Below, in pieces: positions 1 to 64,000 of a stretch of 64,000 bases of DNA. Numbering within the stretch: position 1 is the first letter of the stretch; each line of letters opens with the position of its first letter. The stretch covers positions 120,550 to 184,549 of the forward strand of contig CANTFL010000042.1 in assembly GCA_947650285.1 (NCBI GenBank), in the 5' to 3' direction. Under the pieces are notes generated by a model that saw only the letters and a list, made by a program, of their open reading frames with translations, searched no databases and was not told where the DNA came from. The position numbers and the translations under genes were made by a program. The DNA comes from Hyaloperonospora brassicae. Its lineage: Eukaryota; Oomycota; Peronosporomycetes; Peronosporales; Peronosporaceae.

Positions 1-101
1 ATGGCACGAAGCGCTGCGTCGTCGGGCGAGAGCAGCACCTGGTGCGGCTGCAAGAGCGCACTGCGGGTGTCGCCGCTGGCCGCCCGCGCGTGCCAATCCA
101 T
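1..101 (-). pseudogene. AAA+ ATPase N-terminus, partial duplicate
   Basis: Copy of 22,358-22,457, the first codons of the AAA+ fragment described at 21,217-22,457. The minus-strand ATG lies at 99-101 and the reading frame runs off the left edge of the window, so its state beyond the edge cannot be judged. It differs from the other copy by only one or two bases here. Confidence 0.6.
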
Positions 102-1079
102 GACGGACGTCGAGCAGCTGGTGGGAGTGGCTGGTGGTGCGTGGAAAGGATGACGGCGTGTCGAGTGGGGGACGCGTAATCCGACAGACGAGCACTCTCC
201 CCCTTGTTGTGGCATGTTCTTGGACCGCTCCAGGCACCGGCAAAGAACGTGCTCCGAAGTCAGAGGGAAAGAGAGAGAACGGTACCAAGTGGTTCTCGAG
301 TTCATGGAGCTGCACTTTATTGACGGTGAAAGTCCATGGAAACCGACGAGGACACAAGAGCAGTGCACATGGAAGAAAGGCAGCGGCGGACGTGGACTTG
401 GACTGTCGTTGACGAGCGTAGGAAGTATAGCTACAGGGGCCTTGTCACGTCATGCGAAGCGTATTGGGCGCACATGTAGGCAGGCGTCGAGCGGGGTGAC
501 TGTTGTGATGGGGTCAAGACCCACATGACCACTGACGTTCTGGAGGTTCCGGGTGCTACCATGCAACCCATTAGCATTGACATACCTACATTCGCTTGCT
601 TTACGCTCTCTTGTCGCTGCGAAAGCGCAAGGAAAGCCGTCGATGCTGCACAAAGCCGTTTCACACACACACAGATAACGTCCAGCTGCAGAATTCGTGC
701 GGCTGCACATCTGTTTGAATGATACGCTCGCGATGGACCTTGCGCTCAATCGGGAGACAAGGAGATCTACTCAGGCTGTTCCAATATACCACGCTTCGCA
801 CATGCTGCAACACTACCTGCACCAACGGATCACGACTTGGAAGCGCAAACTGAATCGAAACAACGTCTGGTCTCGAAGACAAGCGTGGCAAACATCGTGG
901 ATCGAGGCTATTCTTTTTCTGTAGGATTCTTCTGTCTACCGACCGGAAGACGTGATGATTCTACGTTGACTCTGCACGACACCTGAGGATCGCACGGTGT
1001 AAGTAGCTGCTGCAGTGGTGCGCTGGTACCCGACCGGACTGACCTTTCGTTGCCGACACCGGCCAATGTAGAGGTAAAC
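102..1079. other. Duplicated spacer, no gene recognised
   Basis: Matches 22,458-23,440 almost base for base. Short open frames occur on both strands but none has a recognisable domain, and those I compared are not kept better than the surrounding DNA. The segment 728-1,078 recurs at 1,976-2,327, on the other side of the array element. Confidence 0.6.
728..1078 (+). repeat. 351-bp direct repeat, left copy
   Basis: Left member of a direct repeat whose right member is 1,976-2,327. The pair immediately flanks the array element at 1,080-1,973. The paralogous copy 2 carries this segment once only (about 23,089-23,436), so the second copy in copy 1 arose with, or after, the insertion. Confidence 0.85.
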
Positions 1080-1973
1080 GGTGGTGTCAAGTACGTCCAT
1101 TATTATGATAACTAACGACTGATAAGTGTGACAAGAAGTACGGCCCGGGTATCGGGTCGACAACTAAAGGGCTCCGTAGAGCCAGGGGCGACGGCAACGA
1201 GGTCAGAGACCCTCCTACCGAAGCCAACTACGAGTCAATCATGACCGCTGGCGCGACCAAGTAGACTGGGGACATGCGTACCGCCGGAGCGGCAGCACGT
1301 ACAACGCGGGTATGCTGCCATATAAGGCAACAAACCCCTTTAGGACCGCTTGCGCGGCCCCCGACGTGGAGTGCGAACACCGAAGTGACTGCGTGGCGTG
1401 GAGAACGCCAACCCGCCGTCTATCTCTCCGAGGAGCTCAACCATCTGCGATGGTGGCCCCCTTCAGCCGCTTGCGCGGCCCCCGACGTGGAGTGCGATCA
1501 CCGAAGTGACTGCGTGGCGTGGAGAACGCCAACCCGCCGTCTATCTCTCCGAGGAGCTCAACCATCTGCGATGGTGGCCCCCTACAGCCGCTTGCGCGGC
1601 CCCCGACGTGGAGTGCGATCACCGAAGTGACTGCGTGGCGTGGAGAACGCCAACCCGCCGTCTATCTCTCCGCGGAGCTCAACCATCTGCGATGGTGGCC
1701 CCCTTCAGCCGCTTGCGCGGCCCCCGACGTGGAGTGTGCGCTCGCCGCAGCGGCGACACGTGGCGCGGGGTACGCCTCCAGTCCGTAAAACACCCCTGCT
1801 AGGGCCGCTTGCGCGACCCGTCGGTCTCCTACGCCCACACCCGCGACTGCGAGTGCAGCGTGCCCGCGTCAGATCTTCGACCACGTCGGCTCCCCAAGGG
1901 GAGGATTCCCTCCGACGTGACTGCCCCGAAGGGAAAAAGACTGGCTTGAGCTGAACCGTGAAAATTTGGGAAT
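1080..1973 (+). mobile_element. 121-bp-array element, copy 1
   Basis: 894-bp insertion absent from the equivalent site of copy 2. It matches 25,265-26,643 in inverse orientation. Outer ends read GGTGGTGTCAAG on the left and AAAATTTGGGAAT on the right, with no evident terminal inverted repeat or poly-A tail. It contains three full 121-bp units plus a partial one. The flanks are a 351-bp direct repeat. No transposase, RT or other protein domain is visible, so it is presumably non-autonomous. The class is unknown. Confidence 0.7.
1356..1738 (+). repeat. Tandem array, 121-bp unit, 3 copies plus a partial
   Basis: Units start at 1,356, 1,477, 1,598 and 1,719, each opening with GGCCCCCGACGTGG. They differ at a handful of bases. 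Because 121 is not a multiple of three, open frames drift across units and give several overlapping ORFs of about 90-130 codons with permuted copies of the same peptide. I treat these as by-products of the array and not as genes. Confidence 0.95.
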
Positions 1974-1975
1974 GT

Positions 1976-2327
1976 TCGCGATGGACCTTGCGCTCAATCG
2001 GGAGACAAGGAGATCTACTCAGGCTGTTCCAATATACCACGCTTCGCACATGCTGCAACACTACCTGCACCAACGGATCACGACTTAGAAGCGCAAACTG
2101 AATCGAAACGACGTCTGGTCTCGAACACAAGCGTGGCAAACATCGTGGATCGAGGCTATTCCTTTTCTGTAGGATTCTCTTCTGTCCACCGACCGGAAGA
2201 CGTGATAATTCTACGTTGACTCTGCACGACACCTGAGGAACGCACGGCGTAAGTAGCTGCTGCAGTGGTGCGCTGGTACCCGACCGGCCTGACCTTTCGT
2301 TGCCGACACCGGCCAATGTAGAGGTAA
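1976..2327 (+). repeat. 351-bp direct repeat, right copy
   Basis: Right member of the pair described at 728-1,078. It continues directly into the SCR1 upstream region exactly as the single copy in copy 2 does, so this is the ancestral junction and the left member borders the inserted element. Confidence 0.85.
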
Positions 2328-2428
2328 ATGGAACATCGCAGAGCTTTCTTGATCGCGCGGTCGACAGTTAGAGAACGGAGTCTCTCACGTACGTCTACAG
2401 GTTCTTGGTCTGTGTAAGCCTATCTTGC

Positions 2429-2740
2429 ATGACTATTCGATCTGCATGCTCTATTTTGCTCGCTTTGCTAACCCTACGGTCGCGTGCCTCGTTTGGCCGA
2501 TACGTATTGACTTGCTACTGCTTGTCCAGTGGTCCCACCACATTCTGTCGAATAGGCGGCGGTGGTTGTAAGCGTCACGGAATGATCGGATGCATCATCT
2601 ACTGCAGAGAGCACAACGCACCAGGCAGAACCGTTTGTGGCAGACGAAGAACTGAAGGTCCTTATCGGCAACAGCAAACGACTGCGCTCGTTTGTGAGAA
2701 CGGCAAGGCCTGCGGCCTGACCCTAGAGAGTCGATGCTAG
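2429..2740 (+). CDS. Small secreted cysteine-rich protein SCR1, copy 1
   Basis: 103-residue protein with no family I can name. The start is the first ATG after an in-frame non-ATG extension and gives a plausible secretion signal: a short basic start (MTIRS) followed by a leucine/alanine core to about residue 20. The mature part of about 83 residues has ten cysteines (motifs CYC, FC, GC, GC, YC, VC, VC, AC and a C-terminal RC), an even number suited to disulphide bonds, with a glycine stretch before the fourth. Its twin at 23,543-23,854 has the same length and no gaps. Substitutions keep all ten cysteines. Oomycetes secrete many such proteins into the host apoplast, so an effector or inhibitor role is possible but is inference. 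No oomycete initiator motif was found upstream. Confidence 0.65.
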   Translation: MTIRSACSILLALLTLRSRASFGRYVLTCYCLSSGPTTFCRIGGGGCKRHGMIGCIIYCREHNAPGRTVCGRRRTEGPYRQQQTTALVCENGKACGLTLESRC

Positions 2741-3138
2741 TGTGGGTCTTTTGATCCCGTTCACTAGCGCAGCTCGATCGGGGTCGTTCAAGACTATGAA
2801 TGCGTCAAGAACAAAGTCGGCCACGCACTATCCTTCGATCGTGCATCGGTCAACCGTATATTGGCAACGACTACGCCGCTAGACGGCGCACAGCTTGACT
2901 GCGCGGCGACGGATGTAAGTGGACGCAAGCTGAGTCGATCAGGCGATAGCGCCTCGTCGTAGCCCTCCAGCTCGCATCGGACGATCATCTGCTTGCAGTG
3001 CTTGTTGCAAGAGGTGGATGCACATCGATTATAGCACGCTCGAAACCCATTCCAGCACAAACGATCAACGCTATGCAGCCTGAAAGGTGTCGAATTCATA
3101 CTCTGTCAAGCGTCAACCGAAAACAAAGAGGAAGGTGA
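2741..3138. other. Duplicated intergenic DNA
   Basis: Matches 23,855-24,258. Begins just after the SCR1 stop and would hold its 3' untranslated region. A minus-strand open frame (2,794-3,099) is not maintained in the same form in copy 2 and has no domain. I see no gene. Confidence 0.5.
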
Positions 3139-4075
3139 CAATGTCAGCAGAACGAGTCGCTCGTGTCGTGTCGGTGCGCGCGGTGCGTGTGTGTGTGTCT
3201 CGCACACTGTGTGTACACATTGCGTGTGCACAAAGGCAAATCATGCGCTGGTGTTGCCGTCTTTACATCAAGCATTTAGCTTCAATGTATCATAAAAAAA
3301 GCTAACGAATGTCTCAATACACACGTACTTGCGCTCTGTGCCGGACAACCGGTCTCCTTCCCTGTGCGGGAAGTCCCCTGTAATGGGACTTAGGAGAAAA
3401 AGGGGAGGCCGTTCTGCCGCTGCGTGCGCTACGGGAGGCAGCACAGCGTGCAAACCGAAAAGGGCGCAACAACCAAGACACCCGGGGTGAGGGGGAAGCC
3501 GCCGTCCCCCTACCTACTTCCTGCTATACTACGTCAGCCGATAAGCTGCGGCCCGGTCGCCGCGCAAGATTTTTAGACCCACAGAGCGAACTTGCCTAGA
3601 ACGTGATTGGATCGGCCTCGTCGCTGTGCGTCAGCGACCATCGGGGGGTGAACGGAATGGTCTCCCGCGTCGTCCATGACTTCAGCGCCCTGTCTGCAAC
3701 CCGGACGGGATACCTGGATCCACATGCCCTCTGCGAAGTGTCCCTCGTGATGCCCGTAGGAAAAAGTCAGCAGACTGAGCCAGCGAGGAGGAGTAGGAAG
3801 TAGTCCAGGCAGATGCACAACGATATCGTATTGGGCTAAGCTCTCAATCGGCGTTCAGGATTTACTTTGATGTCGGCAGAGCGAGTCGCTCGTGACGTGT
3901 CGGTGCGCGTTTGTCCTGCAGACTGTGTCCGTACATTGCGTGTGCACAAACGGAAAACCCCGCGCAGGTGTTGTCGTCTTTACATCAAACAATAGGCTTC
4001 AATGTATCAACAAAGAGTCGACCACTGTCTCAACACACGCACCAGCGCTCTGTCGTCTGCGATCGCACGTGCGTT
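3139..4075. repeat. GC-rich block between ~210-bp direct repeats, copy 1
   Basis: A direct repeat of roughly 210 bp (3,139-3,350 and about 3,868-4,075, about 80% alike by eye) flanks a GC-rich block (about 3,350-3,860). The repeat contains a GT-rich run and a CGTCTTTACATCAA stretch. The same arrangement is at 24,259-25,200, where the block is nearly identical. An 81-codon minus-strand frame (3,573-3,818) is open in both copies with few changes, but it has no signal peptide or domain and the flanking non-coding DNA is equally conserved. I do not call it a gene. The block could be an old insertion flanked by duplicated target. Confidence 0.6.
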
Positions 4076-4169
4076 TGCACGCGATGGTGAATGCTTCTTC
4101 TACCGCACAGTTTGTGTGAGCAATCGACCTGGCGCAAGATCCCGACCACCACTCTGGCCATCATAAAAC

Positions 4170-4549
4170 TGTTGAAATAACTACGCCTCGGCACGAGTTT
4201 TCACACAAGAGCGTGTAGCTCATGTGGTATGGTGTGGCAGAATCATGCGAGAGGTTACCGGTTCGATTTTCAGTGGTCGTAACAAAAGTCAAAACCTTCA
4301 GGCACTGGTGTGCCGGGGTTCATCAGCACTGTCCTGCCAGACATTGACGTCCCCATGTTTAGATGTTTGTTAGAAACGCTCTGTCTGCATTAGAAACGTA
4401 CGAATAGACGAACAGTAATGCGCGACCAGACGATTACTAACGTAGAGTCAGAGAGAATCCAGTAGGCTTAGAGTAGCAACAGGAGGTTGTGAACTAAGGA
4501 CCTAGATATGTCCACTGTGCATTTTGCAAAACTTCGATCACTTCCTTTT
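4170..4549 (+). repeat. Copia 5' LTR
   Basis: Starts TGTTGAAATAA and ends ACTTCCTTTT. The 3' end is therefore not the usual CA, but it is fixed by the target duplication and by the primer-binding site that starts at the next base. Contains a tRNA-like box A (TAGCTCATGTGG, 4,216-4,227) and box-B-like GGTTCGATTTT (4,260-4,270). Confidence 0.93.
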
Positions 4550-4564
4550 GGTTATGAGCCCAAG
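4550..4564 (+). other. Copia primer-binding site (half-tRNA type)
   Basis: GGTTATGAGCCCAAG abuts the LTR. Its complement, CTTGGGCTCATAACC, reads as the anticodon arm of initiator tRNA-Met (CAT anticodon within GGGCTCATAACC), and not as a tRNA 3' end. Drosophila copia primes from an internally cleaved initiator tRNA in the same way, with a very similar sequence. Confidence 0.8.
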
Positions 4565-4604
4565 CTTCGCAAACTCTGCCCAAGACCTCGATCACGCCTT
4601 CGCC

Positions 4605-7600
4605 ATGGATGCGTCTCCTTTCACCGCCGCTCGCATCAACAAGTTCTCCGGAACAAACTTCCATGTGTGGAAGTTCAAGATGCAAATGGTGCTGGAGGAG
4701 CGAGAATTGTGGGACGTCGTGAGTGGCGAGGTCAAGCTCGGGTACTGCAAAAATACTTTGGACCAAGCGACATTCAAGCGAAAGTCGCGGAAGGCACTAG
4801 CGATAATATGTCTTGCGATGGAGGATTCGCAGTTGCCACTGGTTCGCTCGTCGAAGGACGCGTATGATGCATGGTCACGTCTGGAAGGACACTACGAGAA
4901 GAAGAGCTTGGCCAATAAGCTCTTTCTTCGTCGACGCTTCTTCACGACAATGATGGGAGAAGGTGATGACGTGCTGGAGCACATTAACCGACTAAAAAGT
5001 CTGGCGGAGCAGCTCGACGCAGTCGGTGCTCCGGTCAGTGAGGATGATTTGGTCATCACGCTTCTGGCCAGCCTTAGCGAGTCGTACCAGTTCCTAATAA
5101 CAGCTCTGGAGTCGAGAGCCGACTCGCTGTCTTGGGAACTAGTGACGTCTCGGCTAATGCACGAAGACTGAAGCGCAAGGAACAAGGTGGCGGTATCGAA
5201 GGAGCCGCGCACGTTCAAGCTCAAGCTTTCATGTCAAGGGACAGTAAGTACAAGGCTCGACCGGTGAAGAAGACTGGTGCGTGCCACAACTGTGGAAAGC
5301 AAGGCCATTGGATTATGGAATGTCCCTCGCGGTTTCAGAGAGACGCTGAAAGACACAGGAGTCAGCGTGCAAATATTGCGCAAGAACAGGATCTTGGCGA
5401 TTACCTTTTCTCGGTCGGTGGTGGCAAGTCCGAGTCGAGTAACACGTGATTGGTCGACTCAGGTGCGACGCAGCATATGACAAGTTCTAAAGAGTTCATG
5501 AGGAACTACAAGGACTTTGGACCAGTCGATGTACACCTTGCTGATAATGGTGTTGTTCAAGCGGTTGGAAAAGGTGACATTGTCATGTCGATCACGACTC
5601 GTCAAGGAATCAAGAAGGGTGTGCTCACCAATGTGTGGTATATTCCAAAGCTATCTAGAAACTTGTTTTATGCTGGAAGATTTATCACGGACGTTGGGCC
5701 TGTCACCTCTGAAGTCGATAGTTGCATCGCGGAAACGAAGGGTGTCAAGTGGAAACTCGGTGCACTTGAAGGAAAGGGATTGTTCAAGCTTTGCATGACA
5801 CCAGAGCTTACTGACGAGGTCCATGTGGCAACTTCGAAGAGCAAAGGAGAAAACGCTTCCTACCTTTGGCATCTTCGACTTGGCCACATTAGATATGGTG
5901 GTCTTGATGCCATCCTCAAGAACGATATCAGCAACGGAAGCGGTATGAAGTCGGTGCAGAAGTGGGAGTTTTGTGAAGGGTGTGCTCTTGGCAAGCAAAC
6001 ACGTGTGATCTATATGCCCAAGTCACCCAACCGCGCCAGCATGCTGCTAGAGGTCATTCACAGCGATGTGTGTGGTCCCATGAAAACTCCTACCTTCAGT
6101 GGAAAGCGGTACTTCGTGACTTTTATTGACAAATACTCACACTACTGTGTGGTGTATCTGCTTCAGAACAAGTTTGAAGTAGCATCCAAGTTCGCTCAAT
6201 TTGTCGCGTTGGTGGAAACCCAAACTGGCAAGCGTGTGAAGACTCTTCGAAGTGATAATGGTGGCGATTACACTTCCAGCACGATGTCCAAGTTCTGTGT
6301 GGACCATGGAATCGTGCAGAAATTCACGCCGCCGTACACACCTCAATTGAACGGTGTCGCCGAGCGGATGAATCGGACTTTGGTGTAAAGCACTCGTTGC
6401 ATGATGGAACATGCTTAGTTAGTTAAGTCGTATTGGGGTATGGCAGTCATGACTGCAAATTTCCTACGTCTTCGCTGTCCAACTCGTTCTACCAGTCATG
6501 ACCAGACAATCTACGAAGTATGGAATGGCAAGAAATCTATTCTTGCAAACTTGAAGGTTTTCGGATGTCATGCGTACGTACATGTGCCCAAGCCAAAGCG
6601 GTCCAAGCTCGATGCAAGATCAATTCAGTGTCGGTTTATTGGATACTCCGACCATGAGAAAGCGTACCGTTTCGAGGAGACAAAGAGTGGTCGTGTATTG
6701 GTTAGTCGCGACGCGCTGTTCATGGAGAATGTTTTCGACAGTGGAAAACGAGACTATCTACAAGACGAATTCGTCGTCGAAGACGAAGCTTTACTGGACG
6801 ACGAGGATGTTCCTATGGAGGAAAGCTCGTCCCATGACACCATTAACATGGATTTTGAAGATGCTACGATGGGTGGAAATGAGCCCGGCAATAAGAGGCA
6901 CCAACGCACTCAGTCATTGGAAGCCCTGGCCAACGCTACTGAGTCGAAACGTCGAGCTCGGTACCTTACCATGGCCGAGATGTCTGCCACGGCTGATACC
7001 GGTCACTCCGTTGAGACTGCCTACGTCGTGGATTCAGTGGAAGATTTACCTACGTCATTCAAGTCAGCAATGGAATCCAGCGACGCAGTCAAGTGGAAAG
7101 AGACTTGTGATTCCGAAATGCATTCCCTTCGTCACAATGAGACCTGGGATCTCGTAACGCTTCCACAGGGACGCCAAGCAATCGGCAACCGATGGGTTTT
7201 TTGAGTGAAGGAGACCAAGGATGGAAGATTTGAGCGGTTTAAAGCGCGTTTGGTGGCCAAAGGTTTCTTACAGAAACATGGTATTGACTATGACGAGACC
7301 TTCGCTCCAGTCGCCAAGTTCACATCCATTCGAGTCTTACTTAGCTTGGCGGCGAAGTACTCTCTCAACATTCACCATATGGATGTCAAGACAGCATTTT
7401 TAAATGGACATCTTGAGGAAGACATCTACATGGCGCAGCCGGATGGATACGCTGATGAAGATCATCCGGATTTTGTGTGCCAGCTCAAGCTCTCTCTCTA
7501 TGGTCTAAAGCGGTCACCCCAGATGTGGAACCAGACGATCGACAAGTTTATGTTGGACTTGAACTTTCAGAAGTGCAAGACCGGCCATTGCATTTATGTC

Positions 7601-8630
7601 ATGCGAGATATTGAACGCGTGATTTTTGTGGCGCTTTACATTGACGATTTGGTCCTCGCAAGCAACGACACCAAGCTGATTGCATCGACCAAGGCTGCGC
7701 TAAGTGAGCGCTTTGACATGACGGATCTTGACGACCTCAAGTACTTCTTAGGAATGGAAGTCCAACAAGATCACACATCTGGCACGACCTCAATTTGTCA
7801 GTCCAAATTTGCGAAGTACATACTTGAGAAATTTGGCATGGAAAGCAGCAATCCGGTCAAAACCCCGCAAGAACCAGGACTTAAGCTGAAAAGATCAATA
7901 TGCGTGAATGGGTGCAAGCATAACGAAACGATGGAACATGTGCCGTTTCGCAATGCCGTCGGATGCTTGATGTACTTTATGGTGGGTACACGCCCAGACC
8001 TTGCAGCTGCAGTGGGAGTACTGAGTCAGTTCTCGGCAGACCCCTGTCCGACCCATTGGCAAGCACTCAAGCGAGTCTTCCGTTACATTCAAGGCACGAG
8101 AACATATGTAATTGAGTATCGAGCAATAAGCAATGACAAATTGCACGGCTACTCGGACGCAGACTGGGCTGGAGACATTGAAGACCGACGAAGCACAAGC
8201 GGGTACGCGTTCGAATCGAACAACGGGTGCGTAAGCTGGAGAAGCAAGAAACAGAGTACTGTGGCTCTGTCATCTACAGAAGCGAAGTACATGGTTTTGA
8301 CAGATGATGCACAAGGAGCAATTTGGCTGAAGGAATTCTTTGTGAGCTTGGCGAGATGAGGAGCGATGATGCAGTAAAGGTATACGAGGACAATCAAGAG
8401 TCAATCGCTTTGGCCAAGAATCCCGGATTTCACAAGCGCACCAAGCACATTGACATTCGGTATCACTTTGTGCGAGAAAAATCTGCTGAAGGAGAATTGG
8501 TGCTGGAATACTGCTCGACCAAGGACATGAAGGCCAACCTAATGACCAAGCCAAATCCTGCAGTCCAGTTTCAGTATCTACGGAACATGCTGGGTGTAAA
8601 GGTGCTGAATTCTGGCGAGGCGAGTGAAAG
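4605..8630 (+). pseudogene. Copia gag-pol polyprotein, disrupted
   Basis: Gag (UBN2-like, start ATG 4,605; an in-frame ATG at 4,554 falls inside the primer-binding site) runs to a stop at 5,169-5,171. After a frame change the frame holds a zinc knuckle CHNCGKQGHWIMEC (5,282-5,323). A TGA at 5,447-5,449 lies directly before the protease motif DSGATQH (about 5,456). The GAG-pre-integrase HHCC region and the integrase core follow (HSDV, SDNGGD, ERMNR) to TAA at 6,386-6,388, with further stops to about 6,440. RT resumes and is cut by TGA at 7,202-7,204 just after NRWVF; the catalytic YIDD is near 7,640. RNase H (SDADWAGD, STEAKY) ends in a frameshift near 8,335, with its last part at 8,335-8,620. 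Five or more lesions mean it cannot make a full polyprotein. Confidence 0.93.
8613..8630 (+). other. Copia polypurine tract
   Basis: Purine-rich GGCGAGGCGAGTGAAAG immediately precedes the 3' LTR at the place where plus-strand priming occurs in LTR retrotransposons. Confidence 0.7.
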
Positions 8631-9010
8631 TGTTGAAATAACTACGCCTCGGCATGAGTTTTCACACAAGAGCGTGTAGCTCATGTGGTATGGTGTGGCA
8701 GATAATGCGAGAGGTCACATAATCGATATCCAGTGGTCGCAACAAAAGTCAAAACCTTCGGGCACTGGTGTGCCGGGGTTCACCAGCACTGTCCTGCCAG
8801 ACATTGACGTCCCCCATGTTTAGATGTTTGTTAGAAACGCTCTGTCTGCATTAGAAACGTACGAATAGACGAACAGTAATGCGCGACCAGACGATTACTA
8901 ACGTAGAGTCAGAGAGAATCCAGTAGGCTTAGAGTAGCAACAGGAGGTTGTGAACTAAGGACCTAGATATATTCACTGTGCATTTTGCAAAACTTCGATC
9001 ACTTCCTTTT
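8631..9010 (+). repeat. Copia 3' LTR
   Basis: Same ends and length as 4,170-4,549. The box-A-like motif is kept, but the box-B region is changed (it reads ATAATCGATATCC). This is also where most of the differences between the two LTRs are concentrated. Confidence 0.93.
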
Positions 9011-9446
9011 AAAACGTCACACATGGCCGTAATTCGAGGCAGACAGGAACGTAGAGCTGACAGACTCAGCTGGTCCCCAGCCCACGAAATCCGAAGTTTT
9101 GTCGTGTAATGCAGGCACTGTGTACACGCGATGGTACATTCCTCGTTTCGCTGAATGTTTGTATTGCCCCCCCCCGTCCTATCGCCGGATCGCGGCCGCG
9201 CGGCTGCCGACCCTCTTCAAGTTTGACGCGATGTTCCTTCTATAGCAGACGGAACGGCGAGTTCACTGGATTCGGCTATCACAACACACCAAATCCTGAT
9301 TTTTTATGCAGGGAGGAAGGGAAGAAATTCATTCACGCGATGACGTACTCCTTTTTTGCTTCCCGTTTGTATTGGCCGCCAGCCGTGTCGCTAGATCCCA
9401 ACTTCGCGTCTAGTCCGCTCCGCCCCACACGTTGTCATCGGCAGTG

Positions 9447-9459
9447 CCATTCTCAATTT
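9447..9459 (+). promoter_or_regulatory. Oomycete initiator-like motif before SCR2 copy 1
   Basis: CCATTCTCAATTT resembles the oomycete transcription-start consensus (GCTCATTYYNCAWTTT), one base short in the middle. It lies 51 bp before the SCR2 ATG. The same motif with one change is at 27,254-27,266 in copy 2, in a stretch where the copies are otherwise only moderately alike. Confidence 0.5.
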
Positions 9460-9510
9460 CGCCGCACTCGGAACATCCAGCCAGGTCCATCCGGAAACAC
9501 CGCATCACGA

Positions 9511-9849
9511 ATGAAGGTCAATGGCAATCTGCTCGTCTTCGTCGCCACCTTCGCTAGCGTTCGAGTACTCCCATCCGTAGGGCTAACTTGTTATGAGGTT
9601 AATTTTTGTTCGGCTGTGAGCGATGTATGAATTCGCAACTTTGATGCAGAGTGCGCTAAATGTGGTGATCCCACCTGTGGGTGCTGTGAAGGGTACTGTC
9701 ATTCCAAGACCTGCTATATGGACATAAATTGCCCGAATCACGACGGTATTTCCCTCACCAATCAGGCAAACTCTAACTGTGTCAACGTTCACAACTATGG
9801 AAAGGACATCAGTGGGTGCTGCAACACATACTGTAAACGACCTTTCTAA
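9511..9849 (+). pseudogene. Secreted cysteine-rich protein SCR2, copy 1, one in-frame stop
   Basis: Paralogue of 27,319-27,630. ATG 9,511 starts a hydrophobic signal (NLLVFVATFASVRVL) and the frame is open to TAA 9,847-9,849 except for one TGA at 9,628-9,630. Beyond that stop the frame keeps the family pattern: CC-x3-C, then CYM, then N-x2-C, then a C-terminal CC-x3-C. Sequence is only moderately similar to copy 2, yet the cysteine spacing at the end survives. Either the gene was lost recently or the stop is read through; recent loss is the simpler reading. Role unknown; an apoplastic effector-like protein is an inference from its size, signal and cysteines. Confidence 0.65.
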
Positions 9850-11286
9850 CTTGCGAATAGGGGTTCCTCGCTACTGCGATGTCACATGGAGAACTGATCT
9901 TCTTCATCCGTGGTCATGCCAACTACCCTTTACAGGGCGACGGCACTAGTGATCAGCACTGAAGAGGGGGAAACAAGTTTTGGTAGCTGAGTTCTAAGGG
10001 TCGGTAAAAAAACACCTTGCTCCGTGTTGTGTCTCGTTGCACTCGATTGTTTCCTATTGTATATTTCTGTAGCAAATACCCTTCGTACGACAGAAAACAC
10101 GTTGATGGCCGACACTCTCAGTCTTGACAAACTACGCACTCGAAAGGGTCTAGTTGGCATTGGTCTATAGGCAGACCACCTATCGACCTCCACAAGTAGT
10201 ATCTAAGTCGTCGGTGCAGCTCTCCTCGAATCCATCGTCCCTTTTGATTATCTATGCTCAACGGTGCATCCTGTCCAGCCGTGTACGTACATCAACCTTC
10301 GCATTGTCTACATGCTGCAAGGCAATCCCGATCGATGAGTAAGTGCTTATATATCGACAAGTACCGTCTCATCGATGCGTGCTTTGATCATCGAAAATCG
10401 ATATTGCACCACAACAGACTTGACCACATCACAAGACCACATGTGCGACACCAACAGATGCGACGTGCAAGAGTCTTGACTCACACATTCTGCGGCACTG
10501 ATGTAAACTGAGCAAAGCAATACCTGACAAAGTCGATCGCATAGCAGCAACGTTGTCAAGCTTGACGATGGTGTGTGTACAACAAACTTCGTCTACCGAT
10601 GACACAGTTCCCGGCAAACATTCCACGGACTTGATGACTTTCTGTGTAAGTTCTACAATGTCGCCTCCAACGTTGTGGCCAGATCCAGCGATTGTTGAGA
10701 TTTACAAACATCGTCCTGGCAACGCCTCAGAAGGCAGGTGCGCGATTGAGGCAACTGTACATGAGATACCGTGCCAGTCATCATTCGTATTGCCTGCGCC
10801 GAACAGTTACAACTATGACGACTGTGTCCGGAGAAGTTGGTCTGAACGATAGGCCCGTAGTACGCTTCTCGTTCTGTTCGGTATCACATTGCAAGCAGAG
10901 ATACGAAGTGAGAATCGAATGACGCATGGACATGCTCGATGAACAGCTCAGACCTTGACCGGCAACAGCCGCGCCGACACGTGGATGAGCTGTGGATGAG
11001 ACACGAATACAATGCCTATCAGGTCGCGGTACTGTATTCGTTTGTACACGGACCAGAGGGTGCTGCAATCCCCACATTCAGCTGCAATATGTATCTGGCC
11101 GCCAAGCAACTTGGCAGACCATTTCAAGAAAAGAATCGTGATGAAGCGAGTCAACTTGATTTCCACGTAGCCATCAGCTTTCTCTAGTGTCGACCCTTGA
11201 TCGGACGAGACGCGGTTGCTTGGTCGAGTAGCTAAATCCGCTGGAATGTCTGACAAGGACGTCTCATACCGGCGCCAGACGTCAGT
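9850..11286. other. Diverged duplicated DNA with a possible coding remnant
   Basis: Corresponds to 27,640-29,926 minus two solo LTRs. At 10,550-10,730 the frame around SLTMVCVQQTSS and, further on, DPAIVEIYK is recognisable in both copies (28,750-28,930 in copy 2, with frame changes), which hints at an old gene. No domain is recognised. Elsewhere I see no gene. Confidence 0.35.
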
Positions 11287-11698
11287 TGTAACGGGACACA
11301 CCATTGCGTGAACCTAACGCAAGGGTATCGTGCACCGACAAGCGTACACGAGGCAACTGAGGAAGGAGTAGGTAAGACAGATGCAACACTGTCTTAGTAA
11401 AAAGTAGAACTGTTATATTAATATAATTAAGTCTTTAACCACTGTCTCTCGGTTTGACTTAATCCAATTATACTAATATAACTGCATGTATGGTGACGTC
11501 TCGTCACCACTCATTGCGCGCGTCTTGCGGCGATTGGTGGGTTGATATCATCTAGATATCAACCAATGAGCAGACTCTTTGGTCGACCCATCAATTTCAC
11601 CACTATCGGTGATATTGTTTAAAGAATATTCAACATAATATTCTATATTGTCATTATCTCTCAATTGACAATTCCATGTAACGGGCTGCCCCGTTACA
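11287..11698 (-). repeat. Gypsy A LTR (3' LTR in sense direction)
   Basis: 412 bp. Contains a row of adjacent hairpins, for example 11,374-11,395 (AAGACAG/CTGTCTT) and 11,623-11,644 (AGAATATT/AATATTCT), a GGTTGATATC/GATATCAACC pair and a terminal TGTAACGGG/CCCGTTACA pair. The hairpin at 11,374-11,395 is missing from the partner LTR. Confidence 0.93.
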
Positions 11699-11713
11699 TC
11701 ACCCCCCCCCTAA
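11699..11713 (-). other. Gypsy A polypurine tract
   Basis: On the minus strand the tract TAGGGGGGGGGTGA lies against the 3' LTR. This is the expected place and composition for plus-strand priming. Confidence 0.7.
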
Positions 11714-11829
11714 CTGATAGTAACCGTGTGACTTTTTAAATATGGCGGCCACCCGTTGGGCACCATTGGGACAGGGGGCACTTGTTGGGTCCGTTCCATT
11801 CACTTTCCACCCGACCTCGCATAGTTACC

Positions 11830-12720
11830 ATGTCTATGCGGGGTGACTCAAGACACGCACAGCCCGGTGCTATGCCAGCCTCTGCGGCAGACGATTCGTC
11901 GTCTGCTGCTCGTTCTCCGCCTGCAGCAACAGGTGCTGCAGGTGCACGCGGTATCACACCGCGTGCGCATGATGACCCTGATGTAGAGGTCATCTACTCT
12001 GGCGAGTCAGACGCGTCTGACTCGGGCAATGCTCCAGAGGCGTCTCACTCACCGGCGACGCCTCAGTATTCGCCAAGACCACTGCCGAACGAACGGACTC
12101 GTGATTTGCATCACAGTATGTTCGGCAGTGATGATGATGATGATGATCAGGGTGGTGAGTTCTATTCTTCACCACCGCCGGCTCGTGCGTCTTCGCACGA
12201 GCGTGATGACGATGGCGCGAGCCGTCGTCAATCTGGGAGCCGTGGTACCGACAAGGGTACCACTGTGAAGCGTGATGAGTTGAAGCCGTGGCGTTTGCCC
12301 GAACAACTCATCAATAGCTTGTCTCACGAGACAAGCCAACACCATCGAATACCCTTATTCGATGCGACTGAGCTTCACGGCTTGAGTCCCGGCGCGAGCA
12401 ACTTTCGCGCTGAGGAATACTTTTATCTCGATGTCTTTCTTAGACATCGATGGTACAATGGAAACCAAAAGCGTGACAAGGCCTCGCTTTTGGCTGCGTG
12501 GAACGCGTTCGTCCAAAACGTAAAGAATTTTGGACGAGAAGGGTGGCTCAAGAAACTTGAGGCAACACGCCTCAGGTTCGAAAAGCGAACACCAACCGGT
12601 GCCAGGTACCGGTTGCACCGTTTGTCAAGTGAGGCCGGCATTCCATGCCTCACTTGGGAGACCCTTGTGCGAGTTGTGCTGACAACTCGCAACGCGCGCA
12701 GAGGGACGTGTATTCCCTAG
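11830..12720 (+). CDS. Antisense ORF of Gypsy A, N-terminal part
   Basis: 296 codons on the strand opposite gag-pol, between the chromodomain and the 3' LTR. ATG 11,830 is chosen over non-ATG codons upstream. The first 160 residues are low-complexity and acidic/serine/proline-rich with a run of six aspartates. A folded-looking part follows (about residues 165-290), rich in W, F and R/K. No recognised domain. Antisense ORFs in this position are known from some plant Gypsy lineages, with unknown function. The frame stops at 12,718; a coiled-coil segment on the same strand at 13,064-13,369 may be its continuation. The uninterrupted length in an otherwise broken element suggests recent constraint. 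Confidence 0.6.
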   Translation: MSMRGDSRHAQPGAMPASAADDSSSAARSPPAATGAAGARGITPRAHDDPDVEVIYSGESDASDSGNAPEASHSPATPQYSPRPLPNERTRDLHHSMFGSDDDDDDQGGEFYSSPPPARASSHERDDDGASRRQSGSRGTDKGTTVKRDELKPWRLPEQLINSLSHETSQHHRIPLFDATELHGLSPGASNFRAEEYFYLDVFLRHRWYNGNQKRDKASLLAAWNAFVQNVKNFGREGWLKKLEATRLRFEKRTPTGARYRLHRLSSEAGIPCLTWETLVRVVLTTRNARRGTCIP

Positions 12721-12810
12721 ATTCGCCCTGAAGAAGGGCACACATCTCGGCTGAGATGCGTGACGCGATCGAAAACGTGCAATCCGTCTTCAAGCGACTA
12801 GGGCACGTGT

Positions 12811-15800
12811 TTACCGATGGGCCCTCGGACCAATCGGACGAGTCTCGTCATACTGGCGGACGAGACCTTCAACGTCCATCAACAGCTGAGAGCGAGGCTC
12901 CCGGCTGTTCCAAGAGGGTGGATACCCCCGCCACTGGACGAGGTAGCTCGTCCTTGATCCTGAATCGTCACGGTAGTTCAAGATAAGATCCACTAGAAAG
13001 CGTTCACCACCGTGAGAATTCACCAAAGGATGTGGTGGAGGAGGAAAGACCTCCTCCAGATGATCTGGCTCACCATCTCGACCCTTACGAGATGGATCGC
13101 GCATCGATGAATTGCGCGATGACTTGAAGCACGAGTGCGACCGGCGCTACGCTTTGACTGATACCGTGCGGAAGAACCTCAAGGATCGCGAGTCTGATCG
13201 GGCGAGAGACCGCGCCTTTTACGCCATAGCGCAGCTTCATGTCGAGCGGGATATCCGCTCCCTATTCGGCGAGCTGGCGACAGCTCGCGGGGAGATATCT
13301 CGGTTGAATACCGAGGTATCATATCTGCGCGACCAGACGGATCGTCTGGAGGCGAACGCAAGAACTTGATGGATGTTCTTGAACGTGGGGGCTATCTTCA
13401 TCGGAAGAAGAAGGCTCGTACCGACAGTACGGTCTGAGTCGCCCCACGTAAAACGTAAGATGCGTGCGCATCCTACGTGGCAATTCGATAGTGTATGCAT
13501 TGTCCTTGCGATGCAACACTCGAAATGGCCCAATGTATTTCGGCAGTAGCAAACTACTGCCGACACTAGTGACTGCATGTCCAGGTAAGTCTACCGTAGA
13601 CAGTAGTACTAGGTCGTTAACCTTAAATGAAAGAACATTTGCTCTTCCATTCTTGTCTGCGTTCCGTTCCTGGCGGTCCACCGCATTTGCGATGGAGTCT
13701 TGAACGAAACGGACTACCGCCTCTCGAGTTAGCAGGAAGTTCTCTGCTGACTCGTTGTTTTGTCTTTCAGTGCGCTTCGTGCGCACTGCTAAGAGATTGC
13801 TCTCTTCTTCAGCGAGGTTGTCGTTTTTCTCGCTGGCATAATCGTTGACGATGCTGAATATACCAGCATCATCATCATCATCACCCGAGTCAATAATAGC
13901 GCTGCCGCTATTATTGAGGTGGTGTTCTTCATCGATGTCGACAATGTCGACATCGGCATCATACGTCACGACGGTAGCGTCGACACGTGATGAGCAAGAG
14001 CCAAAACGGTTTTTGCTCGAGCGGGTCCCTCCCCCCTTATCCAAGAGTCATACTCTAGAAGGGTGGGAACACGTGGATGGCTTAATCCATTCACGTAAAA
14101 CGGTGTGTGCTGGGTTGAAGCATGCACCGAATTATTGATGGCGAATTCCACCATCGGAAGGAATTCGCTCCAACTCGGAAACGAGTGGACATATCCTCGA
14201 AGGATCTCTTCGAGGACACGGTTCGCACGTTCCGTCTGACCATCGGTTTCCGGATGGTCAGAAGTAGACATCTTCAATCGTGTTCCAAAAGAACGGAACA
14301 CGATTTGCCAAAATGCCGCCGTGAACCGAGGGTCACGGTCGGATACGAGTTCACGGGGCAACCCGTGGAGTTTAAAGAACGTGTCGAGAAAGACACGAGC
14401 ACAACCTTGAGCCTTGATTGACTCAGGGACAGCAGCAAGATGGACCATCTTGCTGAACCGGTCAACAAACACAAGAATACCATTATTCTTGGAGCGTCTT
14501 TGGGAAAACCGAAGACGAAGTCCATTGAAACGGACTGCCAGCATTCTGCCGGGACCGGAAGAGGCTGCAATGGCGCACGGGATGAAGGACTAGGCTTTAC
14601 CCGTTGACAAACCTCGCAAGCACGTATGTACTTGCGGACAAACTGGTACTGGCGGGGTCAGTAAAAGTCACGACTTACCGTGAGGTAAGTCTTTTCTCTC
14701 CCACGATGGCCACCTGTTGAGGCATCGTGACACTCATACATGACGCGTAATCGCAAATCATTATGGGTGGGGACGACGACACGAGGCGTGTCACCGTCAA
14801 CGGCTGTATAATATAACAGTCCGTTACGCGTTGTGTACCGATCCGATGATGATCGGTACAAAGCCGGCAAATCCTTAAATGATTTACTGGATGAATCCAC
14901 CGGATGATCCATTAATCGCAGAAGATCCTTATCTTCTGCGTATGCCTTTCGTACGTCGTCAAGTAAGCTTGACGACGGGACACTGACTGACAGTGTCGCA
15001 ACAGTGGGCTTATCCTCACTGTTGAATTGTGCGACCGGCTCGAAATCGGGCCGGCACGAAAGCGCATCAGCGACGACATTGAGTCGTCCTGGTTTATACT
15101 CCACGGAGAAGTTATACTCCGCGAAGAAAGACAGCCACCTCGCTATTCTTTGCGAGAGATGTGGGCTGTTTAGGGCCGTGCGTAATGACGCATGGTCCGT
15201 GTAGACAACAAACGGTCTATCTCCCAAGAGATAGACGCGAAACTTAGCCAGTGCGTATTTCATGGCAAGGAGTTCCTTGTCATGCACTGGGTAATTACGC
15301 TCAGCTGTTTGCAGCTGACGCGACTGATAACAGATGGCGCGCTCCGCGCCATCTGCATCGAACTGCATTAACGCACAGCCGATTGCAAAATCGCTGGCGT
15401 CACAGACCACATGAAATGGTCTGTCCTGATCTGCAATCGCCAATATCGGCGACTGCATCAAGCTTTGCTTGATACCTTCGAAGGAACGCTGACACTCAGC
15501 GTTCCATGACCATTTGACATTTTTCTTGAGCAAGCAAGAAAGATGAACAGTCATCTCGGCGTAGTTGCGCGAGTACTTGTGCAAGTACGCCGCAAGACCA
15601 ATGAACTTCCTTAGTCCCTTGACATCGACTGGCACTGGCCAGTCGGTGATCGCCTTGATCTTTTCGGGATCAGGGCGTACGCCGTGTTTACCCACGATGC
15701 ACCCAAGAAGTGGTATTTCGCTAGCCGCAAATATACACTTCTTGAGGTTGGCATACAACTTATGCTTGCGCATAAGTTGAAGGACTTGACGAACGTGAGT

Positions 15801-17689
15801 TCTGTGAACTTCAACGTCCGTCTTTCCGTCCATAGCTCGGCTATGGACGAACACATCGTCGAAGTAACTCGGTGCGAAGTCTCGCACCGGTCTCAAGAGA
15901 TTTGTAACACATCTGTTGAATGTTGCAGGGGCATTGCTCAGCCCCTGTGGCATCACTAGCCACTCCCACAGCATCCCGCTGGGGGTACTCACTGCCGTTA
16001 ACGGGACGTCCCGTTCACGCATGAGGATCTGATAGAATCCATCCATCAGATCCATGGACGAAGAGATGGTACTCTTTGACATACCATCTATGATTACGTC
16101 CTTCCTCGGTATCGGCGTCTGAGCCGGTACCGTTGCAGCATTTAATATGTTGAATGCGTGCACTATTCGCCACCCTCCTGTGGCCTTTCGCACACAGAAG
16201 GTCGGAGAGCTGTGAGGGGATGTTGATTCCCTCACATGGCCCGCTGCTAAGCGATCGGCAAAGAACTTGTCGATCGCTAGTCACTTGTTCACGAGGCAGT
16301 GGCCACTGCTTTATGACACAGTATTTCGAGCCCGGTTTGAGCTCGATCTCGTGTCGAGTGCCTTTGTCCTTAGGCAACTCGCAAGGTACGGATTCAGGGA
16401 ATACGTCCTTGAATTCGATCAAATCCTTCTACAAAGGATTTGCCTGAAGTGACTCCCAGGATTGAGACGTGTATCGCTCAATCCGAGTCTTCTCATCGAG
16501 GACACTTTCGTCCATCGATGAGCTGCTGAGAACCCGTTCGTTATCATCAAATACTGTGGCCGACCGAATATCGGCCACATACTCGTCCTCTGTAACGAGT
16601 ATGCAGATCTGCTTGACTTTGCCACTACGCAGATCACGCAAGAACCGTTTCGGTTCTAGCTTTGGCAACTGAGTTATCTCCGAAGTTAACTTCGGAGGCA
16701 CAATCAGATCAAGCGTATAAGCGCCTACGCTTGATCCGTCATCAACCAAGACGTTCAACGTCTCGGTTTCTTCCTGGGAACTTCGTTCCACAGGTTGCTG
16801 AAGGCCTAATCCTTCAGCAAGTGACTCTTGAGTAATTCCTTCCTCAAGTACGTGGGGTTTATTCCCTCGACGTCTTCTGACTGTGGCTGTGCAACCACAG
16901 TCAGGTATTGATCCGCTACGGTCGACCCTCCAGTCGACCTAGGATATTCGTGTTGCCGCTTGTGGGCAAACGGTTTCTTCTATCTAAGATGCTGACCGCT
17001 AGGCATGCATCCACGTCCCGGTCCACTAGACTTCTTCGAGTGGTGGACCTTCGGCGCCGCCTGTAATTCTGTACAGTCGCCGGGAGTATGATCCACAGTG
17101 TAGTGAATAACTACACTGTGATCTTGTGTGGTCGTGCGAACGACCGAACCGCAAGTGAGGCCATCGCACTCACTCGCAGGACATCCACACGCTTGTGGAC
17201 GCTCCAAGATGTACATCAGATGGCCATCTGGTGAACAAGCGGCAGGCATCTTCACGGATCGATGCTGCCAGCTCACTCTTGGCTCGTACTTTCTGAGCCA
17301 AGGTAATCCCAGGATGACATCAAATTTGTCATCCAGATCCAGTACGATGAAGTCATCATCGTACTGTTCGCCCTCCAACGTGTAGTGGATTCCTACTACA
17401 CGTTTCTTAACGGCAATCGATGCCCCTGTTGCAAGGCGCACCGTCGTCCTTGTGAGGGGAATGTCGCGCTCAACGAACTTGAGCCTACGACCCTCTAGTG
17501 ACTGGCGACGAACAAAGTTGTTTGACGCCCCACAGTCTACTAGGGCACGAAGCGACGAATCATTTGTCGCTTCCAACTTCAAGGTGATGAGCGAAACGTC
17601 ATCACCAGGTGCAGAGACACACAACGATTGTGTATCTGGAGCAAGTTTCGTCAAGAGATTTGCAAATTCTCTTGAGATTGCTGGATCAG
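12811..17689 (-). pseudogene. Gypsy A pol: protease, RT, RNase H, integrase, chromodomain
   Basis: Protease: DCGASNNF near 17,537 (Cys in place of Ser after the catalytic Asp, a variant I associate with oomycete Gypsy elements). A stop at about 16,425 and a frameshift near 16,260 break the RT start. RT proper is open from 16,235 with YFDD at 15,855-15,866, followed by RNase H (CDASDFAIG, TDHASL) to about 15,130. The integrase zinc region is cut by TGA at 14,658-14,660, where a Trp is expected. The catalytic core continues after a frameshift near 14,510 (SDRDPRF, DGQTERANR), then another frameshift near 14,030. The integrase C-terminus (KYIGPFRV, GRLRPY) is at about 13,560-13,390. A chromodomain ([25 protein letters not shown]) lies at about 13,010-12,850 in another frame. 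Not functional as it stands. Confidence 0.93.
13064..13369 (+). other. Coiled-coil segment, possible C-terminus of the Gypsy A antisense ORF
   Basis: An open plus-strand frame of about 100 codons rich in E, R, D and L with heptad-like spacing (VERDIRSLFGELATARGEIS). It begins after a stop at 13,061-13,063 and has no good ATG. It lies antisense to the linker between integrase and chromodomain. Gypsy B's antisense ORF also has a long coiled coil, which supports reading this as part of one protein split by frameshifts or an intron. Confidence 0.4.
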
Positions 17690-17743
17690 TAGGGCGCTCC
17701 GCCCCTACTGACCCCGACCATTTTTTGATGGTCCGTCTCGCTG

Positions 17744-18859
17744 TTACGGCTTCGCAACAGCGCTGGACCCACGCCCATTGCCCTTTCTGGCGAATGGTCG
17801 TCCATTTCGCTCAGTACTGTTTGGTACTGGGCGTGGAGCACTACACTCATTTGCGAAGTGCCCTAACTTCTGACAGCGATTGCACTTCAGCAATCGCTTG
17901 TTTTTTGAAAGGCGAGGTCTCTCGCTTTCAACATAGCAGAGGTCCATTGGTTCTGGACCTCCGATCTCTTGTCGTCTCGGTGGACGATAAGAGTTTGAGC
18001 TAGCATGAGCCTGTCTCATGCTAAAGTCTTCCTGTTCTGCGGATGATATCGCATCCTCCAAAGTATTCAGCTTAAGGCGGAACAGATGACTCCTGACGGG
18101 CCCTTCTGCGAGCCCTTGCATGAACACCGTAATCAACGTGTGTTCATGGACTGGTTTGGCACTTATACTACTCGATAGGAGTCGTTTTTGTTGGGCGTAA
18201 GCGTGCATATCACGCTTACCCTGCTTGAGTTTCAGGAGCTCTGAACAAGTCCTGAACTCAGCTCGTGGCGGCTCAAACGTTTGTCTGAGCCGGGACTTGA
18301 AGTCATCTAGCGACCTAAACACATTTGGGTCGCTACTCTCGACCCCCAAGGCCCAAGGTTTGGCACGTCCTGCCAAGTGGGTCTGAGCAAATGTGAGTTT
18401 TATTTGCTCATCTTCGACGCGACGAGCCCTTAGGGCTCTGTCGAGTTCGACAAACCATAGTAACAGGGAGTCCTCCGGGACTCCACTGTACTTGGAAATG
18501 TCAACCTTCATGACTTCGGGACGACGCGCATGCGCCGTCCCGCCCACAGCAGCATGGAATTGCTGCTGTCTCAACAGCTCCGTCTGTTGAGCACCGAGTT
18601 CTCTCAACTGCTCGGCCTGTTGAGAGCCTTGCTGGTGAAGCAAGGCTACTTTCTCCCTCTCGAGAGCAAGTTCATTCTGAATGAACTTGGCGATAGCGGC
18701 ATGTTGTTGGTCTCTGTCTAGAGACTCCAACATGGTGCTGACGACGAGTTCGCCTACGGTAGAACTCATTCGTTCTACCGCACCCCATTCGATGTCACTC
18801 AAATGGGTAAACCCTTCACGCGTGGCGTGAAAGGTGTCTTCATCATCCAACATGTTCAT
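17744..18859 (-). CDS. Gypsy A Gag
   Basis: 371 codons, intact. ATG 18,859 lies about 28 bp after the primer-binding site. Residues about 60-105 are Gln/Glu/Leu-rich and probably coiled-coil. The central part (about 115-260) resembles the retrotransposon Gag domain (WFVELDRALRARR, LTFAQTHLAGRAKPW). A zinc knuckle CNRCQKLGHFANEC is near the C-terminus, followed by a basic Gly/Arg tail. It would build the virus-like particle and bind RNA. pol lies downstream in another frame. Despite dense inverted repeats the frame has no lesion. Confidence 0.9.
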   Translation of the reverse strand: MNMLDDEDTFHATREGFTHLSDIEWGAVERMSSTVGELVVSTMLESLDRDQQHAAIAKFIQNELALEREKVALLHQQGSQQAEQLRELGAQQTELLRQQQFHAAVGGTAHARRPEVMKVDISKYSGVPEDSLLLWFVELDRALRARRVEDEQIKLTFAQTHLAGRAKPWALGVESSDPNVFRSLDDFKSRLRQTFEPPRAEFRTCSELLKLKQGKRDMHAYAQQKRLLSSSISAKPVHEHTLITVFMQGLAEGPVRSHLFRLKLNTLEDAISSAEQEDFSMRQAHASSNSYRPPRRQEIGGPEPMDLCYVESERPRLSKNKRLLKCNRCQKLGHFANECSAPRPVPNSTERNGRPFARKGNGRGSSAVAKP

Positions 18860-18886
18860 GTTGGATGTTGTGGTCCTTGGAAGGAC

Positions 18887-18901
18887 TACAAAGTGCTACC
18901 A
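18887..18901 (-). other. Gypsy A primer-binding site
   Basis: On the minus strand, TGGTAGCACTTTGTA begins two bases after the 5' LTR. It starts with TGG as the complement of a tRNA CCA end. The tRNA was not identified. Confidence 0.65.
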
Positions 18902-18903
18902 GG

Positions 18904-19295
18904 TGTAACGGGGCACACCCTTGCGTAACTTAACGCAAGGGTTTTGAGTGCCCCGACAGACGTACACGTGGCAAGCGAGGAAGCGTAGGTAGGGTAAAAG
19001 TAGAACTGTTATATTAATAAATTAAGTCTTTAAACTACTGTCTCTTCGTTTGACTTAATCCAATTATACTAATATAACTGCATGTATGGTGACGTCTCGT
19101 CACCACTCATTGCGCGCGTCTTGCGGCGATTGGTGGGTTGATATCATCAAGATGTCAACCAATGAACAGACTCTTTGGTCGACCCATCAATATCACTATT
19201 ATCGGTGATATTGTTTAAAGAACATTCAACATAATATTCTTTACTGTCATTATCTCTCAAATGATAATTTTCATGTAACGGGCTGCCCCGTTACA
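18904..19295 (-). repeat. Gypsy A LTR (5' LTR in sense direction)
   Basis: 392 bp, same termini as 11,287-11,698. The 20-bp length difference is largely the precise absence of the AAGACAG hairpin between GTAGG and AAAAGTAG. Confidence 0.93.
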
Positions 19296-19460
19296 AGTAG
19301 TGAGTGTCGAGTGGGACAAGAGTGTCTGAGAGCACAAGAAGCAGCCAGCATTCGTTACGGTCAGGCGCAAAGTATGAATGTGAAGAAGGTGTCACTGTTT
19401 GCAGATCATCTGCAAACACGTACGTAAATACTGGATCGATGCTTCACATAGCCGGCGTCT
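19296..19460. other. Spacer 3' of the ABCG fragment
   Basis: No gene or motif recognised. It does not match the DNA expected from copy 2 beyond the Gypsy A empty site, apart from the first AGTAG. Confidence 0.4.
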
Positions 19461-20642
19461 CTAGTGAACTTGACGCATCGACGTGTACGAACGACCCTCT
19501 CTACTAGCCCTCGCGGCTCCCGTGTACTCCTCCTTCTTTGCGTGGCGTAGCCCATCACCGTCTTCGCAGCGCTCAGCAATATCACGGTGGACGGGAACCT
19601 GCAGCGACAAGAACAAGAAAGCAAGTACTTGCAGACTCACTGCAATCAGAGCGAGAGCTGCCACGTCGTAGTATCGATTGGCATACTCCATGCCGAGTGT
19701 CTTGAGGTACACTTCGCCGTAAATAGGTACGGCCGGGTACCCGGGGGCGTCAAACTCCAGGATCAGACCTTTCAGCTCGTTGGTCATGAGGATCTCGAAC
19801 GCGTAGCTGAAGATCGACAGGTGCTTCATCCAGCCCACTGACGACGGCATCGTCTGCGAATCGAGCAAGAAGCCGCCGAACAGCAACATGACCAGAAGCA
19901 CCACCGTTGCAACAAGGTTGGCAGACCCGACGCGTCTCGACAGTACTCCCACGAGAAGACAGATTGCACCTGCCGCGACGTTGAAGAGCACCAACGTCAG
20001 CGAGAACAGCAAGAAGCGCGTCGTTGATGCTTGGAGCCCCATTATCCAGTAAAAGATGCTTGCGAAGAGCGAAGCAGGCAGCATCCGCAACAACAACGTG
20101 TCCAGCGTGGCTTTGGCGAGAAAGTAGCTGAACGCTCCGTAGCACATGGCGCCAGTCTCACGAAGGAATATCGAGCGCTCGCCGATGAAGAGGTCCATCG
20201 AGCTCATACTTGCAAAGCCAAAAAAGGTGAGAATGAAGTAGAACGCGCCCATGCGGTTCTGGAATCCTGCCAGATCGTTGGTCACGTGGTTGAATATGAG
20301 CCCGCCGAATAGAGCTAGCGACAAGCTCAGTGTGACGTGCATCACCAGCAACGAGCGGTGACGGAGAATGTTCTGCGTCGTGCGCACAACCAGCACGCGG
20401 ACTTCCACCACAATCGGCCGCGATGGAGTCTCCATATCTTCGTCGATTGCGTCCGTCTCGGCTACAGCGGTAATTGCAGCTGACGGGCTACACGACGTGC
20501 CGCACGACGCTGGTATTTCACAAGTGCTTGCTTCTCCAGTCATATTTTCGCTTTCAGCTGGTACACTCCACATCTTTCCGACCCGCGGAGTGTCCAGCGA
20601 ACGATCTTCCTCCATCAGCGATCTCGTCTCCGTTGTCGACAC
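19461..20642 (-). pseudogene. ABCG-type transporter, membrane domain only
   Basis: A 393-codon frame. After a Ser/Glu-rich linker (to about residue 75) it holds the ABC2-type membrane domain of the ABCG (White/PDR half) family. About six hydrophobic segments begin near residues 95, 125, 165, 205, 240 and 335. Family features are the FLRETGAMCYGAFSYF stretch, SYAFEILMTNELKG and a final loop before the last helix. ABCG proteins have an ATP-binding domain before the membrane domain, and here it is missing: the frame is closed by TAG about 20 bp upstream of the first codon shown and the next 550 bp show no Walker or signature motif. It is either an N-terminally truncated remnant or the 3' exon of a rearranged gene. 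The frame itself is intact. Confidence 0.75.
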
Positions 20643-20660
20643 GTTGTCGACACCGGACTA

Positions 20661-21216
20661 GTTGATACATGTCGTGGTACAGTGGCATGCAGACGACAAA
20701 AGGTCCGTCCTACTTCATGTGGGACCGAATCGTCGGTATGTTCATCGTGTCAGACGCGATGTCGAGTATGAAGTCTGCAATGTTGTTATGCTGCACGTTA
20801 TAGATCAACACAGTAGCAAACCATAAAGTTAGATTATCTGGGCCGCAAACCAACTTGTGCGACAACTTGTAGCATGCCCGCAACGTACTTCAAGATACTT
20901 TATACACAGGTCGAATAGCGACGCCAGCTTCTCCCGTAGTAACAGCCGATTTCGATGACGTCGCATTGTGTCACGGCGGGTTTGTTCGGTAGGAACACCC
21001 CAGTCCACGACTTTTGCCGGACCGTCCTGCGCGCTTACCAGCTACTGGTATATGAGTATATACCGTCCTGCGCGCTTACCAGCTACTGGTATATGAGTAT
21101 ACACCAGCACTTGCAGATGCTCCAACAACAACGAAACGTGCAGAGCGCGGACTGAGCTCGTCCATCAATCGGAGCAACGCGCTACCGAGTCCGACGGAAC
21201 CGGCGTCTCGGAACCG
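20661..21216. other. Intergenic, with a 41-bp tandem duplication
   Basis: No gene seen. A 41-bp segment is present twice in direct succession at 21,021-21,061 and 21,062-21,102, differing by one base. No nucleotide-binding-domain motif of the neighbouring transporter is visible on the minus strand. Confidence 0.7.
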
Positions 21217-22457
21217 TCAGCGAGCTGACCATCCACTGACTGAGTGAAAGAGCACGTCCAAGTCATCGATCAGCACCACGCCGATGCATGACGACGACCC
21301 GCGTCCAATCTCGACGCCAGCGAGTGATCGCAAACCAGGGAAGCGCTGCTCTAGCTCGTGGACCAAGTATTCATACGCTGTTGGACACGCTGAGCTTTCA
21401 GCCGCCATGAGCAACGACATACCGCCGGTCCGCCAAGCAGCAATCTTCGCGTGAACAAGCTCTCGCTGCAGAGCCACTAGCGCGAGCGATTTTCCCACAC
21501 CATGTATACCCGAAACCAGCAACCCGTGGGAGCCAATATGGTCCATCGCCACGTCAGCGTCAAGTCTCTTCTCTTCGTACTTCAGCACGAGAGCAAGATG
21601 AAACAGCACGTCTTGCGCAAACGCAGTGCACCCTGCAAAGCCAGTCTGCCAGAGCCGACTGCTGAGCGCACTCTCGTAAGATGGAGCTGCCGCTGTAGCT
21701 GAATGCTCTTGCTGTATACAAAGTGCCGCGACCTTCTCCGTCACTTCAGCTGTAGCCTGATCGCCAGCCGTCACTTCGTCTGTCGACGAAGGAACGTGTG
21801 TCGCACTCCGTCCACATTTCACAACCAAGTGCAGCTTTCCATCATCGTCTCGATTCTTCTCGATCGCGTCGACCCGAAAGACGTACGTGTCTCCCATGAG
21901 CTTCACCAAGACAAGTTGTCCTGCCTGAGGAGCTCGAAGGACTCGGACAGCCAGCAGCTGACGACGCGTGGCTCTGTCCAGATCAATCTGTCGCTGACAA
22001 ACGCTCTTGGCCAGCAAAAGTATACTGCAAGATCCGCCACAATCCTCGTCCAGTCCAAAGCTGTCGGTTACTGAGACTGCACGGGGCGGACATCGGGTCT
22101 GGAGACGCAGCGACAGTCGCCACGAAGCACCTGCGTCCACGTCTGCGTCCACTCGGACTCGCTCTAGCGTCACGTGTGCGTCCTCCAGCTGTCCAGCGAC
22201 GTGAAAGACCCACAGGTGCAGCTGGACGCGTCCCCGACGCAGTCAGCACTGGCACTGCTCGAAGAAGCCGCAGGGGGGCGACGGCCGATCACACTCTCGA
22301 GGACGAGCACCGAGTGCGACGCGGCAAAGCGGACGCGCAGGAGATCCAGCGGGCGAATGGCACGAAGCGCTGCGTCGTCGGGCGAGAGCAGCACCTGGTG
22401 CGGCTGCAAGAGCGCACTGCGGGTGTCGCCGCTGGACGCCCGCGCGTGCCAATCCAT
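21217..22457 (-). pseudogene. AAA+ ATPase fragment, PEX1/CDC48-like, frameshifted and truncated
   Basis: Minus strand from ATG 22,457. The first frame runs to a stop at 22,170; the second frame (open from about 22,252 to 21,217) continues the same protein, so one frameshift lies near 22,225-22,240. The N-terminal part is a beta-rich adaptor-like region. A P-loop GIHGVGKS lies at about residue 220 of the second frame, and a Walker B GVVLIDDLDVLF near its end. The DD in place of DE in Walker B recalls the first ATPase domain of PEX1, but this is not decisive. The protein stops directly after Walker B, so the sensor motifs and any second ATPase domain are gone. The first 100 bp are duplicated at 1-101. 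Confidence 0.7.
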
Positions 22458-23542
22458 GACGGACGTCGAGCAGCAGGTGGGAGTGGCTGGTGGCGCGTGG
22501 AAAGGATGACGGCGTGTCGAGTGGGGGACGCGTAATCCGACAGACGAGCACTCTCCCCCTTGTTGTGGCGTGTTCTTGGACCGCTCCAGGCACTGGCAAA
22601 GAACGTGCTCCGAAGTCAGGGGGAAAGAGAAGAGAACGGTGCCAAGTGGTTCTCGAGTTCATGGAGCTGCACTTTATTGACGGTGAAAGTCCATGGAAAC
22701 CGACGAGGACACAAGAGCAGTGCACATGGAAAAAAGGCAGCGGCGGACGTGGACTTGGACTGTCGTTGACGAGCGCAGGAAGTATAGCTACAGGGGCCTT
22801 GTCACGTCATGCGAAGCGTATTGGGCGCACATGTAGGCAGGCGTCGAGCGGGGTGACTGTTGTGATGGGGTCAAGACCCACATGACCACTGACGTTCTGG
22901 AGGTTCCGGGTGCTACCATGCAACCCATTAGCATTGACATACCTACATTCGCTTGCTTCACGCTCTCTTGTCGCTGCGAAAGCGCGAGGAAAGCCGTCGA
23001 TGCTGCACAAAGCCGTTTCACACACACACAGATAACGTCACGTCCAGCTGCAGAATTCGTGCGGCTGCACATCTGTTTGAATGATACGCTCGCGATGGAC
23101 CTTGCGCTCAATCGGGAGACAAGGAGATCTACTCAGGCTGTTCCAATATACCACGCTTCGCACATGCTGCAACACTACCTGCACCAACGGATCACGACTT
23201 AGAAGCGCAAACTGAATCGAAACAACGTCTGGTCTCGAAGACAAGCGTGGCAAACATCGTGGATCGAGGTTACTCCTTTTCTGTAGGATTCTTCTGTCTA
23301 CCGACCGGAAGACGTGATGATTCTACGTTGACTCTGCACGACACCTGAGGAACGCACGGTGTAAGTAGCTGCTGCAGTGGTGCGCTGGTACCCGACCGGC
23401 CTGACCTTTCGTTGCCGACACCGGCCAATGTAGAGGTAAATGGAACATCGCGAGCTTTCTTGATCGCGCGGTCGACAGTTAGAGAACGGAGTCTCTCACG
23501 TACGTCTACAGGTTCTTGGTCTGTGTAAGCCTATCTTGCTGC
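22458..23542. other. Duplicated spacer upstream of SCR1 copy 2
   Basis: Counterpart of 102-1,079 and 1,976-2,428 without the array element. This gives the ancestral arrangement, with the 351-bp segment present once. No gene recognised. Confidence 0.55.
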
Positions 23543-23854
23543 ATGACTATTCGATCTGCATGCTCTATTTTGCTCGCTTTGCTAACCCTCCGGTCGCGTG
23601 CCTCGTTTGGCCGATACGTGTTGACTTGCTACTGCTTGTCCAGTGGTCCCACCACATTCTGTCGAATAGGCGGTGGTGGTTGTAAGCGTCACGGAATGAC
23701 CGGATGCATCATCTACTGCAGAGAGCACAACGCACCAGGCACAACCGTTTGTGGCAGACGAAGAACTGAAGGTCCTTATCGGCAACAGCAAACGACTGCG
23801 CTCGTTTGTGAGAACGGCAAGCCGTGCAGCCTGACCCTAGAGAGTCGATGCTAG
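23543..23854 (+). CDS. Small secreted cysteine-rich protein SCR1, copy 2
   Basis: 103 residues, twin of 2,429-2,740, with the same signal peptide (MTIRSACSILLALL) and all ten cysteines. I count four amino-acid differences (Ile/Thr after GM, Arg/Thr before VC, Ala/Pro before the ninth Cys, Gly/Ser after it) against about three silent ones. The changes are next to, but never at, cysteines. An insertion of three bases lies just before the ATG (TGCTGCATG against TTGCATG). Function unknown; secretion is predicted from the N-terminus. Confidence 0.65.
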   Translation: MTIRSACSILLALLTLRSRASFGRYVLTCYCLSSGPTTFCRIGGGGCKRHGMTGCIIYCREHNAPGTTVCGRRRTEGPYRQQQTTALVCENGKPCSLTLESRC

Positions 23855-24258
23855 TGTGGGTCCTTTGATCCCGTTCACTAGCGCAGCTCGATCGGGGTCG
23901 TTCAAGACTACGAATGCGTCAAGGACAAAGTCGGCCACGCACTATCCTTCGATCGTGCATCGGTCAACCGTATATTGGCAACGACTACGCCGCTAGACGG
24001 CGCACAGCTTAACTGCGCGGTGACGAGCATGAATGGACGCAAGCTGAGTCGATCAGGCGGTAGCGCCTCGTCGTAGCTCTCCAGCTCGCGTCGGACGATC
24101 ATCTGCTTGCAGTGCTTGTTGCAAGAGGTGGATGCATGCATATCGATTATAGCACGCTCGAAACCCATTCCAGCACAAACGATCAACGCTATGCAGCGTG
24201 ACAGGTGTCGAATTCATACTCTGTCAAGCGTCAACCGAAAACAAAGAGGAAGGTGACG

Positions 24259-25247
24259 ATGTCAGCGGAACGAGTCGCTCGTGTCGTGTCGGTGTGCGCG
24301 GTGCGTGTGTGTGTGTCCTGCAGACTGTGTCCGTACACATTGCGTGTGCACAAAAGGCAAATCATGCGCTGGTGTTGCCGTCTTTACATCAAGCATTTAG
24401 CTTCAATGTATCATAACAAGGCCAACTAATGTCTCAATACACACGTACTTGCGCTCTGTGCCGGACAACCGGTCTCCTTCCCTGTGCGGGAAGTCCCCTG
24501 TAATGGGACTTAGGAGAAAAAGGGGAGGCCGTTCTGCCGCTGCGTGCGCTACGGGAGGCAGCACAGCGTGCAAACCGAAAAGGGCGCAACTACCAAGACA
24601 CCCGGGGTGAGGGGGAAGCCGCCGTCCCCCCACCTAGTTCCTGCTATACTACATCAGCCGATAAGCTGCGGCCCGGTCGCCGCGCAAGATTTTTAGACCC
24701 ACAGAGCGAACTTGCCTAGAACGTGATTGGATCGGCCTCGTCGCTGTGCGTCAGCGACCATCGGGGGGTGAACGGAATGGCCTCCCGCGTCGTCCATGAC
24801 TCCAGCGCCCTGTCTGCAACCTGGACGGGATACCTGGATCCACATGCCCTCTGCGAAGTGTCCCTCGTGATGCCCGTAGGAAAAAGTCAGCAGACTGAGC
24901 CAGCGAGGAGGAGTAGGAAGTAGTCCAGGCAGATGCACAACGATATCGTGTTGGGCTAAGCTCTCAATCGACGTTTAGGATTTACTTTGATGTCGGCAGA
25001 GCGAGTCGCTCGTGACGTGTCGGAGTGCGCGGGGCGCGTTTGTCCTGCAGGCTGTGTCCGCACATGGCATATGCACAAAAAGCCACCCATCGCTGATGCC
25101 TGTCGTCTTTACATTCAACGTGTAGCTCCAATGTTTCAAAAACGGCTGACGAATGTCTCAACACACGTTCCAGCGATCAATTGCACACTGTGTCAGTATA
25201 TTGCGTGTGAATAAGACAAATTCTGCGCTGGTATTTGCCGTCTTTAC
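24259..25247. repeat. GC-rich block between direct repeats, copy 2
   Basis: Counterpart of 3,139-4,075. The GC-rich block (about 24,470-24,980) is almost unchanged. The right-hand repeat is present one and a half times (from 24,990 and again from about 25,185), the second being interrupted by the array element and resuming at 26,644. Confidence 0.6.
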
Positions 25248-26660
25248 ATTAAGCATATAGCTTCGATTCCCAAATTTTCACGGTTCAGCTCAAGCCGGTC
25301 TTTTTCCCTTCGGGGCAGTCACGTCGGAGGGAACCCTCCCCTTGGGGAGCCGACGTGGTCGAAGATCTGACGCGGGCACGCTGCACTCGCAGTCGCGGGT
25401 GTGGGCGTAGGAGACCGACGGGTCGCGCAAGCGGCCCTAGCAGGGGTGTTTTACGGACTGGAGGCGAACCCCGCGCCACGTGTCGCCGCTGCGGCGAGCG
25501 CACACTCCACGTCAAGGGGCCGCGCAAGCGGCTGAAGGGGGCCACCATCGCCGATGGTTGAGCTCCTCGGAGAGATATATGGCGGGTTGGCGCTCTCCAC
25601 GCCACGCAGTCACTTCGGTGATCGCACTCCACGTCGGGGGCCGCGCAAGCGGCTGAAGGGGGCCACCATCGCAGATGGTTGAGCTCCTCGGAGAGATAGA
25701 CGGCGGGTTGGCGTTCTCCACGCCACGCAGTCACTTCGGTGATCGCACTCCACGTCGGGGGCCGCGCAAGCGGCTGAAGGGAGCCACCATCGCAGATGGT
25801 TGAGCTCCTCGGAGAGATAGACGGCGGGTTGGCGTTCTCCACGCCACGCAGTCACTTCGGTGATCGCACTCCACGTCGGGGGCCGCGCAAGCGGCTGAAG
25901 GGGGCCACCATCGCAGATGGTTGAGCTCCTCGGAGAGATAGATGGCGGGTTGGCGTTCTCCACGCCACGCAGTCACTTCGGTGATCGCACTCCACGTCGG
26001 GGGCCGCGCAAGCGGCTGAAGGGGGCCACCATCGCAGATGGTTGAGCTCCTCGGAGAGATAGACGGCGGGTTGGCGCTCTCCACGCCACGCAGTCACTTC
26101 GGTGATCGTATCCACGTCGGGGGCCGCGCAAGCGGCTGAAGGGAGCCACCATCGCAGATGGTTGAGCTCCTCGGAGAGATATATGGCGGGTTGGCGTTCT
26201 CCACGCCACGCAGTCACTTCGGTGATCGCACTCCACGTCGGGGGCCGCGCAAGCGGCTGAAGGGAGCCACCATCGCAGATGGTTGAGCTCCTCGGAGAGA
26301 TATATGGCGGGTTGGCGTTCTCCACGCCACGCAGTCACTTCGGTGTTCGCACTCCACGTCGGGGGCCGCGCAAGCGGTCCTAAAGGGGTTTGTTGCCTTA
26401 TATGGCAGCATACCCGCGTTGTACGTGCTGCCGCTCCGGCGGTACGCATGTCCCCAGTCTACTTGGTCGCGCCAGCGGTCATGATTGACTCGTAGTTGGC
26501 TTCGGTAGGAGGGTCTCTGACCTCGTTGCCGTCGCCCCTGGCTCTACGGAGCCCTTTAGTTGTCGACCCGATACCCGGGCCGTACTTCTTGTCACACTTA
26601 TCAGTCGTTAGTTATCATAATAATGGACGTACTTGACACCACCATTAAGCATATAGCTTC
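25248..26660 (-). mobile_element. 121-bp-array element, copy 2, with 17-bp target duplication
   Basis: Element proper 25,265-26,643 (1,379 bp), inverse of 1,080-1,973. It is flanked by the 17-bp direct repeat ATTAAGCATATAGCTTC at 25,248-25,264 and 26,644-26,660. Copy 1 has the uninterrupted target near 3,975-3,990. A 17-bp duplication exceeds what LTR elements and most cut-and-paste transposons make and is in the range of target-primed retroposons, but no poly-A tail or RT is seen. A non-autonomous element is likely. Confidence 0.75.
25510..26370 (-). repeat. Tandem array, 121-bp unit, about 7 copies
   Basis: The same unit as at 1,356-1,738, read in the opposite direction, repeating every 121 bp with scattered substitutions. 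One unit near 26,105 has lost two bases. About seven units are present against three in the other element. Confidence 0.93.
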
Positions 26661-27253
26661 AGGATATGAACAAAGGGTCAAAGAGTCGACCATGTCTAAA
26701 CACACGCACGAGCGCTCTGTCGTCTACGATCGCACGGGCGTTTGCACGCGATGTTGAATGCTTCTTCTACCGCACAGTTTGTGTGAGCAATCGACCTGGC
26801 GCAAGATCCCTACTACCACTCTGGCCATCATAAAAGCTACACATGGCCGTAATCCTGGGTAGACATGAACATGTAGCTGACAGACCCAGCTGGTCCACAA
26901 CCCACTGTCCGAATGCTGCATTGCAATGCGGGTTGTGTGGTCATGCGATGGTGCATTTCTCGACTCGACGACTGATTTATTGGCCCTCCATCCTATCACT
27001 GGATTACGGCCACGCAGCTGTTCACCCTCTTCAAGTTTAACGCGATGTTCCTTCTGTAGCAGACGGAACGGCGAGTTCACTGGATTCTGCGATCACCATC
27101 CGCCAAATCCTGTTTTTTATAATGGGCAGGTAGCAACAATCCATGCGATGGCGTACTCCTTTTTTACTTCCCGATAGTATTGGCCACCAGCCGTGTCGCA
27201 TGATCCAGCTACGCGTCTAGCCCCCTCCGCACCACACGTTCTCACCGGCAGTG

Positions 27254-27266
27254 CCATTCCCAATTT
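27254..27266 (+). promoter_or_regulatory. Oomycete initiator-like motif before SCR2 copy 2
   Basis: CCATTCCCAATTT, 52 bp before the SCR2 ATG, at the same place as in copy 1 (9,447-9,459). Conserved position in otherwise diverged DNA supports a promoter role. Confidence 0.5.
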
Positions 27267-27318
27267 CACCACATCTCGAAACATCCAACTACACCTTGCC
27301 GAAATCACCGCCTCACGA

Positions 27319-27630
27319 ATGAAGGTCAAAGGCATACTATTCGTCTCCGTCGCTGCGATCGTAGGCGTTACTGTCCACGCTTGCGATGCAGGTGGCCCTT
27401 GTGCAGGGTATTCTTCACTTTGGATTGAAGCCATCGCAACGAGGTGCTCGGGCTCGACAAATATTCCGGTGTGCTGTAAAGAAACTTGCGAAACTTCTGG
27501 CTGCTATATGACCCCTTCTTGCTCGAGGTACGCGTTATATTTTTTTACCAATAACGCGAATCAGAATTGTGCAACAGATGAATCATTTGGGACGCCCATC
27601 GGACCTTGCTGTGACGAGTTCTGCAAATGA
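27319..27630 (+). CDS. Small secreted cysteine-rich protein SCR2, copy 2
   Basis: 103 residues, intact. The signal peptide is clear: MKVKGILFVSVAAIVGVTVHA, with likely cleavage after VHA. The mature part of about 82 residues has twelve cysteines, with CC-x3-C occurring twice (PVCCKETC and GPCCDEFC at the very C-terminus), CYM and QNC between them. The paralogue at 9,511-9,849 keeps this pattern although most other residues have changed, which is typical of a disulphide-stabilised secreted protein under relaxed or diversifying selection. ATG 27,319 is preferred over upstream non-ATG codons because it starts the signal and matches copy 1. I do not recognise the family. An extracellular role at the host interface is inference. 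Confidence 0.7.
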   Translation: MKVKGILFVSVAAIVGVTVHACDAGGPCAGYSSLWIEAIATRCSGSTNIPVCCKETCETSGCYMTPSCSRYALYFFTNNANQNCATDESFGTPIGPCCDEFCK

Positions 27631-27681
27631 AGCTAAACCGCGGTGCAGCTAGGATCCCTCGATCACGCCACATGGAGAACT

Positions 27682-28097
27682 TGTAACAGGGTAGCCCGTT
27701 ACATAAACTTGCCATTAAGAAGATAATGACAATAAAGAATATTAGGATAAATATTCTGTAAATAACATCACCAATCGTGGTGATATTGTTGGGACGGCCA
27801 AAGAAGCTACTCATTTGTTGATATCGTAATGATATTAACCCACTAATCGCTTCAAGACGCGCGCAATGGGTGGCGAGTAGACGCCATCATACGTTCAGCT
27901 ACATGAATTTTAAAGTCAGAACAAGTAAGAGATACAAGAGTTATAGACGTAAATATATTAATAAAACTGTTCTATTTTTCCCTCAAGACAGAGCTTTCGG
28001 GTCTGTCTTACCTACCGCTTCCTCGGTTGCCCTGTGTACGCTTGTCGGGCGCACGTTACCCTTGCGTTAAGCTCATGCAAGGGTGTGCCACGTTACA
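27682..28097 (+). mobile_element. Solo LTR related to Gypsy A (1)
   Basis: 416 bp from TGTAACAGGG to CCACGTTACA with a perfect 5-bp target duplication GAACT (27,677-27,681 and 28,098-28,102). Copy 1 has the empty site near 9,890-9,897. It matches the Gypsy A LTR in inverse orientation with many differences, yet keeps the hairpins, for example 27,736-27,757 and 27,985-28,009. Confidence 0.93.
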
Positions 28098-28102
28098 GAA
28101 CT

Positions 28103-29004
28103 GGTCATTCATGTTCTTTCGATCATTTTAACTACCATTTAACAAAACGACTACAGGACTCGTGTTCAGCGTTGACGGGCGGGCGAATTGAGTAAATCGT
28201 AGTTGAATTTAAAGGGTCGATAAATACATATGGTCCGCAATATATTTGGTTATGATCGTTGTGATATTCCGTTTATCGATCGCAAATGTCATTCTTAAGA
28301 CATTCAACGGGCGAGGTGCCGGCCCTTTTCAACTTGGCATTCTACGCATCCAGGATGGTCTTGTAGTCATCAATCTGTAGCCTGGAGACTTAACGATCTC
28401 CATAAAGTAGTACCTTAGACGATAATGCCTCTCCTCGTATCCATCATTCCCTATTTTTGTCCATTAACCACAGTGTAGCATTTCCAGCCGTGTTTCGTTT
28501 ACCACCGTTCGCATTTTGTAAATCTGCAAGGCAATCCCCACCCTATGGTAAGCAAGTGCCTATAAAATGACACGTAACTTCCTGTCGATAGGTACTTTTT
28601 CTTTGAAAATCGATGTTGCACCAAACAGCTTTAACTTCAGCATAAATCCACATGTGCGACACCTAAAGATGCGGCACACAATAGTCTTGACTCGCACGTT
28701 CTGCGGCGCTGATGCAAACTGAGCAAAGCAATGCCTGACAAAATCGATCCCATAGCAGCAACTTTGTCAAGCTTGACGATGGTGTGTGTACGACAAACTT
28801 CGTCCAGCGATGAAACAGTTCCCAGCAACAATTCCATGGACTTTTTAGATATATGTGCAAGTATCGTCGCCGCCTCCAACGTTTTGGTCAGATCCAGCGA
28901 TTGTAGAAATTTACAAATATTGTCCTAACAACGTCTCAGAAGACATGCGCTTAGCTGGAGGCAGGTGTCAGTGCGATACTGGGTCATTCATCATTGGGGA
29001 TGCC
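28103..29004. other. Duplicated non-coding DNA between solo LTRs
   Basis: Diverged counterpart of about 9,890-10,795. No intact gene. The possible coding remnant noted in copy 1 reappears at about 28,750-28,930 with frame changes. Confidence 0.4.
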
Positions 29005-29415
29005 TGTAACGGGGTAGCCCCTTACATGATGTTGCGATCGTGTCAATTTGTAACAAAGAAATATTACATTCAATATTTCCTTCAACAATATCACGAGCAA
29101 ACAGTGATATTATTGAGATGACCGAAAGGTCTACTTATTGGTTGATATATTGATTATATCAATCCACCATTCCCTGCTAGACGCGCGCATGCGTGGTGAG
29201 TAGACGTCATCATACATTTCTTTATATTGTTATGAATAGGTCAGGTCAAACAAAAACAAGAAGATGCGGAACTTTATGGTATTAAATAGCGGTTTTACTT
29301 TTACCAACCTTCTAGGTATTGGTGCAATAGTTAGCAGGGCATGATCTTCACTGTCATCAGTGGAAGTGATATCCGTACAGGTTAATTTGTACGTTGTCAC
29401 CAGTGAACCGTTACA
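29005..29415 (+). mobile_element. Solo LTR related to Gypsy A (2)
   Basis: 411 bp from TGTAACGGGG to AACCGTTACA. Flanks ATGCC and CTGCC form an imperfect 5-bp target duplication; copy 1 has the empty site at about 10,790 (TTGCC). More diverged from Gypsy A than the first solo LTR, but with paired stems still present (29,058-29,079). Confidence 0.85.
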
Positions 29416-30242
29416 CTGCCTGCGCCGCACTGCTAGAACTATGGAAACTGTGTCCGGAGAAGTCGGCTGAACATTATGTTGGCACTACGCTTCTCGCTCG
29501 GTTAAGTATCACTCTTGCATCCAAAGATACCAATAAAGAATCGAATGACGCATGGTAAGGCCCAATGCACAGCTCAGACCTTGACGTACAACAAACCGTT
29601 CCGACACGTGGATGAGCTATTAATGAGACCGAATACAATGTCTAACAGGCTTTTTATATTGACTCCTTATGTTCACTGACCAGAGGGTGCCGAAACCTCG
29701 ATATTCAGCTGTACCATGTACCTGGCTGCCAACTAACTTGACAGACCATTTCGAGACGGAAATTAAGATGAAATGAGTCAACTCGATCTATTCGTAACCA
29801 GCAGATTCCTCTAGCGTCGACCTCCCACTGCTGAATCGAACGCGACGCGTTGGATTGTCCGATCGACCAAATGCGCTGGGATATCTGTTAAGAGGTCTCA
29901 TATCAGCGCCAGACGTCAGTAGCGCAGATAGCGGCGACGTTTAGCACAGGATGCGTGTCGTAATTGCCATAGAGTGCACACCGCACTTTTCATAGCAAGC
30001 TGGCTACAAAAGCATTATGCTGCCGTTGCAAAAAGGAGACAGGTTTAGGCATTTCATGTAGAGGATCACGAGTAACGACGTTGATGTTCGTGTTGTGATT
30101 GAGGCAACTTGCAAGGACAGTGTGTATATAAACGTTCTGGACTAAGTGATCAGTTTACGAGGTAATTTATACATTCCGTCAGTACTAGTTTAACCCAAAA
30201 TACTACTATTCTGTTTGCAGCACAGAATAGGATTAGAAATTT
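29416..30242. other. End of duplication copy 2 and unassigned DNA
   Basis: Matches 10,800-11,286 up to about 29,926. From there to 30,242 I recognise nothing. Confidence 0.4.
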
Positions 30243-33092
30243 TTGTTATATGTAATGAGCCTAAACACGTTAGCTCCTAATGACATTATTACGGATGATA
30301 ATTACTATATTTTTGAATCTAATGTACGTATGACACTCGCGCGCATACTTTTGAGTCACGAATTAGTTAAGCCAGATTCAGCAGTGCTGAGGGAGAATCA
30401 CGGATGGAAAGTCGCCGATATGAAGGCTCCGACTAAGCTTAGTAAATCTGCTCTCTTGAACCTATCGGTATATGGTTTGGGGCACGTTTTGAAGACGTTC
30501 TTTGCGAAAAAGAATCCTCATAATCGAGCTTAACGTCGAAGGACCTCCATGAATTTGTTATGGACACTGGTACAATCTTATGGATCATCTAATGGAGCTT
30601 GATGAGCTGTATCTAAGCTAAGGGCTGCATGTGACAGCATGGATGATGATGAGTAGCTAGCTTTGCTTTTGGGAAGTTTTTTAATCTAAATATGATGATA
30701 TGGTGCGCATAAGTGAGGTACACATCAACGTGACATGGCTAGACGCGAAATAGATGCTTCGCCGGGAGTATTACACTCATTAAAACAAGAAAGAATCCGC
30801 TTTTAAGGCGCATACTCAGCGCAATGACTCTCGACGTCATAAAGGTAGCCGAGGACACCGTGAACAAGCAAAAATTTAATACCGACACCATTCTTCGAGA
30901 AGAGGAAAGGCTAATACAAGTTTTCAAGGCAAGTGCTATATATGTTGACGGAAGGACACAATGGATCGCAATAAGATAACGTGAAACAGTTAAGACCTGG
31001 TAATGAGTTTGGGTTTTTTGGATTTCAGTGACATACCAATTTTGAGTTTGACTTGGTTGCTTGAAAGTGGTGCAAGTCGTCATATGACTGGTAACAAGCG
31101 TGAATTAGTGGAGTACGAATATTTAATTGCCCCAATGTACATTATCGTGGCGAATAAACAGCAGTTAAAGGCACAAGCGACAGGCACAGTTCGCTTTATA
31201 ATCGAGAATGGTTGGATAGTCAAGCGAATGGAGGTCTCACATGTGCCTGGGGTAGACAAGAAACTTGTGTCAGTAGCAGCGCTGACAGACCGAGGTGTGA
31301 TTTTCAGTCTATCCGTGATCAAGCAATCATTATGATCTACAACGTAGCTGTAGCAGTGGGATAACGAGTGGGAAGGCTGTTTGCGAAATGTAAAACAATA
31401 TGTAACATTTGAAGCACACAAGGCTGATAGCAATGTCGCGGTCGATGACTCTAGTGCTCGATGTCATGCTTGCCTAGGTCATGTGTGGACAAAAAAATAA
31501 AGCAAGCGATGAAGTCGCGCGATGGTATACCAAGATTTTCTGTATCTAAAAACGATTTATGTGAAGGATGTGCACGCGGGAAGATGACAAAAAGACCGTT
31601 CAGCCATCCTCCAGGGAGTGTTATAAAAAATTGACCGCTCGAGTTTGAACACACCGATATTATGGTACCTATGAACTCGAAGCTGAAGGGTCGGGCTGTA
31701 TACGTACTCACATTTATCGACGACTTCAGCCGATTTGAGTAGCAGCACATTCCTAAGTTTATGAGCGATTTAAGGGGTTCTGTGCTATGGTGGAGAAACA
31801 AACGGATTGCAAGATCAAGTGCATCCGTAGTGACAATGGTTGGGAGCATACAAATTATCGGATCAACCAAAACCGTGGTGACCTCAATATTATCACCAGA
31901 AGAGCATACCGTATATTACTCAACAGAACCGTTTACAGAAAGGATATATCGATCTTTGTTTAAGTGACTCGGTCGTTGATTTTCTACATAAGATGTAATC
32001 GTTCTTGGTGGGGTGAGGGTTTACTTATGACTCTGCCTACACTAACAATCGGACTTCGAATACTGCAAGATCTAACACAAATCCATTTGAAACGCTATAT
32101 GTAGTGAAGCCAGACTTAAGCCATAATCGCATCTTTAGTTCGACTAAATATCTACGAGTCGCGGATTGTTAGCGAACGAAATGGGACAGCAAGTCACACA
32201 AGTGCATATTTCTTGGGCATTTGCATACGTCAAAGAAAAAACGAGTGTGGGATCTGGTAAAGAACAGTTACTCCTGAATGGGTCTGTAACATTATAACGC
32301 GAGTGAGGTCACCCGTTTATAGATGGTGTTATACTCGGTGAACCTTTATATCAATGCAAGCACTATAATAATGAGTTCGACGACATGACGGTGCGAGTAA
32401 CTTTGATTGAAAAAAATACTCTATAGGTTGAGGATATGGACATTGATGGGACTGCTGATAATGTACTCGTTGAAAAGACATGGTTGTGGATGCGTCTGGT
32501 GATTTTTATGTCTCACGATTCAGTAGTTGATCTGATTATAAGGAAGTGTACGGATATACAAGTCATTGACACAAGAATTAAAGGATATGTCGCTCATTAC
32601 ACAAAATAGTCGCTGAAAGTGGCGATAACAGAACACGCCTGCTCTAATATTAACCTGATCAGTCGCAAGTTATTATGCTAAGTGAAAGTCCTCGTCTTAA
32701 TATGACCGACTGGAAATGAACTCGGTATCAACCAAACGGCCTTATAGTACGCCACATCGTCTCCTCACTAATGATGGCTGTGCTAGCGAGAAGATTGAAT
32801 AACAGCTTCTGAGTGATAGATCGCCGGTGGACAGTGGTCACGATGAGCCGGAATATAAACGTCAATGTGTTGGAAATAACAAGATATATTGCGCTTTCCT
32901 TTACTGATGTCTCGTAGATTTAAGACAGGCACTGCAATAGACCCACGCAGAACAATAACAAGTAGCAATTAAAGCAGATATTAGCGCTCATATAAGAAAT
33001 TCCTTATGAGATACCGTCTATCGCCCTTCAGGTGTTTAAATTATAGGTCACGAGTCTGTTTTTGGGGTCAAATACGATAAAGAGGGTAATAT
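30243..33092 (+). pseudogene. Highly decayed Ty1/Copia gag-pol remnant
   Basis: A Gag-like frame at 30,243-30,533 (NYYIFESNVRMTLAR, WKVADMKA) is followed by a protease-like frame at 31,003-31,335 (LESGASRHMTGN, then VPGVDKKLVSVAAL). Integrase pieces (LCEGCARGKM, YVLTFIDDFSRF) lie at about 31,555-31,740 and later Copia pieces (KWDSKSHKCIFLGH) near 32,180-32,240, all separated by many stops. It is unlike the Copia at 4,170-9,010 in sequence and far older. No LTRs were recognised. It is cut on the right by a Gypsy B LTR at 33,093. Confidence 0.8.
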
Positions 33093-34846
33093 TGTGGTGA
33101 AGTCGATCTCACAAATTTACTTTAGTGAGTGTCGATCTTCCGCTTTCCCGTACTTGCCGACTCACGGAGGGGGTACTCCGATCCGTGCCTTGTTGTATAG
33201 CCTTGTGCTAACCTTGTGTACCTGTTGGTTTGGCTGGCTTGAGCTCTTCGTAATACCCTTGGGAGGCGTCGATCTCGATGAGAGGTTGGGTTGAGCGTTT
33301 GCTTCCGGTGCGTAAATCTTCACACCACGAACGGGGGTTCTGCGATCCTGATCTTGAGTCGCTGCGATCTCTATTTGGAGATGTCGCGATCTTGATCTTG
33401 AATCGCACCGATCTCGATTGGTGTTCGGGATCGGGATCTTCGCTGTGCGGAAATCTTCACTCACCAAATAGTAGCCTTGCGTCGATCTTGCGTTGGGATC
33501 GGTCCAATCTGGTCTCGGGATCGGCCGATCTTGCTGGAAGTGCGCAATGTGGACGGATCGTTTGCTTGTTTCGCCAAGATGAAACACGCCGATCTATCCG
33601 GTAGATCGCTTTGGTCTTGCTCGGTATTGTCTTGAACGCCTTGTCCAGATCTTTTGACCACTTGAGCCGCCTCGCGATTTCGTAACCAAATCCTTTTTCT
33701 CTATCGTTGTTTGCTGCTACTCTAGCAGTTTGAGTTGAGTTGAGTTGAGTTATCTTAACCCCACCTTGGCCAAACAATCAAAAGTGAGTGCACGAAACAC
33801 GGCGCGGTGACGTCTCTTGATCCACGGGAGGCCAAATATCCTGCCCGGAAGAGAAGTCTGCGACGTGCTTTATTTGTGCAAAACGGTAACTGTTAATTAT
33901 CCAACCAAATTAATAGCCAATCTTTCTTTAGGCCTATTCCAGACTGTAGGTCACTCTACAAACCGATATTACCTTTAAGCTTGACCGCTCCCTTGAACAC
34001 GTGTCGAGATTTCATGACCTGTACTCCAAAGATAGCGCCAATACTCCCGATATCGTACCTAGACACCAAAACGAGACCAAATTACAAATGCGGTACCAAA
34101 TACCCAATATTGGTACCGAAAAGTCCAAAATAGCATCCAAGATGTGGAACGTGTCTCAATCCGTTTTGCGACGTCAATTCGACCGGCTTCCACTGGCTCT
34201 TTCGATATGAACTTTTGAGCCGTCACTCATGGACCTTCAACAAGCATGTACATCACAATCCAATAGCTCCATCATCGATATATCCATAACCAGCAGGGAA
34301 CATGACCGATCTGATGTCCAATTCGAGATTGTTGAGGATCAACACAGTGCGATCCGGCCCTATATGTTCTTCCGTTCGTTGTGCATACTCCGATACCATC
34401 CTCAAGGGTGTATCTGCTCAATGAGACTATTCGTAGTTCTTACTACGGTCCCACGGACTTTCATAAACATCCCCACTTACAGATAGGGCCATAAATAATC
34501 TAAATCAGTACTCCCTTTGGGAGACCCGTAGAGAGTGTCACCGGTCTGCAGGATGTTACACCTTCATTTTAGATTCATATCACATCAGCTGGTCCCAGAT
34601 CCTTGTCCCAGATCGCTCCATGGAAATCGTCCCATTTGTCGTCTTGTCCCAGATCACCCCGTCTCAGATCGTTCCATACCCATCAGTCTGACGACAGTTG
34701 GACCAGATCGCCGATCCCCGTTAAGATCGTTTTCCACCTCCTCATTGGATCGCCAGGTCCCATGGCCTCATTTTCACCAGTAAGTGACACCTTAACTGGG
34801 TGGCCACCGATCCACGTCCCAAAATTTAATTAGGGACTTTACCACA
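33093..34846 (-). repeat. Gypsy B LTR, 1,754 bp
   Basis: Plus-strand ends TGTGGTGAAGTCG and TTTACCACA. Very rich in GATC (eight in 33,301-33,480). The sequence changes type near 34,354: before it, it resembles the LTR at 39,071; after it, the LTRs at 54,052 and 62,273. Confidence 0.85.
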
Positions 34847-34935
34847 ACCGCCCCCAGTACTGAAGTCCGTTCGGGCAACAATCGGCTTCAGTCCAGTCAC
34901 ACATCAACTTCGTTCCAAGCACTCAAGTCCATCCC

Positions 34936-37657
34936 ATGACCTCCCCGACGCTTCTCCCCACTTCGCCAATCTCCTCGGATGGTTCTACTGTGGTTCTGTC
35001 TCCGGATCGAGATCGGCCGTCCGGATCGCCAGATCACGGGGAGCATGCTCCCATTATTTCGGATCGGCCTAGGTCCCCAAGACATCTTGATTCGGCCGTA
35101 TCGACTCCGTTGACCAGATCTACCGATCAAGGGGAACGTGCTTTCGTAGATCCGGATCGGCATGGGTCCCCAAGTCATCTCGGTCCGGCCCAATCGCCTT
35201 TGTTATCCCAGATCGGCCTGGGTCCCCAAGTCATCTCGGTCCGTCCCAATCGTCTTTGTCACCCATATCGACTAATCAAGGGGAATGTGCTACCGCATTT
35301 CTGGATCGGCCCGGGCCCCCAAGTCATCTCGGGCCGACCGGATCGCCTCCCATCCATGTGAGATTGCCGGATCAAAGCCTAACAGGGTATATGTCTCCAG
35401 ACCAAGATCCGCTGGCTAGATTGTCAGATCATGGAAGGCATACTACAACGGCCCCTGATCAACCCGAGGTTGCAAACTATCCCATTCCAGCCGGATTGTT
35501 ACCGATTCTCATGGGATCGCCAGACCGCCCGCCGGATTCGATCGCACCTCTCACATCGTCAGCTCTTCTTGGCGCATTTGAATCCGACATTCTGGCCACT
35601 AGTGGGTCTCTTCGTGGGTCCACTCCAATTGTGGACATCACCGAGAATTTCCGCAGATGACATCCGATATACGTTGGCGACTATCTCGTATTTATGGGAT
35701 CGAAAGGCCACCTTCTGCAGACAATCGGAAACCATTCACGCGCTTCAGCAGTCGAACCGAGAAGCTGTTGCGCGAGGAGATCCCTTGCAAGAAGAGATCG
35801 ACTCTCTGTATAGATCGGAAGCCCCCTTTGTCTCTTTCGTTCAGCGTCGGTACGCATTAATGCAAGGCCGATATGTCGACGCCGTATATTCCCTGAGAGA
35901 CTGTCAGATAGCTCTGCGGACCCGTCGAGATCAGTCGGCGACGATCCTTCGGTTGAATGAGTTGTTATGTGCCAGCGATCAAGACCTGATTCGCTTAGAA
36001 CAGCATATGTACACCTTGAAGGTGCAGGTCCGCTCACTCCAAGCGTATAGTGATATCCTCCGACAGCAGCGTGGCCAGTTGGCCTCCGAGAAGCCCCTAC
36101 TCAGCGCGAAAGTTTCCAAGTTGAAGGTGGAACTGGGTCAGTCGTAAGCGGATATCGAAGAGGGTTTAACTGCAATCAGCAATCTCGTACAGCAAGTGAA
36201 TTACTTGGGTTTTTTGGAAGGTCAGCTGACGCAATCGCAGGTCGAGAATGTCAACCTCCGTCGTCAGCTTGCAGACCATCTTGCGGTATACGACCGCTTG
36301 GCGGTGGCGGAGCAAGATCGGGATCGGGCCGTGGCAGAACATTGTGCGCTTCTCGACACACTGAACATTTCCATACCCGGGTCCTAGTAGTCTGCGGTGA
36401 CCCCCAAGCCGACCCCCAGAGATGATACTCCGGTAGATTCGGCCCCTGCTTCGGCAGTACGGGGGGCCGGATCACATACCCGTAAACCCGACCGACATCG
36501 CCTGCTACACCAGCCAAGCGTCAGCGTGTTTAGCCGAGATCGCGGTCCAGGGATCTCTCTATACCCCGAGCGGGCACCCGATTATTATCGTTGAAACCCA
36601 TAACACCCTCCAAGAACTTCCCAGATCGACAACACCAGCGCCTTCATCCAATTCTTATTCTTCTTCGCCTCCGTATGCGGCTTCTGGGACTGGATTGGGA
36701 AGTGGGGAGCTGACCGAGTCTGACTCTAGCTCGGATGATCTGACTCGGTCTGCTATGTCCCCATCCAGATCGGCCGCTCGTCGTCAAACGCGATCGGACG
36801 ATTTTTTTGCAGCTCCAGACCCCTCAGCCGCTACTACAACAGATTCCACTCCGTCCGTGACAACTGTGCTCGTCCAAGCACTATCGCGTCTGCCTTCAAC
36901 GAGCGAGCCGGAGCCTTTTTATCTCACTTATTCGACTACTTCGGTTGCTACTGATCCTGTAATTGACATTCGGATGATGATGACTCTGGAGATGTGGTAT
37001 GTCGTTGCCGGGAGAAGCACCCAGCGAGACCGTCTCTGTTAGTTTGCCCCATGAATTTACTGCACTTCCGACCAGCTGTTTGTTTGATAGCGACAACAGC
37101 ATCACCATTCCGGTGCGCCAAGTGGCTAACGAAGCCCTCGCGAATACCGACTTTGAAAATCTCCAACCACTTCAGCAACCACGGGATCAGTGGATTACTC
37201 ATTATCTGTATCCTTCCCACGGATTCGCTTCTGAGATCGCTCTTTGGTCAGTCTCGAGGATCGCGATAGTTTGCATGAGGACGATGTCGATTGAGTTGTT
37301 GTTCCACCAGTACTCCAAGCCCAGAAATTTCTTATTTTCCTTCACTCTCACGGACGGGCCCCAGATACGGGGACTTGGACGTCTGGGCTTATCTCGCGGC
37401 GACACATTGAGGCTCTATACGCCCGATCTTTCTAGGATGACATCGTGATCCCCGTGAAACCGATCTCGTTTTCCCGAACCAGATGGTATCGGGACACGGG
37501 CACTCGTTATCGGGAGCTGGATTCCAGTCATCGCCAAGCGCTGTGGGAATCTACGCACGCTTTACCGATCTCACCGGATCAACGACGATCTGATCGGTTC
37601 CTGCTAACGTTTTGGCGTCAGCGTAAACAGCGTCTATCTCGTTTTGGAGGGCGTTAA
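34936..37657 (+). pseudogene. Antisense ORF of Gypsy B, left arm
   Basis: Starts at ATG 34,936 (MTSPTLLPTSP). The first part has imperfect repeats of about 40 residues around the motif GSPSHLGP. After frame changes a 238-codon frame (35,431-36,147) holds a long coiled coil (LRLNELLCASDQDLIRLEQH, then VQVRSLQAYSDILRQQ), continuing past a stop at 36,145 (VENVNLRRQLADHL) to about 36,387. Further frames (36,695-37,042, 36,999-37,448 and 37,445-37,657) bear Ser/Thr/Pro-rich and then basic sequence. It lies opposite to gag-pol between chromodomain and LTR. The same lesions are present in the right arm. Function unknown; compare 11,830-12,720. Confidence 0.6.
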
Positions 37658-38266
37658 AAGTATTTCTTGAGGACGATACTCCGCTGCATGATCGACGGAC
37701 ATTGCGATCTGGATATCTTGCTCGATTTTTTTTTCATTACCCGCACATGCATGAGAGCGAGTTTAGTTATTCGGATTGAAACATAATGCCGACCCATCAG
37801 ACTTGCCAGAGTCTTTGGAAATAGACGACCGCGAGGATCCTTGGCGCAACCAGCTCCGCAACGGTTATTGGGACCATCCGGTATCGCAAATTCCTCGTCT
37901 CCAGAACAAGTTCAAGGCTGATATATCGTCTTAACTCCAGATCGGTGTTCGAGACCGATCATATTTCTCCATGACGTATGTCGTTCAACCGTTTTCTATG
38001 ACAATTCATTCTTTTCAACCTCCACAACCACTAGTCTTCCTTAATCCATATCATTCGGTTAGGTAATTTACTGGAGTGTCTCCATACTCACACACACACC
38101 TCCCCCCACTAGCATTGACTACCTCCTAGCACATCTTGCAACCCCATCCACCCGCATGTGCTACCGTCTAGCACACCTTGCAACCCCATCCACCAGCATG
38201 TACTACCACCCCGCACACCTTGTCCCAACCGTTAAGGTTCGTCCGACTAGCTTTCATGCGATTCCA
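37658..38266. repeat. Spacer with short tandem repeats between antisense ORF and chromodomain
   Basis: At about 38,110-38,245 a unit of about 42 bp built on CTAGCACANCTTGCAACC and CATGTGCTACC repeats two to three times. The inverse copy is at about 50,660-50,790, and a diverged version is in the third element at about 58,015-58,165. No gene. Confidence 0.6.
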
Positions 38267-39060
38267 TCACTTCAAACGTTTCCGACTCACCTGATCCCGC
38301 TCGAACTCTTGCAAGATCTCTCCACAACTCAGATCGGCCTCATCCACCCAACTTAAATCGGGATTTCCCTTCCACTTTACTAGAAACTGTCGGTGTACTT
38401 GCCCATAGCGGGTTTTCCTACCAGATCGCACGTCCAATATTTCTTCTACTTCATATTCTCCCTCTGCGAGATCGCCCTACCTACTGTTTTCTGGCATCAG
38501 AGCTTCATCAAAGTCTAAGCGATCTGCTTCATCTATTTTCAGCTGTCCTTTTGGCCGTTCGGGGACGTCTTTACTATTTTTAGCTTTGATAGATGCACAA
38601 TCGTAAATAGTCGATATGGGGTTTCGGCGATCTCCAACTTCACCGCGTGATATCCGCATATGTCCGCAACTCGTAATGGGCCATGCCACATATGTGCTAG
38701 CTTCTTCGCGTATCCTTCCTTGACTTGATCTAAGTATAGCCAAACTTGCGTCCCCATTTCGATCTCGTGTTGCTCCAAATCTTCGTTATGTCGATCTGCC
38801 CTCTCTTGGATCGCAGCTCGTAGTTGATCGTTCACTGCGGATCGAGCTCGCTGATATTTTCTTTGGATACTATATCTCCACCGCTTCGGATCGCGATCTC
38901 TTGTCCTCGTGTTCCCCACTAATAACGTAGCTTCTAACGTCGATCGCGGATCCCACCTATGAATCTTATAGAATGAGGCACCCCCCGGATCCGATCTTAT
39001 GCGGTGGTAATTGCAAATGTAAGCCGCTCACCATACTCATCCCAGTCTCGTTTATCGACA
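38267..39060 (-). pseudogene. Gypsy B integrase C-terminus and chromodomain, left arm
   Basis: Minus strand: the end of the integrase core (RDWDEY, then FAI), then after stops a frame from 38,919 (KYQRARSAVNDQLRAAIQER, MWHGPLRV, VHLSKLK). After another stop comes a chromodomain (EYEVEEILDVR, RQFLVKWKGN, LSWVDEADL) ending at TGA 38,267. Chromodomains steer Gypsy integration to modified histones. Nearly identical to 49,832-50,632. Confidence 0.8.
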
Positions 39061-39070
39061 ACAGCAACAT

Positions 39071-40806
39071 TGTGGTGAAGTCGATCTCACAAATTTACTT
39101 TAGTGAGTGTCGATCTTCCACTTGCCCAGACTTGCCGACTCACGGAGGGGGTACTCCGATCCGTGCCTTGCTGTATAGCCTTGTGCTCACCTTTTGTACC
39201 CGTCGGTTGGGCTGGCTTGAGCTCTTCGTAATACCCTTGGGAGATGTCGATCTCGCTGAGGGTTTGGGGTTGAGCGTTCGCTTCCGGCTCGGAAATCTTC
39301 ACACCACGAACGGGGTTATGCGATCCTGATATTGAGTCGCGACGATCTCTATTTGGAGATGTCGCGATCTCGATCTTGAATCACACCAATCTCGATTGGT
39401 GTTCGGGATCCGAATCTTCGCTGTGCGGAAATCTTCTCTCAGCACATGATAGTCTTGCGTCGATCTTGCGTTCGGATTGGCCGATCTTGTTGGAAGTGCG
39501 CAATATGGACGGATCGTTTCTTGTTTCGCCAAAATGAAACGCGCCGATCTGGCCGGTAGATCTCTTTGGTCTTGCTCGGTATTGTCTTGAACGCCTTGTC
39601 CAGATCTTTTGACCACTTGAGCCGTCTCGCGATTTCGTAACCAAATCCTTTTTCTTTATCGTTGTTTGCTGCTACGCTAGCAGTTTGAGTTGATTTGAGT
39701 TGAGTTACCTTAAACCCACCTTGGCCAAACAATCAAAAGTGAGTGCACAAAACACGGCGCGGTGACGTCTCTTGATCCACGGGAGGCCAAATATCCTGCC
39801 CGGAAGAGAAGTCTGCGACGTGCTTTATTTGTGCAAAACGGTAACTGTTTTTTATCCAACCAAATTAATAGCCAATCTTTCTTTAGGCCTATTCCAGACT
39901 GTAGGTCACTCTACAAACCGATATCACCTTAAAGCTTGACCGCCCCCTTGAACACGTGTCGAGATTTCATGACCTGTACCCCAAAGATAGCGCCAATACT
40001 CCCGATATCGTACCTAGACACAAAAAAGAGACCAAATTACAAATGCGGTACCAAATACCCAATATTGGTACCGAAAAGTCCAAAATAGTATCCAAGATGT
40101 GGAACGTGTCTCAATCCATTTTGCGACGTCACTTCGACCGTCTTCCACTGGCTCTTTCGGTCTGAACTTTTGGGACATCACTCATGGATCTCCAACAAGC
40201 ATGTACATCATCATACAATCGCTCCATCATCGATATATCCATAACCAGCAGGGAACATGACCGATCTGATGTCCAATTCGAGATTGTTGAGGATCAACAC
40301 AGTGCGATCCGGCCCTATATGCCTTTCCCGTTCATTTTGCATGCTCCGATACTATACTCAACGGTTTATCCGCACAATGGGACCATCCACAATTCTTACA
40401 ACGGTCCCACGGACCCCCACAAACATCCCCACTTCCAGATCGGTCCATAATTAACCTAAATCAGTACTCCCTTTGGGAGACCCGTAGAGAGTGTCACCGG
40501 TCTGCAGGATGTTACACCTTCGTCACAGAGTCACATCAAATCACATCGCCTGATCTCAGATCCTTGTTCCAGATCGCTCCATGGAAATCGTCCTGACTGT
40601 CGTCTTGTCCCAGATCACCCCGTCTCATATCGTTCCATACCCATCATTCTGACGACAGTTGGATCGGATAGCCGATCCTGTTTAGATCGCCTTCCGTCTC
40701 CTTATTGGATCGCCAAGTCCCATGGCCTCATTTTTCACTAGTAAGTGGCGTCCCAAATGTGTAGCCACCGATCCTCGTACAAAATTTGATGAGTGACTTC
40801 ACCACA
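39071..40806 (-). repeat. Gypsy B LTR, 1,736 bp
   Basis: Plus-strand ends TGTGGTGAAGTCG and ACTTCACCACA. The inner half differs clearly from the LTR at 33,093 (around 40,320-40,430). It abuts a sense-oriented LTR piece at 40,807. Confidence 0.88.
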
Positions 40807-41151
40807 CTACTATTTGCTGAGTGAGGATTTACGCACAGCAAAGACCCCAATCCCAGAGACAGGTCGAATTTGGTGTGATCCGAGATCAAGATCAAGATCG
40901 CAGAACCCCCGTTCGTGGTGTGAAGATTTCCGCATCGGAAGCGAACGCTCAACCCCAAACCCTCAGCGAGATCGACATCTCCCAAAGCCGTCACGAAGAG
41001 CTCAAGCCAGCCCAACCGACGGGTACACAAGGTGAGCACAAGGCTATACAGCAAGGCACGGATCGGAGTACCCCCTCCGTGAGTCGGCAAGTCTGGGCAA
41101 GTGGAAGATCGACACTCACTAAAGTAAATTTGTGAGATCGACTTCACCACA
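40807..41151 (+). repeat. Gypsy B sense LTR, last 345 bp
   Basis: 3' end of a sense-oriented LTR (ends GATCGACTTCACCACA) immediately before the gag-pol. It begins at CTACTATTT, the same point at which the sense LTR 54,052-55,380 is cut. Confidence 0.85.
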
Positions 41152-41152
41152 A

Positions 41153-41170
41153 TGGTTCGCGTGCCCGGAG
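41153..41170 (+). other. Gypsy B primer-binding site
   Basis: TGGTTCGCGTGCCCGGAG, one base after the LTR end. TGG at the start matches a tRNA CCA tail and the rest fits a tRNA 3' acceptor and T arm. The tRNA was not identified. The Gag ATG at 41,152 overlaps this site. Confidence 0.65.
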
Positions 41171-43493
41171 CTTCTGAGGCCTCTGGATTTTACCGTGAGT
41201 GCACTGGCGAAGATGTCAAGATCAAGCAAGTACCTGGGATCGTAGTGTCAGCGACAGAGGGATCGGCGCAGACACGCAGAAGCACAAGATCCTCCGATCA
41301 TCAGTGTTTTGGAAGGGGCTCTGATGAAATGAAAATCAAAGAGGACAATCGAGTGATCAATCCGAGAGATAAACCTCAATTCCCTCCTAGGGTCCTTTCG
41401 GGGGCCACCGCAGATCGCTTTGCAAAGAGCGATCTGCTGGATGAAAATCCTAGAGTGAAAACCTAATCGGCGAAAGCCAAACCCTATTCCTTCGTCGATA
41501 GGTTGCCCGACCTCAAGCCGAGGAGCTCAATCGCGAGATCGATCGCATTGGAACGATCCACGATGAGATCGGTGGGATCAGATGTCAAATATCGACAGAT
41601 CGGCAGAATTGTGCAATCGAAGATCGTTGTCGAAGAGGAATACGATGAAACGCCAGATAAGATCGCGATGCCGAAGACGGAATACAACCCAGTGAAGATC
41701 GCGTTCAGATACAAGAAGAAGACGAATGAAGCGCGGGAGCGTGCGAAATGGCAGTATTGTTATGGTCATTTGGAGACACTATTCAAGACGGATCCAGTGT
41801 TCAAGATATTAAGGCCCAAGTTGATCGGTCCTCTGGACAAGCCGATCTCGGTCCCACCTCCGGGGACCAACAAAGTTGACGAGATCAATTTGATTTTGCA
41901 GATGTTGGATGACATGGGTGTCTGCCCTAACGCTTTTGATGGAGATGAACTGCTGAGCTGCAGCTTGGAACAGTTGAAGAACGCGGCGAACGAGTTTGTG
42001 GAGATCATGATAATGTTGGTGGGCAAAGCCAACGCTCCTGAAGACAAGCTCGAGACACCTTTTGATTCGCTTCAGGAACACGCCGTGGGATCGCCCCGCT
42101 ACGCCTCGGACGACTCCGAGAGCGAGTCAGATGGATCCATCAGCATTCGTCGAATGTCGTTAGGACCGTCTGGCGGTATGTTCCTAAAGGACAAGATCGG
42201 CCAAGCCAAGATCGACGCCTTTAAAGGACAAGCCAAGAGCGACATGCCACAGAGATCGGCTGGTACCCGTACTAGGCTGAATGATCAAGAAGAGGGCGAT
42301 CTAAGCCGGCACTTCAATGCAGCCATGAGGAAGTACGAGGTGGATCAACGTACAGCTCAGCGAATGACTCGACAGCCGACCCACTACCCAGGTCGCCGTG
42401 CCTTTTTCCATCCCTCGCTCGAAAGCCATGGCATGCCGGATGTGGAGATGGAATCGGTGAAGTCGGACACTTACCAGCAGATCCATCAAGAGGCGGAATA
42501 CGACCCGGACGATTTATGGATGCCTGAACCACGGCGCCCTCAAGTAGCCTCGACCGGTGTGACTGCCGGAGGGGGAAACATCACGCAGAGGATCAGAATC
42601 TCATCGATTTCTGAACTGAAAGAATTCTCAGGGAAGGATCGGGAGGTAGACAAAGCACGAACCTGGATCGGTAAATTGAAGTCAGCGTTCCTCCGGGATC
42701 AAGCACCGGACGAAGAGAGATGTCTGGTTTTCGGTGATCTCATGGTGGGCCCCGCCCGTTATTGGTACCGACAGCTGAGTAGATCGACGAGATTCAATTG
42801 GAAGGAGTTGATGAACAGCTTTCTTGTGGAATATGCGGGACACGGGATGTCCGCGAGCCGACAGTATTACCACGCAAAGAAGCGATCGGAGGAAGACCCT
42901 TTGCAGTACCTGTATCGGCTTAATGTGATGGGAATGGAAGCGAAGATACCGGCGATGACTGGATTGCCAGCTGCGCGCAAGGAACATGTCAACCATTTCA
43001 TTGACACTTTGGACGACCCCGATCTGTCCAATCAATTGCTACTGCTGAATATAGAAGACACGGAGGCCATGCAAAAGACACTGCATGGATATCAACAAGA
43101 AAGATCGCGTCAAGGGAAAGTGATGATGGGATCTTCCAAGTTCAGACAGAAGGGAACTCAGGGTCCAGCGCTGCCTAAGCCTGCGCGAGCGGTAAGGATG
43201 ATCCGTACTGAGGACGTCAGCAGCGAGTCAGGATCGGACACCTACGGATCGGATTCGGAAGATCGATTGAGATCGGTCCCCGTGGCTGCTACTACGGATC
43301 GGCACCCATCCCCCAATGACGTTACGGCATACGCGAGATCGGTCGACCCGAACGTTCGTCGAGATTACCAAGATCGCAATATGTCATCGAAGCCGTGTAC
43401 TTATTGCGGATCGAACAAGCATGTAGATCTCGGTTGCTGGAAGAGGCTCACGTGTCAGAAGTGTGGGCGTAAAGGACACCCCTCTGACAATTG

Positions 43494-43500
43494 TTTTTTG
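43494..43500 (+). promoter_or_regulatory. Possible -1 frameshift heptamer T_TTT_TTG
   Basis: The heptamer is in the correct phase for a -1 slip in the Gag frame. The -1 frame reads on for about 45 codons with a zinc-knuckle-like motif, whereas the 0 frame ends in 22 codons without family features. A one-base deletion in the T-run is the plain alternative. Confidence 0.35.
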
Positions 43501-43849
43501 TGTGTCGTGCCTGCGATGAGATGCATGACCCGGGGAAATGTCCCATGGAGGAGTTCTACAACATGATCCGCCAGTGGTACGTCCCAAACAAGCATGCGGG
43601 GATGCTGCCAGAGAAGGCCGAGAAGATGATAAACTAGAACGCTCGCCAGGTTGGAAGCTGGTACGAGCCGAGCGTTCTAGGATCTGCATTATTGCATACG
43701 TGGAGAAAAAGAAGACAGATCGCGAGAGTAAGCAGGATACAGATATGGAAACAAACATATCTCGTTCGAAGTCAGAACGTGTTGCTTCCGTCTCCAGTCT
43801 GAAGAGGATCGACGAGTACTCGAGATCCGAACCAACTATGTAGATCGAG

Positions 43850-44296
43850 CACGCTTACGGTATATCTCGCGGATACTGGAAGCATTACTCGCCGGGAAGT
43901 GGTTCAAACAGGCGAAAGCTGTTGGCAAGATCAACAACGTGAAAGCGACTCTGCTGTTTTGAATCTGGTGCTGAAGTGTCGATCATTGACACCACCTTTG
44001 CTCGTAAGGTCGGTTGTCACATCGACGAAAGTCAACGACAAGAATGTATCGGGATTGGAGAAACCCCGTACATGACGACGGGACGTACCAAGATTAAAAT
44101 AACTCTCGCGGGATCGCTGGTATACGTTTTCAATGTGTGGGTAGGCGATCTGGCAGGGCAAAAAGCGATTCTGGGCATGACCGTTATGATGCCTGCCGGA
44201 GTGCGGCTCGATCTAGCCGATGGCGCGCTATGTCTACCAGCAGAAATCCGTATTCATCTCGCAGGACGTCGCCCCGCGTACGGATCGAAGATTTAA
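43850..44296 (+). pseudogene. Gypsy B protease region
   Basis: The frame from about 43,950 reads ESGAEVSIIDTTFARKVG, then AILGMTVMMPAG, typical of retropepsin-like Gypsy proteases. The catalytic Asp of DSGA is replaced by Glu (GAA) and an extra T just before it breaks the frame with the upstream residues, so it should be inactive. Confidence 0.7.
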
Positions 44297-44350
44297 CGTG
44301 TAACGGCGAAGTAACAACATGTAGCGATCCCGGTCGGAGAGTCAAGGGAA

Positions 44351-47300
44351 GTGAAGATCGGGATCGGAGGGGCTAAGATGAAGTTGTGGGTCACTAGAGG
44401 ACCAGACTGGGTCCCCACGGTGAACTTGGGGTTGGCTGAGACGGAATACCTGCAGATGACCAACATTGGCGACCATGAGATCATACTTCCCACCCACACT
44501 ATATTAGGCTTGTGGACCGAAGGCGATATGGTACCACGAACTCAAGGTTTCGTGACGGTCGGATCGGGGAAGTACAAGGAGTGTCAAACTCTGGCGTATG
44601 AGGCTACAACGGATCGAGTGAATGAACCCCCAAAAGAACAGATCGTACCACTGGTAGATCGCCCTACGTATGTCACTCCCAAATGCATCATGAAACGTCA
44701 GTCCGACGCGTTAAAGGACATACCTCCAGCGATTTCCATGATAACGCAGCAAGTCGGCGATGAAGAATCGCAAAAGACAGATGTTGGGGTTGCGAGGGAA
44801 GTAATGGTCAACTGAGCCGAACTAGCGTGGGTGGATAGCGATCATGAAATCGAAGTTCAACAGGCTACGAAGGGAGATCGCGATACAGATTCCGACTGGC
44901 TACGTGACAGATCGTCTCTATCGAAGGCCGAACCGACTGATAAACTGCTGAATTTGAACCAGCCGGGAGTGATGAAAGAGCCCAAGGAGGAAGCAATTTT
45001 AGAGACTGAAGATGCCGAGATCGCGGGAACACCAGTTTACTACCACGAGAGCGGAGATTTGTTTGCTGAAGATATCGAGCAGCACATGGCAGTACTACCA
45101 GAAATGTCGGCGACTACAGAAGAAGTGACGATTGAAGACATTCAGATCGGAGATCCAAATGTGCCTCTCACCACAGAAACATCGGCTCAGATTGCTGATC
45201 TGGAAGAGCCGTCACCTTCTCATAGGAAAAATAATGATCTACCACCAGCAGCACGAGGAGCGATCTGTGATATTGATGTCGGTGGGGCAGCACCGATAGC
45301 ACAAAGAGTCCGCCCGGTCGCGCCGAAATATCGGGAGAAGTTGTCGGATCTCATCAAAGGGCTGTTAGCGGCCAAGATCGTTCATCCATCCACGTCATCT
45401 TGGGAGTCTCCGATAGTGGTGATCATCAAGAAGAAGGGAGTGGACATTCGCATTTGCATTGATTATCGAAGAGTGAATAAGCTGACACGCCTGATGGTGT
45501 ATCCCATGCCGTTGATCAGCGATATGCTGGAAGACCTGGATAAAGCCCTATGGTACTGTTCGTTAGACATGGCTAGTGGATTCTGGGTCGTAGAAATGAC
45601 CGAACGAGCAAAACTGATATCAGCGTTTGTCACGCCGTTTGGTCTTTTCGAGTGGTTGCGAATGCCTTTTGGGCTTAAGAAAGCGCCCCATATCTACCAA
45701 CGTCTGGTCGACATAGCGCTGTATGGATACCTCCAGATCGGCCAGAGATCCACCTCTGATGACCCGATCGACGTGTTCAAGGACGGCGAACCTGAGACAG
45801 ATCGGCGATCTTCTATACTGAGACGCCGATCTTACATCGACGACATTCTCATACCAGCCACCTCATGGGAATCTCTGTACGCGAAAGTAGAGCGATTACT
45901 GGAAGCATATGATAAGTGGAATTTATCTATCAGTCTCACAAAGCGTTTTTGGGAGTGCCGTAAAGTCGATTATTTAGGACATCGAGTGTCTGTGGATGGT
46001 CTGGAGGCTCAGCCCAAGAACTTGGAGTCGTTGATCAAAATCCCGTTCCCTAGCACGCTACGAGCTATGCAATCTTTTCTCGGGATCTTAAACTACTACC
46101 GTCGCTTCATTGAGGATTTCGCGTTGTATGCCGCGGTATTGTATGAGTTAAGAGAATCGGATTTCTTCGAGACCGGCGGATCTCAGCTTGCAGCAGGTGA
46201 CGAATGGTCGACCGAGGGTCGATGGACGGAGGCCAAGGTTGCTTTCACTATGCTAAAGGCTAAGATAGCTACAGCTCCCATGCTCAACACTTCGACCCAG
46301 ATCGCCCTCCCGTGATCGTAATCTATGCTAGCAAGTGGGCTGTTTCAGCGGCCCTGATACAAGAGTACGATGGCGTGTATCATCCGGTGACGTTTACAAG
46401 CCGCACGTTGAAGCCCAATGAGCTTAACTACGAAACGGTGGAAAAAGAAGTGCTGGCGCTACTTCGTATCTTGGATGTATGCTATACTACGCTTGCCTCG
46501 CGGGAGATCACTGTGCTGACCCGACATTCTACGTTAGCGTGGTTGATGCAATCTCGAGGACTCAACGGGAGATTAGGACGGTGGGCTGCTTTGTTGTCAA
46601 ACTGGACTATGGAGGTGAAGAAATGTGAGCGAGGAGAGGAAAAAATACTGGGTATGTTGGCAGCGAGTATCATCCCAAGAGACGAAATAGAAGAGATGCT
46701 GATCGCGATCTCCCCACGTAAAGACTGCCGACTCAAAGTATCGATGCCTCCTCCAACGGTGGAAGCAGATGAGGAGTTGCTGGTGGCCAGCTTCGATGGA
46801 TCGGCGAGGATAAAAAAGAAAGGAGGGTCGTACAGTGCGGTGATATGGAGGTTACCCGAGTGGACGATCGTGGCAGCAGAATCGAGATATGCTCACAATC
46901 TGACTGTGAATGAAGAAGAGTATAATGGCTTGCTACTGTGCTTTGAGTTACTCGCCGATCTGGACAGGGGGCGAGTAATTCTGTGTGGAGATTCCAATTT
47001 GGTGATTCGACAGATGCGCGGTGAGATCGACTGCAAGGCACCGGGCCTTCAACTCCTAGGGCAAAAAGCGTTGGTGAAGCTGCGATCATGGCCTAGTAAC
47101 GAATTTCTACATATGAAGCGAGAGTGGAACCAAAGCGTGGATTGCCTGGCCAGCACCTCTGCAGAACGAAAAGGGAAGAATTGTTGAAGCTGAAGAAGAT
47201 CGGCAAGATCTGATGACTCTGAGCCGGCTCGATGAATTGTTGAAGCCCAAGCAAGATGGTCAGTTGATGCGGATAGCTGCGATCACGAGATTGGCCGGGA

Positions 47301-48217
47301 GGATACGTCATGAACCTGAAGTGGTACAGGAGGAGATAGTACAGAGGATTAGGATACAACGGATTGTCCAAGCTCAAGATGAAGAGTGTTGGATTGTCAA
47401 TCTCAAGAAGTATCTAAGTGGCGATGTATCAACCTTGGACGCGGGAGAGGTGAAGATGTGTGCAAAACTGGCGCCAGAATACGAGATCGATGAGAACGGT
47501 CTGCTATTTTTCTGCCCCATGGCGAAAAGAGAGTCATAAGATCGCGATGGTTTGATGCGGTTGGTGATCCCTGAGATGTTGCAACAGGATTTTTTGCATC
47601 ACCATCATACGAGTCTGGAAGAAGACCATCAGGGTAGCGGTAGAACTTATCAGAGGATCAGATTGCGATTCCATAGGAGAGAATTGTATCGAAGTGTGCA
47701 GCGATATGTAGGTGAGTGTGCCGATTGTGCAACGGGAAAAGGAAGTCCGATGTTTCATGGGAGATTACCCGGTAATATACAAGCAACCTATCCTTTCCAG
47801 ATCATCACAATGGATCATATACCGTCGTTGCCCAAGTCTATCAAGGGTAATACCGATCTGCTTATTTGGGTGGATCTCTTCTCGGGATATGTGATTGCAA
47901 AGGCTAGCTCATCACGAACAGCACAAACAATAGCTGAGAATTACGAAGAATGTGTGTTTCGGCGCTTCGGAGCTAGCGAGGATATCGGACACGATCGAGA
48001 ACCGGGATTTATGAACGATTTTTTTCGAGCCTTCAGTCGGATCGTAGGACAAAAACAGCGTGCTACCATGGCCTACAGGCCACAAGCAAATGGAACAGCC
48101 GAACGAATGGTGCAAACCTTGACGAATTCGCTCAAGATGTCCGCGGCTGAAGTGGGCCAACGGGACTGGGATGAGTATGCTGAGCGACTCACATTTGCAA
48201 TTAACACCGCACAACAT
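44351..48217 (+). pseudogene. Gypsy B pol: RT, RNase H, second RNase H, integrase
   Basis: A pre-RT segment (44,351-44,815) ends at TGA. A long frame (44,831-46,315) follows, with RT motifs CIDYRRVNKLT, SLDMASGFW, MPFGLKKAP and YIDD at 45,833-45,844; about 30 extra residues lie before YIDD. After a frame change, RNase H (46,312-46,680) and a second RNase H-like domain (ASFDGSARIKKKGG, CGDSNLVIRQMRG; about 46,771-47,187) follow. Integrase pieces are at 47,213-47,539 and 47,552-48,217 (CADCATGKG, TMDHIPSLP, ANGTAERM). The integrase is cut at 48,217 after FAINTA by an antisense LTR fragment. Dual RNase H domains occur in other Gypsy lineages such as plant Tat. Confidence 0.9.
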
Positions 48218-48596
48218 CCCCACTTCCAGATCGGTCCATAATTAACCTAAATCAGTACTCCCTTTGGGAGACCCGTAGAGAGTGTCACCGGTCTGCAGGA
48301 TGTTACACCTTCGTCACAGAGTCACATCAAATCACATCGCCTGATCTCAGATCCTTGTCCCAGATCGCTCCATGGAAATCGTCCTGACTGTCGTCTTGTC
48401 CCAGATCACCCCGTCTCATATCGTTCCATACCCATCATTCTGACGACAGTTGGATCGGATCGCCGATCCTGTTTAGATCGCCTTCCGTCTCCTTATTGGA
48501 TCGCGAAGTCCCATGGCCTCATTTTTCACTAGTAAGTGGCGTCCCAAATGTGTAGCCACCGATCCTCGTACAAAATTTGATAGTAACTTCACCACA
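48218..48596 (-). repeat. Antisense Gypsy B LTR fragment inside integrase
   Basis: Matches 40,428-40,806, the end of the antisense LTR, in the same orientation. It joins the integrase coding sequence at 48,217 and a sense LTR piece at 48,597. Confidence 0.85.
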
Positions 48597-49831
48597 GTAC
48601 TGTGTGTTACCAACAATCTCTAATTGGACATCAGATCGGTCATGTTCCCTGCTGGTTATGGATATATCGATGATGGAGCGATTGTATGATGATGTATATG
48701 CTTGTTGGAGATCCATGAGTGATGTCCCAAAAGTTCAGACCGAAAGAGCCAGTAGAAGCCGGTCGAAGTGACGTCGCAAAACGGATTGAGACACGTTCCA
48801 CATCTTGGATACTATTTTGGACTTTTCGGTACCAATATTGGGTATTTGGTACCGCATTTGTAATTTGGTCTCTTTTTTGCGTCTAGGTAAGATATCGGGA
48901 GTATTGGCGCTATCTTTGGAGTACAGGTCACGAAATTTCGACACGTGTTCACGAGGGCGGTCAAGCTTTAAGGTGATATCGGTTTGTGGAGTGACCTACG
49001 GTTGGGAATAGGCTCAAGGATAGGATGGATATTAATTTGGTTGGATAATAAACAGTTACCGTTTTGCACAAATAAAGCACGTCGCAGACTTCTCTTCCGG
49101 GCAGGATATTTGGCCTCCCGTGGATCAAGAGACGTCACCGCGCCGTGTTTTGTGCACTCACTTTTGATTGTTTGGCCAAGGTGGGGTTAAGGTAACTCAA
49201 CTCAAATCAACTCAAACTGCTAGAGTAGCAGCAAACAACGGTAGAGAAAAAGGATTTGGTTACGAAATCGCGAGACGGCTCAAGTGGTCAAAAGATCTGG
49301 ACAAGGCGTTCAAGACAATACCGAGCAAGACCAAAGCGATCTACCGGACAGATCGGCGTGTTTCATCTTGGCGAAACAAGAAACGATCCGTCCATATTGC
49401 GCACTTCCAACAAGATCGGCCAATCCGAACGCAAGATCGACGCAAGACTATCATGTGCTGAGAGAAGATTTCCGCACAGCGAAGATTCGGATCCCGAAGA
49501 CAAATCGAGATTGGTGTGATTCAAGATCGAGATCGCGACATCTCCAAATAGAGATCGCAGCGACTCAAGATCAGGATCGCATAACCCCGTTCGTGGTGTG
49601 AAGATTTCCGAGCCGGAAGCAAACGATCAACCCCAAACCCTCAGCGAGATCGACATCTCCCAAGGGTATTACGAAGAGCTCAAGCCAGCCCAACCGACGG
49701 GTACACAAGGTGAGCACAAGGTTATACAGCAAGGCACGGATCGGAGTACCCCCTCCGTGAGTCGGCAAGTCTGGGCAAGTGGAAGATCGACACTCACTAA
49801 AGTAAATTTGTGAGATCGACTTCACCACAAT
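48597..49831 (+). repeat. Gypsy B sense LTR, 5'-truncated
   Basis: Reverse complement of about 39,071-40,300. Ends GATCGACTTCACCACA at 49,831. The missing first part of the LTR is represented, inverted, by the fragment at 48,218-48,596. Confidence 0.85.
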
Positions 49832-50632
49832 GTTGCTGTTGTCGATAAACGAGACTGGGATGAGTATGGTGAGCGGCTTACATTTGCAATTACCACCGCA
49901 TAAGATCGGATCCGGGGGGTGCATAATTCTATAAGATTCATAGGTGGGATCCGCGATCGACGTTAGAAGCTACGTTATTAGTGGGGAACACGAGGACAAG
50001 AGATCGCGATCCGAAGCGGTGGAGATATAGTATCCAAAGAAAATATCAGCGAGCTCGATCCGCAGTGAACGATCAACTACGAGCTGCGATCCAAGAGAGG
50101 GCAGATCGACATAACGAAGATTTGGAGCAACACGAGATCGAAATGGGGACGCAAGTTTGGCTATACTTAGATCAAGTCAAGGAAGGATACGCGAAGAAGC
50201 TAGCACATATGTGGCATGGCCCATTACGAGTTGCGGACATATGCGGATATCACGCGGTGAAGTTGGAGATCGCCGAAACCCCATATCGAATATTTACGAT
50301 TGTGCATCTATCAAAGCTAAAAATAGTAAAGACGTCCCCGAACGGCCAAAAGGACAGCTGAAAATAGATGAAGCAGATCGCTTAGACTTTGATGAAGCTC
50401 TGCTACCAGAAAACAGTAGGTAGGGCGATCTCGAAGAGGGAGAATATGAAGTAGAAGAAATATTGGACGTGCGATCTGGTAGGAAAACCCGCTATGGGCA
50501 AGTACACCGACAGTTTCTAGTAAAGTGGAAGGGAAATCCCGATTTAAGTTGGGTGGATGAGGCCGATCTGAGTTGTGGAGAGATCTTGCAAGAGTTCGAG
50601 CGGGATCAGGTGAGTCGGAAACGTTTGAAGTG
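49832..50632 (+). pseudogene. Gypsy B integrase C-terminus and chromodomain, right arm
   Basis: A partial repeat of the integrase end (RDWDEY at about 49,855, also present at 48,160) is followed by stops, an open frame 49,981-50,361 (MWHGPLRVADICGY, VHLSKLKIV), an overlapping frame to 50,423 and, after a TAG, a chromodomain (EYEVEEILDVRSGRK, FLVKWKGNPDLSW) ending at TGA about 50,632. Differs from the left arm by single substitutions. Confidence 0.8.
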
Positions 50633-51241
50633 ATGGAATCGCATGAAAGCTAGTCGGACGAACCTTAACGGTTGGGACAAGGTGTGCGGGGTGGTAGTAC
50701 ATGCTGGTGGATGGGGTTGCAAGGTGTGCTAGACGGTAGCACATGCGGGTGGATGGGGTTGCAAGATGTGCTAGGAGGTAGTCAATGCTAGTGGGGGGAG
50801 GTGTGTGTGTGAGTATGGAGACACTCCAGTAAATTACCTAACCGAATGATATGGATTAAGGAAGACTAGTGGTTGTGGAGGTTGAAAAGAATGAATTGTC
50901 ATAGAAAACGGTTGAAAGACATACGTCATGGAGAAATATGATCGGTCTCGAACACCGATCTGGAGTTAAGACGATATATCAGCCTTGAACTTGTTCTGGA
51001 GACGAGGAATTTGCGATACCGGATGGTCCCAATAACCGTTGCGGAGCTGGTTGCGCCAAGGATCCTCGCGGTCGTCTATTTCCAAAGACTCTGGCAAGTC
51101 TGATGGGTCGGCATTATGTTTCAATCCGAATAACTAAACTCGCTCTCATGCATGTGCGGGTAATGAAAAAAAATCGAGCAAGATATCCAGATCGCAATGT
51201 CCGTCGATCATGCAGCGGAGTATCGTCCTCAAGAAATACTT

Positions 51242-53962
51242 TTAACGCCCTCCAAAACGAGATAGACGCTGTTTACGCTGACGCCAAAACGTTAGCAGGA
51301 ACCGATCAGATCGTCGTTGATCCGGTGAGATCGGTAAAGCGTGCGTAGATTCCCACAGCGCTTGGCGATGACTGGAATCCAGCTCCCGATAACGAGTGCC
51401 CGTGTCCCGATACCATCTGGTTCGGGAAAACGAGATCGGTTTCACGGGGATCACGATGTCATCCTAGAAAGATCGGGCGTATAGAGCCTCAATGTGTCGC
51501 CGCGAGATAAGCCCAGACGTCCAAGTCCCCGTATCTGGGGCCCGTCCGTGAGAGTGAAGGAAAATAAGAAATTTCTGGGCTTGGAGTACTGGTGGAAAAA
51601 CAACTCAATCGACATCGTCCTCATGCAAACTATCGCGATCCGCGAGACTGACCAAAGAGCGATCTCAGAAGCGAATCCGTGGGAAGGATACAGATAATGA
51701 GTAATCCACTGATCCCGTGGTTGCTGAAGTGGTTGGAGATTTTCAAAGTCGGTATTCGCGAGGACTTCGTTAGCCACTTGGCGCACCGGAATGGTGATGA
51801 TGTTGTCGCTATCAAACAAACAGCTGGTCGGAAGTGCAGTAAATTCATGGGGCAAACTAACAGAGACGGTCTCGCTGGGTGCTTCTCCCGGCAACGACAT
51901 ACCACATCTCCAGAGTCATCATCATCCGAATGTCAATTACAGGATCAGTAGCAACCGAAGTAGTCGAATAAGTGAGATAAAAAGGCTCCGGCTCGCTCGT
52001 TGAAGGCAGACGCGATAGTGCTTGGACGAGCACAGTTGTCACGGACGGAGTGGAATCTGTTGTAGTAGCGGCTGAGGGGTCTGGAGCTGCAAAAAAATCG
52101 TCCGATCGCGTTTGACGACGAGCGGCCGATCTGGATGGGGACATAGCAGACCGAGTCAGATCATCCGAGCTAGAGTCAGACTCGGTCAGCTCCCCACTTC
52201 CCAATCCAGTCCCAGAAGCCGCATACGGAGGCGAAGAAGAATAAGAATTGGATGAAGGCGCTGGTGTTGTCGATCTGGGAAGTTCTTGGAGGGTGTTATG
52301 GGTTTCAACGATAATAATCGGGTGCCCGCTCGGGGTATAGAGAGATCCCTGGACCGCGATCTCGGCTAAACACGCTGACGCTTGGCTGGTGTAGCAGGCG
52401 ATGTCGGTCGGGTTTACGGGTATGTGATCCGGCCCCCCGTACTGCCGAAGCAGGGGCCGAATCTACCGGAGTATCATCTCTGGGGGTCGGCTTGGGGGTC
52501 ACCGCAGACTACTAGGACCCGGGTATGGAAATGTTCAGTGTGTCGAGAAGCGCACAATGTTCTGCCACGGCCCGATCCCGATCTTGCTCCGCCACCGCCA
52601 AGCGGTCGTATACCGCAAGATGGTCTGCAAGCTGACGACGGAGGTTGACATTCTCGACCTGCGATTGCGTCAGCTGACCTTCCAAAAAACCCAAGTAATT
52701 CACTTGCTGTACGAGATTGCTGATTGCAGTTAAACCCTCTTCGATATCCGCTTACGACTGACCCAGTTCCACCTTCAACTTGGAAACTTTCGCGCTGAGT
52801 AGGGGCTTCTCGGAGGCCAACTGGCCACGCTGCTGTCGGAGGATATCACTATACGCTTGGAGTGAGCGGACCTGCACCTTCAAGGTGTACATATGCTGTT
52901 CTAAGCGAATCAGGTCTTGATCGCTGGCACATAACAACTCATTCAACCGAAGGATCGTCGCCGACTGATCTCGACGGGTCCGCAGAGCTATCTGACAGTC
53001 TCTCAGGGAATATACGGCGTCGACATATCGGCCTTGCATTAATGCGTACCGACGCTGAACGAAAGAGACAAAGGGGGCTTCCGATCTATACAGAGAGTCG
53101 ATCTCTTCTTGCAAGGGATCTCCTCGCGCAACAGCTTCTCGGTTCGACTGCTGAAGCGCGTGAATGGTTTCCGATTGTCTGCAGAAGGTGGCCTTTCGAT
53201 CCCATAAATACGAGATAGTCGCCAACGTATATCGGATGTCATCTGCGGAAATTCTCGGTGATGTCCACAATTGGAGTGGACCCACGAAGAGACCCACTAG
53301 TGGCCAGAATGTCGGATTCAAATGCGCCAAGAAGAGCTGACGATGTGAGAGGTGCGATCGAATCCGGCGGGCGGTCTGGCGATCCCATGAGAATCGGTAA
53401 CAATCCGGCTGGAATGGGATAGTTTGCAACCTCGGGTTGATCAGGGGCCGTTGTAGTATGCCTTCCATGATCTGACAATCTAGCCAGCGGATCTTGGTCT
53501 GGAGACATATACCCTGTTAGGCTTTGATCCGGCAATCTCACATGGATGGGAGGCGATCCGGTCGGCCCGAGATGACTTGGGGGCCCGGGCCGATCCAGAA
53601 ATGCGGTAGCACGTTCCCCTTGATTAGTCGATATGGGTGACAAAGACGATTGGGACGGACCGAGATGACTTGGGGACCCAGGCCGATCTGGGTAACAAAG
53701 GCGATTGGACCGGACCGAGATGACTTGGGGACCCATGCCGATCCGGATCTACGAAAGCACGTTCCCCTTGATCGGTAGATCTGGTCAACGGAGTCGATAC
53801 GGCCGAATCAAGATGTCTTGGGGACCTAGGCCGATCCGAAATAATGGGAGCATGCTCCCCGTGATCTGGCGATCCGGACGGCCGATCTCGATCCGGAGAC
53901 AGAACCACAGTAGAACCATCCGAGGAGATTGGCGAAGTGGGGAGAAGCGTCGGGGAGGTCAT
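51242..53962 (-). pseudogene. Antisense ORF of Gypsy B, right arm
   Basis: Inverse copy of 34,936-37,657. The central 238-codon coiled-coil frame (52,752-53,468) appears identical at the protein level, and so do the frame breaks. Small differences exist in the 5' part (53,239-53,736), where the GSPSHLGP repeats are arranged in a longer open frame than in the left arm. Confidence 0.6.
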
Positions 53963-54051
53963 GGGATGGACTTGAGTGCTTGGAACGAAGTTGATGTGTG
54001 ACTGGACTGAAGCCGATTGTTGCCCGAACGGACTTCAGTACTGGGGGCGGT

Positions 54052-55380
54052 TGTGGTAAAGTCCCTAATTAAATTTTGGGACGTGGATCGGTGGCCACCC
54101 AGTTAAGGTGTCACTTACTGGTGAAAATGAGGCCATGGGACCTGGCGATCCAATGAGGAGGTGGAAAACGATCTTAACGGGGATCGGCGATCTGGTCCAA
54201 CTGTCGTCAGACTGATGGGTATGGAACGGTCTGAGACGGGGTGATCTGGGACAAGACGACAAATGGGACGATTTCCATGGAGCGATCTGGGACAAGGATC
54301 TGGGACCAGCTGATGTGATATGAATCTAAAATGAAGGTGTAACATCCTGCAGACCGGTGACACTCTCTACGGGTCTCCCAAAGGGAGTACTGATTTAGAT
54401 TATTTATGGCCCTATCTGTAAGTGGGGATGTTTATGAAAGTCCGTGGGACCGTAGTAAGAACTACGAATAGTCTCATTGAGCAGATACACCCTTGAGGAT
54501 GGTATCGGAGTATGCACAACGAACGGAAGAACATATAGGGCCGGAATGTATTGTGTGTCCTCAACGATCTCGTATTGGACATCAGATCGGCCATGTTCCC
54601 TGCTGGTTATGGATATATCGGTGATGGAGCGATTGGATCGTGATAAGCATGCTTGTTGAAGGTCCATGAGTGACGGCTCAAAAGTTCATATCGAAAGAGC
54701 CAGTGGAAGCCGGTCAAATTGACGTCGCAAAACGGATTGAGACACGTTCCACATCTTGGATGCTATTTTGGACTTTTCGGTACCAATATTGGGTATTTGG
54801 TACCGCATTTGTAATTTGGTCTCTTTTTTGTGTCTAGGTACGATATCGGGAGTATTGGCGCTATCTTTGGAGTACAGGTCACGAAATTTCGACACGTGTT
54901 CAAGGGGCGGGCAAGCTTTAAGGTGATATAGACTTGGACAGTGACCTACGGTTGGGAATAGGCCTAATGATAGGTCGGATATTAATTTGGTTGGATAAAA
55001 AACAGTTACCGTTTTGCACAAATAAAGCACGTCGCAGACTTCTCTTCCGGGCAGGATATTTGGCCTCCCGTGGATCAAGAGACGTCACCGCGCCGTGTTT
55101 CGTGCACTCACTTTTGATTGTTTGGCCAAGGTGGGGTTAAGGTAACTCAACTCAAATCAACTCAAACTGCTAGAGTAGCAGCAAACAACGGTAAAGAAAA
55201 AGGATTTGGTTACGAGATCGCGAGACGGCTCAAGTGGTCAAAAGATCTGGACAAGGCGTTCAAGACAATACCGAGCAAGACCAAAGCGATCTACCGGACA
55301 GATCGGCGTGTTTCATCTTGGCGAAACAAGAAACGATCCGTCCATATTGCGCACTTCCGGCAAGATCGACGCAAGACTAC
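54052..55380 (+). repeat. Gypsy B sense LTR, 3'-truncated
   Basis: Begins TGTGGTAAAGTCCC and is cut at GACTAC, 1,329 bp in, by the terminus of an antisense LTR at 55,381. The missing end corresponds to the piece at 40,807-41,151. Confidence 0.85.
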
Positions 55381-57137
55381 TGTGGTGAAGTCGATCTCAC
55401 AAAATTACTTTAGTGAGTGTCGATCTTCAACTTGCCTAGACTTGCCGACTCACGAAGGGGGTACTCCGATCCGTGCCTTGCTGTATAGCCTTGTGCTCAC
55501 CTTGTGTACCCGTCGTTTGGGCTGGCTTGAGCTCTTCTTAACGGCCTTGGGAGATGTTGATCTCGCTGAGGGTTGGGTTGAGCGTTCGCTTCCGGTGAGG
55601 AAAGCTTCACACCACGAACGGGGTTCTGCGATCCTGATCTTGAGTCGCGGCGATCTCTATTTGGAGATGTCGCGATCTTGATCTTGAATCGCACCGATCT
55701 CGACCTGTCTCTGGGATTGGGGTCTTCGCTGTGCGGAAATCCTCACTCAGCAAATTGTAGTATTGCGTCGATCTTGCGTTGGGATCGGTCCGATCTGGTC
55801 TTGGGATCGGCCGATCTTGTTGGAAGTGCGCAATATGGACGGATCGTTTCTTGTTTCGCCAAGATGAAACACGCCGATATGTCCGGTAGATCGCTTTGGT
55901 CTTTCTTGGTATTGTCTTGAACGCTTTGTCCAGATCTTTTGACCACTTGAGCCGTCTCGCGATCTCGTAACCAAATCCTTTTTCTTTACCGTTGTTTGCT
56001 GCTACGCTAGCAGTTTGAGTTGATTTGAGTTGAGTTACCTTAACCCCACCTTGGCCAAACAATCAAAAGTGAGTGCACGAAACACGGCGCGGTGACGTCT
56101 CTTGATCGACGGGAGGCCAAATATCCTGCCCGGAAGAGAAGTCTGCGACGTGCTTTATTTGTGCAAAACGGTAACTGTTTATTATCCAACCAAATTAATA
56201 GCCATCCTATCCTTGAGCCTATTCTCAACCGTAGGTCACTCTACAAACCGATATCACCTTAAAGCTTGACCGCCCTCGTGAACACGTGTCGAAATTTCGT
56301 GACCTGTACTCCAAAGATAGCGCCAATACTCCCGATATCGTACCTAGACACAAAAAAGAGACCAAATTACAAATGCGGTACCAAATACCCAATATTGGTA
56401 CCGGAAAGTCCAAAATAGCATCCAAGATGTGGAACGTGTCTCAATCCATTTTGCGACGTCACTTCGACCGTCTTCCACTGGCTCTTTCGGTCTGAACTTT
56501 TGGGACATCACTCATGGATCTCCAACAAGCATATACATCATCATACAATCGCTCCATCATCGATATATCCATAACCAGCAGGGAACATGACCGATCTGAT
56601 GTCCAATTCGAGATTGTTGAGGATCAACACAGTGCGATCCGGCCCTATATGCATTTCCCGTTCATTTTGCATGCTCCGATACTATACTCAACGGTTTATC
56701 CGCACAATGGGACCATCCACAGTTCTCACAACGGTCCCACGGACCCCCACAAACATCCCCACTTCCAGATCGGTCCATAATTAACCTAAATCAGTACTCC
56801 CTTTGGGAGACCCGTAGAGAGTGTCACCGGTCTGCAGGATGTTACACCTTCGTCACAGAGTCATATCAAATCACATCGCCTGATCTCAGATCTTTGTCCC
56901 AGAACGCTCCATGGAAATCGTCCTGACTGTCGTCTTGTCCCAGATCACCCCGTCTCAGATCGTTCCATACCCATCATTCTGACGACAGTTGGATCGGATA
57001 GCCGATCCTGTTTCGATCGCCTTCCGTCTCCTTATTGGATCGCGAAGTCCCATGGCCTCATTTTTCACCAGTAAGTGGCGTCCTAAATGTGTAGCCACCG
57101 ATCCTCGTACAAAATTTGAATTAGTGACTTCACCACA
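55381..57137 (-). repeat. Third element, 3' LTR, 1,757 bp
   Basis: Plus-strand ends TGTGGTGAAGTCG and ACTTCACCACA. Its inner half is of the same type as the LTR at 39,071-40,806, and unlike the element's own other LTR. Confidence 0.87.
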
Positions 57138-57225
57138 ACCGCCCCCTGTACTGAAGTCCATTGTACAGCAATTGACCTCAGTGCAGTCACTCATCAACTT
57201 CGCTCCAAGCACTCAAGTCCATTCT

Positions 57226-57810
57226 ATGGCCTCACCGACGTGTCTCCCCACTTCGCCAGTACCCTCGAAGTGTTCTACCGCACTTTTGTCGCCGGATCGC
57301 GCTCTGTCACCCAGATCGGCTGATCCAGAGGAGCATATTCCCATAGTGCCAGATTGGCCGGGGTCCCCAGGTCATCTTGGTTCTACCAGATCGCCATCGA
57401 TCGTCACGGGATCAACAGATCGACGACCAACCGGACTTTTATCTCCATCCCGAGACATGTCGTCTAGATCGCCAGATCCCGGGAGGTATACTTCAATAGT
57501 CCCATATCGACCTGGGTCTCCAAGTGATCTTGGTCCGGCCGAATCGACACCTTTCTCCAGGGGATCACCAGATCGACTACCCACCGGGACTTCGTCTCCT
57601 GCCCACGATCTGTCGTACAGAGCGCCATATCACGGGAGGTATAATCTAATAGTCCCAGATCGACCCATATCTCCACTTTCCCCTACAGACGACCGGATCG
57701 ACAGCCTGAGTTGGGCCCATCCCATTCTTCACCAGGTCGATAGTTACTTGACCTCCACTAATATCTCCATTCAATCGACCTGGATCGCCAGATCATCAGT
57801 CTCGGCTTAG
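57226..57810 (+). CDS. Antisense ORF of the third element, repeat-rich N-terminal part
   Basis: 194 codons from ATG (MASPTCLPTSP, close to the MTSPTLLPTSP start of the arms). Three to four imperfect repeats of about 43 residues carry RPGSPSDLGP-like motifs and SPDR spacers. The frame is open although the surrounding element is decayed and the sequence has diverged from the arms. The coiled-coil part seen in the arms is missing. Function unknown. Confidence 0.5.
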   Translation: MASPTCLPTSPVPSKCSTALLSPDRALSPRSADPEEHIPIVPDWPGSPGHLGSTRSPSIVTGSTDRRPTGLLSPSRDMSSRSPDPGRYTSIVPYRPGSPSDLGPAESTPFSRGSPDRLPTGTSSPAHDLSYRAPYHGRYNLIVPDRPISPLSPTDDRIDSLSWAHPILHQVDSYLTSTNISIQSTWIARSSVSA

Positions 57811-58181
57811 ATCTCTATTCGTTTGAACAAGATCGTTAGATCATTCTGCTTACCTGGATCGCCGATCTTAGTAGAATTCGAAAATGATAGTACATCAGAT
57901 TTCATTATCATCTCTCGTCACATCTTTTATCGTTGTATCATCATGCCAAATCAAACTCGCTCTACATCAAATAGTTGGTAATTCAGTTCCATATTCATAT
58001 ACGAACAGCCCATTCCTCTGGCATGTACTACCTCCAAGTACACCCTTCAAACCCATTCCACCAGTATATGCTATCTCCTAGCACACCCGTCCACAGATAT
58101 CCTCCGCCACATACAGCCTCCCTGTATGTGCTTTCACTATTTTACAGCCATATGCAACCTCCTTGCATACTTCAACCACAC
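57811..58181. other. Spacer 3' of the antisense ORF in the third element
   Basis: A diverged form of the tandem-repeat spacer at 37,658-38,266 (CTAGCACAC and ATGTGCT motifs). No gene. Confidence 0.45.
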
Positions 58182-58829
58182 CTAACCTCCAGATCGGTGT
58201 TCGACTCTTGATGCAGCTTCTTCTAATTGCCTCACCTTGAACCGATTCCGGCTTGCTCGACCACGGTCACATTTCTGCGACATATCCACGCAATTTACAT
58301 CTGCTTCGTCTATCCATGTCGGATCGCTGGAGCCTTTCCAACACTTCCCGACCGGACCGTGTACTCGTCCAACTCGTGATTTTCGGCCAGATCGCGCGTC
58401 TTCTGTTCTTTTCACTTCGAACGTATCATCCTCTCGACATCCTTCCCAGCTATCGTCCAGCCATAATACTTCATCAAAGCCCACTCGATCAATCTCGTAT
58501 ACCGTCAAACAGACTATTGATCGATTCTGAAACATCTTGACCTGCTTCAACTTCGAAACATGAACCATCGAGAACAACCTGTATGGTTTACCATCAATAT
58601 ACAGTCGTACGATATGATCACCACACTTGACGGCCTCATAACACGGTCCGTGCCACATATGAACTAAACTTGGTGCATATTCCTCCTTGAACCGATAGAG
58701 ATAAAGCCGCAAGTCCTCCTCACGACTTATCTGCAGTGGATTACAATCCGCATTAAAGCGGTCGATCCCCACCTTATCAGTCTCTGCGGTCATCACGGTG
58801 GACTGTCCATGCTCTTCACTGTATCCCAT
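58182..58829 (-). pseudogene. Third element: integrase C-terminus and diverged chromodomain
   Basis: 215 codons. The integrase C-terminal core is recognisable (HMWHGPCYEAVKCGDHIVRL, FSMVHVSKLKQVK). The chromodomain end has WKGSSDPTWIDEADV, close to the arms' WKGNPDLSWVDEADL, but the aromatic cage region is changed. The frame is fused at its start to unrelated sequence, consistent with an internal deletion of the integrase core. Confidence 0.7.
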
Positions 58830-59653
58830 ATCGGCCTCTTTTTTATGATGGTGACTGAATTCTTTTCTGTCAAGATAATAATCACTAGAATTTTCCCACG
58901 TGATCGCCTTTCCCCCTCCTCGATCTCCAAGTTATCAAATCGGTGAGGTTCCACAGCGTCACAGCTCATAGCCTTGGTGGCATTTATCACAGCAGGAGAC
59001 AGCATATCACCAATCACTCCAGGTAAGTCATTGTAAGTCCCTGGTATAGCTGCGTCTTTAAGCTGTCGATTGTCTCGTACTTGTAACACACTATCACGAG
59101 TCGACATTTCGCCTGACTGAAGTCTGGACTCTCCATGCACCGTTTCACTATCGTCAGGGTCTCCGTCTTTGGTCGCGCTATCTTCGCATACCCATCTATT
59201 AAATCGGATCGACGCTTGATTGATCTCCACCTTGACCGGCGCCGGCAACCTCGCACCCTCGTTTCCCTTCGACAATCTCGCGGTCGCAATCATTTCGAGT
59301 TCTTTAACCAGTTGGGAATGTTCTTCTTGCGACCCACCATCCTTTAACCCGATTCCGTCTGCTTGACAGCTGGACCATCCTTGCAACAGATCAGCTACCT
59401 CAGACTCGGTGTCTTCAGTCGTAATCTTCCTTGTGGCGTCAATCTCTTGCTTCGGTCGGTCTTGTATCCACTCGACGCTTTTAATCTTCTTTTTAGTATC
59501 CATCGCTGAAGGTATCTTCATACACAGTCGATATCCACTTGTAGGATGATCGCCGCAGAGAAATTCGCTCCCCCAGTCCAGATCAGCTATCAAATTGAGA
59601 TATAATAACAGACCATTACACTCGTCTTCAGCACCTTCGAGACCCTGATCCAC
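58793..59653 (-). pseudogene. Third element: RNase H remnant and unassigned pol sequence
   Basis: 286 codons. DECNGLLLYLNLIADLDWG and FLCGDHPTSGYRL align with the second RNase H of Gypsy B (EEYNGLLLCFELLADLDRG, CGDSNLVIRQM), but catalytic residues are altered. The remaining 230 residues are not recognised; a short stretch resembles integrase-region sequence only weakly. Confidence 0.5.
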
Positions 59654-60290
59654 GTGATCTTGATTCGTAATATACCTTTGACCACTAACGCCATCTTGAT
59701 TGATAGAAAACTCAAACGATCCATCATGTGAATGCAGGTCGTTTTGGCCATATCAATCTTCACTTGTAGAGTGATCGCCGCAGAGAAATCCACGTCCCCT
59801 GTCCAGATCATCTTCGAGATCTTGATCCATACCATACGTTTGATGAATTTCTCGATCTTGATCGATAGAAAACTCAAACGATCCATCAGGTAAATGGGAA
59901 ATCACTTTGCGATCTTGACAGATCCAGTACTGCGAGTCACCTTCGGGATCTTAACCCGTAGAATTTCCTTGACCTCTTTCGCGATCTTGATCAATAGAAA
60001 GCGTAAACGATTTATAGTAATATGGCGAATTCATTCCGCAGTCTCGATCTGTCGAATACTGTGTATCATCATCGCGATCTTGACATTTCCAGTGATGTGG
60101 ATCATCTACATAATCTCGATTCATTACATAGGAGCGATTACTTTCTCGATCTTGATCAATATGACGTTGAACCGATCTATCGTGTGAAGGATGAACCACT
60201 CTTCGATCTCGTTCCGTCAAATACTGTAGATCCTCTTCGCGATCCCGATCAGCAGAACTCTGAAACGATTCATCATGTGAGAGTATATCG
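59654..60290 (-). repeat. Third element: D/R/S-rich imperfect repeats in place of RT
   Basis: Repeated segments, for example GATAGAAAACTCAAACGATC at about 59,700 and 59,868, with related copies up to about 60,290, encode on the minus strand an Asp/Arg/Ser/Tyr-rich peptide (SIDQDRER, STDRDCG, RSVQRHIDQDRE) in an open frame. Not present in the gag-pol at 41,152. Confidence 0.6.
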
Positions 60291-60760
60291 ACGACGGCAT
60301 TCTCTTCTCCTGACGCAGATTTGATACTTTCTCCTCCCGTTTTAGCTTTATAAATCCGATGATTAATTACTACCGCTCCCCTCGCCGTTTCCACCGGATC
60401 ATCTTTTGGTCGTGTCATTAACTCTACCGATTTAACATAGTTAGCAGGATTCGCTGGAAATTCGATCCATTCATTATCGGGCCACTTCCATTGTTCATAT
60501 GTAGTATTTTCATACGCTAAGGTCTGACACTCCTTATATCGGCCAGATCCATACAACACGTATCCTTGAGATCGTGGTGTTGTCTCGCCTTTCATCCACA
60601 TACCGAGTGTGGTATGTGGTGGTAACACGATCTTCTGATCACCAATATTCGTCACCTGCAGATATAATAGCTTGCCAGGACCGTATCTTACTGTTGGCAC
60701 CCAATCATGTCCTCGTGCGATATACAACCTTGAGAACGCTTGACTGATACCGATCTTCAC
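59951..60760 (-). pseudogene. Third element: pre-RT segment with repeat-rich tail
   Basis: The first 110 residues align with 44,351-44,815 (MKIGI, GHDWVPTV against GPDWVPTV, then YLQVTNIGDQKIVLPPHTTL and YKECQTLAYE). The tail is the Asp/Arg-rich repeat region. The frame is open for 269 codons. Confidence 0.7.
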
Positions 60761-60925
60761 CTCCGTAGATTATCCAACATGGATCTCGATGGGTTGATCA
60801 GTAGCTTTTATCTTTTTAACCTTCGATTTACACGATGAACGTTGTCCTGAGAAGCGAATTGGATTCTCATCCGGTTGTTTTCGTGGAAGGTAGTATTGTT
60901 GATCGACCGATTCTTCGTGTCCACA

Positions 60926-62272
60926 TTACTCGAACACGAATTCTTCCACCAGCGCATTCCAATCAAATTGTATCGATGCGTTTAGTTGAAGATACCAATA
61001 TCGGGCTGGAGCGGTGAGCAAATCACCGAACACCATACATAGGTCTTCATCAGGTATTCGTTCTCGAACAAAAGCCGATCTGACCTCGCCGATCCAGCTC
61101 CGAGACCAATCTTCGTCTCGATCGTTTCCTGAACACCCTTCCAGATGTGAGATCAAGGATGCCTTGATTCTCTGAGTGTAAATCATGATGTTCGATGTGG
61201 TTTCTGGAGTGGCTACATAGGACCGGCGTTGTTCTACAAGCCATGATCGGTCAGATTTACTTCCGCTCGGACGACAATGATTCGATCCCATAGTTTACTA
61301 ATTGACGTCCGAGGTAATCAAGGCATGGCGAGACGACCGACATGATTCTGCTTGGACGTGATAAAATTCAGGGCGACCTTGTCTTCAGTCAGCGCAATTT
61401 TGTCCACCAGACAAATAACAATCTCGACAAAAGCGTCCACTGCGATCTCGATCTGATATATACTACATAGTCCCAAGTCCTTCATATTGAAATATTCTAA
61501 GAAAAAACCGGTTGCTAGAAGCGTCCAGAAAATTAGTGCGACCGCGTCGATCTGACTAGTGGCTCTTCTTAGTATTGACCTTGGTCTATTCATCGATTAA
61601 TTAGCTTTGGCTGTAGAAGCTTAAAGACAGAGTCTGTCTAAAAGAGTTTCTTCAAAAATACCCCATAAAATTCTTACGCCGCGCGACTCCACACTTGAGT
61701 CACCGACTCGATCTTCGGCGCAGAGGTCTCTATCAGCTCGCGCTCGATCTTCGGCACCGCGATCTCGGCCATCTCACGGCTATATTCTTCCTTGTCTGCG
61801 ATCTTGAATCCGATTGGTTTTCCGATTTGGTGATCTTCGCCATTCGATTCCGGCACGTTCTTCTTCGTTCGTGCCGATCTGATATATTACTTGACCTTCT
61901 ATCTCGTCCTAATGTTTGGTACCCTATCGACGAGGGTAAAGGTTTGACTTCCGCAGGTTTGGTTTTCGCCTTTGGATTCTCATCCAGCAGATCGCTCTTT
62001 GCAAAGCGATCTGCGGTGGCCCCCGAAAGGACCCTAGGAAAGAATTGAGGTTTATCTTCCAGATCGATCTCTCGATCTTCCTCTTTCATTTTCATTTCTT
62101 CAGAGCCCGTCCCAAAACTCTGATGATCTGAGGATCGTGTGTTTCTGCGTGTCTGCGTCGATCCCTCTGTTGCTGACACTTCAATCCCAGGTTCTTGCTT
62201 GATCTTAACATCTTCTCCAGTGGACTCACGGTAAAATCCAGGGGCTTCAGAAGATCCGGGTACGCGCATCAT
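60926..62272 (-). pseudogene. Third element: Gag, broken
   Basis: Starts MMRVPGSSEAPGFYREST at 62,272 (against MVRVPGASEASGFYRECT at 41,152). After frame changes, pieces lie at 61,856-61,674, at 61,593-61,318 (AFVEIVICLVDK against EFVEIMIMLVGK) and at 61,291-60,926 (FGDLLTAPARYWYLQL against FGDLMVGPARYWYRQL). Zinc knuckles were not found. Confidence 0.8.
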
Positions 62273-64000
62273 TGTGGTGAAGTCGATCTCACAAATTTAC
62301 TTTAGTGAGGGTCAATCTTCCACTTGCCCAGACTTGCCGACTCACGAAGGGGGTACTCCGATCCGTGCCTGGTTGTATAATCTTGTGCTAACCTTGTGTA
62401 CCCGTCGGTTACGCTGGCTTGAGCTCTTCTTAACGGCTTTGGGAGATGTTGATCTCGCTGAGGGTTGGGTTGAGCGTTCGCTTCCGGTGAGGAAAGCTTC
62501 ACAACACGAACACGGGTTCTGCGATCCTGATCTTGAGTCGCGGCGATCTCTATTTGGAGATGTCGCGATCTCGATCTTGAATCACACCGATCTCGATTTG
62601 TCGTCGGGATCCGAATCTTCGCTGTGCGGAAATCCTCACTCAGCAAATTGTAGTCTTGCGTCGATCTTGCGTTGGGATCGGTCCGATGTGGTCTCGGGAT
62701 CGGCCGCTCTTGCCGGAAGTGCGCGATATGGACGGATCGTTTCTTGGTTTCGCCAAGATGAAACACGCCGATATGTCCGGTAGATCGCTTTGGTCTTGCT
62801 CGGTATTGTCTTGAACGCCTTGTCCAGATCTTTTGACCACTTGAGCCGTCTCGCGATCTCGTAACCAAATCCTTTTTCTTTACCGTTGTTTGCTGCTACG
62901 CTAGCAGTTTGAGTTGATTTGAGTTGAGTTACCTTAACCCCACCTTGGCCAAACAATCAAAAGTGAGTGCACAAAACACGGCGCGGTGACGTCTCTTGAT
63001 CCACGGGAGGCCAAATATCCTGCCCGGAAGAGAAGTCTGCGACGTGCTTTATTTGTGCAAAACGGTAACTGTTTATTATCCAGCCAAATTAATATCCATC
63101 CTATCCTTGAGCCTATTCCCAACCGTAGGTCACTCTACAAACCGATATCACCTTAAAGCTTGACCGCCCTCGTGAACACGTGTCGAAATTTCGTGACCTG
63201 TACTCCAAAGATAGCGCCAATACTCCCGATATCGTACCTAGACACAAAAAAGAGACCAAATTACAAATGCGGTACCAAATACCCAATTTTGGTACCGGAA
63301 AGTCCAAAATAGCATCCAAGATGTGGAACGTGTCTCAATCCGTTTTGCGACGTCACTTTGACCGTCTTCCACTGGCTCTTTCGGTCTGAACTTTTGGGAC
63401 ATCACTCATGGATCTCCAACAAGCATGCTTATCACGATCCAATCGCTCCATCACCGATATATCCATAACCAGCAGGGAACATGGCCGATCTGATGTCCAA
63501 TACGAGATTGTTGAGGACACACAGTACATTCCGGCCCTATATGTTCTTCCGTTCGTTGTGCATACTCCGATACCATCCTCAAGGGTGTATCTGCTCAATG
63601 AGACTATTCGTAGTTCTTACTACGGTCCCACGGACTTTCATAAACATCCCCACTTACAGATAGGGCCATAAATAATCTAAATCAGTACTCCCTTTGGGAG
63701 ACCCGTAGAGAGTGTCACCGGTATGCAGGATGTTACACCTTCATTTTAGATCCATATCACATCAGCTGGTCCCAGATCCTTGTCCCAGATCGCTCCATGG
63801 AAATCGTCCTGACTGTCGTCTTGTCCCAGATCACCCCGTCTCAGATCGTTCCATACCCATCATTCTGACGACAGTTGGATCGGATCGCCGATCCTCTTTC
63901 CCTTCCGTCTCCTTATTGGATCGCCAAGTCCCATTGCCTCATTTTTCACCAGTAAGTGGCGTCCTAAATGTGTAGCCACCGATCCTCGTACAAAATTTGA
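62273..64000 (-). repeat. Third element, 5' LTR (cut by window end)
   Basis: Begins TGTGGTGAAGTCG on the plus strand and reaches GTACAAAATTTGA at the last base, so only some 20-30 bp are missing. Inner half of the same type as 54,052-55,380. Confidence 0.85.

What the first reader, a model, noticed from the sequence alone, without database searches (positions are those of the whole stretch)
11287..19295. A whole Gypsy retrotransposon built from back-to-back short hairpins
Seen: nearly every 25-30 bp of this element holds a perfect inverted repeat with a short loop, in gag, pol, the antisense ORF and the LTRs. In 18,517-18,886 alone I count 13, including 18,546-18,569 (9-bp stem), 18,571-18,590 (7), 18,601-18,626 (8), 18,627-18,645 (6), 18,667-18,689 (9), 18,757-18,780 (9) and 18,844-18,867 (10). 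RT has the same pattern (15,215-15,236; 15,331-15,355; 15,457-15,473; 15,483-15,505, the second and last with 10-bp stems), and so has the antisense ORF (11,888-11,905; 11,920-11,942; 11,944-11,966; 12,003-12,024; 12,081-12,128). By rough reckoning about one perfect 6-bp stem with a loop of 3-14 is expected in 370 bp by chance. The Copia (4,605-8,630) and Gypsy B gag-pol do not look like this. Inference: either selection for a chain of RNA/DNA hairpins compatible with coding, or a mutational process that perfects imperfect palindromes (template switching during reverse transcription or replication). I know of no described element with this property.
Basis: partly seen in the sequence, partly recalled or inferred. 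Interest (0 to 1): 0.88.

Follow-up and report, generated by a model that had tools for sequence, protein, structure and literature searches.

The report
Retrotransposon folded into hairpins throughout
A common jumping gene in a downy-mildew-like microbe has nearly its whole sequence shaped into short perfect hairpins, including its protein-coding parts, and the pattern seems to be kept by selection, perhaps to shield its RNA from the host's silencing machinery.

Summary
The element (11,287-19,295) is a chromodomain-bearing Ty3/Gypsy retrotransposon on the minus strand of an oomycete genome. Perfect stems of 6 bp or more (loop 2-15) occur at 16-28 per kb in its eight full kilobases, against 0-10 elsewhere in the window. 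In 8 of 8 element ORFs, stems of 8 bp or more exceed all 200 synonymous-codon shuffles; in 0 of 10 other ORFs. Folding energy exceeds dinucleotide shuffles by 51% on both strands; the highest virus genome in the paper I consulted is 23.4%. Hairpin density falls with copy age (rho 0.80 with LTR identity). Fourfold-degenerate sites in stems diverge 3-10 times less than outside in six young-copy pairs, with few compensated changes, so purifying selection fits better than a palindrome-perfecting mutation process. G-U is hardly commoner than A-C in one-mismatch stems (22 and 19); loops peak at 4-5 nt; the longest stem is 14 bp. Family B has the trait moderately, C weakly, D not. Function is inferred: most likely self-folding of both strands that limits long duplexes and RNA-silencing access.

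The parts
11287..19295 (-). Whole LTR retrotransposon, family A, hairpin-rich from end to end
   Evidence: Density jump at both ends; LTR pair; 18 of 20 fetched copies align over its (nearly) whole length in one piece, L013 and L009 partly or in pieces
18905..19295 (-). 5' LTR; sense strand starts TGTAACGGG and ends CCCGTTACA
   Evidence: hairpins 12.8/kb
11287..11699 (-). 3' LTR, 92% identical to the 5' LTR
   Evidence: hairpins 14.5/kb
17744..18859 (-). gag: capsid and CCHC zinc knuckle; 24 perfect stems >=6 against 4.5 in synonymous shuffles
   Evidence: Pfam PF03732, PF19259, PF00098
16980..17654 (-). Aspartic protease
   Evidence: PF08284
14658..16235 (-). Reverse transcriptase, RNase H and start of the integrase zinc-binding domain; 27 stems >=6 against 5.0 in shuffles
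   Evidence: PF00078, PF17917, PF17921
13969..14589 (-). Integrase core
   Evidence: PF00665
13319..14044 (-). Integrase C-terminal SH3-like region
   Evidence: PF24626
12814..13146 (-). Chromodomain
   Evidence: PF00385
11782..12720 (+). Antisense ORF (shorter here than the 540-residue open frame of copy L021); 22 stems >=6 against 3.5 in shuffles
   Evidence: 98 homologous proteins, those named with an organism from Hyaloperonospora and Peronospora; alignment
17686..17711 (-). Hairpin with a 9-bp stem and 8-nt loop next to the gag-pol junction; the one stem in the same register in families A, B, C and D
18844..18867 (.). 11-bp stem with 2-nt loop at the gag start region
   Evidence: that the ATG used is here is inference
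15331..15355 (.). Example RT hairpin, 11-bp stem with 3-nt loop

Best explanation
Family A is a Ty3/Gypsy lineage whose whole sequence is under selection to fold locally on both strands: chains of mostly 6-11-bp perfect stems with loops of about 4-5 nt, none longer than 14 bp, threaded through LTRs, gag, pol and an antisense ORF. SHOWN: the excess over codon-preserving chance, presence in all copies examined, decay with age, constraint on silent sites of stems, equal predicted folding of both strands, and hairpin-like loop sizes. INFERRED: the paired state itself is what is selected (about 0.8). INFERRED, less sure: the benefit is protection from RNA silencing. Sense and antisense RNAs that fold quickly into stems too short for Dicer would anneal poorly to each other and offer few open sites to small RNAs. 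Selection on both strands would explain why, in A, G-U pairs (which are A-C mismatches on the other strand) are hardly better tolerated than A-C. The confidence is for the whole statement, silencing included; I lowered it slightly after rechecking the G-U counts of family B.
For: Excess over synonymous shuffles. Mean z per 200 nt -6.9 sense and -7.4 antisense, against -0.3 and -0.1 in two control regions; energy excess 50.6% on each strand. Fourfold sites in six young-copy pairs: stems 0.35-2.1%, outside 3.4-6.2%, p 0.0025-0.014; two further, closer pairs 0 of 287 and 0 of 288 against 9 of 646 and 9 of 645, not tested (the pairs share copies). Shared (pre-insertion) variants against singletons, stem:outside 83:372 and 268:649, p=1e-5. 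Density rises with LTR identity, rho 0.80, p=4e-5, 19 copies; L020 is an exception. Stems of A avoid the codon register with least wobble freedom: 15 of 86 in gag and the two upstream pol pieces, p=0.0013; 23 of 104 with the distal pol piece, p=0.016. In A, one-mismatch stems carry G-U 22 and A-C 19 times. Loops peak at 4-5, loops 0-1 in 7 of 107 stems >=8, 13 with loops 10-14 against 1 with 15-19, longest stem 14. B and C share 20 hairpins in register (shifted controls 0.07 in gag, 0.18 in pol), with 10 compensated and 16 broken pairs. Small RNAs of both orientations map along Gypsy elements in P. infestans (PMC3522703, passages). The family carries a conserved antisense ORF.
Against: No transcript, small-RNA or probing data. 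Family D is recent too (LTRs identical) and carries an antisense ORF yet lacks the hairpins, so they are not needed for spread in this host. At fourfold sites alone the shared/singleton test is not significant (p=0.26). Compensatory changes within family A are few: 19 of 1359 pairs, weak against slid controls. The codon-register bias is absent in B (14 of 47 in pol) and in A's distal pol piece, which overlaps the antisense ORF (8 of 18). In B, G-U outnumbers A-C, 6 to 2 and 8 to 1 in two near-identical copies, which would fit selection on the sense RNA. Gaps between hairpins look random. Loops of A are slightly A-rich in sense.
Confidence: 0.4

Rival explanations
1. Selection acts on the sense genomic RNA alone, as in genome-scale ordered RNA structure of viruses or dispersed Gag-binding stem-loops for packaging, stability or translation.
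For: Chain of stem-loops through coding sequence with duplexes rarely above 14 bp, like coronaviruses (PMC7642675, passages); loops of A slightly A-rich in sense (p 0.014 and 0.002 in two copies); G-U over A-C in family B (6:2 and 8:1); one stem conserved at the gag-pol junction.
Against: In family A, which has most hairpins, G-U is hardly commoner than A-C (22 and 19; 21 and 17; 21 and 20 in three copies), and antisense folding is as strong as sense. The 4-nt loops listed show no evident motif (by eye).
Confidence: 0.22
2. Selection acts on the DNA form: the single-stranded minus-strand cDNA made in reverse transcription (or extruded cruciforms) folds into hairpins that help strand transfer, nuclease resistance or integration.
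For: Strand symmetry. Shared uncompensated variants in stems lean to A-C over G-U, i.e. G-T on the minus strand: 28 against 17, p=0.051.
Against: The lean is marginal, and one-mismatch stems do not show it. Loopless palindromes, which should form cruciforms best, are few (2 of 107 stems >=8). Family D spreads without hairpins.
Confidence: 0.18
3. A mutational process (template switching on the nascent strand) perfects short palindromes at each replication cycle; the hairpins have no benefit.
For: Perfect stems with short loops are what such events make; stem codons show lower amino-acid identity to homologues in 6 of 7 comparisons, so the protein seems to pay a price; a few two-base differences between young copies fall on one arm only, e.g. 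at element positions 1891-1918 and 2476-2501.
Against: Silent sites in stems diverge 3-10 times less than outside, not at the neutral rate; few changes are compensated; B-C differences fall on both arms evenly (56 and 34 hairpins; p=0.80 and 0.98 for excess asymmetry, though repeated changes could blur this); family D in the same genome lacks the hairpins.
Confidence: 0.1
4. Chance, base composition or codon usage.
For: None found.
Against: Synonymous shuffles, dinucleotide shuffles and control ORFs.
Confidence: 0.01

Closest known systems
Genome-scale ordered RNA structure (GORS) of positive-strand RNA viruses
   Same: Chains of short, largely unbranched stem-loops through coding sequence; pairings mostly not shared between relatives; paired sites less diverse; duplexes interrupted to avoid more than 14 consecutive pairs (PMC7642675, abstract and passages).
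   Different: An LTR retrotransposon; genome mean 50.6% against about 15% for SARS-CoV-2 and 23.4% for the highest virus in that paper (SARS-CoV-2 exceeds 50% only locally, in ORF3a); equal on both strands; LTRs included. My shuffle method and fragment length differ from theirs.
Viroids folding into compact structures to escape RNA silencing
   Same: Pervasive self-pairing, proposed to resist silencing (PMC3185485, start of abstract in a search listing only).
   Different: Viroids are small and non-coding (recalled); here 8 kb of mostly protein-coding sequence carries it as separate short hairpins.
Yeast Ty3 and Ty1 genomic RNA structures
   Same: LTR-retrotransposon RNA with functional local structures, in Ty3 also at the frameshift site (PMC11381356, outline with abstract and section 29).
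   Different: Those are mosaic: stable regions up to 30% of the RNA; here each of 39 windows of 200 nt in the copy tested lies far below its shuffles.
Chromodomain Ty3/Gypsy elements of oomycetes (Phytophthora, Peronospora)
   Same: Same proteins; among the 120 best of 2313 RT hits are P. matthiolae (77%) and Phytophthora (about 56-73%).
   Different: Whether those species' copies share the hairpins is unknown: no DNA of theirs was reachable.

Membership tests
Ty3/Gypsy LTR retrotransposon (Metaviridae) | LTRs with TG...CA ends | tested here: met
   TGTAAC...GTTACA ends; LTR pair
Ty3/Gypsy LTR retrotransposon (Metaviridae) | gag, then PR-RT-RNaseH-IN order | tested here: met
   Pfam matches in that order on the minus strand
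Ty3/Gypsy LTR retrotransposon (Metaviridae) | 5-bp target-site duplication | tested here: met
   13 of 18 full copies; the window copy has none
Ty3/Gypsy LTR retrotransposon (Metaviridae) | tRNA primer-binding site after the 5' LTR | tested here: inconclusive
   CCTGGTAGCACTTTG follows the LTR; no tRNA was matched to it
Chromovirus-type Ty3/Gypsy | Chromodomain after integrase | tested here: met
   PF00385, E=4e-8
Genome-scale ordered RNA structure | Folding energy well below shuffled controls along the genome | tested here: met
   50.6% mean on each strand; all 39 windows of 200 nt at z -3.6 or lower on each strand
Genome-scale ordered RNA structure | Many short stem-loops, not one functional element | tested here: met
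   178 non-overlapping perfect stems >=6 in copy L021, 36% of bases in them
Genome-scale ordered RNA structure | Found in positive-strand RNA viruses | tested here: not met
   The carrier is an LTR retrotransposon
Genome-scale ordered RNA structure | Structure of the sense RNA, wobble pairs accepted (this wording is general knowledge, not from the paper) | tested here: inconclusive
   Family A: G-U 22, A-C 19, both strands fold equally; family B: G-U 6 and 8, A-C 2 and 1
Genome-scale ordered RNA structure | Structure shown by chemical probing | not testable with these tools
   No such data here
Palindromic mobile insert (MITE-like or GC-cluster-like) scattered in a host | Hairpins share one sequence | tested here: not met
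   132 stems; the commonest shared 7-mer is in 3

The most novel reading that the evidence does not exclude
A retrotransposon lineage has rebuilt its entire coding and non-coding sequence into a two-strand chain of perfect short hairpins as armour against its host's RNA silencing: to my knowledge the most strongly structured protein-coding sequence described, and a strand-symmetric form of genome-scale structure that Ty3 families of one genome carry to different degrees.
Probability: 0.33. Interest if true: 0.92.

Novelty: new variant of a known kind. Interest (0 to 1): 0.85.

Why it matters
Genome-wide RNA structure is known from positive-strand RNA viruses, and its benefit is not settled. 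Here it appears in a retrotransposon, at more than twice the genome mean of the highest virus in the paper consulted, and on both strands. Families A, B, C and D sit in one genome with strong, moderate, weak and no hairpins, which gives a natural dose series: small-RNA load, copy number and fold can be compared among them in one organism. It also shows how far a protein-coding sequence can be bent to a second, structural code, at an apparent cost to the protein.

Tried and rejected
Chance, composition and codon usage: rejected by shuffles. A mobile palindrome: rejected, stems are unrelated. A host-wide mutational habit: rejected, the rest of the window and families D and X are at or near background. 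Even spacing: not found. Known RNA families: 0 Rfam matches at gathering scores in 11,000-19,600; no tRNA found in the window.

Led nowhere: relatives in viral contigs and genome contigs, none confirmed, so no other species' DNA was available. Paper searches for the property or its context; no listed title or abstract start describes such an element, but I read only parts of three papers (PMC7642675, PMC3522703, PMC11381356).

Corrected on rechecking: the loop-class counts overlap between classes, so the loop limit is taken; the codon-register count now includes the piece I had left out; family B's G-U lean is told.

Dropped rows: one search set aside 390 ambiguous columns and columns with fewer than 15 letters; one search dropped hairpins with gaps in the partner family; L009 and L013 (broken or partial alignments) were left out, so 18 of 20 fetched copies plus the window copy were used; one search added 10 of the 11 partial family A stretches (L044 left out as partly aligned). 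One search tested six of the eight pairs.
Full report
WHAT IT IS. The window lies at G000:C21:120550-184549 of a 100.6-Mb genome in 898 contigs. The finding is a Ty3/Gypsy element on the minus strand with LTRs at 18,905-19,295 and 11,287-11,699, gag, protease, RT-RNase H, integrase and chromodomain in the usual order, and an ORF on the opposite strand at 11,782-12,720. The genome looks like that of a downy mildew: the RT's listed relatives include Peronospora matthiolae (77%), P. effusa (83% over 74% of the query) and many Phytophthora (120 of 2313 hits listed), the antisense protein's best named one is from Hyaloperonospora brassicae (82%), and the neighbouring ABC transporter's hits that carry an organism name are mostly oomycete. 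The species was not resolved; this placing is my inference.

Perfect stems of 6 bp or more (loop 2-15) run at 16-28 per kb in the eight full kilobases of the element, 10 in the boundary kilobase, and 0-10 in the other 55. With codons shuffled among synonymous positions (200 times per ORF) gag has 24 stems against 4.5, RT-RH 27 against 5.0, the antisense ORF 22 against 3.5; stems of 8 bp or more exceed every shuffle in 8 of 8 element ORFs and in 0 of 10 other ORFs. RNA folding of copy L021 gives a mean z of -6.9 (sense) and -7.4 (antisense) per 200 nt, no window weaker than -3.6, against -0.3 and -0.1 in two control regions. The energy excess over dinucleotide shuffles is 50.6% on each strand; the sense strands of families B, C and D give 17.6, 13.4 and 16.9%, so D shows that a moderate excess does not need perfect hairpins.

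ANATOMY OF THE HAIRPINS. Copy L021 holds 178 non-overlapping stems of 6 bp or more, with 36% of bases in them. Of 107 stems of 8 bp or more in its internal part, loops peak at 4-5 nt, 7 have loops of 0-1 nt, 13 have loops of 10-14 and 1 of 15-19; the longest stem is 14 bp (12 in B). That is the profile of a folded single strand, not of palindromic protein sites. The 132 stems are unrelated in sequence. In family A longer stems are poorer in G+C (rho -0.18, p 0.04; in copy L015 -0.34, p 6e-5), as if a stability near -12.6 kcal/mol were aimed at; B does not show this. In A, stems with one mismatch carry G-U 22 times and A-C 19 times, with similar figures in two more copies; in B the counts are 6 and 2, and 8 and 1. 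So A favours neither strand, while B leans to the sense strand.

FAMILY, AGE AND SELECTION. All 20 fetched copies share the density (13.7-16.1 stems of 7 bp or more per kb of locus). In 18 full copies and the window copy, stems of 8 bp or more per kb rise with LTR identity (rho 0.80, p=4e-5): 13.9-14.3 where LTRs are identical, 10.9 in the window copy; L020, with the most diverged LTRs, is an exception at 13.4. So hairpins belong to the active element and decay after insertion. Between young copies, with hairpins defined from both partners, fourfold-degenerate sites in stems differ 3-10 times less than outside in six tested pairs (e.g. 1 of 289 against 22 of 644), while loops differ more than non-stem sequence in all eight pairs. 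Variants shared by two or more copies are depleted in stems compared with singletons (stem:outside 83:372 and 268:649, p=1e-5; at fourfold sites 13:56 and 24:63, p=0.26, not significant). Coding stems of A avoid the register in which third positions pair with third positions: 15 of 86 in gag and the two upstream pol pieces (p=0.0013), 23 of 104 when the distal pol piece, which overlaps the antisense ORF, is added (p=0.016); B shows no such bias, 14 of 47. The protein seems to pay a price: amino-acid identity to homologues is lower in stem codons in 6 of 7 comparisons.

OTHER FAMILIES. RVT_1 hits led to further Ty3 families. In 2.4-kb RT stretches, stems of 8 bp or more per kb are 7.1-13.8 in 11 copies of family A, 5.0 in two of B, 2.1-2.9 in three of C, 0 in two of D and 0-0.4 in two of X. 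Full-length B (L049, LTRs 99.7%) is hairpin-rich from end to end and its flanks are not; D (L050, identical LTRs, with an antisense ORF) is near background. The lineages seem older than the genera: A groups with a P. matthiolae protein, C with P. farinosa, D with P. matthiolae and P. ramorum. B and C share 20 hairpins in register (7 in gag, 13 in pol, none in the antisense ORF; shifted controls 0.07 and 0.18), with 10 compensated and 16 broken pairs, whereas A shares one with each of the others, the same stem near the gag-pol junction. So the trait turns over, can be kept for long times, and is strongest in A.

MECHANISM. Selection on pairing explains silent-site constraint, loop optimum, codon register in A and shared stems. 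Template switching explains perfect stems, but as the keeping force it predicts near-neutral divergence with most changes compensated, and one-sided differences. Divergence is well below neutral, few changes are compensated, and B-C differences split evenly between arms; a few one-sided two-base differences do occur among young A copies. Which molecule is selected is not settled. Strand symmetry in A points to both RNA strands or to DNA; B's lean points to sense RNA. I favour both RNA strands because the element carries a conserved antisense gene, because small RNAs of both orientations cover Gypsy elements in Phytophthora infestans (PMC3522703, passages), and because stems stay short. This last step is inference; no expression data were available.

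COMPARISON. The nearest known kind is genome-scale ordered RNA structure of viruses: SARS-CoV-2 about 15%, HCV 7.5-10.7%, highest recorded 23.4% in that paper (PMC7642675, passages). Yeast Ty1 and Ty3 RNAs are mosaics with up to 30% in stable regions (PMC11381356, section 29). The present element differs in carrier, strength and strand symmetry. No comparable retrotransposon appears in the search listings named under Tried and rejected.

Noticed in passing
window 11782-12720 (+); L021:823-2442: The antisense ORF is a conserved protein (540-residue frame in L021) with homologues in H. brassicae, H. arabidopsidis (named 'Core-binding (CB) domain-containing protein') and P. matthiolae, two clusters there holding 1335 and 524 member sequences; weak coiled-coil-like Pfam matches at its C-terminal part..
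   Followed up: partly
window 17686-17711; same place in L049, L050, L051: One hairpin is in register in all four families beside the gag-pol junction, with an outer pair that differs compensatorily between B and D: a candidate frameshift or readthrough stimulator.
   Followed up: partly
L050 (family D): Folding-energy excess of 17% without an excess of perfect short hairpins.
   Followed up: no
L051:448-985 and 8809-9001: This family C copy is inserted inside a family A copy (91-93% identity of the flanks to A).
   Followed up: yes
window 11282-11286 and 19296-19300: The window copy lacks a target-site duplication, unlike 13 of 18 other copies; it may come from recombination between copies.
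   Followed up: no
window 19461-20642 (-): ABC-2 type (ABCG-like) transporter gene or fragment directly beside the element.
   Followed up: no
L049 (family B): Stems of B begin with G more often than those of A (42 of 71 against 41 of 138), cause unknown.
   Followed up: no
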